From positions 248,001-312,000 of the forward strand of contig JARWBI010000001.1 in the NCBI GenBank assembly GCA_029846755.1: DNA of 64,000 bases, in the 5' to 3' direction. Below the pieces are notes generated by a model that worked only from the letters and a program-made list of their open reading frames with translations, made no database searches and was not told the origin of the DNA. Source of the stretch: Falsirhodobacter flavus. GTDB lineage: Bacteria; Pseudomonadota; Alphaproteobacteria; Rhodobacterales; Rhodobacteraceae. Shown piece after piece: positions 1-64,000 of the stretch; the stretch's first letter is position 1, and the number at the start of each line of letters is the position of its first letter. A program made the position numbers and the translations under genes.

Positions 1-302
1 TTCATGTCCAGATGCGCGGCAGGGGACAGCGGGGCAGCATGGATCGCGGCATGGACCCAGAAGCCGATCCCGCCCCAGCGGTCATGGATCGACCGGCACA
101 GGTGCTTCATCGCGCCTTCGTCGGTCACGTCCATCGGAGCCAGCGTGGCGCTGCCGCCCGCCGCCTTTATGCGGTCGTCCAGCTCTTCAAGGCCGCCGAC
201 GGTGCGGGCGACGGCCATGACGTGCCAGCCCTGCACCGCCAGTTCCTCGGCCAGCGCGGCGCCAAGCCCGCGCGAGGCGCCCGTGACCAGCGCGACCTTC
301 AC
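1..302 (-). CDS. SDR-family NAD(P)-dependent oxidoreductase, 3' part beyond window
   Basis: Reading the minus strand from a GTG at 302 gives an open frame of 100 codons that runs off the left edge. It begins VKVALVTGASRGLG, the glycine-rich TGxxxGxG dinucleotide-binding motif of classical short-chain dehydrogenases, followed by a Rossmann pattern with MDVTD near residue 64. The catalytic Tyr-Lys region is outside the window. The GTG overlaps the purF stop codon as GTGA, so translational coupling to purF is likely. The substrate cannot be told. The start rests on the overlap and on the motif sitting right at the N-terminus. Confidence 0.85.
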   Translation of the reverse strand, partial: MKVALVTGASRGLGAALAEELAVQGWHVMAVARTVGGLEELDDRIKAAGGSATLAPMDVTDEGAMKHLCRSIHDRWGGIGFWVHAAIHAAPLSPAAHLDM

Positions 303-1762
303 TCGGCGGCCTGCTGCATCTCGAACCCTTCGGCCAGCTTGTCGGCCGGCGCGATGGGGTATTGGCCCGAGAAGCAGGCGTCGCAATATTGCGGCGACTT
401 CGGGTTGCGGCCCGCAGCCTCGCCCGCGGCGCGGTAAAGACCGTCCAGCGAGATGAACCGCAACGAATCGACGCCGATCCAATCGCGCATCTCGTCCTCG
501 GACATGTTCGCGGCCAGCAGTTTCGAGCGTTCCGGCGTATCCACGCCATAGAAGCACGGCCAAGCGGTCGGCGGGGATGCGATGCGGAAGTGCACCTCTG
601 CCGCGCCCGCGTCGAGGATCATGTCCTTGATCTTGCGGCTGGTCGTGCCGCGCACCACCGAATCGTCCACCAGGATGATCCGCTTACCCTTGATGAGCGC
701 GCGGTTCACGTTCAGCTTCAGTCGGACGCCCATGTTGCGGATCTGCTCGGTCGGTTCGATGAAGGTCCGACCCATGTATTGGTTGCGGATGATCCCCATC
801 GCATAGGGGATGCCCGATTCCTGAGAAAAGCCGATCGCCGCCGGGGTGCCGCTGTCGGGGACGGGGCAGACGAGGTCTGCTTCGACCGGAGCCTCGCGTG
901 CCAGTTCCACGCCGATCTGGCGCCGCGTCTCATAGACCGAACGCCCGCCGAGGATCGAGTCGGGGCGGGAGAAGTAGACATGTTCGAAGATGCAAAAGCG
1001 CGACGTCGCCGGGGCGAAGGGGCGCGACGAGGTGATGCGGCCTTCCTCGATCACGATCATCTCGCCGGGTTCGACCTCGCGCACGAATTCCGCACCGATG
1101 ATGTCCAGACCGCAGGTTTCCGACGACAGGGCGAAGCCTTCGCCGATGCGGCCCAGTACCAGCGGGCGCACGCCCAAGGGGTCGCGCACGCCGATCAGCT
1201 TGGTCCGCGTCATGGCGATGACCGAGAACGCGCCTTCGACACGGCGTAGCGCATCCTTCATCCGTTCAGGCACGGTGCGCTGGATCGACCGGGCCATCAG
1301 GTGGATGATGCATTCAGAATCCGACGAGGACTGGAAGATCGACCCACGCTCGATCAGTTCGCGGCGCAGCTGACCGGCATTGGTCAGGTTGCCGTTATGC
1401 GCGATGGCCGCGCCTCCCATCGAAAATTCGCCGAAGAAGGGCTGCACGTCGCGGATTGCGGTCGCGCCTTTGTGCCCGGCGGTGGAATAGCGCACATGGC
1501 CGATGGCCAGAGGGCCGGGCAACGTGTCCATCACCGACTGGTTGGTGAAGTTGTCACGCACATAGCCGAAACGGCGAGCCGAGTTGAACCCGTGCTCGGG
1601 GTGGTGGGAAACGATTCCGCCTGCCTCCTGGCCACGATGCTGCAAGGCGTGAAGGCCGAGCGCTACGAAATTCGCCGCATCGGCCACGCCGATCACGCCG
1701 AAAACGCCGCACTCCTCCTTCAGCTTGTCATCGTCGAAGGGGTGGGAAAGGAATGGCCGCAT
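299..1762 (-). CDS. purF: Amidophosphoribosyltransferase PurF
   Basis: First committed step of purine synthesis: PRPP plus glutamine gives 5-phosphoribosylamine in the cytosol. The 487-residue protein has a short propeptide followed by ECGVFG, so Cys18 should be the Ntn-hydrolase nucleophile after processing. The PRPP loop VDDSVVRGTT lies near residue 366. The four cysteines expected of the iron-sulphur (Bacillus-type) PurF are present, in the contexts RFCIFEH, PCFYGVD and YCDACF, so this enzyme probably carries a [4Fe-4S] cluster. It lies 85 nt after cvpA, a common neighbour, and overlaps the downstream SDR gene. Start ATG at 1762 puts the propeptide at family length. Confidence 0.97.
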   Translation of the reverse strand: MRPFLSHPFDDDKLKEECGVFGVIGVADAANFVALGLHALQHRGQEAGGIVSHHPEHGFNSARRFGYVRDNFTNQSVMDTLPGPLAIGHVRYSTAGHKGATAIRDVQPFFGEFSMGGAAIAHNGNLTNAGQLRRELIERGSIFQSSSDSECIIHLMARSIQRTVPERMKDALRRVEGAFSVIAMTRTKLIGVRDPLGVRPLVLGRIGEGFALSSETCGLDIIGAEFVREVEPGEMIVIEEGRITSSRPFAPATSRFCIFEHVYFSRPDSILGGRSVYETRRQIGVELAREAPVEADLVCPVPDSGTPAAIGFSQESGIPYAMGIIRNQYMGRTFIEPTEQIRNMGVRLKLNVNRALIKGKRIILVDDSVVRGTTSRKIKDMILDAGAAEVHFRIASPPTAWPCFYGVDTPERSKLLAANMSEDEMRDWIGVDSLRFISLDGLYRAAGEAAGRNPKSPQYCDACFSGQYPIAPADKLAEGFEMQQAAE

Positions 1763-1780
1763 ATACGCGCTCCGAATCCG

Positions 1781-1800
1781 GTGGGGAGATTGCCCCCCAC
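1781..1800 (-). other. Small GC-rich hairpin between cvpA and purF
   Basis: GTGGGG (1781-1786) can pair with CCCCAC (1795-1800) around an 8-nt loop, 19 nt before the purF start. There is no T-run after it on the minus strand, so it does not look like a standard intrinsic terminator. It may be a transcript-processing or pausing element, or chance in GC-rich DNA. Confidence 0.25.
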
Positions 1801-1847
1801 ATAGTCGCTTGGGCGCGCGCTGTCACCCCGCCTTCATGAATTCCCGA

Positions 1848-2435
1848 TCAGTTCTGCGGCACCGGGGCCACGGGCGTGGCAGGAGCAGCGCAGACGCCGA
1901 CCAGCTGCTCATAACGCCCGACGATCCAGCCCGGCGCATCTTCGGGCACCTGATTGTCGATATTGCCCTGAAAGCTGGCGAAAACCTTGGCCGTGCGGGA
2001 ATTGTCGACCATCGCCACCGTCTGCGCCCCGACCGCGCGGTCATAGACCAGCAGCGCCACCGCCACGAGGATGATCCCCCGCGCCGCGCCGAACAGGAAG
2101 CCCAGCGCCTGATCGACGCCCGAAAGCGCCGTCTTCTGGATGACCGACGAAAACAGCGGGGTGAAGAGCGACATCAGCACAAGGCCGATGGCGAAAATCG
2201 CGGCGAAGGCGGCGATGATCGAAAGCTCGCAGCTGTCGCCGATGAAATCGCCCACGACCGGGATTTCCCGGATCAAGGGCTGCGCAGAGGCGGCGAACAT
2301 GAAGGCCAGAACGGCCGCGCCGACCCAGCCGACGATCGCCATGATCTCACGGATCAGACCCCGCGAATAGGCGAGGATCGCGGACAGCACGATGACGCCG
2401 GCGACGACCGCGTCGATGATGGTAAAGCCGTCCAT
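1848..2435 (-). CDS. cvpA: CvpA family membrane protein
   Basis: A 195-residue inner-membrane protein with about four hydrophobic segments, beginning MDGFTIIDAVVAGVIVLSA and including IMAIVGWVGAAVLAFMFA, the layout typical of CvpA/colicin V production proteins. In E. coli cvpA sits directly before purF, and here too purF follows 85 nt downstream. The family has been linked to envelope homeostasis, but the molecular role is not settled. The gene begins 9 nt after radA ends, so it is probably in the same transcript. The C-terminus is Pro/Ala-rich. Confidence 0.92.
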   Translation of the reverse strand: MDGFTIIDAVVAGVIVLSAILAYSRGLIREIMAIVGWVGAAVLAFMFAASAQPLIREIPVVGDFIGDSCELSIIAAFAAIFAIGLVLMSLFTPLFSSVIQKTALSGVDQALGFLFGAARGIILVAVALLVYDRAVGAQTVAMVDNSRTAKVFASFQGNIDNQVPEDAPGWIVGRYEQLVGVCAAPATPVAPVPQN

Positions 2436-2444
2436 GTCTATTCC

Positions 2445-3800
2445 TCAGCCAGCACCGAAAATTTCGCCCACGAATGCCGTCAGGTCGGGCATCTGGCGGA
2501 CGCGCATCCCTTCGGCCGATCCGAGTTTGGACCGGCTGGGCGCGATGGCCTGTGTGAAACCAAGTTTCGCCGCTTCTTTCAACCTGTTTTCGGTTTGCGA
2601 CACCGGACGCAGGGCGCCCGACAGGCTGATTTCGCCGAAAAGCACCATTTCCGGCGGAATCGCGACATCCTCGCGCGCCGACAGAAGCGCCGCCGCGACG
2701 GCCAGATCGGCGGCAGGCTCGTTCACGCGCATGCCCCCGGCGACGTTCAGGAAAACGTCCAGCCCCGCGAAGGGAATGGCGCAGCGGGCTTCCAGCACGG
2801 CCAGGATCGTGGACAGCCGCCCCGAATCCAGCCCCACCACCGTCCGGCGCGGGGTGCCCAGCGGCGAGGGGGCGACCAGCGCCTGAATTTCGGTCAGCAC
2901 GGGGCGGGTGCCTTCGATCCCGGCGAAGACCGCCGATCCCGGCGCGGGCTTGTCGCGGTCCGACAGGAACAGCGCCGAGGGGTTCGCGACCTGTTGCAGC
3001 CCGTCGCCCGTCATCTCGAACACGCCGATCTCGTCTGCGGGGCCGAAGCGGTTCTTGACCGCGCGCAGGATGCGGAACTGGTGGCCGCGCTCGCCCTCGA
3101 AATACAGCACCGTATCGACCATGTGTTCGACCACGCGAGGGCCGGCGATATTGCCCTCCTTGGTGACATGGCCGACGATGATGATCGCGACGCCGCGCTT
3201 CTTGGCGAAGTTCACAAGCTCGTGCGCCGCCGCGCGGACTTGGCTAACCGAACCTGGCGCGCTTTCGACATTGTCCAGCCACATGGTCTGGATCGAATCA
3301 ATGATCGCAAGGGCAGGGCGTTCGGCATCCAGCGTGGTCAGGATGTCGCGCAGGTTCGTCTCGGCCCCCAGGGCCACCGGCGCATCGCGCAGGCCCAGCC
3401 GCTGGGCGCGCATCCGCACTTGCGCCGCAGCCTCCTCGCCCGAGATATAGAGGCATTTCAGCCCCGTCCGCGCGAAGCTGGCCGCAGCCTGCAAAAGCAG
3501 CGTCGATTTCCCGATGCCCGGATCGCCGCCCACCAGAATCGCCGAGGCTGGAACCAGACCGCCGCCCAGAACGCGGTCCAGCTCGTCCATGCCGGACGGA
3601 GCGCGGGGCGGGGGGTCTTCCTGCGTCGCAAGATCGGTCAGCACGATCCCCTTGCCACGCGCGCCCAAGGCTTTCGGTCCGGCGGTCAGGGGCGCTTCCT
3701 CGACGATGGAATTCCACGCCCCGCAGGCATCGCATTTCCCGGCCCATTTGCGATGAACCGCGCCGCAGGCCGTGCAGGTGAAGGACGGCCCCTTGGCCAT
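2445..3800 (-). CDS. radA: DNA repair protein RadA (Sms)
   Basis: RecA-like ATPase that acts on recombination intermediates and promotes branch migration. It has 451 residues: an N-terminal C4 zinc finger (Cys9, Cys12, Cys23, Cys26), a Walker A box GGDPGIGKST near residue 93, the RadA-specific KNRFG motif near residue 250, and a C-terminal Lon-protease-like domain. All diagnostic parts are intact. The ATG overlaps the stop of the preceding ABC-transporter ATPase by one base, and cvpA follows after 9 nt, so radA lies inside an operon of envelope and purine genes. Confidence 0.97.
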   Translation of the reverse strand: MAKGPSFTCTACGAVHRKWAGKCDACGAWNSIVEEAPLTAGPKALGARGKGIVLTDLATQEDPPPRAPSGMDELDRVLGGGLVPASAILVGGDPGIGKSTLLLQAAASFARTGLKCLYISGEEAAAQVRMRAQRLGLRDAPVALGAETNLRDILTTLDAERPALAIIDSIQTMWLDNVESAPGSVSQVRAAAHELVNFAKKRGVAIIIVGHVTKEGNIAGPRVVEHMVDTVLYFEGERGHQFRILRAVKNRFGPADEIGVFEMTGDGLQQVANPSALFLSDRDKPAPGSAVFAGIEGTRPVLTEIQALVAPSPLGTPRRTVVGLDSGRLSTILAVLEARCAIPFAGLDVFLNVAGGMRVNEPAADLAVAAALLSAREDVAIPPEMVLFGEISLSGALRPVSQTENRLKEAAKLGFTQAIAPSRSKLGSAEGMRVRQMPDLTAFVGEIFGAG

Positions 3801-4546
3801 CAGCGCACGCTTTCGATCGGCCCGTCCGCGCGCCCGTGGATGAACTGCTGGACGTATGGATCGTCCGTCGCATCCAGTTCCGACACTGGACCCGTCCAGC
3901 GGATCTTGCCGCCGTGAAGCATCGCGACGTTGTCGGCAATTGCGCGGACCGAGGTCATGTCATGCGTGATCGTCATCGCGGTCGCGCCCATCTCGGTCAC
4001 GATCTCGCGGATCAGATCGTTGATGACGCCGGACATGATCGGGTCCAGACCCGTGGTCGGTTCGTCGAAGAAGATGATCTCGGGCTCGGCCGCGATGGCG
4101 CGGGCAAGGCCGACGCGCTTCTGCATCCCGCCCGAGAGCTCGGCGGGAAACTGGTCGGCCGTTTCGGGTTTCAACCCGACGCGGCGCAGCTTTTCGATGG
4201 CGATCTCGCGCGCCTGCGGTTTGGGCAGTTTGCGCTCGCCCCGCAGCAGGCGGAAGGCGACGTTTTCCCAGACGCGCAGCGAATCGAACAGCGCGCCGCC
4301 CTGGAACAGCATCCCGAACCGGGCGAGGAACGCATCGCGGTCGCCGGTGGTCACGTCTTGCCCGTCCAGCGTGATCGTGCCGCTGTCGGGCCGCACGAGG
4401 CCCAGAACCGATTTCAGCAGCACCGATTTGCCGGTGCCCGACCCGCCGATGATGACCATCGAGGTCGCCTTGGGAATGACCAGATCGACGCCCTGAAGGA
4501 CGCGGTTCGATCCGAATTTCTTGTGAACGTCCGAAAGCTCGATCAT
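3800..4546 (-). CDS. MlaF-like phospholipid/organic solvent ABC transporter ATPase
   Basis: A 248-residue ABC ATPase with Walker A GGSGTGKS at 34-41, Q-loop in MLFQGGALFDSL, signature LSGGMQKRV and Walker B IIFFDEPTTGLDP. The LFQ-GGALFDSL context and the GMQKR signature are typical of the MlaF/Mkl/TTG2A group, which energises retrograde phospholipid transport between the outer and inner membranes. It overlaps the MlaE-type permease gene by 4 nt (ATGA). The MlaD, MlaC and MlaB partners are not in this window and would have to be encoded elsewhere. Confidence 0.93.
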   Translation of the reverse strand: MIELSDVHKKFGSNRVLQGVDLVIPKATSMVIIGGSGTGKSVLLKSVLGLVRPDSGTITLDGQDVTTGDRDAFLARFGMLFQGGALFDSLRVWENVAFRLLRGERKLPKPQAREIAIEKLRRVGLKPETADQFPAELSGGMQKRVGLARAIAAEPEIIFFDEPTTGLDPIMSGVINDLIREIVTEMGATAMTITHDMTSVRAIADNVAMLHGGKIRWTGPVSELDATDDPYVQQFIHGRADGPIESVR

Positions 4547-5325
4547 GAGGTGAAGAACACCCGTGTCAGCAGGAAGTTGGCCGCAAGGATCAGCACCGAT
4601 GCCGCGACCACCGCCGATTTTGTCGCAGCGCCCACGCCCTGCGCGCCGCGGCCCGAATTCATGCCATGGAACACGCCCATCAGCGCGATGATGAAGCCGA
4701 AGGCTGCGCCCTTCACCAGACCCGAGGCCACATCCCAGAATTCAAGGAAGTTGACCGTGTTTTGCAGATAGGCGGCGGAGTTGAAGCCAAGCTGGTTCAC
4801 CCCCACCAGCCAGCCGCCCGCAATGCCGATGGAATCGCCCACGGCCACAAGGATCGGCATGACCAGCACAGCCGCCACGACGCGCGGCACCGCCAGGTAT
4901 TTCAGCGGGTTGGTCGAAAGCGTGACCAGCGCGTCGATCTGCTCGGTCACCTTCATCGTGCCGATTTCCGCGGCGATGGACGACGTGACCCGCGCCGCGA
5001 CCATCAGCCCGCCCAGAACGGGACCGAGTTCGCGCACCATGCCGATGGCGGTGATGGACGGCACCGCAGCCTCGGCACCATAGCGCGCGCCGCCGGCATA
5101 GATTTGCAGCGCCAGCGCGCCGCCGGTGAACAGCGCGGTCATGCCGACCACCGGAAGGCTGAACCAACCGATCTGCATCAGCGCCGAGAGGAATTCGCGC
5201 GGATAGAAGGGCGGGCGGAAGATATGCCCGACCACCTGAACCGCAAAGATCGCGATCCGCCCAAGCGAGGCCAGAAGCGACAGCGTCGCGCGCCCGATGG
5301 ACGCGACGGGGGACAGCACGCTCAT
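4543..5325 (-). CDS. MlaE-like ABC transporter permease
   Basis: A 260-residue inner-membrane protein of the MlaE/YrbE family with five or six membrane segments. It has the conserved MlaE coupling-region features: [21 protein letters not shown], then [36 protein letters not shown]. It partners the MlaF-like ATPase just downstream. The chosen ATG at 5325 overlaps the alr stop by 4 nt, which argues for this start over an extended frame reaching further upstream. Likely role: phospholipid trafficking that keeps the outer membrane asymmetric. Confidence 0.93.
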
Positions 5326-6371
5326 GCGCCCGTTCCTGCATAGAGCCGCTGATAGCGGGTGCCGAGCGAGGTCAGAATCTCGTATCCGATGGTGCCTGCG
5401 GCATCGGCCAGATCGTCGACGCTTTGATGCGGTCCGATCAGGTCCAGCCGTTCGGGCATATGGGCCAGATGCGAGATGTCGACAGTAATCAGGTCCATCG
5501 ACACCCGCCCGACGACGGGACAGGGCGTGCCGCCCGACCAGAGGGTGCAGTTGTTCGACAGGGCGCGGTGGATGCCGTCGGCATAGCCCGCAGCGACGGT
5601 GGCGATGATGCTCGGCCCTTCGGCGCGCCATGTCGCGGAATAGCCCACGACCTCGTCCGCCGCGACTTCGCGCACCTGGATCACCGGCAGCGACAGCACC
5701 AGCGCCGGGGTCCCCGCGTCATAGGGGCGGGCGGCGTAGAGGCCGATACCGGGGCGGGTCAGGTCGAAATGGAATCGCTCGCCCAGCAGAATGCCGCCCG
5801 TGGCCGAAAGCGAGCGAGGAACGCCGCAGCCGTCGGTCATGGCGTGGAATTCAGCAAGCTGTGCCTCATTCATCGGGTGGTCCGGCTCGTCCGCGCAGGC
5901 AAGGTGCGACATGATGATTTCCGGCCCTGCATCCAACAGCAGGGACGCGACCGCCTGCCATTCCGGCATCTCCATCCCCAGACGGTTCATGCCGGTGTCC
6001 AGCTGGATGCCGAAGGCATGGCCGGGCAGCGTTTCCATATGCCGCGTGACCTGGTCGATGGAGTTCAGCATCGGCGTCAGGTCCAGTTCGCGGATCATGT
6101 CGGCATCGCCCGCCATATGCCCCGAGAAGACGTTGATCTGCGGGCCGGGGCCAAGCGCGCCGCGCACGGCGGCTGCCTCTTCGGCCACGGCGACGAAGAA
6201 CCGCCGCGCCCCCGCCTGCGCCAGCGCGCGTGCGATGCGCCCCGCGCCGGTGCCATAGGCGTCCGCCTTCACGACGGCGCCCGTCTGGGTGCCGGGGGCG
6301 GACATGCGGTCCAAGGCGCGCCAATTGGCGGCGATGGCGTCAAGGTCGATGGTAAGGGTCGCGGTTGCCAT
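5322..6371 (-). CDS. alr: Alanine racemase
   Basis: PLP-dependent interconversion of L- and D-alanine, which supplies D-Ala for peptidoglycan. The 349-residue fold-type III enzyme has the PLP lysine at Lys35 in [10 protein letters not shown] and the C-terminal-domain motif GYSATW that carries the catalytic tyrosine. The ATG at 6371 is preferred to an upstream TTG at 6386, because the domain begins at once with [13 protein letters not shown]. It is the first gene of the run alr-mlaE-mlaF-radA-cvpA, all joined by overlaps or very short gaps. It starts 46 nt after ptsP ends. Confidence 0.95.
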
Positions 6372-6417
6372 GGGCCCGTGTTTCAAAGGTCAGCGAAGCA
6401 AGGTCAAGCGGAAAGGC

Positions 6418-8658
6418 TCAATCCGGGTGATCGGCAAGCCATGACATGACCGCCGGACGCACCGTGTCCGATGTCTGCATCGCCTCGTCGATGACGGCCC
6501 GCACTTCGGTCAGATCGACCCGGCGCAGCAGCGCCTTGACCGGGCCGATGGACGCGGGGCGCATGGACAGCGTGCGGATGCCCATGGCGGCAAAGCACAG
6601 CGCCTCCACCGGGCGGCCCGCATCCTCGCCGCAGAAGGACAGGGCGGTGTCGGTCGCCTCGCACCGCGAGACGATCTTGCCGATGAAGGTCAGGAAACTG
6701 ACTGACAGCGTATCGTAACGGCGCCGGACGCGCTCGTTTTCCCGATCGGCCGCAAAGAAGAACTGCTTCAGGTCGTTCCCGCCGATCGAGATGAAATCCA
6801 CCCCGCGGAAGAACCGATCCGGTGCAAAGGCAAGTGCCGGGGTTTCCAGCATCGCTCCGATCTTCATGCTGGTCGGGACGGGATGGCCCAGTTCGGCCTC
6901 GCGCTCCAGCTCCCGCTCCAGCGACTCGCGGGCGATGGCGAATTCGCTGCCCTCGGCGATGAAGGGAAACATTACGGCCATGTCGCGGCCCGCATGGGCG
7001 CGGATCAGCGCCTGAAGCTGCATCCGCAGAACGCCCGGCTTGTCGAGGCCCACGCGGATCGCGCGCCAGCCCATCGCAGGGTTCGGCTCGTCCTGCGGCT
7101 TCATATAGGGAAGGACCTTGTCCGATCCGATGTCCAGCGTGCGGAAGGTCACCGCCTTGCCCTTGGCGGCATCCAGAACTCGGGCATAAAGCCGCGCCAA
7201 TTCGCCGCGCTTGGGCATCTGGTTGCGGATCAGGAATTGCAGCTCGGTGCGGAACAGGCCCACGCCTTCTGCCCCGGAATGGGCCAGCGAGGGCAGATCG
7301 GCCATCAGCCCAGCATTCATGTGCAGCGCCGTCACCTGCCCGCATTTCGACTGCGCCGGAAGGTTGCGCAAGGACGCATAGCGTTCCTGCGCCTGCGCCT
7401 GCATCGCGATCTTGTCGCGGAAGGCGCGGGCGACGTTCTCCTCGGGGCGCAGGTGGACGATGCCCTGATCGCCGTCCACAAGGATCGGGTCGCCGTTCAG
7501 CGCCTCGGCCCCGATGCGTTCGGCATGGATGACCAGCGGGATCGCCAGAGCCCGCGCGACGATGGCCGCATGGCTTCCGACGGAGCCTTCCTCCAGCACG
7601 ATGCCCTTCAGCTTGCGGCCATAATCCAAAAGCTCCGCAGGCCCGATGTTGCGCGCGACCAGCACCGGATCGGCGGGCATCTCGGCCCCCGTATCCTTGC
7701 CTTGCCCCGTCAGGATGCGCAGCAGGCGGTTCGCCAGATCGTCCAGATCGTGCAGACGGTCGCGCAGATAGGCGTCCGGCACCTGTTCCATCCGCGCGCG
7801 CGCCGCCGACTGCTCCTTCTGCACGGCAGCTTCGGCCGACAGGCCAAGCGAGATGTCCTCCTCCATCCGCTTCAGCCAGCCGCGCGAATGGGCGAACATG
7901 CGATAGGCTTCCAGAACCTGCTTCTGTTCCTTGTCCAGCGACGCGGCGGAAAGAAGATCGTCCACCGACACGCGCAGACGGCCCACGGCGTCGCGGATGC
8001 GTTCGATTTCCGTCAGCGGATCGTCGGCAACGGGGTTGGTGACCACCACGCGCGGCTCGTGCAGCCAGACATGACCTTCGGCCGCGCCTTCCTGTCCGGT
8101 GCCGCCGCGGAACATCACCGGATGGCGGTGGGTGCTGGCCAAGGTGTCGCCCTCGCCGTTGAAGGCGCCAAGCTCGGCCATCTCGGCCAGGACCATGGCG
8201 ACCACTTCAAGCGCGTCGATCTCGTCTTCGGAATAAACGCGGGAGTTCTTGGACTGCACCACCAGCACGCCCAGCTTTTCCCCGACCCGCTGGATCGGCA
8301 CGCCGAGGAAGGACGAATACGCCTCCTCGCCGGTTTCGGGCATGTAACGAAAGCCGGGCTGGCCGGGAGCGTCGCTGGTGTTCAGCGGCTTGCCCGCGCG
8401 GGCGACGCGGCCCACCAGACCTTCGCCCAGTTTCAAGCGGGTCTTGTGCACGGATTCGGGCTTAAGCCCTTCGGAAGCGTAAAGCTCCAGCGTTTCGGCA
8501 TCGCGGAACAGGTATATCGAGCAGACCTCGGACCCCATGGAATCCGCGATCAGATGGGTGATGCGGTCCAGCCGGTCCTGACCCTGCCCGGGAAGTGCAA
8601 GGCTGTCGCGCAGCCGCCGAAGCAGCTTGCGACTGTCGCTGTCCGTCCGTTCCGCCAT
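6418..8658 (-). CDS. ptsP: PTS enzyme I-Ntr (PtsP)
   Basis: Phosphoenolpyruvate-protein phosphotransferase of the nitrogen PTS, a regulatory phosphorelay (PEP to PtsP, then NPr and EIIA-Ntr) rather than a sugar transporter. The 746 residues comprise an N-terminal GAF domain (about 15-160), a HPr-binding helical region, the swivelling domain with phospho-acceptor His363 in GSVGSHAAI, and the PEP-binding barrel with the active-site cysteine in SFCGEDAG. The GAF domain distinguishes it from sugar enzyme I. The partners (npr, EIIA-Ntr) are not in this window. Confidence 0.96.
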   Translation of the reverse strand: MAERTDSDSRKLLRRLRDSLALPGQGQDRLDRITHLIADSMGSEVCSIYLFRDAETLELYASEGLKPESVHKTRLKLGEGLVGRVARAGKPLNTSDAPGQPGFRYMPETGEEAYSSFLGVPIQRVGEKLGVLVVQSKNSRVYSEDEIDALEVVAMVLAEMAELGAFNGEGDTLASTHRHPVMFRGGTGQEGAAEGHVWLHEPRVVVTNPVADDPLTEIERIRDAVGRLRVSVDDLLSAASLDKEQKQVLEAYRMFAHSRGWLKRMEEDISLGLSAEAAVQKEQSAARARMEQVPDAYLRDRLHDLDDLANRLLRILTGQGKDTGAEMPADPVLVARNIGPAELLDYGRKLKGIVLEEGSVGSHAAIVARALAIPLVIHAERIGAEALNGDPILVDGDQGIVHLRPEENVARAFRDKIAMQAQAQERYASLRNLPAQSKCGQVTALHMNAGLMADLPSLAHSGAEGVGLFRTELQFLIRNQMPKRGELARLYARVLDAAKGKAVTFRTLDIGSDKVLPYMKPQDEPNPAMGWRAIRVGLDKPGVLRMQLQALIRAHAGRDMAVMFPFIAEGSEFAIARESLERELEREAELGHPVPTSMKIGAMLETPALAFAPDRFFRGVDFISIGGNDLKQFFFAADRENERVRRRYDTLSVSFLTFIGKIVSRCEATDTALSFCGEDAGRPVEALCFAAMGIRTLSMRPASIGPVKALLRRVDLTEVRAVIDEAMQTSDTVRPAVMSWLADHPD

Positions 8659-8767
8659 CAGGCCCCCCAGATGCTTGATCGTGACGCGTCATGTCGTCGC
8701 ATTGTCCCGCCTGCCCGCAGCGCGCGCAAGGGGGCAACATTATGGATGACCAGGGCGGACCTTGGCC

Positions 8768-8785
8768 GATCCGGCGGGCCGGATC
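8768..8785 (-). terminator. Possible lysC terminator hairpin without a U-tract
   Basis: GATCCGGC (8768-8775) pairs perfectly with GCCGGATC (8778-8785) around a 2-nt loop, in the 146-nt gap after lysC and before ptsP. No T-run follows on either strand. It may be a weak or factor-assisted terminator; nothing else is recognisable in this gap. Confidence 0.3.
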
Positions 8786-8804
8786 AACCTTGGATTGCGC
8801 CGTG

Positions 8805-10064
8805 TCAGGCCTTTTCCAGCTCGAACGCGTCGTGCAGGGCCTGAACCGCCAGTTCCATGTAACGGCGGTCGATCAGCACCGAAATCTTGATCTCGGACGT
8901 GGCGATGACCTTGATGTTGATCCCGTCCACCGACAGCGCCTTGAACATCTTGGCCGCGACCCCTGCGTGCGAACGCATGCCGATGCCGACGACGGAAACC
9001 TTGGCGACATCCTCGTCGATGATCAGCTCGTCGTATTTCACCAGCCCGGCAGCCTGCGCTTCCTCCAGCGCCTTCTTGGCGCGGGGAACCTGGTTGATCG
9101 GGCAGGAGAAGGTCATGTCCGTGACGGCACCGGGATGCGCCTCGTCATAGTCCTTTTCCGAGATGTTCTGGACGATCATGTCCACGTTGATCCCGGCATC
9201 GGCCAGCGGCCCGAAGATGCCCGAGGCGACGCCGGGGCGGTCCTCGATCGTGAACAGGGTGATCTTGGCCTCGTCGCGGGAAAAGGCGACGCCGGAGACG
9301 ACTTTCGATTCCATGATATCATCCTCTGCGCAGACAAGTGTGCCGGAGTTTTCGTCGGTATCTTCAAAGCTGGACAGAACCCGCAGTCGCACGTTGTAGC
9401 GCATGGCGAGTTCGACCGAACGGGTCTGGAGGACCTTGGCCCCAAGGGATGCCAGTTCCAGCATCTCCTCGAAGGCGATCTTCTCCAGCTTCTTGGCCTT
9501 GGAGCTGATGCGCGGATCGGTGGTATAGATCCCGTCCACATCGGTATAGATGTCGCAGCGTTCTGCATCGAAGGCGGCGGCGAAGGCGACGGCGGTGGTG
9601 TCCGAGCCGCCGCGGCCCAGCGTGGTGATCCGCCCTTCGGCGGATACGCCCTGAAAGCCCGCAACGACCGCGACCTTGAAGCCTTCGGCGAATTTCGCGT
9701 CGATATTGGCGCGGGGAATGTCCATGAACCGGGCAGACGAATGGGCCGAGGTCGTGTTGATCGGCACCTGCCATCCCTGCCACGACCGGGCGGGCACGTC
9801 CATTTCCTGAAGCGTCAGCGCCATCAGGCCGGCCGTGACGTTTTCGCCGCTGGCCACGACCGCGTCATATTCGCGTGCGTCGAACAGGGGCGAGGTCTGT
9901 TCGACCCAGCCGACAAGCTCGTTCGTCTTGCCGGACATGGCCGACACGATCACGATCACGTCGTAACCGCGTTCGACTTCTTTTTTCACCTTTTCGGCGG
10001 CGTTCTTGATGCGCGCCAGATCGGCGACGGACGTGCCGCCGAATTTCATGACGAGAAGTGGCAT
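8805..10064 (-). CDS. lysC: Aspartate kinase
   Basis: Phosphorylates aspartate at the entry to the lysine, threonine and methionine pathways. The 419-residue protein has the N-terminal KFGGTSV motif, an amino-acid kinase domain to about residue 250, and two C-terminal ACT domains (TIEDRPGVASGIFGPLADAGINVD and a second copy) for feedback control by lysine/threonine. A monofunctional alpha/beta-type kinase of usual length. It stands alone, with about 160 nt of non-coding DNA upstream that should hold its promoter; I see no attenuator or riboswitch there. Confidence 0.97.
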   Translation of the reverse strand: MPLLVMKFGGTSVADLARIKNAAEKVKKEVERGYDVIVIVSAMSGKTNELVGWVEQTSPLFDAREYDAVVASGENVTAGLMALTLQEMDVPARSWQGWQVPINTTSAHSSARFMDIPRANIDAKFAEGFKVAVVAGFQGVSAEGRITTLGRGGSDTTAVAFAAAFDAERCDIYTDVDGIYTTDPRISSKAKKLEKIAFEEMLELASLGAKVLQTRSVELAMRYNVRLRVLSSFEDTDENSGTLVCAEDDIMESKVVSGVAFSRDEAKITLFTIEDRPGVASGIFGPLADAGINVDMIVQNISEKDYDEAHPGAVTDMTFSCPINQVPRAKKALEEAQAAGLVKYDELIIDEDVAKVSVVGIGMRSHAGVAAKMFKALSVDGINIKVIATSEIKISVLIDRRYMELAVQALHDAFELEKA

Positions 10065-10224
10065 GGTCCCCCCTCAGCCCCGGATATCGGGGGGGTGATT
10101 ACAAGCCTGATGTAACACACGCAAGCCCCGCGCGCGGGAAATTTCACGGATATGCCGCTTGAGGAAATAATCTTGCGGTTTAAGGCCTTCGCCGCCATCC
10201 CGTTCAGGATGAGCGGCGCTGGTG

Positions 10225-11487
10225 TTACAGCGCCCGCCAGCCGATGTCGCGGCGGCAAAAACCGTCCGGCCAGTCGATCGCATCCACCATCGCATAGGCG
10301 CGGTTCCGCGCCTCTGCCAGCGTCGCGCCCCGTGCCGTGACGTTCAGGACCCGGCCTCCGTTCGCGACGATGGCGCCGTCCTTCTGGGCGGTGCCCGCAT
10401 GAAACACCATTTGGCTGCTCGTCTCGGGCAGGGCGGACAGGCCGCCGATCGCGCTGCCTTTGGCATAGCTGCCGGGGTAGCCTTTTGCCGCCATCACCAC
10501 CGTCAGCGCGTGGTCGTCGGCCCAGTTCGCCTCGGCGCGGTCCAGACGTTCCTCGGCACAGGCCAGCATGAGGTCCAGCGCCTGACCTCCAAGCCGCATC
10601 ATCAGCACCTGGCATTCGGGATCGCCGAAACGGGCATTGTATTCGACCAGCCGCGCGCGACCGTCCTTTATCATCAGCCCGGCATAGATCACGCCCTGAT
10701 AGGGGGTGCCGCGCCGTGCAAGTTCGGCCACGCAGGGGCGCACGATCTCCTCCAGCGCCTGCTGGGCGATGGCATCGGTCAGCACCGGGGCGGGGGAATA
10801 GGCGCCCATGCCGCCCGTGTTCGGGCCCTTGTCGCCGTCGAAGGCGCGCTTGTGGTCCTGCGCCGTGCCGATGGGCAGAACGTGGGTGCCGTCGGTCAGC
10901 AGGAAGAAGCTGGCCTCCTCGCCGTCCATGAACTCCTCGATCACGACCTCCGCCCCGGCCGCCCCGAACTCGCCGCCGAACATGTCGTCGATGGCGGCCA
11001 GCGCCTCGTCTTCGGTCATGGCGACGATCACGCCCTTGCCTGCGGCCAGACCGTCGGCCTTGACCACGATGGGCGCGCCCTGCTGGCGGATATAGGCGCG
11101 GGCGGGTTCGGCTTCGGTGAAGCGGGCATAGGCGGCGGTGGGCGCGCCGCAGGCGTCGCACAGCTCTTTTGTGAAGGCCTTGGACGCCTCGATCTGAGCG
11201 GCCTTGGCGGAGGGGCCGAAGGTCAGCACGCCCGCCGCCCGCAGCGCATCGGCTACGCCCGCCGCCAGCGGCGCTTCGGGACCGACGATCACAAAGTCGA
11301 TGGCGTTTTCCTCGCAGAACTCCACCACGCGGCTGCCGTCGAGGATGTCGAAGCTGGCGCATTCGGCAATCATGGCGATCCCAGCATTACCCGGCGCGAC
11401 GATCAGCCGGTCGCATTTCGGGTTTTGAAGCGCCGCCCATGCCAGCGCATGTTCGCGCCCGCCGCTGCCCAGGATAAGAATGTTCAT
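10225..11487 (-). CDS. purD: Phosphoribosylamine-glycine ligase PurD
   Basis: Second step of purine synthesis: ligates glycine to phosphoribosylamine, the product of PurF, using ATP. The 420-residue protein opens with NILILGSGGREHALAWA, the PurD N-domain signature, and continues with an ATP-grasp domain (KADGLAAGKGV, then the FGDPECQ region) and a C-terminal cap. The ATG at 11487 is chosen because the signature starts there; the frame remains open upstream, but without conserved sequence. It is divergent from xseA, with 71 nt between them. Confidence 0.97.
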   Translation of the reverse strand: MNILILGSGGREHALAWAALQNPKCDRLIVAPGNAGIAMIAECASFDILDGSRVVEFCEENAIDFVIVGPEAPLAAGVADALRAAGVLTFGPSAKAAQIEASKAFTKELCDACGAPTAAYARFTEAEPARAYIRQQGAPIVVKADGLAAGKGVIVAMTEDEALAAIDDMFGGEFGAAGAEVVIEEFMDGEEASFFLLTDGTHVLPIGTAQDHKRAFDGDKGPNTGGMGAYSPAPVLTDAIAQQALEEIVRPCVAELARRGTPYQGVIYAGLMIKDGRARLVEYNARFGDPECQVLMMRLGGQALDLMLACAEERLDRAEANWADDHALTVVMAAKGYPGSYAKGSAIGGLSALPETSSQMVFHAGTAQKDGAIVANGGRVLNVTARGATLAEARNRAYAMVDAIDWPDGFCRRDIGWRAL

Positions 11488-11558
11488 CGCCGCCCCCGCT
11501 TGGCCTTTTCGCCCCGGCGTTCTAGGGTCGGGCCCGCGAAACCGCAAGAAGGCCGAAG

Positions 11559-13079
11559 ATGGACCTGTTCGAAACAGAAGGCGACAACGCGCATGATTTC
11601 ACGGTGTCCGAGCTTTCGGGCGCGGTCAAACGCGTGATCGAGGGGGAGTTCGGTCAGGTCCGGGTGCGGGGCGAGATCGGGCGCGTGTCGCGTCCCGCCT
11701 CGGGGCATCTGTATTACGATCTGAAGGACGACCGCAGCGTCATCGCCGCGATCACGTGGAAAGGGCAGGCGTCGAAGCTGACCGTCCGCCCCGAGGAGGG
11801 GATGGAGGTCATCGCCACGGGCCGGATGACCACGTTCCCTGGTCAGTCGAAATACCAGCTCATCATCGACGACATCCGCCCTGCGGGCGCAGGCGCGCTG
11901 ATGGCCATGCTGGAGAAACGCCGCAAGGCGCTGGCCGAGGAGGGTCTGTTCGACGAGAGCCGTAAGCGCCCGCTGCCGTGGCTGCCCGAGGTGATCGGCG
12001 TCGTCACCTCGCCTTCGGGGGCGGTGATCCGCGACATTCTTCACCGCCTGCGCGACCGATTCCCGCGCCATGTGCTGATCTGGCCCGTCGCCGTGCAGGG
12101 CGAGCGTTGCGCCCCCGAAGTCGCCGCCGCCATTCGCGGCTTCAATGCCATGACCGAAGGTCGGCCCGACCTGCTGATCGTCGCCCGTGGCGGCGGCTCG
12201 CTGGAGGACCTGTGGGGTTTCAACGAGGAGATCGTGGTCCGCGCCGCTTCCGAATCGCGCATTCCGCTGATTTCCGCCGTGGGGCACGAGACGGATACGA
12301 CGCTGATCGACTACGCCTCGGACCGCCGCGCGCCGACGCCGACGGCGGCTGCGGAAATGGCGGTTCCGGTGCGGCATGAACTGCTGGCGGCGGTGGATCA
12401 GCGCGGGGCGGCCCTGTCGCGCTGCATCAGCACCGGGTTCGTGAATCGCACGCAGCGGCTGCGCGATCTGGCCCGCGCTCTGCCGCGTCCCGAGACGCTG
12501 ACCCAGACGGCGGCGCAGCGGCATGACCTTTGGGCCGGGCGGTTGGACGGCGCTTTGGGCCTTGGGATCACCCGCCGGCGTGCAAGGCTCGACCCGCTGG
12601 CGGCGCATCTGCGGCCCCGGCTTCTGGCCGATCTGGTGGCGCGGGGGCGGGACCGGCTTGGCGCGCTGCGCCCCGAGGACAGCCTGACCCGCCGCACCGA
12701 ACGGGCGCAGGAACGGCTGGCGGCGGCGGGCGCACGGCTGGACCCCGCCTTTGCCCGCGCCGTCGCCGAGGCAGCCCGCGATGCCGCCCGCGCCCGCGCC
12801 ACGCTGGACGCGCTGGCGGCGCGGCTGGAGCCTGCGCTGCGGTTGCGCGCACTGGCAGACCGGCTCGAATCGACCGACCGCCTGCGCCAGACGCTGGGCT
12901 ATCGCGAGACTCTGGCGCGGGGCTATGCCGTGATCCGCGGCGATGGCGAGGTCGTCACGTCCAAGGCCGAAGCCGCAAAGGCGGCGGTGCTGGAGGCGGA
13001 ATTCCACGACGGGCGGCTGGTGCTGGGCGCGAAGAAGAAGGCAAAAGCCGCCCCGCCCGCCCAGGGATCGCTGTTCTAG
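11559..13079 (+). CDS. xseA: Exodeoxyribonuclease VII large subunit
   Basis: Large subunit of the single-strand-specific nuclease that trims DNA to short oligonucleotides. The 506 residues show an N-terminal OB fold (VRVRGEIGRVSRPASGHLYYDLKDD), the catalytic core with VVTSPSGAVIRDILHRLRDRFP and ARGGGSLEDLWGFNEE, and a long Arg/Ala-rich helical region (about 270-450) that would form the coiled-coil arm. The small subunit xseB is not nearby, as is usual in alphaproteobacteria. The last 4 nt overlap the convergent gene at 13076. Confidence 0.96.
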   Translation: MDLFETEGDNAHDFTVSELSGAVKRVIEGEFGQVRVRGEIGRVSRPASGHLYYDLKDDRSVIAAITWKGQASKLTVRPEEGMEVIATGRMTTFPGQSKYQLIIDDIRPAGAGALMAMLEKRRKALAEEGLFDESRKRPLPWLPEVIGVVTSPSGAVIRDILHRLRDRFPRHVLIWPVAVQGERCAPEVAAAIRGFNAMTEGRPDLLIVARGGGSLEDLWGFNEEIVVRAASESRIPLISAVGHETDTTLIDYASDRRAPTPTAAAEMAVPVRHELLAAVDQRGAALSRCISTGFVNRTQRLRDLARALPRPETLTQTAAQRHDLWAGRLDGALGLGITRRRARLDPLAAHLRPRLLADLVARGRDRLGALRPEDSLTRRTERAQERLAAAGARLDPAFARAVAEAARDAARARATLDALAARLEPALRLRALADRLESTDRLRQTLGYRETLARGYAVIRGDGEVVTSKAEAAKAAVLEAEFHDGRLVLGAKKKAKAAPPAQGSLF

Positions 13080-13465
13080 ACCCCGACGTCGGGGCCGGGG
13101 CAATTCAGGGGTTTCGGGGACTGGCCGACCTCGGAATATTCCATCCCCTCCGGATCCCCGGCGAAACGGGCGTGCAGCCCCTTGTCGCCCCGCCAGAAGG
13201 TCCAGCATTGCGGCGGCCCGCCATGGTCATAGGTGAAGCAGATCTGCTGCCCCTCGGGATACCACTTGCCCTTCTGGCACTCGTCCCCCTCGAACGCCCA
13301 CATGACGCGGCGACCCGGCAGGTATTGTTCGGTCCCGAAGATCGTGCCGCCCTGGGCATAGGACAGCGTCTTGCCGGTGGCATAGGCCTCGAACTCGCCC
13401 GCCGTCATTGGGTCCTGGGCGAAGGCGGGGGTGGCGAACAGGGCAATCAGAAGCAACTTTTTCAT
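13076..13465 (-). CDS. Secreted hypothetical protein, 129 aa
   Basis: Not assigned to a function. A clear Sec signal peptide (MKKLLLIALFATPAFAQ, cleavage after AFA near residue 16) precedes a compact domain of about 110 residues with four cysteines, enough for two disulfides in the periplasm. Motifs such as YLPGRRVMWAF and GKWYPEGQQICFTYDH recall small secreted proteins found widely in Rhodobacterales. The start at 13465 is fixed by the signal peptide. It converges on xseA with a 4-nt overlap, and is divergent from ftsY. Confidence 0.75.
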   Translation of the reverse strand: MKKLLLIALFATPAFAQDPMTAGEFEAYATGKTLSYAQGGTIFGTEQYLPGRRVMWAFEGDECQKGKWYPEGQQICFTYDHGGPPQCWTFWRGDKGLHARFAGDPEGMEYSEVGQSPKPLNCPGPDVGV

Positions 13466-13565
13466 GGTGGCAACCTTGCCAGAACCCCCGCCGCATGGCC
13501 AGTCACGGTTGCGGGGGCGCGGCAAAGGCAATAGTTGAGGACAAACCCCTTATGGCGAGGCCCGC

Positions 13566-14537
13566 ATGGCGTCCTTCTTCAGCAAGCTGCGCGACCGGAT
13601 GTGGCGGTCCTCCGACAAGATCGGCGAGGGGATCGAGCAGGTCGTGGCCGAGGAAGCCCCAAAGCCCGGCATCCTGAACCGCATTCTGGATACCGAGCCT
13701 AAGCGCGAATTCGACGACGCGATGCTGGAAGGGCTGGAGGAGGTGCTGATCGCCGCCGATATGGGCGTGGACACTTCGCTTCGCGTCGCGGCCAACATTG
13801 CCGAAGGGCGGTTCGGGCGCCGCGTCACCACGACGGAAATCCGCGAGGCGCTCGCCGCCGAGGTTGCGCGCATCATGGAACCCGTCGCACGGCCCATGCC
13901 GCTGACCCGCCAGCGCCCGCAGGTGGTGCTGGTCGTGGGCGTGAACGGGTCGGGCAAGACGACAACCATCGGCAAGCTGGCCAGCCAGTTCCGCGCGGCG
14001 GGCAAATCGGTGGTGATCGCGGCGGGCGATACGTTCCGCGCGGCAGCGGTCGAACAGTTGCAGGTCTGGGGCCAGCGCGCGGGCGTTCCGGTGCTGACCG
14101 CACCCGAAGGGTCCGACCCTGCCAGCCTTGCCTTCGATGCGATGACGCGGGCCGAGGCGGAGGGCGCGGACCTTCTGATGATCGACACCGCGGGCCGTTT
14201 GCAGAACCGCGCCGACCTGATGGAGGAGTTGTCCAAGATCGTCCGCGTGATCCGCAAGAAGGACCCGACCGCGCCGCATAACACGCTTCTGGTGCTGGAC
14301 GCGACCACCGGCCAGAACGCCGTCGGTCAGGTCGAGACGTTCCGGAAGCTGGCCGATGTGTCGGGCCTTGTGATGACCAAGCTGGACGGCACGGCGCGGG
14401 GCGGGGTGCTGGTGGCGCTGGCGGACAAGTTCGGCCTGCCGATCCATGCCGTCGGCGTGGGCGAGCAGATCGACGATCTGGCCCCCTTCGATCCCAATGA
14501 ATTCGCCCGCGCGCTGGTGGGTCTGGACGGCAAGTGA
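13566..14537 (+). CDS. ftsY: Signal recognition particle receptor FtsY
   Basis: SRP receptor GTPase that brings ribosome-SRP complexes to the Sec translocon. The 323 residues form the NG domain: N domain about 1-110, G1 GVNGSGKTTT near residue 127, the DTAGR G3 motif, and TKLDGTARGG near the C-terminus. The acidic, membrane-interacting A domain found in E. coli FtsY is almost absent; only the short basic start SFFSKLRDRMWRSS precedes the N domain and may serve as the membrane-binding helix. Its stop overlaps the GTG of the next gene. Confidence 0.95.
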   Translation: MASFFSKLRDRMWRSSDKIGEGIEQVVAEEAPKPGILNRILDTEPKREFDDAMLEGLEEVLIAADMGVDTSLRVAANIAEGRFGRRVTTTEIREALAAEVARIMEPVARPMPLTRQRPQVVLVVGVNGSGKTTTIGKLASQFRAAGKSVVIAAGDTFRAAAVEQLQVWGQRAGVPVLTAPEGSDPASLAFDAMTRAEAEGADLLMIDTAGRLQNRADLMEELSKIVRVIRKKDPTAPHNTLLVLDATTGQNAVGQVETFRKLADVSGLVMTKLDGTARGGVLVALADKFGLPIHAVGVGEQIDDLAPFDPNEFARALVGLDGK

Positions 14538-15421
14538 CCGACTGGATCACCGCGCTTGAAGGCACGCCCGAAGGGGCGCGGCTTGCGATTGCCCTTGCGC
14601 TGACCTCGGCGCTTGCACATGCCTGTTTCGGGGCGCTGCAGAAGGGGCGGCACGACCCTTGGGTCAGCCGCGCCGCCATCGATTCGTGGATGCTGGCGCT
14701 GGCCGCCCCGGTGGCGCTGTTCGCGGTGCCCTGGCCGCAAGGGGGGGAATGGGCGCTGCTGGCCGGGTCGATGGCGATCCATTTCGCCTACAAGCTGACC
14801 ATGGCGATGGCCTACGAGCGCGGCGCTTATACCGTCGTCTATCCGCTGGTGCGTGGGACCGGGCCGGTGGTGACGCTGGCCTTCGCCGCCGCCTTTCTGG
14901 GCGAGCATTACACCGGCATCCAGTGGCTTGGCGTCAGCGTGCTGTCGGGGTCGATCCTGTGCCTTGCGGCGCTGAACCTGCGGGCGGCTCCGGTGGGGCG
15001 GGCGCTTTTGATGCGGGCCATCGGCTGGGCGCTGGTCGCGGGCATCACGGTCGCGATCTACATTACCTATGACGCCTGGGCGATCCGGCTGTGGGAAAAC
15101 CCATTCGGATTTCTGGCGTGGTTCTTCCTGCTGACATCGCTCGATTTCCCGATCCTTGTTGCGATGCGGCACGGGGCGGCTTGGTTTCGCCCGCTGATCT
15201 GGCGCGGGGCTGCGGGGGCGCTGGCGGCTTTTGTCAGCTTCGGCGGGGTGATGCTGGGCACGCGGCTGGGTAAGGTGGCCGAAGTCTCATCGCTTCGTGA
15301 AACATCGACGCTTTTTGCCGCCTTGATCGGATGGGTGGTCTTGGGTGAAAAGTCTACGCCCGCGCGGATCGCGTTGATGGGCGGCATCGCGCTTGGCGCG
15401 GTCTTGGTGCAGGCAGGATAG
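14534..15421 (+). CDS. EamA-family (DMT) transporter
   Basis: A 295-residue inner-membrane protein with about ten hydrophobic segments in two repeated EamA halves. The second half ends with the conserved ETSTLFAALIGWVVLGE and a closing helix. The family exports metabolites or amino acids; the substrate cannot be predicted. It uses a GTG start that overlaps the ftsY stop codon (GTGA), and yciB begins 3 nt after it ends, so ftsY, this gene and yciB are probably co-transcribed. Confidence 0.88.
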   Translation: MTDWITALEGTPEGARLAIALALTSALAHACFGALQKGRHDPWVSRAAIDSWMLALAAPVALFAVPWPQGGEWALLAGSMAIHFAYKLTMAMAYERGAYTVVYPLVRGTGPVVTLAFAAAFLGEHYTGIQWLGVSVLSGSILCLAALNLRAAPVGRALLMRAIGWALVAGITVAIYITYDAWAIRLWENPFGFLAWFFLLTSLDFPILVAMRHGAAWFRPLIWRGAAGALAAFVSFGGVMLGTRLGKVAEVSSLRETSTLFAALIGWVVLGEKSTPARIALMGGIALGAVLVQAG

Positions 15422-15424
15422 AAT

Positions 15425-16015
15425 ATGCGTAAAGTGAACCCGATCGTGAAGATGGTGCTGGAGCTGGGGCCGGTGATCGCTTTCTTCGTTGCCTATGTAA
15501 AGCTGAAGGATCAGGTCTTCACCTTTGGCGGCACGGAATATTCCGGCTTCATCGTGGTGACGGCGGCCTTCATCCCGGTGCTGCTGGCCACGACCGGCAT
15601 CCTATGGGCGCTGACGGGCAAGCTGTCGCGGATGCAGGTGGTGACTGTGGTGATGGTGGTCGTGTTCGGCGGGATGTCGGTCTGGCTGAACGACGACCGG
15701 TTCATCAAGATCAGGCCGACCATCGTGAACGGGCTGTTCGGCGCGATCCTTGGGTTCGGTCTGCTGCGCGGCCAAAGCTATCTGCGTTTCGTGATGGAGG
15801 AGGCGATGCCCCTGCGACCCGAAGGCTGGATGATCCTGACAAAACGCCTGTGCGCGATTTTCTTCGGCCTTGCGATTTCCAACGAGATCGTCTGGCGTTT
15901 CTTCAGCGAAGCCACATGGGTCACGTTCGAGACCTTCGCGATGCCGGCCGCCCTGTTCGCCTTCTTCATGACGCAGGGCGGCCTTCTGAAACGTTATGGG
16001 ATCGAGAACGCCTAG
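15425..16015 (+). CDS. yciB: Inner-membrane septation protein A (YciB/IspZ)
   Basis: A 196-residue protein with five or six membrane segments that matches the YciB/IspZ family: LELGPVIAFFVAY at the start, then RPTIVNGLFGAILG, and NEIVWRFFSEATWVTFETF towards the end, all family signatures. It has been implicated in cell division and envelope integrity, with no defined activity. It lies directly behind the EamA gene. Its stop overlaps the convergent GST gene by 4 nt. Confidence 0.93.
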   Translation: MRKVNPIVKMVLELGPVIAFFVAYVKLKDQVFTFGGTEYSGFIVVTAAFIPVLLATTGILWALTGKLSRMQVVTVVMVVVFGGMSVWLNDDRFIKIRPTIVNGLFGAILGFGLLRGQSYLRFVMEEAMPLRPEGWMILTKRLCAIFFGLAISNEIVWRFFSEATWVTFETFAMPAALFAFFMTQGGLLKRYGIENA

Positions 16016-16707
16016 CGTTTGCCGAACAGGATCTTCTGCGCTTCGCGGTCGGTGGTGAGGTCGCTGCGAAGTTCGGCCCCGACCGCGCGGCCCTTGGCGA
16101 AGGACGCGCGGTTCTCCAGCGCGTTCAGCCAGCGGGCGAAGTTGGGCTTGTCGTCCAGCGTCTGCTGCTGCTTCTCCCAGCCCATCGCCCAAGGCCAGAT
16201 CGCGCAATCGGCGATGGACAGGAAATCGCCAGCGACGAATTCGTGGTTTGCGAGCCGCTTGTCCAGCACGCCGTAAAGCCGCCCGACCTCGCTGCGGTAA
16301 CGGTCCTGCGCATAGGGCAGCACCTGCGGCGGATCCATCGTCGGGGCATAGTTCAGGAAATGGTGCGCCTGACCCGCCATCGGACCCACGCCGCCCATCT
16401 GCCACATCAGCCATTCCTCGACCGCGATACGCTCGCGTTCGGTGGAGCCGTAAAGCTTGCCGGTCTTGCGCCCCAGATATTGCAGGATGGCGGCGGATTC
16501 GAAGATCGAAACGGGTTGGCCGTCCGGCCCGTCATGGTCGATGATCGCGGGCATCCGGTTGTTCGGGGCTATCTTCAGGAAGTCGGGCGCGAACTGGTCG
16601 CCCTTGCCGATGTTGACCGGGTGGATGGTATAGGGAAGCCCCAGCTCCTCCAGCGCGATGGTGATCTTATGGCCGTTCGGTGTGGGCCAGTAAAACAGGT
16701 CGATCAT
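16012..16707 (-). CDS. Glutathione S-transferase, YfcG/YghU-like
   Basis: Thioredoxin-fold N-domain plus helical C-domain, 231 residues. The start MIDLFYWPTPNGHKITIALEELGLPY and the motif NNRMPAIIDHDG followed by VSIFESAAILQYL are those of the nu-class (YfcG/YghU) enzymes, which use one or two glutathiones for disulfide-bond reduction. The TPNG context at residues 9-12 replaces the Tyr/Ser used by other classes. It is probably a cytosolic disulfide reductase; the partner substrate is unknown. It converges on yciB and lies 15 nt behind the hydrolase gene. Confidence 0.9.
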   Translation of the reverse strand: MIDLFYWPTPNGHKITIALEELGLPYTIHPVNIGKGDQFAPDFLKIAPNNRMPAIIDHDGPDGQPVSIFESAAILQYLGRKTGKLYGSTERERIAVEEWLMWQMGGVGPMAGQAHHFLNYAPTMDPPQVLPYAQDRYRSEVGRLYGVLDKRLANHEFVAGDFLSIADCAIWPWAMGWEKQQQTLDDKPNFARWLNALENRASFAKGRAVGAELRSDLTTDREAQKILFGKR

Positions 16708-16722
16708 GCTGCTGCCTTTCCG

Positions 16723-17550
16723 TTAGACCCCAGAGCTTAGGGCGACACCCGGCGCATCGCCAGCCCCGCCACGCGACCAAAGGCGGGTCCAGCGCGGGTC
16801 GGGCGCATCGTCCAGCGCCGCGCGCAGGCTGGACAAAGGCAGCGCGCCGCTCAGAAACCGGCGATACAGCGGAAACAGGCCGGAGCGGGAATAGCAGGAC
16901 CAGTGGCAGATGCGCTTTTCAGGCGCGCCGATGGGAAAGCCCAGCCGCGCCAGCCCCGCGCGATGCGCCTTGGAATCGATCTGGACGGTCGTCAGGTCCG
17001 GGCGGTTGGGCATGGCCGCGATGGTGCGGCGGCCCGACAGCGGAGCGGTCAGCGTTTCGTAAAGGAAATCGTAGCCGTCATTTTCGCGGCTGGTGATGTT
17101 CAGCACCTCGGTCCCGCTTCCGTTCAGGGCGGCTTCGGCGGCGTCGGTGAATTCGGCCCCTGCCAGCAGGACCATGCGCGGAACGCTGCCGGGGCGCAGG
17201 TGGGGCAGGGCCGACAGGGCCACGCGTGCGCCAAGGCTGTGGGCGATGATGGATGCGGGGCGGGTCCGTTCGATCAGGGTGGCCAGCGCGCGCCCCGCCT
17301 CGGCGGCCTTGGCCCTTGCGCGCCAGATCGACCCGCAGGCATCCCAGCCGAAGCCGATGCAGGTGGTGCCAAGCTGGCGCGGCCATGCGTGGGGGGCGAA
17401 CAGGATGCGGTGCGGATCGGCGGCTTCAAGCAGCGGTGAATACCTGTATCCGTGGATCATGATCGTGACCGGGGCGTCGGGCGCCCGCGCAAGGCTGCCC
17501 GCGATCTGTTCGACCGGAATGCGTCCCACGGCATTTACGGCGACCGGCAT
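16723..17550 (-). CDS. Alpha/beta hydrolase, function unknown
   Basis: A 275-residue protein with the alpha/beta-hydrolase pattern: VTIMIHGYRYSP (oxyanion strand, residues 28-39) and nucleophile elbow IIAHSLGAR, an AHSxG variant of GxSxG. The C-terminal half has several tryptophans and no membrane segment or signal peptide. The substrate is unknown. The gene is divergent from the metZ riboswitch leader, and the GST gene follows it 15 nt downstream. The ATG at 17550 begins directly with the conserved domain. Confidence 0.8.
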   Translation of the reverse strand: MPVAVNAVGRIPVEQIAGSLARAPDAPVTIMIHGYRYSPLLEAADPHRILFAPHAWPRQLGTTCIGFGWDACGSIWRARAKAAEAGRALATLIERTRPASIIAHSLGARVALSALPHLRPGSVPRMVLLAGAEFTDAAEAALNGSGTEVLNITSRENDGYDFLYETLTAPLSGRRTIAAMPNRPDLTTVQIDSKAHRAGLARLGFPIGAPEKRICHWSCYSRSGLFPLYRRFLSGALPLSSLRAALDDAPDPRWTRLWSRGGAGDAPGVALSSGV

Positions 17551-17664
17551 GGATCACTCCTTTCCGATTGCCGGGAGCCTGCACGCCAAAGGCGAAACCG
17601 CCGTGACAGCCGAATGACATGCGGATGAAGGTTGACGCCGCCCGCGCCGGGGCGTAACCCCCAA

Positions 17665-17720
17665 GGCGTGGCGCTTTGAGACCGGATTGCGGGCCACGTT
17701 AAACAAACCGCTAAAGAGGT
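17665..17720 (+). promoter_or_regulatory. SAM-II riboswitch (metA-type aptamer)
   Basis: An H-type pseudoknot that fits SAM-II. Stem P1 pairs CGTGGC (17667-17672) with GCCACG (17693-17698). CTTT in its loop (17674-17677) can pair with AAAG (17713-17716), and the conserved CTTTGA, ACCGG-TTGC and CCGCTAAAGAGG stretches are all present. SAM-II aptamers sense S-adenosylmethionine and repress methionine genes in alphaproteobacteria. This one lies 60 nt before metZ and directly before a strong terminator hairpin. Confidence 0.9.
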
Positions 17721-17729
17721 GAGGCTTTG

Positions 17730-17761
17730 GCCCCCGCGCATCCGGCGTTCGGGGGCTTTTT
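17730..17761 (+). terminator. Intrinsic terminator in the metZ leader
   Basis: GCCCCCG (17730-17736) pairs with CGGGGGC (17750-17756), with a 13-nt loop that can pair further, followed by five T (17757-17761). It sits between the SAM-II aptamer and the metZ ribosome-binding site (GGAAGGA, 17768-17774). This placement indicates control by premature termination, at least in part. Confidence 0.85.
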
Positions 17762-17780
17762 GTTGTCGGAAGGACCGAAG

Positions 17781-18962
17781 ATGGCCAAGGATTGGAAAAC
17801 CCGCACGCAGCTCGTGCATACCGGCAGCCGCCGCAGCCAGTATGGCGAGATGGCCGAGGCGATCTTCCTGACGCAAGGCTTCGTCTATGAGACCGCCGAA
17901 TCCGCCGAGGCGCGGTTCGTGAAGACCGAGGGCGATGAGTTCATCTATGCCCGTTACGGCAACCCGACGACGCGGATGTTCGAAGAACGCATCGCCGCGA
18001 TCGAGGGGACCGAGGATGCCTTCGCCACCGCATCGGGCATGGCGGCGGTCAACGGCGCGCTGGTGTCGATGTGCCGCGCGGGGGACCGGGTCGTCGCGGC
18101 GCGGGCGCTGTTCGGCTCGTGCCTCTATATCCTCGAAGAGATCCTCGGCCGGTTCGGGGTCGAGATCGTGCTGGTGGACGGCACGGACATCGACCAATGG
18201 CGCGCGGCCCTGACGCCGGGAACGAAGGCGGTGTTCTTCGAATCCGTTTCCAACCCGACGTTGGAAGTGATCGACATCAAGGCTGTCTGCGATCTGGCCC
18301 ATGCCGTCGGCGCGCTGGTGGTCGTGGACAACGTCTTCGCGACCCCGATCTTCTCCAAGGCGGTGGAACTGGGCGCGGATGTGGTGATCTATTCCACCAC
18401 CAAGCATATCGACGGGCAGGGGCGTGCGCTGGGCGGGGTCGTGTGCGGCACCACCGATTACATCCGTGGGACGCTTGAGCCGTATATGAAGCATACCGGC
18501 GGCTCCATGAGCCCGTTCAACGCATGGATCATGCTGAACGGCATGGCGACGCTGGACCTGCGCTGCTGCGCAATGGCGGATTCCGCGCTGAAGATCGCGA
18601 CCGCGCTGGAGGGCGATGCCCGCCTGTCCCGCGTGATCCACCCGTCGCTGGACAGCCACCCGCACAAGGCGCTGGCGCTGGCGCAGATGGGCAGCGGCGG
18701 CACAATGATCGCGCTGGAGATCACGGCAGGCAAGGACGCCGCCTTCCGTTTCCTGAACGCGCTGGAGATCGTCAAGATTTCCAATAACCTGGGCGATGCG
18801 AAATCCATCGCGACGCATCCCGCGACCACCACCCACCAGCGCCTGCCCGAAGACCAGAAGGCGGCGCTGGGCATCACCCCCGGCCTCGTGCGGCTTTCGG
18901 TCGGGCTGGAAGATGCCGACGATCTGATCGCCGATCTGCGTCGCGCTTTGGACGCGATCTGA
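17781..18962 (+). CDS. metZ: O-succinylhomoserine sulfhydrylase MetZ
   Basis: Makes homocysteine directly from O-succinylhomoserine and sulfide in methionine synthesis. The 393-residue, PLP-dependent protein of the Cys/Met metabolism family has RYGNPTTRMFEER near the start, ATASGMAAVN, and the PLP lysine in YSTTKHIDGQGR. QYGEMAEAIFLTQGFVY is characteristic of MetZ rather than MetB or MetY. The start at 17781 has a good Shine-Dalgarno sequence; an earlier in-frame start would lie within the leader terminator. Regulated by the SAM-II riboswitch just upstream. Confidence 0.95.
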   Translation: MAKDWKTRTQLVHTGSRRSQYGEMAEAIFLTQGFVYETAESAEARFVKTEGDEFIYARYGNPTTRMFEERIAAIEGTEDAFATASGMAAVNGALVSMCRAGDRVVAARALFGSCLYILEEILGRFGVEIVLVDGTDIDQWRAALTPGTKAVFFESVSNPTLEVIDIKAVCDLAHAVGALVVVDNVFATPIFSKAVELGADVVIYSTTKHIDGQGRALGGVVCGTTDYIRGTLEPYMKHTGGSMSPFNAWIMLNGMATLDLRCCAMADSALKIATALEGDARLSRVIHPSLDSHPHKALALAQMGSGGTMIALEITAGKDAAFRFLNALEIVKISNNLGDAKSIATHPATTTHQRLPEDQKAALGITPGLVRLSVGLEDADDLIADLRRALDAI

Positions 18963-19028
18963 CGCAGTCGGACCTTGGGAACCCGCGCGGCGCAGCCTAT
19001 ATTGGCCGCGCCGCCCGAGGGAGTTGCG

Positions 19029-20069
19029 ATGAACATGCTTGATGACGCCCCCAGCCGGGAAGAGGCCGAAGCCGCGCTTGCGGTGTTGCGCGCCTATGCC
19101 GCTGCCCATCCCGATCCGGTGCTGCGCGCCTATCCCGAACTGTCGCGTAGCTATCCCGAAGGATTCGCCGCGGACGAGGCCTATCGCGCCACGCTGCCGG
19201 ATCTTCAGAACGGGCCCAGCAGCCTGATCGTGGGCGCGCAGGCGGTGATCCAGCATGTGGGGATTTCCAACTTCCGCCTGCCGATCCGATATCGGCTGCA
19301 GGGCGGCGGCGAGACGGTGCTGGAAACCTCCGTCACCGGCACCGTCAGTCTGGAGGCCGAGAAGAAGGGCATCAACATGAGCCGCATCATGCGGTCCTTC
19401 TATGCCCATGCCGAACGCGATTTTTCCATCGAGGTGATCGAGCACGCGCTGGAGGATTACAAACGCGATCTGGGCAGCTTCGACGCGCGGATCCAGATGC
19501 GGTTTTCGTTCCCGGTCCGGGTGCGCTCGCTGCGCTCGGGGCTGAGCGGCTGGCAGTATTACGACATCGCGCTTGAATTGGTCGATGCGGGCGGGGTGCG
19601 GCGCAAGATCATCCATCTCGACTACGTCTATTCCTCGACCTGCCCCTGTTCGCTGGAACTGTCCGAACATGCGCGCCAGACGCGGGGGCAGCTTGCGACC
19701 CCGCATTCGCAGCGGTCGGTTGCGCGGATCTCGGTGGAAATGCGCGGCCCGAACCGGCTGTGGTTCGAGGATCTGATCGACCTTGCCCGCGCAGCCGTCC
19801 CCACCGAAACGCAGGTGATGGTGAAACGCGAGGATGAGCAGGCCTTCGCGGAACTGAACGCCGCCAACCCCATCTTCGTCGAGGATGCCGCCCGCAGCTT
19901 CTGCGCCCGGCTTCAGGCCGACCCGCGCATCGGCGATTTCCGTGTCGTCGCCAGCCATCAGGAATCGCTGCATTCCCACGACGCCGTCTCGGTCCTGACC
20001 GAGGGCGAGACCTTTGCCGCCCCCAGCCTCGATCCGCGTCTCTTCTCCACCCTGTTCCATGTAGGGTAG
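19029..20069 (+). CDS. folE2: GTP cyclohydrolase FolE2 (type IB)
   Basis: Converts GTP to dihydroneopterin triphosphate, the first step of folate synthesis; functional replacement for the zinc enzyme FolE. The 346 residues contain the FolE2 landmarks VGISNFRLPI, KGINMSRIMRSF, and the metal/active-site stretch STCPCSLELSEH around residue 210. FolE2 enzymes can use other divalent metals and are often induced under zinc limitation; no Zur site was recognised in the 66-nt gap before it. folB and folP lie 10 kb downstream. ATG at 19029 (MNMLDD) begins the conserved protein. Confidence 0.95.
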   Translation: MNMLDDAPSREEAEAALAVLRAYAAAHPDPVLRAYPELSRSYPEGFAADEAYRATLPDLQNGPSSLIVGAQAVIQHVGISNFRLPIRYRLQGGGETVLETSVTGTVSLEAEKKGINMSRIMRSFYAHAERDFSIEVIEHALEDYKRDLGSFDARIQMRFSFPVRVRSLRSGLSGWQYYDIALELVDAGGVRRKIIHLDYVYSSTCPCSLELSEHARQTRGQLATPHSQRSVARISVEMRGPNRLWFEDLIDLARAAVPTETQVMVKREDEQAFAELNAANPIFVEDAARSFCARLQADPRIGDFRVVASHQESLHSHDAVSVLTEGETFAAPSLDPRLFSTLFHVG

Positions 20070-20158
20070 GCGGCAGCCCGGACCGAGCGGGGCTCGATGC
20101 CCCCGAGGTCCGGCTCCCCCGCTTGACAGGAATGCGCCGCCCGTCCAAGCGTTTGGCG

Positions 20159-21607
20159 ATGATCGACCTGCGCCCCGTCGGATATGTGATCGGCCTGCTC
20201 GTCGCCGCCCTCGGGGTGGCGATGGTGTTTCCGATGCTGCTCGATTGGGCCTCGGGTGACGACAACTGGAAGGCCTTCCTCGAATCCGCGATCATTACCG
20301 CGACGCTCGGGTTGGCGGTCGCCATCGCCTGCGCCAACGGCACGGCACGCAGCATGAACCTTCAGCAGATCTTCCTGCTGACCGTCGGCGTCTGGGTCGC
20401 GCTGCCGGTCTTCGGGGCGTTGCCCCTGGTGCTGGGTCAACCGAACGCCACCTTCACCGACGCGCTGTTCGAAAGCGTGTCGGGCATGACCACCACCGGG
20501 ACCACAGTGTTCGAGGGGCTGGACGATCTGCCGCTTGGCGCCAACCTCTGGCGCGGCATCCTGCATTGGCTGGGCGGGCTGGGCATCGTCATCGTCGCCA
20601 TGCTGTTCCTGCCGGTGATGAAGGTCGGGGGGATGCAGTTCTTCAAATCCGAAGGCTTCGACACCCTCGGCAAGATCCTGCCCCGCGCGATGGACATCTC
20701 ATCCGCGCTGATCCAGGTCTATGTCGGGATGACCGTCGCCTGCGTGCTGGTCTTCAACATGCTGGGGATGAGCGGGTTCGACGCGCTGATGCACGCGCTC
20801 GGCACCGTGTCCACGGGCGGGTTCTCGTCCAACGACGCCTCCTTCGCGCCCTATGCCGGGGCGGCGGAATATGCAGCGGTGGTCTTCATGATCGCAGCGA
20901 CACTGCCGTTCATCCGCTATGTCCAGATGCTGCACGGCTCCTATGTTCCATTCTGGCGCGACCCGCAGATCCGCGCCTATCTGCGCTGGCACGCCTATGC
21001 CATCGTCGCCATCTTGGGATACGAGATCGCCACCCGCGAGGCGCCGTTCTGGGCGACATTGCGCGAGACGACTTTCAACGTCTCCTCGTCCTTCTCCGGC
21101 ACAGGGTTCACCAGCGTGGACCTGACGCAATGGGGGACGTTCCCGATCCTCGTGCTCATCATCGTCGGGCTGATCGGGGGCTGCACGTCCTCGACGGGCT
21201 GTTCGGTGAAGGTCTTCCGCTATCTGATCCTGTTTCAGGCGATCAAGGTGCAGATCCGCCGCCTGCATTCGCCCAGCGCCGTGATCTCGGTGCGCTATGA
21301 CGGGCAGGTGGTGACGCAGGACGTGATCGACTCCGTCATCCTGTTCTTCACCATGTTCATCCTGACCTTCGGTGTGCTGGCGGTGATGCTGTCGCTGACC
21401 GGGCTGGACGTGCGCGCCTCGATCACTGCGGCGTGGACGTCCATCGCCAATGTCGGCCCGGTCTTCGGGTCGGGCGTCGGGCCGACCGGGGCCGTAATCG
21501 GGTTTCCCGAATCCGCCAAATGGGTGATGATCGTGGGGATGCTGATCGGCCGGCTTGAGCTGCTGACCGTCTATGTGCTGCTGATGCCGCGCTTCTGGCG
21601 CAGTTAA
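20159..21607 (+). CDS. trkH: Trk-type potassium uptake protein TrkH
   Basis: Membrane-spanning potassium channel subunit of the Trk system, regulated by cytosolic TrkA. The 482 residues form repeated M1-P-M2 units with selectivity-filter-type segments SGMTTTGTTVF, GTVSTGGFSSND, SGTGFTSVDL and IANVGPVFG. The start at 20159 (MIDLRPVGYVIGLL) places the first helix right after the N-terminus; an upstream start would add a basic tail. trkA is not in this window. It converges on the gene at 21604 with a 4-nt overlap. Confidence 0.94.
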   Translation: MIDLRPVGYVIGLLVAALGVAMVFPMLLDWASGDDNWKAFLESAIITATLGLAVAIACANGTARSMNLQQIFLLTVGVWVALPVFGALPLVLGQPNATFTDALFESVSGMTTTGTTVFEGLDDLPLGANLWRGILHWLGGLGIVIVAMLFLPVMKVGGMQFFKSEGFDTLGKILPRAMDISSALIQVYVGMTVACVLVFNMLGMSGFDALMHALGTVSTGGFSSNDASFAPYAGAAEYAAVVFMIAATLPFIRYVQMLHGSYVPFWRDPQIRAYLRWHAYAIVAILGYEIATREAPFWATLRETTFNVSSSFSGTGFTSVDLTQWGTFPILVLIIVGLIGGCTSSTGCSVKVFRYLILFQAIKVQIRRLHSPSAVISVRYDGQVVTQDVIDSVILFFTMFILTFGVLAVMLSLTGLDVRASITAAWTSIANVGPVFGSGVGPTGAVIGFPESAKWVMIVGMLIGRLELLTVYVLLMPRFWRS

Positions 21608-22821
21608 CGCCAGCAGGACACCTGCACCGTCATCGCGCTGCCTGTCCGGGTCAGCGCGTTCGGTGTCAACATCTCGCCCGCTTCGTCTGTCGAGACGCCA
21701 AGCCAGCGCGTCAGGGACGCGGCGGGCAGGGCGAAGGCCACGCCTTCGGGCAACTGGCGCATGTCGTCGGCTTTCGGCAGCAGCATTCCGATCACCGCGC
21801 CGCTCTGGTCCATCACGGGCCCGCCGACATCGCCCGGCAGAGCCGCAAGCTCCAGCTGCGCGATATCGCCGCCCGAGGTCAGATGGCCGAAGGTGATCGC
21901 CGGGGCGGGCAGCCCGTCGAAGGAATAGCCTGCAACCGCCACCTGCGCGCCGGGTTGCGGCGACGCGAACCGGGCGATGCCGGGGGGCGAGAGCGGGGTG
22001 CCGGGGGTCAGCAGCGCCAGCCCCTCGCCCGTGCGGGCGACGGTTGCCGGGATGCCGCGCTCCAGCGTGATGCGCCCGCAATCCGCCACCGCTTCCGCGC
22101 TGGTAAGCACCGACCCGCGCGCATCGACGAAGAACCCCGACCGCGCGCGGACCGGCTGCGGTGCCTCCAGCCCCGCGGCAAGGGCGCGGCGTTGGTCGTC
22201 GGTCAGCGCGGTCGGCACGGGGCCGGCCTGCGCCGCTGCGATCTCGGCCATCGCGCGCTGATGCCCCGATACCAGCGTTTCGCGTTGCTCGGGCGTCAGC
22301 ACGCCCGTCTCCTCGGCCCCCTGCGCCACCTGCCATGCCGCCATCGACGCGCGGGTGCCGGGGCCGAAGGCACCGTCCAGCGCCGAATCGTAAAAGCCGA
22401 ACCATTTCAGCGCCGTCTGCACCTCCAGCCGCTGATCGGCGGTCAGGGCGGCCTCAGCTTCTTCGGCGGTCAAGACGGTGGGCGCGACGGGCGCGATTTC
22501 CACCGACATCGCGGCGGGCCAGAAACGGTCGCGATAGGTCAGCCCATCGGTCAGATAGCTGTCGGCGGGGATGCGCCCCTCGTCCTTCAGCTGCCCCAGC
22601 AGGTCGCGCGCCTCGTCGCGGGGATAGGGGCCGAGCGCGACGACGAACCAGCGCGAGGTCATCTCGAACCCCGACACGTCCGGCAGGGTCGCGGCATAGG
22701 TTTCTGCCCGCTCGCGCCCTTCTTCCAGCGTCGGGCGGGCTTCGATCTGCACCCAGGCATCCTGCGCCAGCGCGGTGGAACCCATCAGAAGGGCCGCCAT
22801 GCCCGCTATCGTCAGTTTCAT
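21604..22821 (-). CDS. Secreted SPOR-like/peptidoglycan-binding protein with inactive trypsin fold
   Basis: A 405-residue protein with signal peptide (MKLTIAGMAALLMGSTALAQ), a SPOR-like repeat region (about 20-110), a peptidoglycan-binding-1 domain (QTALKWFGFYDSALDGAFGPGTRAS, about 130-185), and a C-terminal trypsin-like fold (about 220-400). The three catalytic positions appear to be lost: the usual TNxHVV is TSAEAV, DLALL is GLALL, and GNSGGP is GDVGGP. It is therefore probably a non-catalytic periplasmic binding or scaffold protein. The start follows from the signal peptide. It converges with trkH and is divergent from glyQ. Confidence 0.8.
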   Translation of the reverse strand: MKLTIAGMAALLMGSTALAQDAWVQIEARPTLEEGRERAETYAATLPDVSGFEMTSRWFVVALGPYPRDEARDLLGQLKDEGRIPADSYLTDGLTYRDRFWPAAMSVEIAPVAPTVLTAEEAEAALTADQRLEVQTALKWFGFYDSALDGAFGPGTRASMAAWQVAQGAEETGVLTPEQRETLVSGHQRAMAEIAAAQAGPVPTALTDDQRRALAAGLEAPQPVRARSGFFVDARGSVLTSAEAVADCGRITLERGIPATVARTGEGLALLTPGTPLSPPGIARFASPQPGAQVAVAGYSFDGLPAPAITFGHLTSGGDIAQLELAALPGDVGGPVMDQSGAVIGMLLPKADDMRQLPEGVAFALPAASLTRWLGVSTDEAGEMLTPNALTRTGSAMTVQVSCWR

Positions 22822-22935
22822 GCCTGTGCCCTTCTGCTTTGGGTTGCATGAAGACATGTTTTCGCCGTCGCACGCAACATTGACCCTTTCGCGCCTGTTG
22901 CCTATGCAGAGGGCGCTTTGCAAGAGGGCCAGACG

Positions 22936-23847
22936 ATGAGCGCACCCCGCAGTTTCCAGGAAATCATCCTGCGGCTTCAGACCTACTGGGGATCGAAGGG
23001 CTGCGCGGTGCTGCAACCCTATGACATGGAGGTCGGGGCGGGCACGTTCCACCCGGCGACCACACTGCGCTCGCTCGGCTCGCGCCCTTGGGCTGCGGCC
23101 TATGTCCAGCCTTCGCGCCGTCCCACCGACGGCCGCTATGGCGAGAATCCGAACCGGCTTCAGCATTATTACCAGTATCAGGTGCTCATCAAACCTTCGC
23201 CGCCGGATCTTCAGGCGCTGTATCTCGGCTCGCTGGAGGCGATCGGGATCGACATGGGCCTGCACGACATCCGCTTTGTCGAGGATGACTGGGAATCGCC
23301 TACGCTGGGTGCCTGGGGTCTGGGCTGGGAAGTCTGGTGCGACGGGATGGAAGTGTCGCAGTTTACCTATTTCCAGCAGGTCGGCGGGCATGACTGCAAG
23401 CCGGTTTCAGGCGAGCTGACCTATGGGCTGGAACGTCTGGCGATGTATGTGCTGGGTGTCGATCACGTCATGGACATGCCCTATAACGACCCGGACAGCC
23501 CCATCGCGCTGACCTATGGCGACGTTTTCCGCCAGACCGAGCAGGAATATTCCCGCTGGAACTTCGATCAGGCCGACACGGACATGCTGCTGCAGCATTT
23601 CAAGGATGCCGAGGCGGAATGCGACCGTATCCTGACCGCATCGCCGCAGGACAAGGCGGGCCGCACCATCGTCATGGCGCATCCGGCCTATGACCAGTGC
23701 ATCAAGGCCAGCCACCTGTTCAACCTGATGGATGCGCGGGGCGTGATCTCGGTCACGGAACGTCAGGCCTATATCGGGCGGGTGCGGGCGCTGGCGAAAC
23801 GCTGCGCCGATGCGTTCGTGACGACCGAGGCGGGCGCGTCGGCCTGA
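22936..23847 (+). CDS. glyQ: Glycyl-tRNA synthetase alpha subunit
   Basis: Catalytic subunit of the bacterial alpha2beta2 glycyl-tRNA synthetase, which attaches glycine to tRNA-Gly. The 303 residues are almost all family signature: [32 protein letters not shown] at the start, and [26 protein letters not shown]. The start at 22936 (MSAPRSF) is preferred over an upstream in-frame codon that adds six non-conserved residues. The next gene starts on the last base of the stop codon, and glyS follows two small genes later. Confidence 0.97.
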
Positions 23848-24284
23848 TGGGCCGCATCGCCGTCATCGCGATCGTCGTTGCGGCGCTGCTGATGGGCGCG
23901 GGTCTGTGGTATTCTCAGACGCGCGGCTATTACCACGGGATCGAGGCGACGGCGCTGGAGATCACGGGGCCGAACGGCACCGTTCAAACGCTGCCCGTCG
24001 AGGGGCTGGAGGGGATCGACGCCGAATCCTCGCCCATCCGGTTCCGGGCCTGCGCGCGCCTTGCCGGGCCCATGCCGACTGCGGCGCCCTTTGCGCAACC
24101 GACGCCGCTGACCGCGCCCGGTTGGTTCGACTGTTTCGACGCGAATGCCATCGGCGAAGCGTTGGAGCGGGGCGAGGCGACCGCCTTCCTGTCCCGCGCC
24201 GAAATCCACCCCGACGTGGACCGGGTGCTGGCGGTCTTTCCTGACGGCCGCGTCTTTGCCTGGCACCAGCTTCGTCCCGAATAG
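23847..24284 (+). CDS. DUF6446-type membrane-anchored protein
   Basis: A 145-residue protein with one N-terminal hydrophobic segment (IAVIAIVVAALLMGAGLWY, residues 4-22) that serves as an anchor, followed by a periplasmic domain of about 120 residues with two conserved-looking cysteines (FRACARL, WFDCFDAN). I recall this as the DUF6446 family found between glyQ and glyS in Rhodobacterales; its function is unknown. Its ATG overlaps the glyQ stop codon by one base, so it is translationally coupled to glyQ. Confidence 0.75.
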   Translation: MGRIAVIAIVVAALLMGAGLWYSQTRGYYHGIEATALEITGPNGTVQTLPVEGLEGIDAESSPIRFRACARLAGPMPTAAPFAQPTPLTAPGWFDCFDANAIGEALERGEATAFLSRAEIHPDVDRVLAVFPDGRVFAWHQLRPE

Positions 24285-24338
24285 GTTGCGCGGATCGCCT
24301 TTGGATTGCAAACTCCGCTGCAAACGGAGGGCGGGCGG

Positions 24339-25025
24339 ATGGACGACAAGGAAGGCATCTTCAAACGTGCGGCGCGCGAGGCGGCGGAACTTGCCGCCGG
24401 CACGACCGAGCAGGGCGACGGCTATGCCCTTTACCGCTATCCCGATTACGACACCTACAAGGCGGTGCAGACAGCGGGCAACAAGGCCAAGCTGAAGCGG
24501 CAATTCGTCAAGGAAAGCCATATCCGGCTGCTGTCGGACCACTTGAACGCGCGCGGTCCGGTGTCGTTCGGCCTGTGCCACGGGACCCGGCGCGGGGCCG
24601 AACAGGCGTGGTTCCGCCAGCATCTGACCGGCAGCCCCGAAGTGATCGGGACCGAGATTTCCGACACCGCCACCGATTTCCCCGACACCGTGCAATGGGA
24701 TTTTCACGACGCGAATCCCGAATGGGCAGCGCGCGCGGATTTCGTCTATTCCAATTCCTGGGACCATGCCTTCGATCCGGCCAAGGCGTTCGGCGCGTGG
24801 ATTGACGCGCTGCGCCCCGGCGGGCTGCTGCTTCTGGACCACACGCGCGACCAGACGCCCGAAACCAGCAACGCGCTGGACCCGTTCGGCGCAAGCCTCG
24901 ATCACCTGAACGGTCTGCTTGCGGGGCTGCTGGAGGGGAGGGGGCGGCTGCTGGCGCCGCTGGATTTCCGCAAGACCAACAAGGAATACCGCGCCATCGT
25001 TGTGATTGCCGAAAAGAACCTTTAA
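24339..25025 (+). CDS. Methyltransferase-fold protein of unknown function
   Basis: A 228-residue cytosolic protein with a Rossmann-like class I methyltransferase pattern: LCHGTRRGAEQAWF in place of motif I, EVIGTEISDTA (acidic residue after strand 2), WDFHDANPEW, FVYSNSWDHAFDP (motif IV region), and LRPGGLLLLDHTRDQ (motif VI). No substrate can be assigned. Start ATG 24339 has GGAGGG 8 nt upstream. It lies between the DUF6446 gene and glyS, so a link with tRNA or translation is possible but unproven. Confidence 0.6.
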   Translation: MDDKEGIFKRAAREAAELAAGTTEQGDGYALYRYPDYDTYKAVQTAGNKAKLKRQFVKESHIRLLSDHLNARGPVSFGLCHGTRRGAEQAWFRQHLTGSPEVIGTEISDTATDFPDTVQWDFHDANPEWAARADFVYSNSWDHAFDPAKAFGAWIDALRPGGLLLLDHTRDQTPETSNALDPFGASLDHLNGLLAGLLEGRGRLLAPLDFRKTNKEYRAIVVIAEKNL

Positions 25026-25061
25026 TCCGGGCGGCGAACAGACCGAACCAGCGGACCCGAC

Positions 25062-27158
25062 ATGCCCGATCTTCTGCTTGAACTCTTCTCCGAGGAAATC
25101 CCGGCCCGTATGCAGGGCCGCGCGCGCGAGGATCTGAAAAAGCTGGTGACCGACGGGTTGGTCGAGGCGGGGCTGACCTATGCCGCGGCCGGGGTGTTTT
25201 CGACCCCGCGGCGGCTGGTGCTGACCATCGAAGGGCTGATGGCGGAATCGCCCACCACACGCGAGGAACGCAAGGGCCCGAAGGCCGATGCGCCGGAACA
25301 GGCACTGGCCGGGTTCCTGCGCGGTATCGGGATCACCGATGCGGGTCCGGTGATGGCGCTGGCGGGGCAGCCGCACGGCTCGCACATTCACGCTGGCGGC
25401 GTCGTGGTCGAAGTGCGCGACGACAAGAAAGGGCAGGTGCTGTTCGCCAAGGTGACGAAGCCCGGCCGTCCGGCGGCGGATATCGTGGCCGAGGTGGTCG
25501 AGCGCACCATCCGCACCTTCCCCTGGCCGAAATCTATGCGGTGGGGCTCGGGCCAGCTTCGCTGGGTCCGCCCGCTGCATTCCATCTTGTGCCTGCTGAC
25601 GACCGAGGCCGGGGCCGATGTCGTGCCGGTCACCGTCGATCACCTGAACGCGGGCAACACGACCGAGGGGCACCGTTTCCTTGCCCCCGCGCGGTTCGCC
25701 GTGTCGGGCTTCGACGATTACGCGGCCAAGCTGAAACGCGCCTTCGTCGTGCTGGACAGTGCGGAGCGTGAGGCCGCGATCTGGCATGACGCGACCACCG
25801 GTGCCTTCGCCTCGGGGCTGGAAGTCGTGCCCGATGCGGGTTTGCTGACCGAGGTTGCCGGGCTGGTCGAATGGCCTGTCGTGCTGATGGGCGCTATTGG
25901 CGAGGAGTTCCTTGGCCTGCCGCCCGAGGTTCTGCAAACCTCGATGAAGGAGCATCAGAAGTTCTTTTCGGTCCGCAATCCCAAGACAGGGCGGATCGAA
26001 CGGTTCATCACCGTCGCCAACCGCACCACCGCCGACGATGGCGCGACGATCCTGAAGGGCAATCTGAAGGTGCTGTCCGCCCGCCTGTCCGACGCCCGAT
26101 TCTTCTGGGAGAACGACCTGCGGACCGTCGCGAATGGCGGGCTAGAGGGCATGGCGGCCGGGCTGGCGAACGTGACCTTCCACAACAAGCTGGGATCGCA
26201 GGCCGAACGCATCACCCGCATCGCGGCCCTTGCGCGCGAGCTTGCCCCGCTGGTCGGTGCCGATGCCGATCAGGCGGAACTAGCCGCGCGGGTGGCCAAG
26301 GCCGACCTGCAATCCGCGATGGTGGGTGAATTCCCGGAACTTCAGGGCCTGATGGGCAGCTATTACGCCCGCGCCCAGGGTCTGCCCGATGCGGTGGCGG
26401 ATGCCTGCCAGCAGCACTATTCCCCGCTTGGCCCGTCCGACGAAGTGCCCTCGCAGCCGGTGTCCGTTGCCGTGGCGCTGGCCGACAAGCTGGACACGCT
26501 GACGGGCTTTTGGGCCATCGACGAAAAGCCGACGGGCTCGAAAGACCCCTACGCCCTGCGCCGCGCCGCGCTCGGGGTGATCCGGCTGGTGCTGGGCAAC
26601 GGGCTGCGGCTGCCGCTGGCGCGGTTCGGGGATGATCTGCTGGCCTTCTTCCACGACCGGCTCAAGGTGTTCCTGCGCGATCAGGGCGTGCGGCATGACG
26701 TGATCGACGCTTGCCTTGCCATGCCAGGTAATGACGATCTGACGTTGCTGGTCAAACGGGCGCGGGCGCTTCAGGACTTCCTTGGGACCGAGGATGGGGC
26801 GAACCTGCTGCAAGGCTTCCGCCGCGCGAACAACATTCTGACGCAGGCGGAGAAGGCGGACGGGGTCGAATACAGCTTCGGCGCCGATGTGAAATACGCC
26901 GAGACGGATGAGGAGCGCGCGCTATTCGCCGCGCTGGACGGGGCCGAGGCGGCGATCGCCCCGGCGATGAAGACCGAGGATTTCGGCGCGGCGATGGCGG
27001 CGCTGGCGGGGCTGCGCGCGCCGATCGACGCGTTCTTCACCGCCGTGCAGGTCAACAGCGACAAGCAGGTGATCCGGCGCAACCGTCTGAACCTGCTGCA
27101 CCGCATCCGGGCGGCCTGTGCGCCGGTCGCGGATCTCTCGCGGCTCGGATCGGAGTAG
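25062..27158 (+). CDS. glyS: Glycyl-tRNA synthetase beta subunit
   Basis: Beta subunit of the tetrameric glycyl-tRNA synthetase; binds tRNA-Gly and carries the HD and anticodon-binding parts. 698 residues of usual length, with the family start DLLLELFSEEIPARMQGRA, the middle TSMKEHQKFFSVRNPKTG, and DKLDTLTGFWAIDEKPTGSKDPYALRRAALGVIR. It follows glyQ after two small genes, the arrangement I know from Rhodobacterales. The frame is intact. Confidence 0.97.
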   Translation: MPDLLLELFSEEIPARMQGRAREDLKKLVTDGLVEAGLTYAAAGVFSTPRRLVLTIEGLMAESPTTREERKGPKADAPEQALAGFLRGIGITDAGPVMALAGQPHGSHIHAGGVVVEVRDDKKGQVLFAKVTKPGRPAADIVAEVVERTIRTFPWPKSMRWGSGQLRWVRPLHSILCLLTTEAGADVVPVTVDHLNAGNTTEGHRFLAPARFAVSGFDDYAAKLKRAFVVLDSAEREAAIWHDATTGAFASGLEVVPDAGLLTEVAGLVEWPVVLMGAIGEEFLGLPPEVLQTSMKEHQKFFSVRNPKTGRIERFITVANRTTADDGATILKGNLKVLSARLSDARFFWENDLRTVANGGLEGMAAGLANVTFHNKLGSQAERITRIAALARELAPLVGADADQAELAARVAKADLQSAMVGEFPELQGLMGSYYARAQGLPDAVADACQQHYSPLGPSDEVPSQPVSVAVALADKLDTLTGFWAIDEKPTGSKDPYALRRAALGVIRLVLGNGLRLPLARFGDDLLAFFHDRLKVFLRDQGVRHDVIDACLAMPGNDDLTLLVKRARALQDFLGTEDGANLLQGFRRANNILTQAEKADGVEYSFGADVKYAETDEERALFAALDGAEAAIAPAMKTEDFGAAMAALAGLRAPIDAFFTAVQVNSDKQVIRRNRLNLLHRIRAACAPVADLSRLGSE

Positions 27159-27162
27159 GATA

Positions 27163-27179
27163 CCCTTCCGCGGGAAGGG
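27163..27179 (+). other. Hairpin between glyS and PPDK-like gene
   Basis: CCCTTCC (27163-27169) and GGAAGGG (27173-27179) form a perfect 7-bp stem with a GCG loop, 4 nt after the glyS stop and 12 nt before the next start. The 3' arm is Shine-Dalgarno-like, so the hairpin could limit translation of the next gene or stabilise the upstream transcript; a second purine run (27180-27187) remains free. Confidence 0.4.
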
Positions 27180-27191
27180 CAGGGGGACGGC

Positions 27192-29711
27192 ATGACGGAT
27201 TTCGCCCGCATCACCGCAACGACCACGATGGCGCCCGGCACGCATGGCTGGCGGGCGAAATGCCTGCAACGGCTGATCCGGCTGGATCTTCCGGTGCCGG
27301 TCACCGTCTCGCTTCCGGTGGTGACGGTGCGGGCGGTGGCGCTGGGCCAGCCGCTGGACTGCGCCGCGATCCTCGCCAATTTCGGGCCGGCGCCGTTGAT
27401 CTCGGTCCGGCCCAGCCCGGAAAACCCTGAATGGGGCGGTCCTGCCACCGTGCTGAACATCGGCATGAACCGCGCCCGCCACGCGGCCCTGATCGAGACG
27501 CATGGGCAGGAGGCGGCGGACCGGCTCTATCTTCGGTTTGTGCAGTCCTATGCTATCCATACCGCCCGTCTGGACCCCGACATGTTCGACGAGTGCAATC
27601 TGGAAGAAGCCCTCCGCGCCTATCGCGAGGAGATGGAGGAGCCGTTCCCCCAGGATCCGGCGGTGCAACTGGCCGAGGTTCTGCGGTCCATGGCCCGCGC
27701 ATGGGAAGGCACCAGCGCGCGACTTCTGCGTCAGGCCAAGGGCGCACCGGAACAGGCGGGGCTGGGGCTGGTCGTGCAGGCGATGGCGCAGGGGATCGGC
27801 AAGGGGCTGTCCGGGTCAGGCGTGATCCAGTTCGTTGACGGTGCAACGGGGCTGCCGCAGGTCACGGGCAGATACCTGAGCCAAAGCCAGGGGCGCGACG
27901 CCCTGCGCGGGGAAGATGCGATCTTCCTGACCCGCGATCCGCGCGGGCCGTCGCTGGAGGAGCTGGCCCCCGCCATTTTCGACGACCTGATCCGGCAGGG
28001 GGCGGTCTGCCGTCTGAAACTGCGCGAGGAAATGCAGATCGAGTTCACCATCGAGGATGGCCGCCTTGCCGTCATCGACGCGGTGCGCGTGCAGCGCTCC
28101 TCGCGCGCGGCGGTCCGGATCGCCGTGGCGCTGGCCGAGGACGAGGTCATCAGCCGGGGCGACGCGCTGATGCGGATCGAGCCGCGCGCGCTGACCGAGC
28201 TGCTGCACCCGCAGATCGACCCGACCGTGCCGCGCGACCGTTTCGTCAAAGGCATCGCGGCATCTCCCGGCGCGGCGACGGGGCGCATCGCGTTCTCCTC
28301 GCCCGCCGCGCAGGCGTTTTCGGCACGGGGGGAGCCGTGCATTCTGGTCCGGCGCGAAACCACGCCCGAGGATATCCGCGGGATGCATTCGGCGTCGGGC
28401 GTGCTGACGGAACGCGGGGGGATGACCAGCCATGCGGCGGTGATCGCGCGCGGCCTTGGCGTTCCTTGTGTCGTCGGCGCGTCGGACGTGCGGCTGGACC
28501 TGCGCGAGCGCAAGCTGACCGCGCCTGACGGGCGGACCTTTCGCGAGGGCGACATCATCACCGTGGACGGCACCTTGGGCGAGGCGCTGACGGGCGAGGC
28601 GGCGATGCTGGCCCCGGCGCTGGACGAAACCTTCCGCACCCTGCTGTCCTGGGCCGATGCGGTGCGCGACATCGGCGTGCGCGCGAATGCCGACACCCCG
28701 GCGGATGCAGAAGTCGCCCGCCGGTTCGAGGCGCAGGGGATCGGCCTCTGCCGGACCGAGCATATGTTCTTCGATGACGACCGGCTGGTGGCGATGCGCG
28801 AGATGATCTTTGCCGACACGCCCACCGACCGGGCGGCGGCGCTGGCGCGCCTTCTGCCGATGCAGCGCGCCGATTTCGTGCGGCTGTTCGAGATCATGGA
28901 GGGGCTGCCCGTCTGCATCCGCCTGCTGGACCCGCCGCTGCATGAATTCCTGCCGCATTCGCGCGAAGGCCTGCGCGCCGTGGCCGAAGCGCTGGACCGC
29001 CCCCTGTCCGAAGTGACCCGCCGGGCCGAGGCGCTGGCCGAATTCAACCCGATGCTGGGGATGCGCGGCGTTCGCCTCGGGATCGCGCTGCCCGAGATTT
29101 ACGACATGCAAGCCCGCGCGATCTTCGAGGCGACCATCGCCTGCGCGGAACGGGGGCTGCATGTGGTCCCCGAGATCATGATTCCGCTGGTTTCGGCCCG
29201 GCGCGAGGTTGAACTGGTCCGCAGCCGCATCGAGGCGGTCGCCTCGGCCGTGCGGGGACGGGGGGCGGAGTTCGACTATCGTCTGGGCGTGATGCTGGAG
29301 ACACCCCGCGCCGCGCTTCGCGCCGGAGAGATCGCGCAGAATGCGACCTTTCTGTCCTTTGGCACGAACGATCTGACGCAGATGACCTATGGCATGTCGC
29401 GCGACGATGCCGGACGCTTCATGAACGCCTATGTCCAACACGAGGTGTTCCCCGAGGATCCGTTCCACGTTCTTGACACCGATGGCGTGGGGGAGCTGCT
29501 TCTGATCGCTGCCGAACGGGGGCGCAATGCGCGCAGGGACCTGATTCTGTCGATCTGCGGAGAGCATGGAGGCGATCCCGAATCAATCGATTTCTGTCGC
29601 CGCGCAGGATTTGATTACGTTTCCTGCTCGCCTTATAGGGTTCCGCTTGCACGACTTGCCGCCGCCCGCCTCGTGCTCGCGGAAAAGGGTAAATCCGTTA
29701 AAATTCAATGA
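27192..29711 (+). CDS. PPDK-like PEP-utilising protein with degenerate ATP-grasp half
   Basis: An 839-residue protein related along its length to pyruvate, phosphate dikinase. The swivelling phosphohistidine domain (His414 in GGMTSHAAVIARG) and the PEP/pyruvate barrel (LCRTEHMFF, RLLDPPLHEFLP, FGTNDLTQMTYG, Cys789 in CGEHGGDP) are intact; the His-Cys spacing is within one residue of the Clostridium enzyme. The N-terminal nucleotide half is about 40 residues short and lacks key motifs: the GGKGANLAEM, SVRSGA-SMPGMMDT and FTRNPATGE equivalents are GWRAKCLQRL, SVRPSPENPEWGG and QFVDGATGL. It may not phosphorylate itself with ATP. Confidence 0.85.
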   Translation: MTDFARITATTTMAPGTHGWRAKCLQRLIRLDLPVPVTVSLPVVTVRAVALGQPLDCAAILANFGPAPLISVRPSPENPEWGGPATVLNIGMNRARHAALIETHGQEAADRLYLRFVQSYAIHTARLDPDMFDECNLEEALRAYREEMEEPFPQDPAVQLAEVLRSMARAWEGTSARLLRQAKGAPEQAGLGLVVQAMAQGIGKGLSGSGVIQFVDGATGLPQVTGRYLSQSQGRDALRGEDAIFLTRDPRGPSLEELAPAIFDDLIRQGAVCRLKLREEMQIEFTIEDGRLAVIDAVRVQRSSRAAVRIAVALAEDEVISRGDALMRIEPRALTELLHPQIDPTVPRDRFVKGIAASPGAATGRIAFSSPAAQAFSARGEPCILVRRETTPEDIRGMHSASGVLTERGGMTSHAAVIARGLGVPCVVGASDVRLDLRERKLTAPDGRTFREGDIITVDGTLGEALTGEAAMLAPALDETFRTLLSWADAVRDIGVRANADTPADAEVARRFEAQGIGLCRTEHMFFDDDRLVAMREMIFADTPTDRAAALARLLPMQRADFVRLFEIMEGLPVCIRLLDPPLHEFLPHSREGLRAVAEALDRPLSEVTRRAEALAEFNPMLGMRGVRLGIALPEIYDMQARAIFEATIACAERGLHVVPEIMIPLVSARREVELVRSRIEAVASAVRGRGAEFDYRLGVMLETPRAALRAGEIAQNATFLSFGTNDLTQMTYGMSRDDAGRFMNAYVQHEVFPEDPFHVLDTDGVGELLLIAAERGRNARRDLILSICGEHGGDPESIDFCRRAGFDYVSCSPYRVPLARLAAARLVLAEKGKSVKIQ

Positions 29712-29897
29712 TTTGCAGCGCACAACCTATGCGCGAAGCGGCGGTTCTTCGCCTAAAAACGTCATGGTTTATGTCGTATTCATGACGGAAGGTGGACTTG
29801 GCGGGTGGTTTCGGGTTACCCGGTCTGCCGTCGCGGTGATCTCGGGCTAAGGCTGATCCCGGTCGCGCGGCGATGGAAACGACCGGGAACCATAGTC

Positions 29898-30566
29898 ATG
29901 CGCTTGCTTATGTGCTGGGCAAGCAGCGCTTTCGCGTTGCTTGTTGGCGGAGCGGCGCTCGCCGATGTCACGGTGAGCCAGTCCAACGCCCCGACCGAAG
30001 AGGTCGGACCACAGATTTCGGCCCTGTTGGGCCAGGAGCGGGATGCCCGCGCCGCGCTGCCCGATGTGGCGGCACCCGAACAGCCCCCCGAGCAGGCCAA
30101 GGATGCGCCTCCGGCGCGGCCCGTTCTGATAAAATACGACGCCAAATGGGTTGCGGCCCAGTCGCCCGACGTGGCCCGTAACGAAGAATGGCGTTGCCTT
30201 GCCGAGGCGCTTTACTTCGAGGCGCGAGGCGAGACGGTGCGAGGCCAGTTCGCGGTGGCCGAGGTCATCCTGAACCGCGTGGACAGCCCTTCCTATCCCC
30301 GCACTATCTGCGGCGTCGTGAAACAGGGATCGAGCGGGCCGGGGTGCCAGTTCTCCTATGCCTGCGACGGCAAGCCCGAAACGATCACCGAAACGCGGGC
30401 CTTCAGCCGTGCGGGCAAGATCGCCGCGATCATGCTGGCGGGCGCGCCGCGCGGGCTGACATCCGGTGCGACCCATTTCCACACGAATGCCGTCAATCCG
30501 GGCTGGGCGAGCCGTCTGCCGCGCACCGCAACCATCGGCGCGCATCTGTTCTATCGTCAAGGCTGA
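29898..30566 (+). CDS. SleB-family cell wall hydrolase, secreted
   Basis: A 222-residue periplasmic protein with a signal peptide (MRLLMCWASSAFALLVGGAALA), a low-complexity Pro/Glu-rich linker to about residue 85, and a Hydrolase_2/SleB domain: WRCLAEALYFEARGETVRGQFAVAEVILNRV, then CQFSYACDG and ATHFHTNAVNPGWA. This domain is a lytic transglycosylase-type fold; its first Glu is in YFEARGE. The likely role is peptidoglycan remodelling. ATG at 29898 is set by the signal peptide. The 186 nt upstream hold no gene; an inverted GTCATG/CATGAC pair (29761-29786) is the only motif noticed there. Confidence 0.87.
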   Translation: MRLLMCWASSAFALLVGGAALADVTVSQSNAPTEEVGPQISALLGQERDARAALPDVAAPEQPPEQAKDAPPARPVLIKYDAKWVAAQSPDVARNEEWRCLAEALYFEARGETVRGQFAVAEVILNRVDSPSYPRTICGVVKQGSSGPGCQFSYACDGKPETITETRAFSRAGKIAAIMLAGAPRGLTSGATHFHTNAVNPGWASRLPRTATIGAHLFYRQG

Positions 30567-30583
30567 TCTTGCGCGGGCCGGCA

Positions 30584-30610
30584 GGGTTTGGCATTCCGAA
30601 TGCCAAACCC
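30584..30610. repeat. 27-bp perfect palindrome between sleB-like gene and folB
   Basis: Two 13-bp perfect inverted arms flank a single central base: GGGTTTGGCATTC, C, GAATGCCAAACCC. It lies 17 nt after the hydrolase stop and 13 nt before folB, just upstream of its Shine-Dalgarno sequence. It could be an operator for a dimeric regulator or a very stable RNA hairpin; no T-run follows, so it is not a typical terminator. Confidence 0.8.
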
Positions 30611-30623
30611 CGACGGAGCCGCC

Positions 30624-31382
30624 ATGCCCCCGATCCCAGACCGCATTTTCCTGCACGATCACGTCGTAGAGGTCGAGATCGGGGCGTTCCAGCTTGAACG
30701 CGGGGTGCTGCAACGCATCCGGTTCAACGTCGATGTCGATATCGCGCCGCCAGCCGGGCCGCTGGACGACGATGTGGACCGCATCCTGTCCTATGACCGC
30801 ATCCACGAGGCGATCGGGGCCGAACTCGCCGCCGGTCGGCTGAACCTGCTGGAAACGCTGGCCGAGAATGTCGCGCGCCGCATCCTCGCAGCGCCGCAGG
30901 CATTGGCGGTCTCGGTGCGGATCGAGAAGCTGGATCGCGGCCCCTTCGTTCTGGGGGTGGAGATCCGACGCAGCCGAGAGCAGGTTGCCCCGCTCGAATC
31001 CGATCCGGTGCGGCCGCGCATCGTCATGGCTGGCGCGGAAGTGCAGCCGGGGACCATCATCTGCCCCGTCGCGACAGCGACCCTTCGCAGCGATGCGCCG
31101 GAAAGCCAGCGCCGTATCGACCTGCTGGCGCTGGACCAGGCCGCATGGGCGCTGGCCGGGGCGGGGATCACCGTCGCCGCAACGCGGACCGAGATCGACT
31201 GGGCCATGCGGCGCGGCGGGATCGTGGCGTGGGCACCCTCGCGCATGGTGCTGGACGCCGTTCACGGGCCGGCGGCGACCGACCCCAAGGCATTGGCACA
31301 GTGGCTGGCGACCGAGCTTGACGCGGATCACGGCGTTATTTCATCGCAAGCGGGAAGCCGCGTGCCGCCGTCCTCCGCATGA
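30624..31382 (+). CDS. folB: Dihydroneopterin aldolase FolB with C-terminal extension
   Basis: Folate pathway: dihydroneopterin to 6-hydroxymethyl-dihydropterin plus glycolaldehyde. Residues 1-118 match FolB (DRIFLHDHVVEVEIGAF, LSYDRIHEAI, LNLLETLAENVARRIL, and IEKLDRGPF with the catalytic-type lysine). Residues about 120-252 form an extra domain (GAEVQPGTIICPVATATL, RIDLLALDQAAWALAGAGI, TRTEIDWAMRRGGIVAW) that I do not recognise and that about doubles the usual length. Start 30624 follows GGAG at 30615-30618; an ATG at 30600 falls inside the palindrome. folP begins 37 nt downstream. Confidence 0.85.
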   Translation: MPPIPDRIFLHDHVVEVEIGAFQLERGVLQRIRFNVDVDIAPPAGPLDDDVDRILSYDRIHEAIGAELAAGRLNLLETLAENVARRILAAPQALAVSVRIEKLDRGPFVLGVEIRRSREQVAPLESDPVRPRIVMAGAEVQPGTIICPVATATLRSDAPESQRRIDLLALDQAAWALAGAGITVAATRTEIDWAMRRGGIVAWAPSRMVLDAVHGPAATDPKALAQWLATELDADHGVISSQAGSRVPPSSA

Positions 31383-31419
31383 CTTGCCATCCACGGCGGC
31401 GCAGGGCAAATCAGGCGGC

Positions 31420-32424
31420 ATGATCTATTACCGCCCTATCGCCATGACGGACCCCGCCAGACCCGACGCCTCGCGCAGGCTGGCAGGCGGCTGGTGCTGG
31501 TTCGACCGGGCGGAGGCGATCGGGCGCGACGGCAGCAGCCGCATCGTCGATATCGACGCGATTCCCCCGGATGTGCTGGACCGCCTGACCGCGCCGCGCG
31601 CCGATGTGGCGCGGCTGGCGATGGACCTGCCGCGCATCATGGCCATCGTGAACGTGACGCCGGACAGCTTTTCCGATGGCGGGCGTTTTCGCGGATTGGA
31701 GGATGCGGTCGCGGGGTGCGAGGCTGCGGTGTCGGGCGGCGCGGACATGCTGGACATCGGCGGCGAAAGCACCCGTCCGGGGGCCGAGACGGTGGAAGAA
31801 ACCGAGGAGGTTGCCCGCACCGTTCCGCTGATCCACGCGCTGCGCGCTGCGTCTTCGGTTCCAATCTCGGTCGATACGCGCAAGGCGCGCGTCGCGGGCG
31901 CGGCGGCAGAGGCGGGGGCCGACCTGGTCAACGACGTGTCGGCGATGCTGTACGATCCGGGCATGGCGGCGGTTGTCGCGGGCGCGGGGCGGGACATATG
32001 CCTCATGCATTCGCAGGGCGGCCCGCGCGACATGCAGATCAATCCCTGCTATGAGAACGTGCTTTTGGACGTCTATGACCATCTGGAGGAACGCATCGCG
32101 GCGGCCGAGGCGGCGGGCATCGACCGCGCACGCATCGTCGTCGATCCCGGCATCGGCTTCGGCAAGACGCTGGCGCATAACCTTTCCCTGATCCGCGGGC
32201 TGTCGCTGTTCCATGGTCTTGGCTGCGCGATCCTGCTGGGCGTGTCGCGCAAGCGCTTCATCGGAACGGTGGGGCGGGCCGAGGATGCGGCGGCGCGGAT
32301 GCCCGGATCCATCGCCGTGGCGCTGGCGGGCGTGGCGCAGGGCGCGCAGATCCTGCGCGTTCATGACGTGGCCGAGACGCGGCAGGCCCTCAGCCTGTGG
32401 CAAGCCTCGATGCTTGGAGTATGA
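31420..32424 (+). CDS. folP: Dihydropteroate synthase FolP
   Basis: Joins p-aminobenzoate to hydroxymethyl-dihydropterin diphosphate; the sulfonamide target. 334 residues: an N-terminal part of about 70 residues, then the TIM barrel with [16 protein letters not shown] (pterin/diphosphate loop), [20 protein letters not shown]-type loop ([10 protein letters not shown]), DPGIGFGKT and [11 protein letters not shown]. All family motifs are intact. It is followed at once by glmM, with one nt between stop and start, the classic folP-glmM pair. Start ATG at 31420 precedes the barrel by the usual length of an N-terminal extension in this group. Confidence 0.96.
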
Positions 32425-32425
32425 G

Positions 32426-33769
32426 ATGACACGGAAACTTTTCGGCACCGACGGGGTGCGCGGCACCGCCAACACCGCCCCCATGACGGCCGAGGTCGCG
32501 CTGCGCCTCGGGCTGGCGGCGGGCAAGTATTTCTCGCGCCACACCGGCGCGCGTCGGGTGGTCATCGGCAAGGATACGCGGCTGTCAGGCTATATGCTGG
32601 AAAACGCGCTGACGGCGGGGCTGACGGCGATGGGGATGAACGTGCTGCTGCTGGGCCCGGTGCCGACGCCGGCGGTCGGGTTCCTGACGCGGTCGATGCG
32701 GGCCGATCTGGGGGTCATGATCTCGGCCAGCCACAACCCGCACCACGACAACGGCATCAAGTTCTTCGGGCCCGACGGGTTCAAGCTGTCCGACGCCGCC
32801 GAGGCGGAGATCGAGGCGCTGCTGGAAACCGAGATCGCCCTTGCCGCACCCGCCGATATCGGGCGGGCGAAGCGGATCGAGGATGGGCGCGGGCGGTATC
32901 AGGAATACGCCAAGACGACCTTTCCGCAAGGGCTGCGCCTTGATGGTCTGAAGGTGGTGATCGACTGCGCCAACGGGGCCGCATATCGCGCCGCGCCCGA
33001 GGTGCTGTGGGAACTGGGCGCCGAGGTGATCCCCGTCGGCACCGCGCCGAACGGCAAGAACATCAACCTCGGTTGCGGGTCCACCCATCCCGAAGCGGCG
33101 GCCGAGGCGGTCGTTGCGCATGGGGCCGACGTGGGCATCACGCTGGACGGCGATGCGGACCGGGTGATGATCCTTGACCAGAACGGGCGTGTGGCGGATG
33201 GCGACCAGATCATGGCGCTGCTGGCCGCACGCTGGGCGGACGAAGGCAAGCTGAAGGGTGGTGCGCTGGTTGCCACCGTCATGTCGAACCTCGGGCTGGA
33301 GCGGTTCCTGCAAGGGCGTGGGCTGCGGCTGGAACGCACGCCGGTGGGCGACCGCTATGTCGTGGAACGGATGCGCGAGGGCGGCTTCAACCTTGGCGGC
33401 GAGCAGTCGGGCCATATCGTGATGACTGATTACACCACCACCGGCGACGGGCTGGTGGCCGGGCTGCAGTTTCTGGCCGAGATGGCACGCTCGGGGCGGG
33501 CGGCGTCCGAACTGGTCCAGAGTTTCGAAACCGTGCCGCAGATGCTGAAGAACGTGCGCTATGCCGCCGGGCAGGAGCCGCTGGCCGATCCGCGCGTGCA
33601 GAAGGCCGTCGCCGGGGCCGAGGCGCAGCTTTCAGGCAATGGCCGACTCTTGATCCGCAAATCCGGGACCGAGCCGCTGATCCGCGTCATGGCCGAGGCG
33701 GAGGACCCCGCGATCCTCGAAACGGCGGTTGGCTCGGTCGTCGCCGCGATCCAGGAGGCGACCGCCTGA
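32426..33769 (+). CDS. glmM: Phosphoglucosamine mutase GlmM
   Basis: Interconverts glucosamine-6-phosphate and glucosamine-1-phosphate for UDP-GlcNAc, peptidoglycan and LPS. 447 residues, with the phosphoserine loop [12 protein letters not shown] (Ser102), the metal loop DGDADR, the sugar loop GGEQSGHI, and the phosphate loop [10 protein letters not shown]. Family length and motifs are fully conserved. The start lies one nt after folP ends, so the two are probably translationally coupled. The short membrane-peptide gene follows after 53 nt. Confidence 0.98.
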
Positions 33770-33822
33770 GGGAACATCGCGCCGGGGACGGGCGTTGGTC
33801 ACACGTTGCAGGAGGAAGACCG

Positions 33823-33930
33823 ATGATTCAGCTCTTTGCCATTCTGATGACGATTGCGGCCCTTGGCGTTGCATATGCCGCATCAAGCGAAAAGCGGCCT
33901 ATTCCCGTCCGGGCCGTTGCGCGAAAGTAG
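33823..33930 (+). CDS. Small membrane protein, 35 aa
   Basis: MIQLFAILMTIAALGVAYAA gives one membrane segment, followed by a basic tail (SSEKRPIPVRAVARK). A very good Shine-Dalgarno sequence, GGAGGA (33811-33816), stands 6 nt before the ATG, the main argument that it is translated. No function can be assigned. It lies after glmM and before the AhpD-like gene, and is too short for most gene finders. Confidence 0.55.
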   Translation: MIQLFAILMTIAALGVAYAASSEKRPIPVRAVARK

Positions 33931-33980
33931 ATCGGCAAGAGCGGTTGGCGTGATATCATATCCCTTGAGGAGGGTATGGG

Positions 33981-36112
<2,132 letters not shown>

Positions 36113-36116
<4 letters not shown>

Positions 36117-36568
36117 TCGACCTGGACGATACCGACCGCGCCCTGTTGCGCGCGTTGGCGCAGGATGCGACGCAATCGGCGGGGGCGCTTGGCCGACGGT
36201 TTGGTCTGTCGCAACCCGCAACGTGGCGGCGGATCAAACGCCTTGAGGATGCAGGCATCATCGCAGGCCGCCGCGTCGTGATGGACCGCGAGGCGCTCGG
36301 CTTTGGCGTGACGGTGTTTCTGGGCGTGAAGCTGGCCACCAAGGGCCGCGTGAGCCTTGAGGATTTCGAGCGGGCCGCGACGGCCATCCCCGAGGTGCAG
36401 ATCGTCCAGCACGTCCTTGGCCTGTTTGATTACCGCCTGCGCGTGGTGGCCCGTGACATCGCCGATTTCGAAAGGGTGCTGCGGCGGCGGATCATGACGC
36501 TGCCGGGGGTCGGGCAGGTGGAGGCGAACGTGCTTTTGACCGAGGAACGCCGTCCCGGCCCTATCTGA
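36113..36568 (+). CDS. Lrp/AsnC-family regulator, second of a tandem pair
   Basis: A 151-residue paralogue of the preceding gene with the same layout: LDDTDRALLRALAQDA and QPATWRRIKRLEDAGII form the winged helix, and the RAM domain holds VLGLFDYRLRVVARDI and LPGVGQVEANVLL. Translation is coupled to the first gene by a 4-nt overlap. The two could form mixed oligomers, as known for some paired Lrp-type proteins such as AhbA/AhbB-like or NirD/L-like pairs, but these are intact DNA-binding types. Converges on the UbiH gene with an 8-nt overlap. Confidence 0.9.
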
Positions 36569-37721
36569 CGCCCAGCCCCGCCCGCATCAGTCCCCGGCGG
36601 ATGGGGGCGGCGGAATACATCGCGTCCAGCGCCTTGGCCCGCAGGTCGCGCATCAGCGGCGCCGACAGCATGGACGCGCGATTCAGCGCCTCGATCCCGC
36701 GGGCGCGCAGGGCGATGTCGGCGTGGCGGCGGCGGTGATAGGTTTCCAGCATCGTCGCGTCGCCGGTGGGGCCGAGTTCCAGCAGCAGGGCGATGTCGGC
36801 AAGGCTCATGTTCAGACCCTGCGCGCCGATGGGGGGCAGCACATGCGCAGCCTCGGCGATCAAGGCGGTGCGCTGGCCGGACATGCGGGTCGCGGTCTGC
36901 AGGATGATTGGCCAGACCGCAACGGGCGAGGCGAGGGTCAAGTCGCCCAAGATCCCGCAGGACCGCTCGTTCATTGCCGCTTCGAAATCGGGGGCGGGCA
37001 GGGCGCGCAGGCGTTCGACCTCCGGCCCCGTTTCCATCCAGACGATGGCCGAGGCGTTCTGGCTGGGCAGCGGCACCAGCGTGAACGGGCCGCCCGTGCG
37101 ATGCACCTCGGTCGAGACATTGTTGTGCGGGACCGGGTGCGTGACGCTGAAGGCCAGCGCCTTCTGGCCGAACCGCGTCACCTTAGTGCCGATGCCCGCC
37201 TGTTCACGCACGGGGCTGTCGCGCCCATCCGCGCCGACGACCAGCCGCGCCGTGATCGTCTGGCCGTCGGTCAGGGTCACGCGGGCCTCTGCCTCGCGCG
37301 TCAGAAGTCGGGCGGTGCCGGTGCCAGGCAGGAAGCGGACATTCGGCAGTTCGGCAAGTCGCGCCACCATTTCGCGGCGCAGCAGCCAGTTCGGAAGGTT
37401 CCAGCCAAAGGGCTTGTCCGAAATCTCGGCCGCGTCGAATTCCTTGATCAGACGCGGCTCGGGGCGTTCGCCCCCGGCATCGACGATGCGCATGACCTGC
37501 AAGGGCGCGGCCTGCGGAAACAGCCGGTCCCACAGCCCCGCCGCCTGAAGCACGGGGATCGACGGTTGCAGAAAGGCGGTCGAACGCTGGTCGGCGCCCG
37601 GTCCCTGCGCGGTGACGGGCGGGGCGGGGTCGACGCAGACGACCTCGTATCCCGCGCTGCCGAAGGCCGCAGCCGCCGTCAGCCCCGCAACGCCGCCGCC
37701 CGAGATCAGGATATCCGTCAC
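36561..37721 (-). CDS. UbiH/UbiF-family FAD-dependent monooxygenase
   Basis: A 386-residue class A flavoprotein hydroxylase: N-terminal GGGVAGLTAAAAFGSAGYEVVCVD (FAD Rossmann loop), ADGRDSPVREQAG (the DG motif), and AAHVLPPIGAQGLNMSLADI, where the second FAD motif GD is replaced by EA before AHVLPPIGAQG. The AHxxPPIGAQGLNMSL form is typical of ubiquinone-ring hydroxylases, so a step of ubiquinone synthesis is the likely job, but the ring position cannot be told. It uses a GTG start at 37721 that overlaps the stop of the upstream HAD gene. Confidence 0.88.
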   Translation of the reverse strand: MTDILISGGGVAGLTAAAAFGSAGYEVVCVDPAPPVTAQGPGADQRSTAFLQPSIPVLQAAGLWDRLFPQAAPLQVMRIVDAGGERPEPRLIKEFDAAEISDKPFGWNLPNWLLRREMVARLAELPNVRFLPGTGTARLLTREAEARVTLTDGQTITARLVVGADGRDSPVREQAGIGTKVTRFGQKALAFSVTHPVPHNNVSTEVHRTGGPFTLVPLPSQNASAIVWMETGPEVERLRALPAPDFEAAMNERSCGILGDLTLASPVAVWPIILQTATRMSGQRTALIAEAAHVLPPIGAQGLNMSLADIALLLELGPTGDATMLETYHRRRHADIALRARGIEALNRASMLSAPLMRDLRAKALDAMYSAAPIRRGLMRAGLGVR

Positions 37722-38365
37722 GGCAGCACCCTTGTCAGGAAACCCGCCAGATCGGCGGTGTGATGGTGGATGTGCCCAGCGGGTTCGGGATCGTCAGCGA
37801 CATGCACCGTCCGCATTCCCATCGCATGGGGAACAGCAAGGTTGCGGGTGTCATCCTCGAACATCGCGCCGATGCTGGGGTCGATACCGGCAAGGGAGAA
37901 GACCGTCTCGAATGCCTCGCGCGCGGGTTTGGAACGGTAATTGGCGTTTTCCACCCCATAGATGCCGTCGAACAGTCCCGAAAGCCCGCGTGCGGCCAGC
38001 ACCCGTTCGGCATAGGGGGCCGATCCGTTGGTATAGACGAATCGTTTGCCCGGTAGCGCCCGGATCGCCGCGGCCAGCGCCGCGTCCTGCTCCAGATGCG
38101 CCAGCGAGATGTCGTGGACGTGATCGAGATACGGCACCGGATCGATCCCGTGTTCCGCGATCAGCCCCGCCAGCGTCGTGCCATGCAGCTGCCAGTAGTG
38201 CGTGCGCATCCGGTCGGCCTCGTCGCGTCCGACCGACAGCGCCTCCATCACCCAATCGGTCATGCGGGTCGACACCTGATCGAACAGCCGTGCCGAAGGG
38301 TGGTAGAGCGTATTGTCCAGATCGAAGACCCAGGCGCGAACGTGATGAAAGCCGGTCGATTGCAT
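37718..38365 (-). CDS. HAD-family pyrimidine 5'-nucleotidase-like phosphatase
   Basis: A 215-residue cytosolic phosphatase: nucleophile motif AWVFDLDNTLYHPSARLF (Asp in DLDNT, residues 15-19), RFVYTNGSAPYAERVLAA (motif II), the conserved lysine in YRSKPAREAF, and MFEDDTRNL (motif IV). DNTLYHP and FVYTNG-AER are characteristic of the SDT1/PHM8 pyrimidine 5'-nucleotidase group. Probable role: dephosphorylation of UMP or CMP. It precedes and overlaps the UbiH-type gene on the minus strand and is divergent from the GntR regulator. Confidence 0.88.
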   Translation of the reverse strand: MQSTGFHHVRAWVFDLDNTLYHPSARLFDQVSTRMTDWVMEALSVGRDEADRMRTHYWQLHGTTLAGLIAEHGIDPVPYLDHVHDISLAHLEQDAALAAAIRALPGKRFVYTNGSAPYAERVLAARGLSGLFDGIYGVENANYRSKPAREAFETVFSLAGIDPSIGAMFEDDTRNLAVPHAMGMRTVHVADDPEPAGHIHHHTADLAGFLTRVLP

Positions 38366-38456
38366 GGTGGGACAATATCGCCACTGGCGCAGGCGGGCAA
38401 TCCTGTTGCAGTGACGCCGAAACCGCGCGAAACATGATGCCCACGAAGGGGATGCG

Positions 38457-39092
38457 ATGCAGAAGGACGCCTACACGCTCATCATCGAGGCGATCGAGGC
38501 CGGCACCTACAAGCCGGGGGATCGCCTGGTGGAATCGGAACTGGCCGAGCGGCTGGGCGTGTCGCGCACCCCGGTGCGCGAGGCGCTGCAGCGGCTGGAG
38601 ACGCAATCGATGCTGGCGCGCGACGGGCGCAGCCTGATCGTCGCCTCGCTGGATCACAACCAGCTGGCCGAATTCTATGCCGTCCGGTCGGAACTGGAAG
38701 GGCTGGCCGCGCGGCTGGCCGCCCGCCACGCGCGGGACGAGGAGATCCGGGTGCTGCGCGGGATGGTGGAGGATGACCGCGCGCTGTTGGGTGGCGATCC
38801 GCGTCTGCTGAGCCGTGCGAACCGGCGGTTCCACAAGCAGATCCACCTTGCCTCGCACAACCGTTTCCTTGTGCAGCAGCTGGAACTGCTGCATCGGTCG
38901 ATGGCGCTGATGGCCGGCACCTCGCTGGCGGCCGAGGGGCGGGACGAGGCGGCGATGGCCGAACACGACCATATCGTCGCCGCCATCGAAGCGCGGGACG
39001 GGGATGCCGCCGATGCGGCGCTGCACCGTCACATATCCAAGGCGTTCGAGACGCGGCTGCGGGTCGAAGCCGGAGAGCTTCGCGTCCGCTAG
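38457..39092 (+). CDS. GntR-family (FadR/FCD) transcription regulator
   Basis: A 211-residue regulator: N-terminal winged helix with KPGDRLVESELAERLGVSRTPVREALQRLE (residues 20-49), and a helical FCD domain (about 80-205) with the metal/ligand histidines in FHKQIHLASHN and DHDHIVAAIEARD-type segment (EHDHIVAAIEARDGDAADAALHRHI). Such proteins usually respond to carboxylic acids. It is divergent from the HAD gene (91 nt between), and converges on the glycosyltransferase with a 4-nt overlap, so its target cannot be read from context. Confidence 0.9.
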   Translation: MQKDAYTLIIEAIEAGTYKPGDRLVESELAERLGVSRTPVREALQRLETQSMLARDGRSLIVASLDHNQLAEFYAVRSELEGLAARLAARHARDEEIRVLRGMVEDDRALLGGDPRLLSRANRRFHKQIHLASHNRFLVQQLELLHRSMALMAGTSLAAEGRDEAAMAEHDHIVAAIEARDGDAADAALHRHISKAFETRLRVEAGELRVR

Positions 39093-40792
39093 GTGTCGAA
39101 CTTGCCGTGCTGCGTCTTGTCCCAGAAGAACGGGGCCGTGATCATCTCGCGCAGCGCCTTGTAGGCCGAGAGGGTCGCAAGCGGGAAATAGAGGATCAGC
39201 GTCGGCACCCAGAGCGGGCTGAGCCGGTGGCGCGTCCGGCGCAGCGCAAGGATGCCGAGCGTGATGTTGACGGCCTCGGTGAGCAGGAACAGGCCGATCA
39301 GCACGAATTTGGTCTGCGGCGGCAAGGTATCGGCCAGCGGGTGCCACAGACCCAGCGACAAGGCCCAGAACGACCACAGCACCGGGGCCAGCAGCACCTG
39401 AGACAGCGCCAGCAGGAACATCGTCTGGAACCCGAAGAAGGCTCGTGTGCCAAGATCGCGCCACAGGCGCAGCGGCTCGCGCATGTGGATGCACCACGTC
39501 ATCATGTAGCCCTTCTGCCAGCGCGAGCGTTGGCGGATCCAGGCCAGCGGGCGGCAGTTGGCTTCTTCATGCGTAACGGTGTCGATCATCTCGGTCCGGT
39601 AGCCGGCGCGGGCGAGGCGGATGCCCAGATCGGCATCCTCGGTCACGTTATGGGCGTCCCATGCGCCAAGCTGTTCCAGCACGCTGCGGCGGATGAACAG
39701 GGTCGTGCCGCCCAGCGGGATTGCCAGCCCGAGGCGGCGGAACCCCGGCAGCAGCACACGAAACAGGGTCGCATATTCCACCGTGAAGCAGCGCGCGATC
39801 CAGTTGGTGCGGGGGTTGTAGAAATCGAGGATGCCCTGAAGGCAGCCGACATCCGGCCCGTGGCGGTGGAATTCGGTCGCCACCCGGCGGATCTGGTCGG
39901 GGGCGGGGGCATCCTCGGCATCGTAGACGCCGATGATCGAACCGCGGCATTGGGTCAGCGCGAAGTTCAGCGCGCGCGGTTTGGTCTTCAGATGGCCGCG
40001 CGGGACCACGACGATACGCATCCAGTCGGGCAGGGTGGTCCGGGCAAGCGCATCGCGGGTCAGGCTGTCCCGCTCCTCGACCGCGAGGACGATGTCCAGC
40101 AGATCGCGCGGATAGTCCAGCGCGGCAAGCCGCCTGACGAGGCGCGGGGCAATGTCCGCCTCGCGATACAGTGCGACGATGACGGATACGGTCGGCAGGC
40201 GCGCGATGATCGGCGGGGGCGGCGGGACAGGAGCGGCGCGATGGGCCGCAATGGCGGCGGCAAGTTTCAGCCCCATCCCGCAGATCAGCGCCAGCACCGC
40301 CCAACCGGCGACGATGCCCAGCGTCGCGATGGGCCAGAGCAGCAGGCACCCCGCCAGCGCGACCAGTGCAAGCTGCACCCAATAGGCTGCCGACGAGATG
40401 TTCCAGCTTCGACAGCTGAGGCGGTCTGGCACCGTCGTCTCTGCCCCGCGCACGAGTTCGGCGCCGCGCGTGGCGATCAGCGCGGCCGCGATCTGGCTTT
40501 CCGGGCAAAGCGCACAGGCGACCGGGCCGAGCCGGGATTCCAGAAGCGGGCGCAGGCGGTCGAGCGTCTCGGGGCGGGCGACGGCGACGATGCTGGTGCC
40601 GCCCGCATTGCGCCACGGCAGGACGCCCTCGCGCAGGCAGAGCGCGGGGCCAACGAGGTCGATGAGTCGCGGGTCGGGTGGATTGAGCAGGGCATCGATG
40701 CGGCGCGTGCCCCGGATGCGCGGCAGGACAGCGGCCGATACGTCGCGTGGCGTTTCGACTTCGGTGATGATGCCGCGTTGGCCGACGCGCAT
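39089..40792 (-). CDS. Membrane glycosyltransferase (GT2) with N-terminal MshEN-like domain
   Basis: A 567-residue inner-membrane enzyme. Residues about 20-125 look like a type II secretion E N-terminal (MshEN-like) module (LVGPALCLREGVLPWRNAGG, then IVAVARPETLDRLRPLLESRLG), a fold that binds cyclic di-GMP in some proteins. Two membrane segments (about 137-180) follow, then a GT2 domain with YDAEDAP (DxD-type), TEDADLGIRLARAGY and RQRSRWQKGY, then four C-terminal membrane helices. It may synthesise and export a surface polysaccharide. Start 40792 has AAGAGG upstream; the CtrA-like site lies 43 nt before it. Confidence 0.82.
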   Translation of the reverse strand: MRVGQRGIITEVETPRDVSAAVLPRIRGTRRIDALLNPPDPRLIDLVGPALCLREGVLPWRNAGGTSIVAVARPETLDRLRPLLESRLGPVACALCPESQIAAALIATRGAELVRGAETTVPDRLSCRSWNISSAAYWVQLALVALAGCLLLWPIATLGIVAGWAVLALICGMGLKLAAAIAAHRAAPVPPPPPIIARLPTVSVIVALYREADIAPRLVRRLAALDYPRDLLDIVLAVEERDSLTRDALARTTLPDWMRIVVVPRGHLKTKPRALNFALTQCRGSIIGVYDAEDAPAPDQIRRVATEFHRHGPDVGCLQGILDFYNPRTNWIARCFTVEYATLFRVLLPGFRRLGLAIPLGGTTLFIRRSVLEQLGAWDAHNVTEDADLGIRLARAGYRTEMIDTVTHEEANCRPLAWIRQRSRWQKGYMMTWCIHMREPLRLWRDLGTRAFFGFQTMFLLALSQVLLAPVLWSFWALSLGLWHPLADTLPPQTKFVLIGLFLLTEAVNITLGILALRRTRHRLSPLWVPTLILYFPLATLSAYKALREMITAPFFWDKTQHGKFDT

Positions 40793-40834
40793 GACGATGC
40801 CTCTTGTTTTTCGAGGACCATCGTAAAGATTGAT

Positions 40835-40849
40835 TAACGTAGTGTTAAT
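40835..40849. promoter_or_regulatory. CtrA-like site TTAA-N7-TTAA
   Basis: TTAA (40835-40838), seven bases, TTAA (40846-40849), matching the core of the alphaproteobacterial CtrA consensus. It is also a 7-bp inverted repeat (GATTAAC/GTTAATC, 40833-40851). It stands 43 nt before the glycosyltransferase start codon. Based on pattern alone. Confidence 0.45.
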
Positions 40850-40875
40850 CTGCGGGGGCAAATGCGGATGTGCGC

Positions 40876-40895
40876 GCCCGCCCTTGTGGGCGGGC
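40876..40895 (-). terminator. Hairpin after carA, possible terminator
   Basis: GCCCGCCC (40876-40883) pairs perfectly with GGGCGGGC (40888-40895) around a TTGT loop, 8 nt past the carA stop on the minus strand. It is not followed by a T-run, so termination would need help or be weak. It separates carA from the glycosyltransferase promoter region. Confidence 0.5.
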
Positions 40896-40903
40896 ACGTC
40901 GCA

Positions 40904-42055
40904 TCAGGCGCGGCGGGCACGCATCGCCTCGGCGAACCGTTCGAACAGGTGATAGCTGTCCTGCGGGCCGGGGCTCGCCTCGGGGTGATACTGGACCGAG
41001 AAGACCGGCTTGCCGTCGACGCGGATGCCGCAGTTGGACCCGTCGAACAGCGAGACGTGGGTTTCCAGAACGCCTGCGGGCAGGGTCTGGCTGTCCACCG
41101 TGAAGCCGTGGTTCATCGACGTGATCTCGACCTTGCCGGTGTCGATATCCTTGACCGGGTGGTTCGCGCCGTGGTGGCCGTGGTTCATCTTGACCGTGGT
41201 TGCGCCAAGCGCCAGCGCCAGCATCTGGTGGCCAAGGCAGATGCCGAAGACCGGCAGATCCTTTTCCAGGACGCCCTTGATCGCTGGCACGGCATAGGCG
41301 CCGGTGGCCGCCGGATCGCCCGGACCGTTCGACAGGAAGACGCCATCGGGGTTCAGCGCCAGCACGTCTTCGGCAGTGGCGGTCGCGGGCAGAACCGTCA
41401 CGTCGCAGCCCGCCGAGGCGAGGCAGCGCAGGATGTTGCGTTTCGCGCCGTAATCGATGGCGACGACCCTCAGCCCTTCGCCCGTGCGGGACTTGTAACC
41501 CTCGGGCCAGGCCCAGCGCATCTCGTCCCAGCGATAGGATTGGGCGCAGGTCACGTCCTTGGCCAGATCGAGGCCGACCAGACCTTCCCACGCGCGGGCC
41601 TTGGCGACCAGCGCCGCGACGTCGAAATTGCCGTCCGGGTCATGGGCCAGCGCGACATGCGGCGCACCCTGCTGACGGATCGCGCGGGTCAGGCGGCGCG
41701 TGTCCAGCCCGCCGATGCCGATCCGGCCCTTCTGACGCAGCCATTCCGTCAGATCCGAAGTGGCGCGCCAGTTCGACGGCTCGGTCGGGTCCCATTTCAC
41801 GACCATACCGGCGGCGACCGGATCGGCGGTTTCGTCGTCTTCCGCCGTGGTGCCGACATTGCCGACATGGGGGAAGGTGAAGGTCACGATCTGCCCGGCA
41901 TAGGACGGGTCTGTCATGATCTCCTGATACCCGGTCATCGCCGTGTTGAAGACCAGTTCGGCCACCGTTTCGCCGACAGCCCCGAAGCCGCGACCGTAGA
42001 ATACCGTCCCGTCGGCCAGCGCGAGGCAGGCGGTGGGTTTGGATTGCGGCTCCAT
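40904..42055 (-). CDS. carA: Carbamoyl-phosphate synthase small subunit
   Basis: Glutaminase subunit that feeds ammonia to CarB for carbamoyl phosphate (arginine and pyrimidine synthesis). 383 residues: N-terminal CPSase domain (ALADGTVFYGRGFGA, TGYQEIMTDPSYAGQIVTFTFPHVGN) and class I glutaminase with LSNGPGDP and nucleophile cysteine in VFGICLGHQ; the His-Glu of the triad is in QYHPEASPGP. carB is not adjacent. Divergent from yqeY, with 164 nt between them for both promoters. Confidence 0.97.
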   Translation of the reverse strand: MEPQSKPTACLALADGTVFYGRGFGAVGETVAELVFNTAMTGYQEIMTDPSYAGQIVTFTFPHVGNVGTTAEDDETADPVAAGMVVKWDPTEPSNWRATSDLTEWLRQKGRIGIGGLDTRRLTRAIRQQGAPHVALAHDPDGNFDVAALVAKARAWEGLVGLDLAKDVTCAQSYRWDEMRWAWPEGYKSRTGEGLRVVAIDYGAKRNILRCLASAGCDVTVLPATATAEDVLALNPDGVFLSNGPGDPAATGAYAVPAIKGVLEKDLPVFGICLGHQMLALALGATTVKMNHGHHGANHPVKDIDTGKVEITSMNHGFTVDSQTLPAGVLETHVSLFDGSNCGIRVDGKPVFSVQYHPEASPGPQDSYHLFERFAEAMRARRA

Positions 42056-42219
42056 GACGCGACTCCCCTGTGATGAAACGGCTGGAACCTAGGCTTTGCG
42101 CCTTGCCGGGTCAAGGGCGGCGGCGAAATGAAAGATGCTTGCGGATCAACGGCTTGGCTTTGGTTGTGCCTTATTCTGTTCGCATGTATCTTCTGGCAGA
42201 GTGAAAAAGGAGAAAAGCG

Positions 42220-42675
42220 ATGTCCGTGCGCGACAGATTGCAGTCGGCCCTGAAGGACGCGATGAGGGCGAAGGAGGCGGACCGCCTTTCCACGCTGCGG
42301 CTGATAAATGCCGCGATCAAGGACCGCGACATCGCCGCGCGGGGCGAGGGTGGGGAGGCGGCGTCCGACGACGACATCCTCGTGATCCTTGGCCGGATGG
42401 TCAAACAGCGTCAGGAAAGCGCCCGCGTCTATGAGGAAGGCGGACGGCTGGAGCTGGCCGAGAAGGAGTTGGCCGAGATCAAGGTGGTCGAGGAATTCCT
42501 GCCGCGCCAACTGACGGCCGCCGAGGTGGATGCCGCGATCGCCGATGCCATTGCCGAAACGGGGGCCGCGAGCCTGCGCGACATGGGTAAGATCATGGGC
42601 GTGCTGAAGGGCAAATACACCGGGCAAATGGATTTCGGCGCGGTGGGCGCAAAGATCAAGGCGCGCCTGGGATAA
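42220..42675 (+). CDS. yqeY: GatB/YqeY-domain protein
   Basis: A 151-residue helical protein of the YqeY family, related to the tRNA-binding tail of GatB: RDRLQSALKDAMRAKEADRLSTLRLINAAIKDRDI, then EFLPRQLTAAEVDAAI and MGKIMGVLKGKYTGQMDFGAV. It is often found near carA or rpsU-dnaG-rpoD; a role in tRNA-dependent amidation or mischarging control has been proposed but not shown. GGAG lies 7 nt upstream of the ATG. Divergent from carA. Confidence 0.92.
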   Translation: MSVRDRLQSALKDAMRAKEADRLSTLRLINAAIKDRDIAARGEGGEAASDDDILVILGRMVKQRQESARVYEEGGRLELAEKELAEIKVVEEFLPRQLTAAEVDAAIADAIAETGAASLRDMGKIMGVLKGKYTGQMDFGAVGAKIKARLG

Positions 42676-42741
42676 TTGGCGGAACCATTCGCGGTTGCAT
42701 CCGTTGGCCTCATTCATCCGACGCGTCAGATGGAGGTTCAG

Positions 42742-42936
42742 ATGCAAACGCAGTTCGGAACGATGACGGATGCCGCGCGATATGCGCTTGCCGCAAGGCG
42801 GGGGATCGTGCGCCCCGAAGCCCTGCATGGCACGTCGCGCGACATGTTCGACACCCTGACGCTGGCCGAGATCGAGGAGATGACGCCAGCCGTGCCCGAC
42901 GATCCCGAGGAACGCTTCAACGACGTCCCTGTATGA
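42742..42936 (+). CDS. Small conserved-looking protein, 64 aa
   Basis: A 64-residue, mostly polar, probably cytosolic protein with no recognised domain. It includes the alternating segment MTDAARYALAARRGIVRPEAL and an acidic end (EEMTPAVPDDPEERFNDVPV). GGAGG at 42732-42736 is placed 5 nt before the ATG at 42742, so this start is favoured over 42730 or 42676. It lies 66 nt after yqeY, and its stop codon merges into a bidirectional terminator. Function unknown. Confidence 0.6.
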   Translation: MQTQFGTMTDAARYALAARRGIVRPEALHGTSRDMFDTLTLAEIEEMTPAVPDDPEERFNDVPV

Positions 42937-42964
42937 AAAAGGCCCCGGAAATCCGGGGCCTTTC
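42936..42964. terminator. Bidirectional intrinsic terminator
   Basis: GGCCCCGGA (42941-42949) pairs with TCCGGGGCC (42952-42960) around a 2-nt loop. AAAAA precedes it (a U-run for the minus-strand ctaD transcript) and TTT follows it (a weaker tail for the plus-strand gene). It lies between the convergent small gene and ctaD. Confidence 0.9.
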
Positions 42965-42969
42965 TGATT

Positions 42970-44637
42970 TCAGTGGGCGTGGGAGCGATCCCAGTCCTCG
43001 CGCTTCGGAAGCTGTTCGAACGTGTGTTCCGGCGGCGGGGTGGTCAGCGTCCATTCCAGCGTGTCGGCATGTTCGTTCCAGTAGTTGTTCCGCGATTCGC
43101 GCTTGCCCCAGACGAGGCTGTAGAACACGACGCCGATGAAGAAGACGAAGGACGCGAAGCTGAGGAACGCGCCGATGGACGAGACGTAGTTCCAGAGCGC
43201 AAACGCCTCGGGGTAGTCGATGTAGCGGCGGGGCATCCCGTTGCGGCCAAGGAAATGCTGCGGGAAGAAGGTAAGGTTCGCGCCGATGAACATGGCCCAG
43301 AAGTGCAGCTTGCCCGCCCATTCGGGGTATTGCCGCCCCGTCATCTTGCCGAACCAGTAATAGATCCCGGCAAAGATCCCGAACACCGCACCCAAGCTCA
43401 TGACGTAGTGGAAGTGCGCCACGACGTAATAGGTGTCGTGATAGGCGCGGTCCACACCGGCTTGGCTCAGCACGATGCCGGTCACGCCGCCGACGGTGAA
43501 CAGGAACAGGAAGCCGAAGGCCCAGAGCATCGGCGTCTTGAACTCGATCGAGCCGCCCCACATCGTCGCGATCCAACTGAACACCTTGATGCCCGTCGGG
43601 ACCGCGATAACCATCGTGGCCATCATGAAGTAGCTTTGCTGGGTCAGCGACATGCCGACCGTGTACATGTGGTGCGCCCAGACGACGAAGCCCAGAACGC
43701 CGATCGCGACCATCGCATAGACCATCGGCAGGTAGCCGAAGATCGGCTTTTTCGCGAAGGTTGCGATGACCTGCGAAATGATGCCGAAGGCCGGCAGTAC
43801 GATGATGTAGACCTCGGGATGGCCGAAGAACCACAGGATGTGCTGATACAGGATCGGATCGCCCCCGCCCGCCGGGTCGAAGAAGGTCGTGCCGAAGTTG
43901 CGGTCGGTGATCAGCATGGTGATCGCACCCGCCAGAACCGGCAGCGCCAGAAGGATCAGCCATGCGGTCACGAAGACCGACCATGCGAACAGCGGCACCT
44001 TGTGCATGGTCATGCCCGGCGCGCGCATGTTCAGGAAGGTCGTGATGATGTTGATCGCGCCAAGGATCGACGACGCCCCCGAAAGGTGGACGGCGAACAG
44101 CGCGAGGTCCGTGGAGTAGCCCCCCTCGCGGACCGAAAGCGGCGGATAAAGCACCCAGCCGATCCCGGAGCCCGGCTGGCTGTCGCCCCCCGGTGCGAAG
44201 ACCGAGGCAACCGCCATCGTGGTCCCCGCGACATAGAGCCAGTAGGAAAGGTTGTTCAGACGCGGAAACGCCATGTCCGGCGCGCCGATCTGCAGCGGCA
44301 TGAAATAGTTGCCGAAACCGCCGAACAGCGCGGGAATCACGACGAAGAACATCATCAGGATGCCATGCGCCGTCACGGTGACGTTCCACAGATGCCCGTT
44401 GGGCGAACAGGGCTGCGTCGCATCCGACACCAGCCGCATCCCTTCGAGGCACATGAACTGCACCCCCGGATGCATCAGCTCCATCCGCATATAGACGGTG
44501 AAGATCACCGAGATCAGACCCACGACCCCCCCGGTCAGCAGATAAAGGATCCCGATATCCTTGTGGTTGGTCGACATGAACCAGCGGGTGAAGAATCCCC
44601 GCTCCTCATGATGGCCGTGAATGGCTGCGTCGGCCAT
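42970..44637 (-). CDS. ctaD: Cytochrome c oxidase (aa3) subunit I
   Basis: Catalytic subunit of the aa3 terminal oxidase in the inner membrane: 555 residues, twelve helices. Haem and copper ligands are all visible: His91 ([11 protein letters not shown]), HPEVY with His273, Glu275 and Tyr277 (the His-Tyr crosslink), HHMYTVG (His322/323), HFHYVM (His408/410). The D-channel ([12 protein letters not shown]) and K-channel (PTGIKVFSW) are intact. The sequence is very close to the Paracoccus CtaD I remember, with three residues fewer near the N-terminus. Start 44637 has GGGAGG upstream; subunits II and III are elsewhere. Confidence 0.98.
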
Positions 44638-44752
44638 GTATGCCTCCCGTTGCATGGCTTGGCAGGACATTGCCTGCCGGTCACTGACAGCGGTTTTAAT
44701 GGGCAGCGCGCCGCGCGGCAATCACCCAGTTCAAGAAAACGCGAGCCTGTGG

Positions 44753-45397
44753 CTACGGAAAATGCTTGGGAAACGTCGCGATCAGGGCTGCGTCCACATC
44801 TGCCATCGTGACGGGCAGGCCCAGATCGACCAGGCTGGTCACACCATGTTCGCGGATGCCGCAGGGAACGATGCCGTCGAAATGCGACAGGTCAGGCTCG
44901 ACATTGATGGATATGCCGTGAAAGCTGACCCAGCGGCGCAGTTTCACGCCGATGGCGGCGATCTTGTCCTCGCGCACCGAGCCGTCGATATTCGGCGCCT
45001 TGTCGGGACGCGTGACCCAGACGCCGACCCGGCCTGTGCGACGTTCGCCCCGCACGCCGAACTCGGCCAGCGTGTCGATCACCCAGTTTTCCAACGCGCA
45101 GACGAATTGCCGCACGTCGCGCCCCCGCGCCCCCACGTCCAGCATGACATAGGCGACCCGCTGCCCCGGCCCGTGATAAGTATACTGCCCGCCGCGCCCC
45201 GCGACATGGACGGGGAATCGGTCCGGCACGACCAGATCCTCGGCCCGCGCGGACGTCCCGGCGGTATAGAGGGGTGGGTGTTCCAGCAGCCAGATGCCTT
45301 CGGGCGCGGTGCGGGCGGCGATGGCGGCCACGCGATCCTCCATTGCGGCAAGCGTTTCGGCATAGGGGGCAAGGCCGGGAAGGTGGGTCCAGTCCAT
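44753..45397 (-). CDS. lipB: Octanoyl-ACP:protein octanoyltransferase LipB
   Basis: Moves octanoyl groups from acyl carrier protein to lipoyl domains, the first step of lipoate synthesis. 214 residues with [33 protein letters not shown], the catalytic-dyad lysine in [16 protein letters not shown] and the cysteine in [14 protein letters not shown]. The ATG at 45397 (MDWTHLPG) begins the family domain; the frame is open 19 codons further but not conserved. lipA is not here. It lies 115 nt upstream of ctaD in the same direction. Confidence 0.95.
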
Positions 45398-45529
45398 CGG
45401 AAAACCTGTTCTGTCGTGCCCCGAACAGATGGGACGGAACGGCGCGGGATACAATCGTCGAAAGACGCAAGAATCCCTCTTTCCTTCGTCTTTGCCTTTC
45501 GCTAGAAGCCCTTCACCAAGCCTTGGCGT

Positions 45530-45616
45530 GCGGTCGTGGCGGAATTGGTAGACGCGCAGCGTTGAGGTCGCTGTGGGGTAACTCCCGTGGAAGTTCGAGT
45601 CTTCTCGACCGCACCA
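45530..45616 (+). tRNA. tRNA-Leu (anticodon GAG)
   Basis: An 87-nt class II tRNA including the encoded CCA. Acceptor arms GCGGTCG (45530-45536) and CGACCGC (45606-45612) pair fully. The anticodon arm is CAGCG, loop TTGAGGT, CGCTG, giving anticodon GAG for CTC/CTT codons. A long variable arm (GGGGTAACTCCC region) and the T-loop TTCGAGT follow, as expected for tRNA-Leu. The 3' end could serve as a phage attachment site; no repeat of it was seen in the window. Confidence 0.97.
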
Positions 45617-45628
45617 TTCATCCAGACA

Positions 45629-46066
45629 TCATCGGTCGGCATATGCCACGCAGCTGTCCACCATGGGCACGCAAGTGGCGTTGATGCTGCGTTTGGTATT
45701 GTTGTCGCCGGCCACTTCCACCTGCACGACGCGGCCTTCCTCGAACCGGACCTGAAGGTGGCACGTTCCCGAGGATGACAACCCGATCGCGCCCGCGCTG
45801 CCCTGAAGCGGCCCCGTGGCGACGTTCGGCAGGCTGATGTTCAGGTTCCCCTGATCGGTCGAATTGCGCCATGTCCAGATCTTGCCGCGCACGCCTTCGC
45901 TTTCCTGCGCGGCCGGGAATCCGGCGCACATCCGCACGTCGGTTTCGTCCATGCCGATCATTGCGGTCCGGGCGCGCGTGACGGTTTCCGCCTCTCCGAC
46001 CCACCGGGATGTGTCGCTGGGCGTGGTGCAGGCTGCAAGCAGCAGCAGGGCAAGGGCTCGTTTCAT
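45629..46066 (-). CDS. Predicted lipoprotein, 145 aa
   Basis: A lipoprotein signal (MKRALALLLLAAC, lipobox LAAC with Cys13) precedes a periplasmic domain of about 130 residues. MIGMDETDVRMCAGFP followed by KIWTWRNS resembles the start of SmpA/BamE-like or other small outer-membrane lipoproteins, but the match is short. Further cysteines (GTCHLQV, NATCVPMVDSC) suggest disulfides. Function unknown. It converges on the tRNA-Leu gene (12 nt between) and is divergent from the lysis cassette. Confidence 0.72.
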   Translation of the reverse strand: MKRALALLLLAACTTPSDTSRWVGEAETVTRARTAMIGMDETDVRMCAGFPAAQESEGVRGKIWTWRNSTDQGNLNISLPNVATGPLQGSAGAIGLSSSGTCHLQVRFEEGRVVQVEVAGDNNTKRSINATCVPMVDSCVAYADR

Positions 46067-46171
46067 CGGACCTTTCCTTTGTTGCCTGCCCCCAACCTAG
46101 TGCCGCAGCGCAGCGATCCCAACCCGTTGCGGACGTGGCGCGCGGATCGTCACCGACGCCTTAACAGGTTT

Positions 46172-46189
46172 GCCTCAATTTCGCCTCAA
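46172..46189. repeat. Direct GCCTCAA repeat before the lysis cassette
   Basis: GCCTCAA occurs at 46172-46178 and again at 46183-46189, an 11-bp (one helical turn) spacing, each preceded by TTT or TTTC. TTAAC lies at 46161-46165. This is the only regulator-like motif in the 141-nt divergent region before the holin-like gene. Confidence 0.35.
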
Positions 46190-46207
46190 ACGCGAATGGA
46201 GGCGCCG

Positions 46208-46537
46208 ATGGGCGAGATTGTGGTTTTCAGCCTTGGCGCGGCGCTGGCCTGGGCAGGCGGCGAGGGCGGGCGCGTCATCGTTGCCAGCGGGATGGGCGGG
46301 CTGACGCGGTGGATCGCGTCGGACCGCAGGGCACTGCGCGACGGGGTGCTTGCGGTGATCGGCGGGGCAGTGGCGGGGCAATACCTATGGCCAATCGTGC
46401 TGTGGTCGCTGCGGATGGAGGAGACGCCCGACAGCATCGCCATGGCGGCCTTCGTGGCTGGAACCATGGGCATCTCGGGCATCCGCATCGCCGCCGCCAT
46501 GTTCGAGGCCCGCGCCGCCCGGGCCCGCGATGCCTGA
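46208..46537 (+). CDS. Putative holin of lysis cassette
   Basis: A 109-residue membrane protein with two or three hydrophobic segments (IVVFSLGAALAWAG, then DGVLAVIGGAVAGQYLWPIVLW and IAMAAFVAGTMGISGIRIAAAM) and a charged C-terminal tail EARAARARDA. Size, topology and position directly before an endolysin gene fit a phage-type holin, which forms inner-membrane holes; sequence family not recognised by eye. GGAGG at 46198-46202 favours the ATG at 46208 over 46196. The 29-residue ORF overlaps its last 8 nt. Confidence 0.7.
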   Translation: MGEIVVFSLGAALAWAGGEGGRVIVASGMGGLTRWIASDRRALRDGVLAVIGGAVAGQYLWPIVLWSLRMEETPDSIAMAAFVAGTMGISGIRIAAAMFEARAARARDA

Positions 46538-46619
46538 TCCATTCAAACGCATGTGTTTCGAGGAGGCCCGCACATGGGCCGCCGTCACCATCCTTCTGCT
46601 GATCTGGGGACTGTCATGA
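46530..46619 (+). CDS. 29-residue membrane ORF between holin and endolysin
   Basis: MPDPFKRMCFEEARTWAAVTILLLIWGLS: a short polar start and one hydrophobic segment, enough for a single membrane span. It overlaps the holin-like gene by 8 nt and the endolysin ATG by 4 nt (ATGA), so it fills the gap exactly. It might be an antiholin, a second small holin or only a coupling leader that carries ribosomes to the endolysin start. No clear Shine-Dalgarno sequence precedes it; reading by re-initiation from the holin stop is plausible. Confidence 0.45.
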   Translation: MPDPFKRMCFEEARTWAAVTILLLIWGLS

Positions 46620-47212
46620 CCATCACCTTCAAGGGCCGCGCCGAACGTCTGGACGATATCGACCTGCCGGACATCGCGGCCATCATCGGCGTGGGTTACG
46701 CCGAACTGCGCGCGGTGATCGAGGTCGAAACCTCGGGAGGGGGGTTCGACGCGCAGGGCCGCCCCCGGATGCTGTTCGAGCCGCATGTCTTCTGGCGCGA
46801 GCTTCCCGACGCGAAACGCAAGGGGGCGGAGCGGGCGGGGCTTGCCTATCAGAAATGGGGAACACGGCCCTATCCCAAGGACAGCTATCCGCGCCTGACG
46901 CTGGCAATGCTGCTGGACCCCGTCGCGGCGATGCGCTCGGCCAGTTGGGGGATCGGGCAGGTCATGGGCTTCAACCACAAGGCGGCGGGTTACGACAGCG
47001 TGCAGGCGATGGTCGCCGATTTCGTCGATACCGAGGCGGCGCAGCTTGAAGGTATGGTCCGCTTCATCCTGTCCGAAGGGCTGGACGATGAACTGCGCCG
47101 CCACGACTGGTCGGCCTTCGCGCGCGGATACAATGGCGCGGGCTATGCCCAGCACGGGTATCATCTGAAGCTGGCGGCGGCCTATGCCCGCCATTCGCGG
47201 ATCGCGGCATGA
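46616..47212 (+). CDS. N-acetylmuramidase endolysin (DUF3380-type)
   Basis: A 198-residue peptidoglycan hydrolase with an N-acetylmuramidase domain over nearly its whole length: IAAIIGVGYAELRAVIEVETSGGGF (the Glu in EVETSG is the expected catalytic acid), RMLFEPHVFWREL, SYPRLTLAMLLDPVAAMRSASWGIGQVMGFNHKAAGYDS and the closing FARGYNGAGYAQHGYHLKLAAAY. This is the architecture of phage endolysins. No signal peptide, so release would need the holin. The start overlaps the preceding ORF (ATGA) and its stop overlaps the spanin gene (ATGA). Confidence 0.88.
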   Translation: MTITFKGRAERLDDIDLPDIAAIIGVGYAELRAVIEVETSGGGFDAQGRPRMLFEPHVFWRELPDAKRKGAERAGLAYQKWGTRPYPKDSYPRLTLAMLLDPVAAMRSASWGIGQVMGFNHKAAGYDSVQAMVADFVDTEAAQLEGMVRFILSEGLDDELRRHDWSAFARGYNGAGYAQHGYHLKLAAAYARHSRIAA

Positions 47213-47493
47213 GGTATGCGATCCTTGCCGCACTGCTGATTGCCACCGCCGCGCAGGCCTATCGCATGGGCGTGTCGGCCGAGGCGACCCGCGCCGCGCT
47301 GAGACTGGCCGAGGCGCAGCGTGCCGCGGTGCAGGCGGCCGATCTGGCCGCGCTGGCCGAATCGCGGCGTCTGGCCCTGCAGGCCGAACGCGACCTTCTT
47401 GCCCAAACCCTGGAGGATGCCGCCCATGCGGACCCCGATGCTTCTGTGCTTGCCCTTGGCGCTGACAGCGTGCGCCGCCTTAACCGTCGTTGA
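47209..47493 (+). CDS. Putative inner-membrane spanin (Rz-like)
   Basis: A 94-residue protein with an N-terminal hydrophobic segment (YAILAALLIATAAQAY, residues 3-18) followed by a continuous Ala/Leu/Arg-rich, helix-forming stretch (about 22-80) suited to a periplasmic coiled coil. This is the i-spanin plan: membrane anchor outside-in plus coiled coil. It starts on the endolysin stop (ATGA), and a lipoprotein ORF starts inside its 3' end in another frame, exactly as Rz/Rz1 pairs do. Family by layout, not by sequence similarity. Confidence 0.7.
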   Translation: MRYAILAALLIATAAQAYRMGVSAEATRAALRLAEAQRAAVQAADLAALAESRRLALQAERDLLAQTLEDAAHADPDASVLALGADSVRRLNRR

Positions 47494-47641
47494 GCCTGCG
47501 CCGCCGCCCAGCCTGACCGCGCCCTGCGCCCAGCCGCAATTCTTGCCAGACCGTGCCCTGACCCGCGCCGAGGTCGAGGTGCTTTGGGGGCGTGACCGCA
47601 GCGCGCTTCGAACCTGCGGCGACAGGATGGCCCTGCGGTGA
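47426..47641 (+). CDS. Putative outer-membrane spanin lipoprotein (Rz1-like), nested
   Basis: A 71-residue lipoprotein: signal MRTPMLLCLPLALTAC with lipobox LTAC (Cys16), then a proline-rich start VVEPAPPPSLTAPC and a short tail. It overlaps the last 68 nt of the i-spanin gene in a different frame, the embedded-overlap arrangement of phage o-spanins. GGAGG at 47412-47416 stands 9 nt before ATG 47426. In phage systems the two spanins connect the membranes and complete lysis. Confidence 0.68.
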   Translation: MRTPMLLCLPLALTACAALTVVEPAPPPSLTAPCAQPQFLPDRALTRAEVEVLWGRDRSALRTCGDRMALR

Positions 47642-47777
47642 TTCCTTTGGCAAACCCGCCGCCGCCCGCCTGAAAATGCGGCAACTCCATAGGGTTGCAT
47701 CGCGCCGCCACGGCGTCGTTGCAATCGTCAAACCGCTCTGCCTACAGTCACCTTAACAAGCGCGGAAAATCCGCCGG

Positions 47778-48893
47778 ATGACAGGGAGACTGAATGTGGT
47801 TGCCGATCTCGGCGGCGGTTTCGTCGTGTTCGACCATGTGCAGAAAAGCTATGACGGCGAAACGCTGGTGGTCAAAGATCTGAACCTTTCCATCGCGAAA
47901 GGGGAATTCCTGACCATGCTCGGGCCGTCCGGTTCGGGCAAGACGACCTGCCTGATGATGCTGGCTGGGTTCGAGACGGCGACGGCGGGCGACATCCGGC
48001 TGGACGGGCGCCCGATCAACGCCGTGCCGCCCCACAAGCGTGGCATCGGCATGGTGTTCCAGAACTATGCCCTGTTTCCTCACATGACCGTGGCCGAAAA
48101 CCTCGCCTTCCCTCTGGAAGTGCGGGGCATGGGCAGATCGGAACGCGAGGCGAAGATCAAGCGCGCGCTGGACATGGTGCAGATGGGCGCGTTCGGCGCG
48201 CGCCGTCCGGCGCAGCTTTCGGGCGGGCAGCAGCAGCGCATCGCACTGGCCCGTGCGCTGGTCTTCGATCCAAAGCTGGTGCTGATGGATGAACCGCTTG
48301 GCGCGCTGGACAAGCAGTTGCGCGAACACATGCAGTTCGAGATCAAGCGCCTGCACGACGATCTGGGCATCACCGTCGTCTATGTCACCCACGATCAGGG
48401 CGAGGCGTTGACCATGTCGGACCGGATCGCGGTGTTCAACGACGGACGCATCCAGCAGCTTGCACCCCCCGCCGCGTTGTATGAAACCCCCGAAAACCTG
48501 TTCGTCGCCAGCTTCATCGGCGAGAACAACCGGCTGGAGGGCACCATCGAGGAGGTGGGGCCGCGCTCGCTCGTCCGGCTGCGAACGGGCGAGCTGATCG
48601 ACGCGACCCCGGTGAACGTTCACCAGAAGGGTCAGCGCACCATCGTGTCGATCCGCCCCGAACGGGTGGAGTTCAAGCCGGACATGATGCCCGCCAGCGC
48701 CCATACGCTGGACGCGAAGGTGCTGGAGGTCGTCTATATGGGCGACATCCTTCGGACCCGCATGCAGGTGGCGGGCAGCGACGATTTCATCATGAAATGC
48801 CGCAACACGATCGGCCAGACCCGGCTGGAACCGGGCCAGACGGTGCGGATCGGTTGGCACCCTGCAGACGCGCGTGCGCTCGACCCGCTTTAA
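47778..48893 (+). CDS. Polyamine-type ABC transporter ATPase (PotA-like)
   Basis: A 371-residue ABC ATPase of the spermidine/putrescine (COG3842) type: Walker A GPSGSGKTTC, Q-loop FQNYALFPHMTVAENLAFPL, signature LSGGQQQRIALARAL, Walker B LVLMDEPLGALDKQLREHMQ, H-loop VYVTHDQ, and a C-terminal TOBE domain from about residue 285 (VSIRPERVEF). It forms one operon with a binding protein and two permeases. Start could also be the in-frame GTG at 47796, which has GGGAGA upstream; both give an intact ATPase domain. Confidence 0.9.
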   Translation: MTGRLNVVADLGGGFVVFDHVQKSYDGETLVVKDLNLSIAKGEFLTMLGPSGSGKTTCLMMLAGFETATAGDIRLDGRPINAVPPHKRGIGMVFQNYALFPHMTVAENLAFPLEVRGMGRSEREAKIKRALDMVQMGAFGARRPAQLSGGQQQRIALARALVFDPKLVLMDEPLGALDKQLREHMQFEIKRLHDDLGITVVYVTHDQGEALTMSDRIAVFNDGRIQQLAPPAALYETPENLFVASFIGENNRLEGTIEEVGPRSLVRLRTGELIDATPVNVHQKGQRTIVSIRPERVEFKPDMMPASAHTLDAKVLEVVYMGDILRTRMQVAGSDDFIMKCRNTIGQTRLEPGQTVRIGWHPADARALDPL

Positions 48894-48909
48894 AACAGGG
48901 AGAACTGCA

Positions 48910-49974
48910 ATGAAGAAACTTCTGGTTCTGACGGCGGCGCTGATGGCCCCTGCGGCCCATGCGGACGTCACATTTCTTGGCTGGGGCGGTGCCTATGGCC
49001 GCGCCCAGACCGAGGCGCATCTGAAACCCTTCACCGAAGCGACGGGCATCCGCACGGTGATGACCGACACCGACAACCCCGCCGCGCCCGTCAAGGCGAT
49101 GGTCGAGGCGAACAACGTCACCGCCAACCTCGTGTCGCTGGAGCAGGCCGACGTGATCCGCCTGTGCGACGAAGGGCTGCTGGAGGAGATCGACCCCGCA
49201 AGCCTTGCGCCCGCGCCCGACGGCACGCCGGCGGCGGATGATTTCCTGCCCGGCGCGCTGACCGATTGCGGCGTGGCGACGGATGTATGGGCCACGGTCT
49301 TCGCCTATGACGACAGCCGCTTCCCGGATGCCAAGCCTACGACCATCGCCGATTTCTTCGATCTGGAGAAATTTCCCGGCAAACGCGGCATCCGCAAGGG
49401 TGCGAAGACCACGCTGGAAATGGCGCTGATGGCCGATGGCGTTCCCGCGTCCGAAGTCTATGACATGCTTGAGACGCCCGAAGGGATCGACCGCGCCTTT
49501 GCCAAGCTGGACACGATCAAGTCCGAGGTCGTCTGGTGGGAAGCCGGCGCCCAGCCGCCGCAGCTTCTAGCCGATGGCGAGGTGGTGATGTCCACCGTCT
49601 ATAACGGCCGGATCTTTGCCGCCGCCATGAACGAGAACAAACCCTTCGTCACCGTCTGGGACGGGATGCAGTATGAATTCGAGGTCTATGCCATCCCCAA
49701 GGGCGCGCCCGATCTGGACGACGCGATGCAGTTCCTCAGCTGGTCCACGGAAACGCAGAACCTAGCGAACCTGACGAAATACATCAGCTATGGCCCGACG
49801 CGCAAATCCACCGCCGCGGTGAAGAAGACGTGGGAGGATGGGACCACCGACATGGAAGCGCATCTGCCGACCTCGCCGCAGAACATGACCAATTCGCTGG
49901 AAACCTCGTTCGAGTTCTGGGTCGATTACGACAGTGAATTGAACGAGCGTTTCAACGCTTGGCTCGCAAGCTGA
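48910..49974 (+). CDS. Periplasmic polyamine-type substrate-binding protein
   Basis: A 354-residue extracellular solute-binding protein of the PotD/PotF (COG0687) type: signal peptide MKKLLVLTAALMAPAAHA, then VTFLGWGGAYGRAQTEAHLKPFTEATGIRT and a two-lobed fold with VWWEAGAQPPQLLADGEV. The likely ligand is a polyamine or related compound such as an opine-like amine; binding residues cannot be confirmed by eye. ATG at 48910 follows GGGAG. Its stop overlaps the first permease start by one base. Confidence 0.88.
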   Translation: MKKLLVLTAALMAPAAHADVTFLGWGGAYGRAQTEAHLKPFTEATGIRTVMTDTDNPAAPVKAMVEANNVTANLVSLEQADVIRLCDEGLLEEIDPASLAPAPDGTPAADDFLPGALTDCGVATDVWATVFAYDDSRFPDAKPTTIADFFDLEKFPGKRGIRKGAKTTLEMALMADGVPASEVYDMLETPEGIDRAFAKLDTIKSEVVWWEAGAQPPQLLADGEVVMSTVYNGRIFAAAMNENKPFVTVWDGMQYEFEVYAIPKGAPDLDDAMQFLSWSTETQNLANLTKYISYGPTRKSTAAVKKTWEDGTTDMEAHLPTSPQNMTNSLETSFEFWVDYDSELNERFNAWLAS

Positions 49975-51182
49975 TGGAGGGGCGCCCGCTGAAACAGGCA
50001 CTGGCCCGCGCGCAGTCGCGGGCCAAGCGGCGGGCGCTGCTTCTGGTCGTGCCGCTTTTGCTGTTCATCGTCGTGACCTTCGTGGCACCGATCGGACAGA
50101 TGCTGCTGCGGTCGGTCCACAACGACGCCTTCGCCCGCAACATGCCCAATGTCGGCGCGTGGTTTGCGGAAAACGACGGCGCCCCGACCGAGGATGCCTT
50201 CGCCGCGCTGGTGGCCGACCTGCGTCTTGCGCGCGAAAACCGCACGGCGGGCGAGGTCGGCACCCGCATCAATTACGAACTTGGCGGCACGCGGTCGCTG
50301 TTCACCTCGGGCGCGCGGGGGGCGGATGATCTGGAGCCGCCCTTCGCGACATCGCTGGTCGAGGATGACGCGAAATGGGCCGACCCGCAGCTCTGGCAGG
50401 TGATGCGGACGGCCAGTTCCGCCTATACTGCTAGCTTCTATCTTGCCGCGCTGGACCTGACGCGCGACGGCGACGGCAACATCGTCCGCGTGCCGGAGGG
50501 GCGGGCGGTCTATCTGGCGCTGTTTGCCAAGACCTTCGCGCTGTCGGCGCTGATAACGGCGATCTGCCTTCTGCTCGGTTATCCGGTGGCGCATCTGCTG
50601 GCGACGCTGCCGCTGGCGAAATCGAACCTCTTGATGATCCTCGTGCTGCTGCCGTTCTGGACCTCGCTTCTGGTGCGGACAACAAGCTGGATGGTGCTGC
50701 TTCAGGAACAGGGGGTCATCAACAACACGCTGGTCGCAACGGGCATCACAGATACGCGGCTGCCGATGATCTATAACCAGACCGGCACGGTGATCGCGAT
50801 GGTGCATATCCTGCTGCCGTTCATGATCCTGCCGCTCTATTCCGTGATGCGGCCGATCCGCCCGCATTACGTCCGCGCGGCCCGCAGCCTTGGCGCGACA
50901 AGCTGGACCGCATTCCGCCGCGTGTATCTGCCGCAGACCGTGCCGGGGATCGGGGCGGGGGCGCTTTTGGTCTTCATCCTTGCCGTCGGCTATTACATCA
51001 CGCCCGCGCTGGTGGGCGGGGCGTCGGGGCAGCTGATCTCGAACCTGATCGCCTATCACATGCAGGACAGCCTGAACTGGTCGATGGCGGCGGCGCTGGC
51101 GGCGATCCTGTTGGCGGCGGTGCTGCTGCTGTATTGGCTCTATGACCGGCTGATCGGCATCGACAACATGAAGCTGGGGTGA
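49974..51182 (+). CDS. ABC transporter permease, polyamine type, with large periplasmic insert
   Basis: A 402-residue inner-membrane protein with the usual six-helix permease core (about 178-400) carrying the EAA-type coupling loop YVRAARSLGATSWTAFRRVYLPQTVPGI. After the first helix (about 18-41) comes a soluble segment of about 130 residues (45-175) that is absent from minimal PotB-like permeases and would face the periplasm. The ATG overlaps the binding-protein stop (TGATG). It pairs with the second permease directly downstream. Confidence 0.87.
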   Translation: MEGRPLKQALARAQSRAKRRALLLVVPLLLFIVVTFVAPIGQMLLRSVHNDAFARNMPNVGAWFAENDGAPTEDAFAALVADLRLARENRTAGEVGTRINYELGGTRSLFTSGARGADDLEPPFATSLVEDDAKWADPQLWQVMRTASSAYTASFYLAALDLTRDGDGNIVRVPEGRAVYLALFAKTFALSALITAICLLLGYPVAHLLATLPLAKSNLLMILVLLPFWTSLLVRTTSWMVLLQEQGVINNTLVATGITDTRLPMIYNQTGTVIAMVHILLPFMILPLYSVMRPIRPHYVRAARSLGATSWTAFRRVYLPQTVPGIGAGALLVFILAVGYYITPALVGGASGQLISNLIAYHMQDSLNWSMAAALAAILLAAVLLLYWLYDRLIGIDNMKLG

Positions 51183-51185
51183 TCC

Positions 51186-52097
51186 ATGGCGCTTCCGATC
51201 TATGCAACCCCGCTGGAGCGCATCTGGTATTACGCCTACCGCGTGATCTGCGCGTTGATCTTTTTGTTCCTGATCGCGCCGATCCTGATCGTGATCCCGC
51301 TGTCCTTCAACGCCGAGCCGTATTTCACCTTCACCCAAAAGATGCTCTCGCTGGACCCCATGGGATACAGCCTGCGCTGGTATGACACGCTGCTGACCTT
51401 CGGGATGCAGGCGCCCGACGTGCCGCGCGATGCGTCGTGGTGGCGCGATGCGTGGACGAATGCGCGCTGGGTCGGGGTGGCCAAGAACTCGGTCATCGTG
51501 GGTGTGTTTTCGACCATCATTGCGACGGTCCTCGGCACGCTGTCCGCGCTGGGCCTCTCGCGCCCGGAAATGCCGTTCCGCCGGACGATCATGGCGATCC
51601 TGATCTCGCCCATGATCGTGCCGATCATCATCACGGCGACGGGGCTCTTCTTCTTCTATTCCAGCATCCAGATCCGCGAATGGGGGGTGCCTTACCTTGG
51701 CGTCGTGCTGGCCCATGCGACTTTGGGCATCCCCTTCGTCATCATCACCGTGACGGCGACGCTGGTGGGGTTCGACCATTCGCTGACCCGCGCGGCGGCC
51801 TCGCTTGGGGCGAACCCGCGCACGGTGTTCCGCAAGGTGATCCTGCCGCTGATCCTGCCCGGCATGATCTCGGGCGCGCTGTTCGCATTCGTGACGTCGT
51901 TCGACGAGGTGGTGGTGGTCATGTTCATCGCCGGCCCGGACGAACAGACCATCCCGCGCCAGATGTGGAACGGCATCCGCGAAAGCATCAGCCCGGCGAT
52001 CCTGGCGGTTGCGACGATCCTCGTCGTCATCTCGGTCCTGCTTCTGGCGGCGGTGGAGCTGCTGCGCCGCCGGTCCGAACGGCTGCGCGGGCTTTAG
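51186..52097 (+). CDS. ABC transporter permease, PotC-like
   Basis: A 303-residue permease with six membrane segments (ALIFLFLIAPILIVIPLSF first, LAVATILVVISVLLLAAVELL last) and the EAA loop HSLTRAAASLGANPRTVFRKVILPLILPGM. It begins 3 nt after the first permease gene stops and completes the operon ATPase-binding protein-two permeases. It converges on the AEC gene with a 4-nt overlap. Confidence 0.9.
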   Translation: MALPIYATPLERIWYYAYRVICALIFLFLIAPILIVIPLSFNAEPYFTFTQKMLSLDPMGYSLRWYDTLLTFGMQAPDVPRDASWWRDAWTNARWVGVAKNSVIVGVFSTIIATVLGTLSALGLSRPEMPFRRTIMAILISPMIVPIIITATGLFFFYSSIQIREWGVPYLGVVLAHATLGIPFVIITVTATLVGFDHSLTRAAASLGANPRTVFRKVILPLILPGMISGALFAFVTSFDEVVVVMFIAGPDEQTIPRQMWNGIRESISPAILAVATILVVISVLLLAAVELLRRRSERLRGL

Positions 52098-53029
52098 GGC
52101 AGGACGTGCAGCCAGCCCCAGACCGTCACCACCGAAAGGGCGGTGGCGATCAGCACGGCCGAGGCGTTAACCCGTTTCGCCACCCCGTAAAGGTTCGCGA
52201 AAAGATAGGCATTCATCCCCGGCGCCATGGCCGATGTCATCACCACCGACCGCATCTGGTCCGTATTCAGGCCCAGCGCGAACCGCCCCAGCGACCACGC
52301 GATCAGGGGATGCACGATCAGCGACAGAAAGCACACCATCCCGATGGCCTTGGCGTCCCCCTCGGGGCGATAGCGGAACAGCACGCCCCCCATGCCGAAC
52401 AGCGCCGCCGGAAGCGCGGCCTGCGACATCATCTGAAGCCCGCCCGACACGACCCCCGGCAGCGGCAGTCCGACAAGGTTCCACGCCAGGCCCAGCGTGA
52501 TGCCGATGACCAGGGGCTGGCGCACGATGGACCGCAGGATCTGCCAGCCCAGCCGTCCGGGCGAAAGCTGGCTGCCGCGGGCGCGCACGATCTCCATGCA
52601 GGCGATGCCGGTGGTGTAAAGGATGGGCGAATGCAGCGCGATGATGGTGAAATTCCCGGCCAAAGAGTCGGGGCCGTAAGCCCGCTCCATCAGCGGCACC
52701 CCGATCAGCAGCGAGTTCGAGAACAGGCAGGCGAAACCGATGGCGACGCAATCCTCGGGCGCCCGGCCCAATGTCCTGGCCCCGAAGGCGCCCAGAAGGA
52801 AACAGGCGAAAGCGCCGGTATAGAAGGCGATGAACAGCCCGGTATCGAATTGCCCCGCGATGTCGAGCGAGGCCATGTTGCGGAACAGAAGGCAGGGCAG
52901 CGCGAAGTTCTGCGCGAACCGCATCACCCCGTCCACCCCGGCATCGAGGATCAGCCCCATCCATCTTGCCCACCATCCGAAACCGATGACCAGAAAGACG
53001 GGGAGGATCACCTCGAGCAGCGCGTTCAT
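52094..53029 (-). CDS. AEC-family transporter
   Basis: A 311-residue inner-membrane protein of the auxin-efflux-carrier family with about ten hydrophobic segments: LLEVILPVFLVIGFGWWAR at the start, a central FSNSLLIGVPLMERAYG with the conserved N-x-G-P-type break, and a second half starting IRQPLVIGITLGLAWN. Members move organic anions such as malonate or malate; the substrate here is unknown. Start 53029 (MNALLEV) overlaps the stop of the MBL gene (ATGA), fitting one operon with tatD and holB. Confidence 0.86.
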   Translation of the reverse strand: MNALLEVILPVFLVIGFGWWARWMGLILDAGVDGVMRFAQNFALPCLLFRNMASLDIAGQFDTGLFIAFYTGAFACFLLGAFGARTLGRAPEDCVAIGFACLFSNSLLIGVPLMERAYGPDSLAGNFTIIALHSPILYTTGIACMEIVRARGSQLSPGRLGWQILRSIVRQPLVIGITLGLAWNLVGLPLPGVVSGGLQMMSQAALPAALFGMGGVLFRYRPEGDAKAIGMVCFLSLIVHPLIAWSLGRFALGLNTDQMRSVVMTSAMAPGMNAYLFANLYGVAKRVNASAVLIATALSVVTVWGWLHVLP

Positions 53030-53814
53030 TCTATGTCCAATACCATTCCGTCGAATGCGGGGGTGACGCCTGCGGGCAATTCGGCGCAAAGCGTGTCGTA
53101 ATCCAGATCGTTGTGCATGTTGGTCAGCACTGCGCGTTCGGGTGCGGCGCGGGCAATCCATTCCAGCGCCAGCGCCAGATGGGCATGGGTCGGGTGCGGC
53201 TTGCGGCGCAGCGCGTCCACGATCCACAGCTTCAGACCCGACAGATGCGCCCAGCCTTCTTCCGGGATCGCCACCGCATCGGGCAGATATGCGGCATCGC
53301 CGATGCGGAAGCCAAGCGCGTGGATCGCGCCGTGATCGGCCTCGAACGGTTGGAAGGGGATGGGACCGCCCGCGCCATCGATCGTGAACGGCCCGTCGAT
53401 GGCGTTCAGATCGCAGATAGGGGGATAGGCCGACCCGCGCGGCTGCACGAAAGCATAGCCGAAACGCGCGACCAGCGAATCCTGCGTCGGACCGTCGGCC
53501 CAGACCGGCAGGCGCGCGCCGGTGTTGAACACGATCTGGCGCAGGTCGTCGATGCCGTGGACATGGTCGGCATGGGCATGGGTATAGACGACGGCGTCAA
53601 GCTCGCCCACGCCCGCATCCAGAAGCTGCGCATGCATGTCGGGCGATGTGTCGATCAGCACCCGTGTCGTCCCCCGGTCCCCGATCCGTTCCACCAGAAG
53701 CGAGCAGCGGCGGCGGCGGTTTTTCGGGTTGGCCGGGTCGCAATCGCCCCAATGCCCGCCAAGGCGCGGCACGCCCCCTGACGATCCGCAGCCGAGGATG
53801 GTCAGCCGCATCAT
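53026..53814 (-). CDS. PhnP-like metallo-beta-lactamase-fold hydrolase
   Basis: A 262-residue metal-dependent hydrolase. It opens TILGCGSSGGVPRLGGHWGDCDP, the signature of the PhnP/coenzyme PQQ-B-like group, and has the metal-binding THAHADHVHGIDD near residue 80 and a later MHNDLDYDTL. PhnP itself is a cyclic phosphate phosphodiesterase, but members in this tatD-linked position are of unknown substrate. Its ATG overlaps the tatD stop, and the AEC gene overlaps its own stop. Confidence 0.88.
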   Translation of the reverse strand: MMRLTILGCGSSGGVPRLGGHWGDCDPANPKNRRRRCSLLVERIGDRGTTRVLIDTSPDMHAQLLDAGVGELDAVVYTHAHADHVHGIDDLRQIVFNTGARLPVWADGPTQDSLVARFGYAFVQPRGSAYPPICDLNAIDGPFTIDGAGGPIPFQPFEADHGAIHALGFRIGDAAYLPDAVAIPEEGWAHLSGLKLWIVDALRRKPHPTHAHLALALEWIARAAPERAVLTNMHNDLDYDTLCAELPAGVTPAFDGMVLDIE

Positions 53815-54596
53815 GCCGCGCGTCCGAACAGGCGGTCGAAATTGGCGGTGGTGGCGGCGGCGAAATCTTCGATGCTCAGCCCGAAGGTGTCTGCGCCGAC
53901 TTTGGCGGTCAGGGCGGTGAAGGCAGGCTCATTCCGTTTGCCGCGATGGGGCGGGGGGGCAAGATAGGGGCTGTCGGTTTCCAACAGGATGCGGTCCAGC
54001 GGCGCGCTTGCGAAGATGTCGCGCAGGTCCTGCGAACGGGGGAAGGCCGCGATGCCGGACATGGACAGATAGAAGCCCAGATCCAGCGCCGCTTTCGCCA
54101 GTTCCGCGCTGGAGGAGAAGCAGTGCATCACGCAGTTGTAGCCGCCCTCGGCATGTTCCTCGGTCAGGATGCGGGCCATGTCGTCATCCGCCGCGCGCGA
54201 ATGGATGATGAGCGGCAGGCCCGTGCGCCGCGCCGCCTCGATATGGATGCGCAAGGACACCTGCTGCGCTTCGGCGGTTTCGGAGGTGTAGTGGTAGTCG
54301 AGCCCGGTTTCCCCGATGCCGACGAATTTCGGATGATCCGCCAGCGCCACGAGGTCTTCCACCGTCACGGGCGGTTCTTCGGCCACGCTCATCGGGTGGA
54401 TGCCGGCGGCGAAGAAGACGCCGTCATGCGCCTCGGCAATGGCCTGAACGCGGGGCAGGTTGCGCAGGCGGGTGCAGATCGTGACCATCCGGGTCACGCC
54501 GGCGGCGCGGGCGCGGTCGATGATGTCTGGCAGCTCCCCCTCGAAATCGGGGAAGTCCAGATGACAATGGCTGTCAACGATGGTCGGAATGGTCAT
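53811..54596 (-). CDS. tatD: TatD-family deoxyribonuclease
   Basis: A 261-residue TIM-barrel metal-dependent hydrolase: VDSHCHLDFPDFEG (metal His-x-His), ASGIHPMS-type segment (FAAGIHPMSVAEE), VGIGETGLDYHYTSETAEAQQ, IIHSRAADDD, NCVMHCFSSS and LETDSPYLAPPPHRGKRNEP. All conserved residues are present. It is involved in DNA turnover and repair of 3' ends. Located 3 nt behind holB, as in many bacteria, and overlapping the MBL gene behind it. Confidence 0.95.
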   Translation of the reverse strand: MTIPTIVDSHCHLDFPDFEGELPDIIDRARAAGVTRMVTICTRLRNLPRVQAIAEAHDGVFFAAGIHPMSVAEEPPVTVEDLVALADHPKFVGIGETGLDYHYTSETAEAQQVSLRIHIEAARRTGLPLIIHSRAADDDMARILTEEHAEGGYNCVMHCFSSSAELAKAALDLGFYLSMSGIAAFPRSQDLRDIFASAPLDRILLETDSPYLAPPPHRGKRNEPAFTALTAKVGADTFGLSIEDFAAATTANFDRLFGRAA

Positions 54597-54599
54597 GGC

Positions 54600-55688
54600 T
54601 CACCTCGGGGCGAGCTGTGCCGCCGTCTCGTCGATCCTGAGGATCATATCCAACAGAAGCGCCGCAGGGTCAAGGTTGACCGCCTTGCCTTGCCGGGCGC
54701 GAAGCCCAAGATTTTGCGCCAGTTCCGCCCATTTCAGCGCGGCATGGCGATCGGGCGACAGGCGGGCGATCAGGTCCGCCTCGCCCTTCGCGGCCTCGGG
54801 CGGGATCAGGGACAGCGTTCCGGCGCGGGCAAGGCGGGCAAGGAAACGGTCGATCAGCCCGACGATCAGATCGAAGCGCGGCTCGGCCCCGCGGCCCGCG
54901 CCCAGTTCGGCCAAGGCCAGCGCGCGGCTGCGGTCCAGACGCGGGATGGTCGAAAGCGTGGCGATCAGGTCGCGATACAGAGCAAGCCCGTCAAGGTTCA
55001 GGATCCGCACCGCCTCGCCCACCGATCCGCCGCCCAGTTCGGCCAGCGGCACGGGATCGTCCACTGTCGCGCCCGCCTGTGTCAGGGCATCGCGCATCGG
55101 CTCTGCCTCCAGCGCGCCAAGGCGCAGTTCGCGGCAGCGCGAGCGGATGGTGGGCAGCAGCTTGGACGGCTGGTGGCTGATTAGGATCAACGTGACGTTC
55201 GCGGGCGGTTCCTCCAGCAGCTTGAGGATCGCGTTGGCGGCGGCGGTCGCCATCTCGTCCGCGGAATCGACGATGACGACGCGGCGGCCCCCATCGGCGG
55301 CGGACAGCGAGAGGTAGGATTTCAGCTTCCGCACCTCGTCCACGCGGATGTCGGCGGACAGCGCGCTGCCGGTGGCGTTCGCCCCGCGCCGCAGCAGGAA
55401 CAGGCGCGGTTCGGACAAAGCGGCGATGCGGTGGGATACGGGGTGATCGGCGGAAACGTCCATCGTCGGCGTGTCGGCCAGAAGGAAGCGGGCCATCCGC
55501 CATGCCAAGGTCGCCTTGCCGACGCCGCGCGGCCCGGTGACCAGCCAGCCGTGGTGAAGCCGCCCGGACCGGGCGGCGTCAATGAATGTCGCCTCGGCGC
55601 CCTCATGCCCGAACAGGGCCATCGTCTCGCGCGGGTGGGGGGCGCCTTCGACGCGGTCGGGTTCGGGAAGGGGGGCGGGATCGGCCAT
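54600..55688 (-). CDS. holB: DNA polymerase III delta' subunit
   Basis: Clamp-loader subunit; 362 residues. The AAA+ core has HHGWLVTGPRGVGKATLAWRMARFLL (P-loop-like, residues about 45-70), VVIVDSADEMATAAANAILKLLEEPP and the SRC motif in TIRSRCRELRL. The zinc-binding cysteines of the E. coli protein are absent, as is common in alphaproteobacteria. tatD follows after 3 nt. Upstream is not tmk, the usual neighbour in this order, but phoX and the siderophore genes. Start 55688 (MADPAPLPEPDRV). Confidence 0.93.
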   Translation of the reverse strand: MADPAPLPEPDRVEGAPHPRETMALFGHEGAEATFIDAARSGRLHHGWLVTGPRGVGKATLAWRMARFLLADTPTMDVSADHPVSHRIAALSEPRLFLLRRGANATGSALSADIRVDEVRKLKSYLSLSAADGGRRVVIVDSADEMATAAANAILKLLEEPPANVTLILISHQPSKLLPTIRSRCRELRLGALEAEPMRDALTQAGATVDDPVPLAELGGGSVGEAVRILNLDGLALYRDLIATLSTIPRLDRSRALALAELGAGRGAEPRFDLIVGLIDRFLARLARAGTLSLIPPEAAKGEADLIARLSPDRHAALKWAELAQNLGLRARQGKAVNLDPAALLLDMILRIDETAAQLAPR

Positions 55689-55765
55689 CGGGGCGTTCCT
55701 TTGCTTGCTGTGCGCCGTTTTCGGGCAAAGCGCGGCGGAAGGAAACCCCCGATGGCCTGGCAGCG

Positions 55766-57745
55766 TCAGCCGATACGGCCGCCGCCCTGCTTGGTGATGG
55801 CGACGACGGCGGGGCGCACCGGCATCGCATCGTCGAAGTCCGGCCAGCGGGTCGACAGATCCTCGTAATAGGACGGGCGGCCATGGCCTTCCCAATCGTC
55901 GCCGCCATCGCCCGGATGCTGGACCGCGACGAACATGGTGGTCATGTCCTCGGTCGGGCAGGGGCCGCACATCTCGCCGCCGACCGGCACGCGGTAGAAC
56001 AGGCGCGAGGTGCCGCGTGCGTCGCCCTCGGTGTCCACGGCCCAGAGGCCATCCGTGCGGCCCGTGGCCTCCATGCTGTTGCCGTCGGTCGAAACCCACA
56101 GGCGGCCATCGGCGTCGATGGCGGCGTTGTCGGGCATGCCGAACCAGCCGTTCTTCGTCGTCTCGGTCGAGAAGGTCGCGCCAACCTCGGCCACCGAGGG
56201 ATCACCGCATTGCAGCAGGATTTCCCACTGGCCCGAGGTCGCCGTGAAATCGCCGTCGGCTTCCAGAATCTCGACGATATGGCCGAAGGCGTTCTTGACG
56301 CGCGGGTTGGCGGCGTTCGCCTCCTCGCGGCGGGTGTTGTTGGTCAGCATGACATAGGCGCGCCCCGTCGCCGGATTCGGCTGGATGTCCTCGGGGCGGT
56401 CCATCGGCGTCGCTTCCAGAAGGTCGGCGGCGCGGCGGGTTTCGATCAGCACGTCGGCCTGCGATGCAAAGCCGTTCGCCTCGGTCAGCGGGCCGGTCCC
56501 GTGAACCAGCGGCAGCCAGACCATCGAGCCGTCCTCGTCGAAGCGCGCGACATAGAGCGTGCCTTCGTCCAGCAGGTCCATGTTCGCGGCGCGGTCGTCC
56601 GGGTTGAACGCGTTGGCGGTCACGAACTTGTAGACGTAGTCGAAGCGTTCGTCGTCGCCCAGATAGAAGACGACGCGGCCATCCTTGGCGACGACGCTTT
56701 CCGCTCCCTCATGCTTGAAGCGGCCCAGCGCAGTGCGCTTCTTGGGGATCGAGTTCGGATCGTTCACGTCCACCTCGACCACCCAGCCGAAGCGGTTCGG
56801 CTCGTTCGGCTCTTTCGCCAGATCGAAGCGGTCGTGGAAGCGGCCCCACTGGTAATCGCCCGCCGGAATGCCCAGACGTTCGTAGTTCGCAGCCTCGGGG
56901 TGATCCGCCGGAAGCTCGCCCATGAAATAGCCGTGGATGTTCTCCTCGGCCATGATGTAGGTGCCCCAGGGCGTCACGCCGCCGGCGCAGTTGTTGAAAG
57001 TGCCATAGACGGTGCGGCCTTCGGCATCGGCCGAGGTCTTCACGCGGTCATGACCGGCGACGGGACCGGACAGCTGCATCTGAGTCTTGACCGTGATGCG
57101 GCGGTTCAGCGCGCCCTCCAGCACCGGGGTCCATTTGCCGTCGACCTTGCGGATCTCGATCACGGTGCCGCCATGGGCCGCCATTTCGATGTTCACGCGA
57201 TCTTCGGTGGCGTCGGCCACGGTGATCTCGCCTTCGGCGATGGTCACGATGCCGGGGAACATCAGATGTTCGTTGGTGTATTCGTGGTTCACGACCAGCA
57301 GGCCGTGATCGTCCGCGCCGTCCAGCGGGATGAAGCCGACGAAGTCGTTGTTGTAGCCGAACTGGCGTTCCTGCGCGGCTTCGGTCTGGGCGGTCGGATC
57401 GAATTCGGGCGCGTCGGCAAAGACCTTGTCGCCCCAACGCAGCAGCACGTCGGCGTCATAACCTTCGGCGACGTGGTGGTCGGCATCGACGCCGGCCTCG
57501 ACCTCGGGGAAGTTGAAGACGGAACCCGTAGCAGCGCGCGCCTCGTCGGCGGCCAGCAGCGCGATGGGCGAGACGGTGGCCGCGATCGCAGCCGTCGCCA
57601 TCGAGCCCTTCAGGAACCCGCGACGCGAAAAGCGGGCGGCGATGATATCGCCCATCGTGCGGTTGGCGGTCGGGTTCAGGCCCGGGCCATCGGCTTCTTC
57701 CAGTTTGGAGGTGCGGAAGATCTGGCTTTGGCTGCGTTCGTTCAT
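55766..57745 (-). CDS. phoX: PhoX-family alkaline phosphatase, Tat-exported
   Basis: Periplasmic phosphatase that releases phosphate from organic phosphoesters; PhoX enzymes contain iron and calcium. 659 residues with a twin-arginine signal (SRRGFLKGSMATAAIAATVSPIALLA, about residues 40-65), so it is folded with its metals before export. Body motifs include NHEYTNEHLMFPG, NNCAGGVTPWGTYIMAEEN, GRFKHEGAESVVAKDGRVVFYLGDDERFDYVYKF and the end CGPCPTEDMTTMFVAVQHPG. It lies 56 nt behind asbF and has a candidate Pho box upstream. Confidence 0.95.
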   Translation of the reverse strand: MNERSQSQIFRTSKLEEADGPGLNPTANRTMGDIIAARFSRRGFLKGSMATAAIAATVSPIALLAADEARAATGSVFNFPEVEAGVDADHHVAEGYDADVLLRWGDKVFADAPEFDPTAQTEAAQERQFGYNNDFVGFIPLDGADDHGLLVVNHEYTNEHLMFPGIVTIAEGEITVADATEDRVNIEMAAHGGTVIEIRKVDGKWTPVLEGALNRRITVKTQMQLSGPVAGHDRVKTSADAEGRTVYGTFNNCAGGVTPWGTYIMAEENIHGYFMGELPADHPEAANYERLGIPAGDYQWGRFHDRFDLAKEPNEPNRFGWVVEVDVNDPNSIPKKRTALGRFKHEGAESVVAKDGRVVFYLGDDERFDYVYKFVTANAFNPDDRAANMDLLDEGTLYVARFDEDGSMVWLPLVHGTGPLTEANGFASQADVLIETRRAADLLEATPMDRPEDIQPNPATGRAYVMLTNNTRREEANAANPRVKNAFGHIVEILEADGDFTATSGQWEILLQCGDPSVAEVGATFSTETTKNGWFGMPDNAAIDADGRLWVSTDGNSMEATGRTDGLWAVDTEGDARGTSRLFYRVPVGGEMCGPCPTEDMTTMFVAVQHPGDGGDDWEGHGRPSYYEDLSTRWPDFDDAMPVRPAVVAITKQGGGRIG

Positions 57746-57794
57746 GGTCGTCCCCTGGCAGGAATGCTTGGTGGCGACCGGGTAGCGCGTTTAT

Positions 57795-57812
57795 GTGACG
57801 ATCAGGCGACAG
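57795..57812 (-). promoter_or_regulatory. Candidate Pho box before phoX
   Basis: On the minus strand CTGTCGC, four bases, TCGTCAC: two 7-bp half-sites with the 11-bp period of PhoB-binding direct repeats, 50 nt before the phoX ATG. It overlaps the last codons of asbF. Half-sites differ from the CTGTCAT consensus at one or two positions each. Confidence 0.45.
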
Positions 57813-58593
57813 CAGGGCGCGCGCGCAGTCGGTGAATGCGTGAAAGATCGACCCGCATCGCCGCGCCGGGCTCCGGGCCGAACCATTCCAAGGACGCATC
57901 GCCCCCCGGAATCGCATCGAGGATCGCGGCGTAGTCCAGCGCCCCTTCGAACAGCGGGCAGATACCGTCGCGCCTGCCTTGGGGATCGTGGATGTTGCCC
58001 GCGTCGAACACGCCAAGGCGGTCCCGCGCCGTCACCGTCTTCAGATGGTAATGCAGGATATGCGGGCGCAAGGCGGCCTCGGCCTCGATCGGGTCGGCCC
58101 CGGATTCCCAGACATGCAGCACGTCGAAATTGAGCCCGAGCGCCGGGTGATCGGCATCCTCCAGCAGGCGCAGCGCCATGTCGGGGTTGTCGGCCATCGT
58201 GTGGGGATGGATCTCCACCGCGATGTTCAGCCCGTGATCCTGTGCGATGTCCGCCGCCACGTGCAGATCGCGCAGGATGGCGGGGCGGTGTTCGGGCTGG
58301 TCCGATCCGACATTGCCTGCGAACAGGCGCAGCCGTTTCGCGCCCCATGCGCGGGTCAGGGCGCAGACCTCGCGCGCGCCCGTCGCATCGAACCCATCGC
58401 CCAGCGGCAGATAGGCCGCCAGCATCGGCACGCGGGGGCGGCGGGGCAGGTCGGCCCATGCGTCGATCATCCGGCGGGCATGGGGCAGCCAGATCTCCAG
58501 CCCGTCGAAGCCGTGGGCCAGGGTGTACTCCGCCAGCCCGGCGGCGGTGACGTCCATGTGGCGGAAAGCTACGGAACAGGCGTTGATCCTCAT
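57802..58593 (-). CDS. asbF: 3-dehydroshikimate dehydratase, AsbF-like
   Basis: Makes 3,4-dihydroxybenzoate, the catechol part of petrobactin, from 3-dehydroshikimate. The 263-residue TIM barrel of the xylose-isomerase/AP-endonuclease-2 type shows the metal-ligand segments VEIHPHTMADN, LNFDVLHVWESG, HYHLKTV and LEWFGPE, as in AsbF. Such barrels also include sugar epimerases; the assignment rests on the neighbours (AsbD-E and AsbC fusions, two NIS synthetases) as much as on sequence. The ATG 58593 overlaps the stop of the asbDE gene (ATGA). Last gene of the operon. Confidence 0.85.
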   Translation of the reverse strand: MRINACSVAFRHMDVTAAGLAEYTLAHGFDGLEIWLPHARRMIDAWADLPRRPRVPMLAAYLPLGDGFDATGAREVCALTRAWGAKRLRLFAGNVGSDQPEHRPAILRDLHVAADIAQDHGLNIAVEIHPHTMADNPDMALRLLEDADHPALGLNFDVLHVWESGADPIEAEAALRPHILHYHLKTVTARDRLGVFDAGNIHDPQGRRDGICPLFEGALDYAAILDAIPGGDASLEWFGPEPGAAMRVDLSRIHRLRARPAVA

Positions 58594-59804
58594 TGGGCGC
58601 TCCATCGGTCGAACCATTGCTTCAGCGTCTCTTTGATCCCGCGCTCCAGCCCGCGCAGGCGGTCAAGCTCGGTGCGGGCGGCGGCAAGTTCGGCCGCATC
58701 GCCATTGCGCGAAAAGGCCGCGGCGTGGCGCTGGACCGTGCCGAAGCCGCCATGCAGGGCAGCGATCCGGTCGCAGCATTCCTCGAACGCGTCCCAATCC
58801 TCGCCCTCGATATCGCCGAAGATCGCCAGCGCGTGTTCATAGGCGTATTTGCGGATGGCGATGACCGGCAGCTCGCGCAGGGCGGATTCCAGATGGTCGG
58901 GCGCGGCGGCGTGCGCGTCGAGGATGCGCGCGACGGCATCGATCAGCGGCAGGTCGTCGCAAAGCGTCGCGTGATAGATGGCGGCAATGTCCCTGCGCGA
59001 GGGGGCGTGGATCCCGGCATCGTCGAAGACGAACCCGCCCGCCACCGTGTCGCGCAGGAAACCGCGGCGGATGTCGGCTGCGGGCAGGGTGCCTTCCCAG
59101 CGGAAATCGGGATCGCGCATCAGCCAGGTGGCGGGATCGTCCGTCGGCTGCACCAGCGCGTAATGGGGGAACGGGTCCTGCGCGAACTTGTTCTCGCGCT
59201 GCGGCAGCAGGAACAGGTCCACCATCGGCATGATGTAGCGTCCGGGGCGCCAATCCGCGATCAGGCGGTCCAGCGCAGCAAGGTTGGCCTGCTTGCCCGC
59301 CGCATCGTCATACCAGCGCGTGACCTTCAGCCCGAACAGCCGGTCCGCCCATTCCACATAGAAGCCGTGGTCGATCCCGGCGGAATGATAGGACAGGCGG
59401 TGCTGGTCATCGACCACCACCTGCCCGTCCCAAAGGCCGATATACAGCGCGCGGTGGTCGATCCCGCGATCCTTCACCGCAAGGCAGAAGGACGACACGA
59501 CGCAATGGACCTTGATGTCGATAGGCTCCTCCGCCACCGGGACGATCCCGGCCAGCAGGTTCGCCATCGCGGCCACGGTCATGTTCGGCGCCTGATCGAA
59601 GGCGGATTCGGGCATCGGCAAGCCCGCATCCTCAAGGTTCAACATAAGCGTCATCAGCGAAACGGAATCGAGCCCGAGGTCGATGCCGAGCCGCGCATCG
59701 GGGCCGAACGCCTCCATCCGCGGGCAGGCCATGGGGCCTGCAAGAATGGCGCGGATGGTTTCGGTCGCGTGTTCCGGGCTGGGCAGGGGGCGAGGGCTGT
59801 TCAT
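58590..59804 (-). CDS. Fused aryl carrier protein and AsbE-like condensing protein
   Basis: A 404-residue fusion. Residues 1-90 form an acyl carrier domain with the phosphopantetheine serine, Ser47, in LGLDSVSLM; equivalent to AsbD. Residues about 95-404 match the AsbE type, which transfers 3,4-dihydroxybenzoate from the carrier to spermidine: DIKVHCVVSSFCLAVKDRGIDHRALYIGLWDG, MPMVDLFLLPQRENKFAQDPFPHYALVQ, and EECCDRIAALHGGFGTVQRHA near the end. AsbD and AsbE are separate proteins in Bacillus. The gene overlaps its neighbours at both ends by 4 nt. Confidence 0.82.
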   Translation of the reverse strand: MNSPRPLPSPEHATETIRAILAGPMACPRMEAFGPDARLGIDLGLDSVSLMTLMLNLEDAGLPMPESAFDQAPNMTVAAMANLLAGIVPVAEEPIDIKVHCVVSSFCLAVKDRGIDHRALYIGLWDGQVVVDDQHRLSYHSAGIDHGFYVEWADRLFGLKVTRWYDDAAGKQANLAALDRLIADWRPGRYIMPMVDLFLLPQRENKFAQDPFPHYALVQPTDDPATWLMRDPDFRWEGTLPAADIRRGFLRDTVAGGFVFDDAGIHAPSRRDIAAIYHATLCDDLPLIDAVARILDAHAAAPDHLESALRELPVIAIRKYAYEHALAIFGDIEGEDWDAFEECCDRIAALHGGFGTVQRHAAAFSRNGDAAELAAARTELDRLRGLERGIKETLKQWFDRWSAQ

Positions 59805-62413
59805 GCTGTGGCCCCTTCGGTCAGCATCCGGCGCGAGACCTTGCCCCCCGGCCCGCGCGGCAAGGCGGGCATTGGGATCAGCCGCACTGGACGCTGGCGC
59901 GGCGACAGGTTGGCGGCAAGAAAGGCGTCCAGATCCTCGGGCGTGGCCGTGCCGGTGAAGGCCAACGCGGGGCGTTGGTTGGATACCGGGTCGGGCAGGG
60001 CGAAGGCGACGGCGTCGGTGATGCCGGGGGCAGTCATGGCGACGCGCTCGATTTCGGCCGGATAGACGTTGATGCCCGCGACGTCGATCACCTCGGCCGC
60101 GCGTCCGGCGAAGATCAGGTGGCCGCGCGCGTCTATGGTGCCCAGATCGCCCGTGGGGATGCCGTCGATGGTGACGGGGCCGGGGGCGTCGGTTCCGGCC
60201 AGCACCCGCACATGCGGCAAGGGCGCGCCCATATCCTCGGGGCAGGCGGGGGTGTCGGTCAGCGCGACGCAGCCCTTTTCCGAGCAGCCGTATTGCTGGA
60301 ACACGCCCTGCGCCGCGCCCTTGATCGTGTCGAACCACGGCTGCGGTAGCACGGTCCCCGAGGTCATCACATGCGCGGGCAGCCCGCCCGCACCCGCCAG
60401 CCGCGCCAGCACATGCAGCAGCGTCGGCGCGGCATAGAGCAGCGGGTTATCGACCGCCGCAAGCTGGCGCAGGATGGTCTTGGGGTTGGCGCTGTCCAGC
60501 ACCACCGGGACGCGGCCCCGGCCAAGGCCCACCATCACCCCCGCGATCAGCCCATAGGAATGGGTGACGGGCGCGGCGATGACGGGGGTGAAGTCGTTGG
60601 GGAAGTGGCGGATATAGGCGTTCACCTCCGTCTCGATCTCGGCCCATGTTCGGGCGATGACCTTGGGCGCGCCGGTGGTGCCCGAGCTCATCTGGATCAG
60701 AACGCCGGGGCCTTCGCTGTCCGGGCCGATGGGTTCGGCGTTGAACAAGGTGCATCCGGCGCGGCGGGCAAGGTCCAGCGCCTGATCGCGCGGCGTTTCG
60801 GGGTGGATGGGATAGCAGGACGCCCCCGCCGCCCGCAGACGCAGCACCTGCGCCAGATATTCCGCCTTGTCGGTCATGTGCAGCGCAACGCGCGTCCGCG
60901 CCGGATCGCGCCCCGCCAGCAGGTCGGGCAGGGTCAGCGCGGCGGGGTCCACGAGGCGGTCGTCGATCTTGAATTGGGGCACGGGGTCTGCCTTTGCGAT
61001 GGGGTTGGGTGCCGGATGGCAGGGGGTGCCGGGGGCGCGCAGAACGCGCGCGGCCAGCCTTTCGGCGGGCACCACGGCTTCGGTCGGGGGATCGGTCAGC
61101 GCGGCGCGGACGGCCTGCCAGAAGCGGCTTTCCGGCAGGATGCCGCGCCGATGCAGAAGGTCCGCCAGTTCCGACAGGACATGGACGAACAGGCAGTCCA
61201 GCACCAGTTCGCGGATGTCGGACACCTGTGCCATGCGGTGATATTCGCCATCCGGCGCGGCGGCGAAACGTGGGTCGATGGCGGCAAGGTCGGGCGCGGG
61301 ACGCGACAGCGCGGATGGAACGTATTCGAGGCTTTCGTGGAAATCCCGCGCGATCAGGCGGGTGGGCCAGCCATCCTCGTGCTGGATCAGCAGGTTCTGG
61401 CCATGCGCCTCGATCCCGATGCCGTGGCGGGTCAGAAGCCGCCAGACCGGGGCCACGACCACGCGCAGGTATTGCGCCAGCCAGCGTTCGGTGCCGTGCC
61501 GCGCCAGCCATGGCGCGATCAGGGGCGTGCCGTCGGCTTCGGTCATCGACAGCGCGTTCAGGGGGATGGCATCCTCGGGCGGGGCTTCGCGCAGGATTGC
61601 GGCAAGGCGGCCACCCAGCGCGGGGGCGATCACCGCGCCATGTTCGCGCAGCACGGTGATCGGGATGCCGGCGTCCGAAGCGACCACCCCCGCCAGCCAG
61701 TCCGAGACGGCAGGCGCAACAAGAACCGACCAATCCGCGATGTCGCGCACCGAACTGGTGATGCCGACGCCCAGAGACAGTTTCACATGGTCGCCCTGCG
61801 CCGGGGCCACCGTGCGCAGCGACTGCGTCGCGCGGTATTCGCCCCCAGTCGTCGCGGTGATGCGCCCCGAGGCGATCCAGCCCGCCACGACCGGATCAAG
61901 CGACAGTTGCCGCCATTGCCACGGATGGACGGGCAGGCCGAACGCCGTTCCGGTCGCGCGGATCAGCGCGGGGTCGGCCTTCAGCCAGACCAGCGGAAAG
62001 CTCGCGCCGCCCTCCGGCCCGAAGGCGGCATTGTCGGCATCCGTGAATCCGAGGCGGGATTTGAAGCAGGGGTGATAGGGATGCCCCTCGATCAGCGCGG
62101 ATTCGAGGTCGGCCCCCCGCAGCAACAGGCGGTTCGGGCGCACCGGACCCGCCGCGCGCAGGAAATGCGCGGTGCGGGCAAGGCTGTTCGTCATTGCGGC
62201 GGTGTCATGCCCCTCGGCCGCCAGCGCCAGCAGCAGGTCCGCCAGCGTCACGTCCGGATCTCCCAGCAGCCGCACCCGACCGAAACCGCCGATCCGGTGC
62301 GGCGCGCGGATGTGCAGCCCGCCGACGCGCCAGCCGCCGGGGGCGGGGGTCAGCAAACGCTCGAAGGCCAGCGCCTCGACCAGCTGGCGCAGAACGCGGG
62401 TTTCAGGCGACAT
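59801..62413 (-). CDS. Fused NIS siderophore synthetase and aryl-AMP ligase (AsbB/A-AsbC type)
   Basis: An 870-residue fusion. Residues about 1-465 are an IucA/IucC NIS synthetase: HPYHPCFKSRLGF, VHPWQW, TQSLRTVAPAQGDHVKLSLGVGITSSVRD, EAHGQNLLI and ARDFHESLEY. After a Pro-rich linker (about 465-480) comes an adenylate-forming ligase: QMSSGTTGAPKVIAR (A3, near 575), YGCSEKGC (A5), GDLG..GHLIFAGR (A7/A8) and PRGPGGKVSRR (A10 lysine near 857); equivalent to AsbC, which loads dihydroxybenzoate on the carrier. Start 62413 (MSPETRV) is preferred; an ATG at 62431 is possible. Overlaps the upstream gene by 11 nt. Confidence 0.88.
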   Translation of the reverse strand: MSPETRVLRQLVEALAFERLLTPAPGGWRVGGLHIRAPHRIGGFGRVRLLGDPDVTLADLLLALAAEGHDTAAMTNSLARTAHFLRAAGPVRPNRLLLRGADLESALIEGHPYHPCFKSRLGFTDADNAAFGPEGGASFPLVWLKADPALIRATGTAFGLPVHPWQWRQLSLDPVVAGWIASGRITATTGGEYRATQSLRTVAPAQGDHVKLSLGVGITSSVRDIADWSVLVAPAVSDWLAGVVASDAGIPITVLREHGAVIAPALGGRLAAILREAPPEDAIPLNALSMTEADGTPLIAPWLARHGTERWLAQYLRVVVAPVWRLLTRHGIGIEAHGQNLLIQHEDGWPTRLIARDFHESLEYVPSALSRPAPDLAAIDPRFAAAPDGEYHRMAQVSDIRELVLDCLFVHVLSELADLLHRRGILPESRFWQAVRAALTDPPTEAVVPAERLAARVLRAPGTPCHPAPNPIAKADPVPQFKIDDRLVDPAALTLPDLLAGRDPARTRVALHMTDKAEYLAQVLRLRAAGASCYPIHPETPRDQALDLARRAGCTLFNAEPIGPDSEGPGVLIQMSSGTTGAPKVIARTWAEIETEVNAYIRHFPNDFTPVIAAPVTHSYGLIAGVMVGLGRGRVPVVLDSANPKTILRQLAAVDNPLLYAAPTLLHVLARLAGAGGLPAHVMTSGTVLPQPWFDTIKGAAQGVFQQYGCSEKGCVALTDTPACPEDMGAPLPHVRVLAGTDAPGPVTIDGIPTGDLGTIDARGHLIFAGRAAEVIDVAGINVYPAEIERVAMTAPGITDAVAFALPDPVSNQRPALAFTGTATPEDLDAFLAANLSPRQRPVRLIPMPALPRGPGGKVSRRMLTEGATA

Positions 62414-64000
62414 GGCGCAGCCCCGCGGCATGGGACGGGATCGGGTTCGGCACCTGGATGTAGGGGGCGCGTTCGCCCGGAATGTGCAGCTCGTCCACGC
62501 CGGTCAGCTGGGTCAGCATGTTGCCCTTGGCTGGAAGGTGCGGCACGCGCAGCCAGTCCGCCGCCAGCCGCCCGCCATGCCCCGGCAGCGCGGTCAGCCT
62601 GCCCAGACGCGCCGCCAGCATCGACAGCGCTTCGGGTTCCGGCAGCAGACCATCGGCATCCATGCGGTGGATCACGCCGAAGATCTGGTTGACCAGCAGG
62701 GTATAGCCCAGCGCGGCCTCCGCCTCGGCCCTTGGATAGACCAGATGCGGGATGGCGCGCATTTCGGGCGTGGCGCGGGCGGCGTCGATATAGAAGCCTT
62801 GATTGTCGCGCAGATCGGCGCGGGTCGGCAATCCGTGGGTCAGGTCCAGCAGCACGTTCTGCTGATGCGCCTCGAACGCGATGCCGGTTGCGTCATACAT
62901 CGCAAGCATCGGGTCCAGCGCCACGTCCAGATAAGCAGCGAACCACCGGGCCGCATCATGCCCCGCCATCACCTGCGCCAGAAGGCTGGCGCGGCCCGGC
63001 AGGCCCGGCTGGACCAGACCTGCCACCTGCATCACGCGCCCGCCGCGCCAAGGGTTTTCGCGGAAGATCAGCTCGAACCCGCTTTCATTTTGCCGGGGCA
63101 GGCGCAGGGTCAGCCATGCCGGGTCGGTCACGAAGCGGATCGGCCCGAAGGAAGGCAGCGCCTTCAGGTGCCGCGCCATCGCCTCGCCCGCCAGAAGTTC
63201 GTGCCGCTTGTTCACCCGTTCGGAATTGGTCACGCGCACGGGGATCGAGGCCTTCACCATCCAGTCGCAATCGGGCGACCAGAGCGTGCGGACGGACGAG
63301 GTTGCATACCAATCCGGCCCCATCGGCCCCAGATCGCGAATCGCCCCCGCCGCGAAAAGGGCCGCGATTTCGGGGCGCCGGCGCAGACGGTCCAGCGTCA
63401 GAGGATGGGCCGGGACCAGCCGCCGACCCATGCCGGGATCGCCGTCGAAGCCGGGCAGCGTCACCTCGGGGCCGCCAGCCTCGACCAGCCCGGCGGCGAC
63501 GGACAGGCCGTGCAGGCGCATCCTGCCGCGCCAGTCGGGGGTCATGCTGCGTTCCTCGGCATCCGTCATGCCGCCCAGCGCCTTGGGCGAAGGGTGCATC
63601 CAGTGGCCAAAGATCACGGCCTGTTCGGCCGCAAGGAAATCGGGCGTGTCGGGCGGCTCGGCCAGACGGGCGGCGGCGATGGCCTCGATCCGCGCGCGGC
63701 TGTGTTCCACGCGCTCCGCCAGCGCGGGTCCGGTCGCGGGCCAGTTGCCGCGCAGATGTGCGACCAGCAGCTCCAGCGCCTCGGCATGGGTCAGCGAGCG
63801 GCTGCCTGCGGTGGTGACATGGGCCAGCGCCGCGATGGGCGGCAGCCCCGTCAGCGATGTGCGCTCGGGGCTCATTTCCAGCCACCCGTCATGGAGGGGG
63901 ATGCGCCAGGGGTTTGAATTGCCGGGGATCCGGTCGATCTCGCGCGCCCGGCAGATCAGCAGGGCAGACAGGGCGGCACGGTCGGCGGCGGATCCGGCGG
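62403..64000 (-). CDS. NIS siderophore synthetase (IucA/IucC family, AsbA/B-like), 5' end beyond window
   Basis: ATP-dependent condensation of citrate with a polyamine or its conjugate. At least 531 residues, open to the right edge. The in-frame ATG at 63875 is internal: upstream codons give AALSALLICRAREIDRIPGNSNPWRIPLHDGWLEM, which matches the N-terminal LLNALxRE-type helix of the family, so the true start is past 64000. Motifs: HWMHPSPKALGGM, VPAHPLTLDRL, YATSSVRTLWSPDCDWMVKASI, EAHQQNVLLDL, RDNQGFYID. It is the first NIS synthetase seen of the operon and overlaps the fused NIS-ligase gene. Confidence 0.9.
   Translation of the reverse strand, partial: AGSAADRAALSALLICRAREIDRIPGNSNPWRIPLHDGWLEMSPERTSLTGLPPIAALAHVTTAGSRSLTHAEALELLVAHLRGNWPATGPALAERVEHSRARIEAIAAARLAEPPDTPDFLAAEQAVIFGHWMHPSPKALGGMTDAEERSMTPDWRGRMRLHGLSVAAGLVEAGGPEVTLPGFDGDPGMGRRLVPAHPLTLDRLRRRPEIAALFAAGAIRDLGPMGPDWYATSSVRTLWSPDCDWMVKASIPVRVTNSERVNKRHELLAGEAMARHLKALPSFGPIRFVTDPAWLTLRLPRQNESGFELIFRENPWRGGRVMQVAGLVQPGLPGRASLLAQVMAGHDAARWFAAYLDVALDPMLAMYDATGIAFEAHQQNVLLDLTHGLPTRADLRDNQGFYIDAARATPEMRAIPHLVYPRAEAEAALGYTLLVNQIFGVIHRMDADGLLPEPEALSMLAARLGRLTALPGHGGRLAADWLRVPHLPAKGNMLTQLTGVDELHIPGERAPYIQVPNPIPSHAAGLRHVA

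Follow-up and report, generated by a model that had tools for sequence, protein, structure and literature searches.

What a set of phage-type lysis genes does when it stands by itself among cellular genes, and whether it could serve the release of gene transfer agent (GTA) particles, is the question raised by a locus of Falsirhodobacter flavus (Rhodobacteraceae) at positions 46208-47641 of the window, the window being the whole 64,000-nt stretch of DNA that was analysed (contig JARWBI010000001.1, positions 248,001 to 312,000). The initial annotation of the locus had offered two readings, a GTA release locus or a domesticated phage remnant. A cell that produces GTAs dies in the process, and it is a matter of debate whether selection favors such production. 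The question of selection on GTA production has been raised in PMC6209664. The rcc00555 and rcc00556 lysis genes of Rhodobacter capsulatus are described as lying apart from the structural cluster (PMC8601537; PMC3423380; PMC6854486), as the initial annotation had stated for the holin and endolysin of that organism, and they are co-expressed with the GTA (PMC4158056).

A five-gene lysis cassette

The ORF list of the window bears out the five overlapping ORFs initially annotated on the forward strand at 46208-47641; successive ORFs overlap by 8, 4, and 4 nt at the first three boundaries, and the start of the fifth ORF lies within the fourth. The first gene (46208-46537) encodes a holin-like membrane protein of 109 aa with hydrophobic segments; its sole family match is phrog_13918 (8e-7), a family of unknown function, it has no match to PF11351 in the Pfam scan, and 33 of its columns are invariant across six orthologues. 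The second ORF (46530-46619) encodes 29 aa with a single membrane segment and gave no match in the family scans, and its product is possibly an antiholin or a second holin part; an unlabelled small ORF likewise lies between holin and endolysin in the RcC phages of R. capsulatus, as they are presented in PMC8601537. The third gene (46616-47212) encodes an N-acetylmuramidase endolysin of 198 aa, recognized by its PF11860 domain (E = 2e-53) together with a catalytic glutamate. When aligned with PDB 5NM7, the PF11860 endolysin AP3gp15, its Glu38 (codon 46727-46729) falls on residue 101, and Glu101 of AP3gp15 is reported as catalytic on the basis of mutation (PMC5674055). The two enzymes share the same family of catalytic domain, but AP3gp15 carries an extra peptidoglycan-binding domain.

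The last two genes encode an i-spanin-like protein of 94 aa (47209-47493) and an Rz1-like o-spanin lipoprotein of 71 aa (47426-47641; 74 aa if an earlier ATG is used), the latter nested out of frame within the gene of the former. The o-spanin has a lipobox (LTAC) and matches phrog_456 (3.2e-7) and PF23793 (2.5e-6), in the second case with 27.8 bits, barely above the cut-off of 27. The i-spanin-like ORF returned only sub-threshold, chance-like matches in the family scans, and its label follows from an N-terminal hydrophobic segment, its position, and its nested partner. The pair thus has the make-up of an Rz/Rz1-type two-gene spanin, with a membrane-anchored i-spanin that lacks a family match and a nested lipoprotein o-spanin. 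Of the full lysis set initially annotated, therefore, the muramidase and the o-spanin stand by family match, while the labels ‘holin’ and ‘i-spanin’ are assigned from membrane segments, gene order, and overlap. The cassette as such is real, and it is more than a chance arrangement because its gene order recurs in the other genomes of the genus and because one viral contig carries all five genes.

Chromosomal neighborhood

A family scan of 12 neighboring proteins between 40.9 and 54.6 kb of the window found cellular Pfam families for 10 of them, no family for the other two, and no phage gene, in agreement with the annotated absence of phage genes on either side. In three relatives (L080, L081, and L082), nine of 10 scanned flanking proteins are cellular, one is unmatched, and none is of phage type. 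The integrase, structural, and regulatory genes of a prophage are hence absent among the neighbors scanned (12 in the window and 10 in relatives), and the cassette is carried among cellular genes in relatives too, whereas its occurrence solely inside prophages had been named at the outset as an outcome that would refute a release locus.

The neighbors of the cassette vary by species, the cassette being kept while its flanks were rearranged. A tRNA-Leu(GAG) gene (45530-45616, forward strand) and lipB lie upstream of it in five of the seven Falsirhodobacter genomes. Integration at this tRNA gene was considered as a possibility: apart from two scattered 12-mers, the window holds no second copy of the tRNA-Leu end of at least 12 nt, and the adjoining tRNA is a different one in two species. 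An ABC transporter follows the cassette immediately on its 3' side in the window and in one other genome (G154) among the seven. Its genes, for an ATPase, a binding protein, and two permeases (47778-52097), stand between the cassette and a downstream membrane transporter and are absent from that place in G149, G150, and G153; the block is likely a later insertion.

Conservation, selection, and phage origin

The genus set comprised seven Falsirhodobacter genomes, that of the window (G000) and six relatives; named matches were found in ‘Rhodobacter xinxiangensis’ (98%; now Falsirhodobacter), F. deserti (80%), and Falsirhodobacter sp. alg1 (78%). All seven genomes encode the cassette muramidase with its catalytic glutamate, all seven carry the holin-like gene, the small ORF (29-31 aa, at the same place), and the muramidase gene in this order, and six carry the spanin pair. 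In Falsirhodobacter sp. 20TX0035 (G153; L082, about 5600-6600), the two spanin genes have been lost, and none of the other six muramidases has diverged as far as that of this strain (71%). Muramidase pN/pS ranges from 0.04 to 0.27 over six species pairs, and that of the GTA capsid from 0.04 to 0.26 over 21 pairs; judged by the former, the cassette muramidases are under purifying selection. The other four genes are held more loosely, with pN/pS reaching 0.83 for the 29-aa ORF.

The seven cassette muramidases group as a single clade (100/99) in a tree of 118 rows, within a background of viral and prophage enzymes, although bootstrap analysis is not quite settled. The cassette muramidase is the only PF11860-type match in five of the seven genomes, and the further PF11860 copies of the remaining two (G151 and G153) fall outside the cassette clade. 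G151 has seven further muramidase matches, full or partial (L017, L019, and L021-L025), presumably in prophages.

Among 146 loci that were searched with profiles of the five cassette proteins, 80 of them viral, 19 matched a component other than the muramidase, including the cassettes of Falsirhodobacter itself; the viral share was nine of 80. One viral contig (L176; IMGVR_UViG_3300046002_006203) carries counterparts of all five genes in unchanged order, there within a phage genome. In a second (L246), a holin gene (64%) precedes a small ORF (profile E no better than 0.13) and then an ORF that is amidase-like by eye. Both holin relatives emerged from profile searches of individual loci; in tblastn against 50,697 phage records, neither the holin-like protein nor the holin of L246 had a relative. 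Paracoccus phage vB_PbeS_Pben1 has a holin with a small ORF and a muramidase of 72% identity, in separate places. These relationships suggest that the cassette is phage-derived and was probably acquired once by the Falsirhodobacter lineage, such that the seven genomes represent one evolutionary change and not seven tests.

Presence of a GTA cluster and absence of the canonical release pair

A genome without a GTA cluster would have told against a release locus; such a cluster is present on contig C47 of the same genome. It is of the RcGTA type, with matches to terminase, portal, protease, HK97 capsid, DUF2460, NlpC/P60, and GTA TIM-barrel genes, and its capsid matches Rcc01687 of R. capsulatus in the PDB (1e-186). 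The GTA capsid gene occurs in seven of seven Falsirhodobacter genomes.

The holin of the R. capsulatus-type release pair belongs to PF11351 (GTA_holin_3TM; ‘Holin of 3TMs, for gene-transfer release’ in Pfam), which was found in 126 of 149 family genomes, sampled at one per genus with that of the window included. None of the seven Falsirhodobacter genomes encodes it. Nor did any of the seven match PF05838 (GH108), in a search without a positive control genome, though with a model that matches the GH108 enzymes of three canonical loci. Twelve loci were inspected, each from a genome with a strong capsid match, and all 12 have the order ccmE, GH108, and GTA holin; argC precedes ccmE in 11 and argS follows the pair in six. 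Falsirhodobacter retains argC-ccmE (7/7), and the 8-9 kb after ccmE contain no GH108 or holin match better than E 0.07 and no argS in any of the seven; the cassette lies elsewhere. GTA_holin_3TM matches in four other family genomes (G034, G077, G104, and G132) are confined to roughly the C-terminal half (64-123) of the model, and these holins are possibly a shortened form.

The position of rcc00555 was traced with its promoter primers, published in PMC6854486. The forward primer fits argC with one mismatch in L118 and three in L120, and the reverse primer fits best at a TTAACC site, with six and five mismatches of 20 respectively, 1048 and 1041 bp from the forward-primer sites. In the other 15 sequences, the best fit of the reverse primer was not at such a site 3' of argC, or was at background level. 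The primer fits in these relatives support a placement of rcc00555 at the argC-ccmE locus.

The cassette resembles rcc00555/rcc00556 in several respects: both combine a stand-alone muralytic enzyme and a holin away from the GTA cluster, both have a CtrA-type half-site before the operon, and both are found in a genome with a GTA capsid. They differ in that the cassette has a PF11860 enzyme in place of GH108, a holin without PF11351, another chromosomal place, a reversed gene order, and three extra genes that include the spanins. Homology to the R. capsulatus genes, which had been entertained without confirmation in the initial annotation, is rejected, those genes being a GH108 enzyme and a GTA_holin_3TM beside argC-ccmE. 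GTA release that does not employ genes of the rcc00555/rcc00556 type has a parallel in LypABC of Caulobacter crescentus, which is described as having immunity-type domains in an account that reports no holin-endolysin homologues in that organism (PMC13236601).

A putative CtrA half-site upstream of the cassette

The lysis genes of R. capsulatus are reported to need both CtrA and GafA, acting together; GafA binds their promoter, which has predicted CtrA half-sites (PMC6363796; PMC9638019). In the window, TTAAC occurs at 46161-46165 on the forward strand, 47 nt 5' of the first start codon of the cassette, and TTAA is found 47-50 nt before that codon in all seven genomes of the genus, being TTAAC in six and TTAAT in L081. 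A comparison was made with 27 canonical loci, reduced to 26 by leaving out L161, which has no GH108 gene. In 21 of these 26, a TTAAC is located 30-65 nt 5' of the GH108 start, against a mean of 0.5 and a maximum of four in 500 shuffles; with automatically chosen starts, 16 of 26 have TTAA at 46-51 nt. For the remaining genes called in the loci compared, TTAAC occurs in the 30-65 nt interval in seven of 109 (Fisher 4e-6), two of which are cassette holins, leaving five of 107. The TTAA(C) before the cassette is thus a putative CtrA-type half-site at the canonical distance. No TTAA occurs within 150 nt upstream in either of the phage relatives, L176 and L246, and this is a further difference between L176 and the cassette.

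A promoter profile was also built from 23 canonical sites with the half-site itself excluded, three of the 26 loci being left out for want of a TTAA. Against shuffles, it scored p 0.001 in the window, 0.000 in L083, 0.009 in L079, and 0.042 in L080, and was not significant in L082 (0.08), L078 (0.22), or L081 (0.52); combined without L083, p is 1e-4.

Distribution across the family

The initial annotation had suggested examining whether the cassette co-occurs with the GTA structural cluster. Within the genus, the cassette and the GTA capsid gene occur together in seven of seven genomes; across the family most genomes with a capsid have the other pair. The relationship there is not simple, as the canonical pair also occurs in genomes that lack a GTA capsid. 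PF11351 was found in 102 of 114 strong-capsid genomes (118 less G036, G070, G092, and G144, whose capsid matches are weak or partial), compared to 24 of 35 genomes with no or weak capsid (p 0.006). Thirteen loci of no-capsid genomes were read (L151-L163; G003, G013, G018, G043, G055, G141, G123, G140, G076, G111, G104, G079, and G137), and a GH108-holin pair follows ccmE in 12 of them and a piece of the holin in one, often with TTAAC upstream of the pair. Its retention where no capsid was matched shows that even the canonical pair has no strict tie to GTAs; it seems either to persist after the GTA is gone or to serve another purpose as well.

PF11351 is missing from 12 of the strong-capsid genomes. 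Of the 11 besides that of the window, ccmE was found in nine; in eight, where the sequence continues, no pair stands beside it, and in the ninth (G133; L247) the contig ends about 107 nt after ccmE and is uninformative. A PF11860 match occurs in five of the 12, compared to one of the 102 strong-capsid genomes with PF11351 (Fisher 3e-5). A family-wide rule by which PF11860 replaces PF11351 is nevertheless not adopted here, since the muramidases of the other four genomes concerned (G004, G008, G048, and G083) are different, mostly larger, and placed elsewhere in the tree. Up to 160 nt read upstream of these four muramidases contain no TTAA, and a holin-like neighbor was seen, by eye, in G048 only. 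The site after ccmE that holds the GTA lysis pair in relatives is occupied in G048 by three small ORFs (L249:2170-2913) of 59, 43, and 142 aa without a family match; on visual inspection, the first and the third resemble membrane proteins. Seven strong-capsid genomes have neither lysis module (G019, G054, G094, G101, G125, G133, and G147). Four of these (G054, G094, G101, and G125; L251, L250, L255, and L248) have no pair beside ccmE and no PF11860.

Proposed role of the cassette and alternative explanations

It is well supported that the canonical pair is missing from Falsirhodobacter and that the genus retains a phage cassette whose half-site has the canonical spacing, and replacement of the pair by the cassette is likewise well supported. 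We consider it probable that a phage cassette took the place of the ancestral GTA release pair as a host-controlled chromosomal lysis module, and release of GTA particles by the cassette would be the most economical reading of its present role. That reading agrees with the joint presence of capsid and cassette in seven of seven genomes, the canonical holin in none, and the canonical position of the half-site. Weighed against it are PF11351 in 24 of the 35 genomes with no or weak capsid, the loss of the spanins in G153, the TTAAT of L081, and the non-significant promoter profiles of L078, L081, and L082. Under the proposed mechanism, a late promoter with the CtrA half-site would turn on the operon in GTA-producing cells, presumably under CtrA and GafA, as at the R. 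capsulatus lysis genes; the holin-like protein would open the inner membrane, perhaps timed by the 29-aa protein; the muramidase would cut the glycan via Glu38; and the spanin pair would disrupt the outer membrane, allowing particles to escape. The first of the two readings in the initial annotation, a GTA release locus, accordingly fits the capsid, the absent canonical holin, and the half-site, with release itself the step proposed here. In the second, ‘domesticated’ fits and ‘remnant’ fits poorly, save in the species without spanins.

Other uses of the same genes have to be weighed. In type 10 secretion systems, a phage-derived set of holin, peptidoglycan hydrolase, and spanins releases particular proteins, lytically or not; in Serratia, chiWXYZ, a chromosomal set of this kind, is reported to release chitinase (PMC13284979). 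The cassette has the parts on that published list, a peptidoglycan hydrolase and a presumptive holin outside a phage, and a role other than GTA release would also suit the canonical pair in capsid-less genomes, so that type 10 secretion is a live rival, if an unlikely one. It differs from chiWXYZ in that no cargo gene was recognized among the 12 scanned neighbors, which moreover vary by species, although a cargo might be encoded elsewhere, and secretion by itself would leave the loss of the GTA holin in the genus and the shared half-site unexplained, both of which point to the GTA. CtrA-controlled programmed lysis that coexists with the GTA without releasing it, whether for self-sacrifice, DNA release, or biofilm turnover, appears rather doubtful: it would account for the half-site in all seven genomes and for the canonical pair with its half-site in genomes without a capsid match, but the half-site-bearing lysis genes of R. 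capsulatus are described as serving GTA release (PMC3423380; PMC6363796) and the swap occurred in a genus with a capsid in seven of seven genomes.

It is very improbable that the cassette is a functionless prophage remnant in decay. The phage origin of the cassette, the tRNA adjoining it in most species, and the loss of spanins in G153 would be expected of such a remnant, whereas the intact frames in the window, the low muramidase pN/pS across the genus, the retention of the cassette while its flanks were rearranged, and the lack of any phage gene among the scanned neighbors of the window, L080, L081, and L082 speak against it. We give still less credence to a lysis module for another phage-derived particle, such as a tailocin or a resident prophage; the further muramidases of the same family in G151 and G153 invite this explanation, but those copies lie outside the cassette clade, and five of the seven genomes have no muramidase match besides that of the cassette.

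Implications for GTA release

A fairly probable generalization is that the genes for GTA release can be exchanged: the ancestral two-gene pair would have been lost and the cassette would have taken over under a late promoter of the same CtrA-type layout, selection having preserved lysis and when it happens rather than particular genes. No paper combining Falsirhodobacter and gene transfer agents was found in the open-access literature searched, and the titles and abstract openings screened there describe no such replacement of GTA lysis genes. Swapped release genes with the same control site at the same distance would, if the proposal is correct, be evidence that selection maintains lytic release, and the canonical pair in capsid-less genomes raises the question of its role there. 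In that case the cassette would, moreover, bring spanins into GTA lysis, whereas the inspected canonical loci have no spanins between the holin and the next gene.
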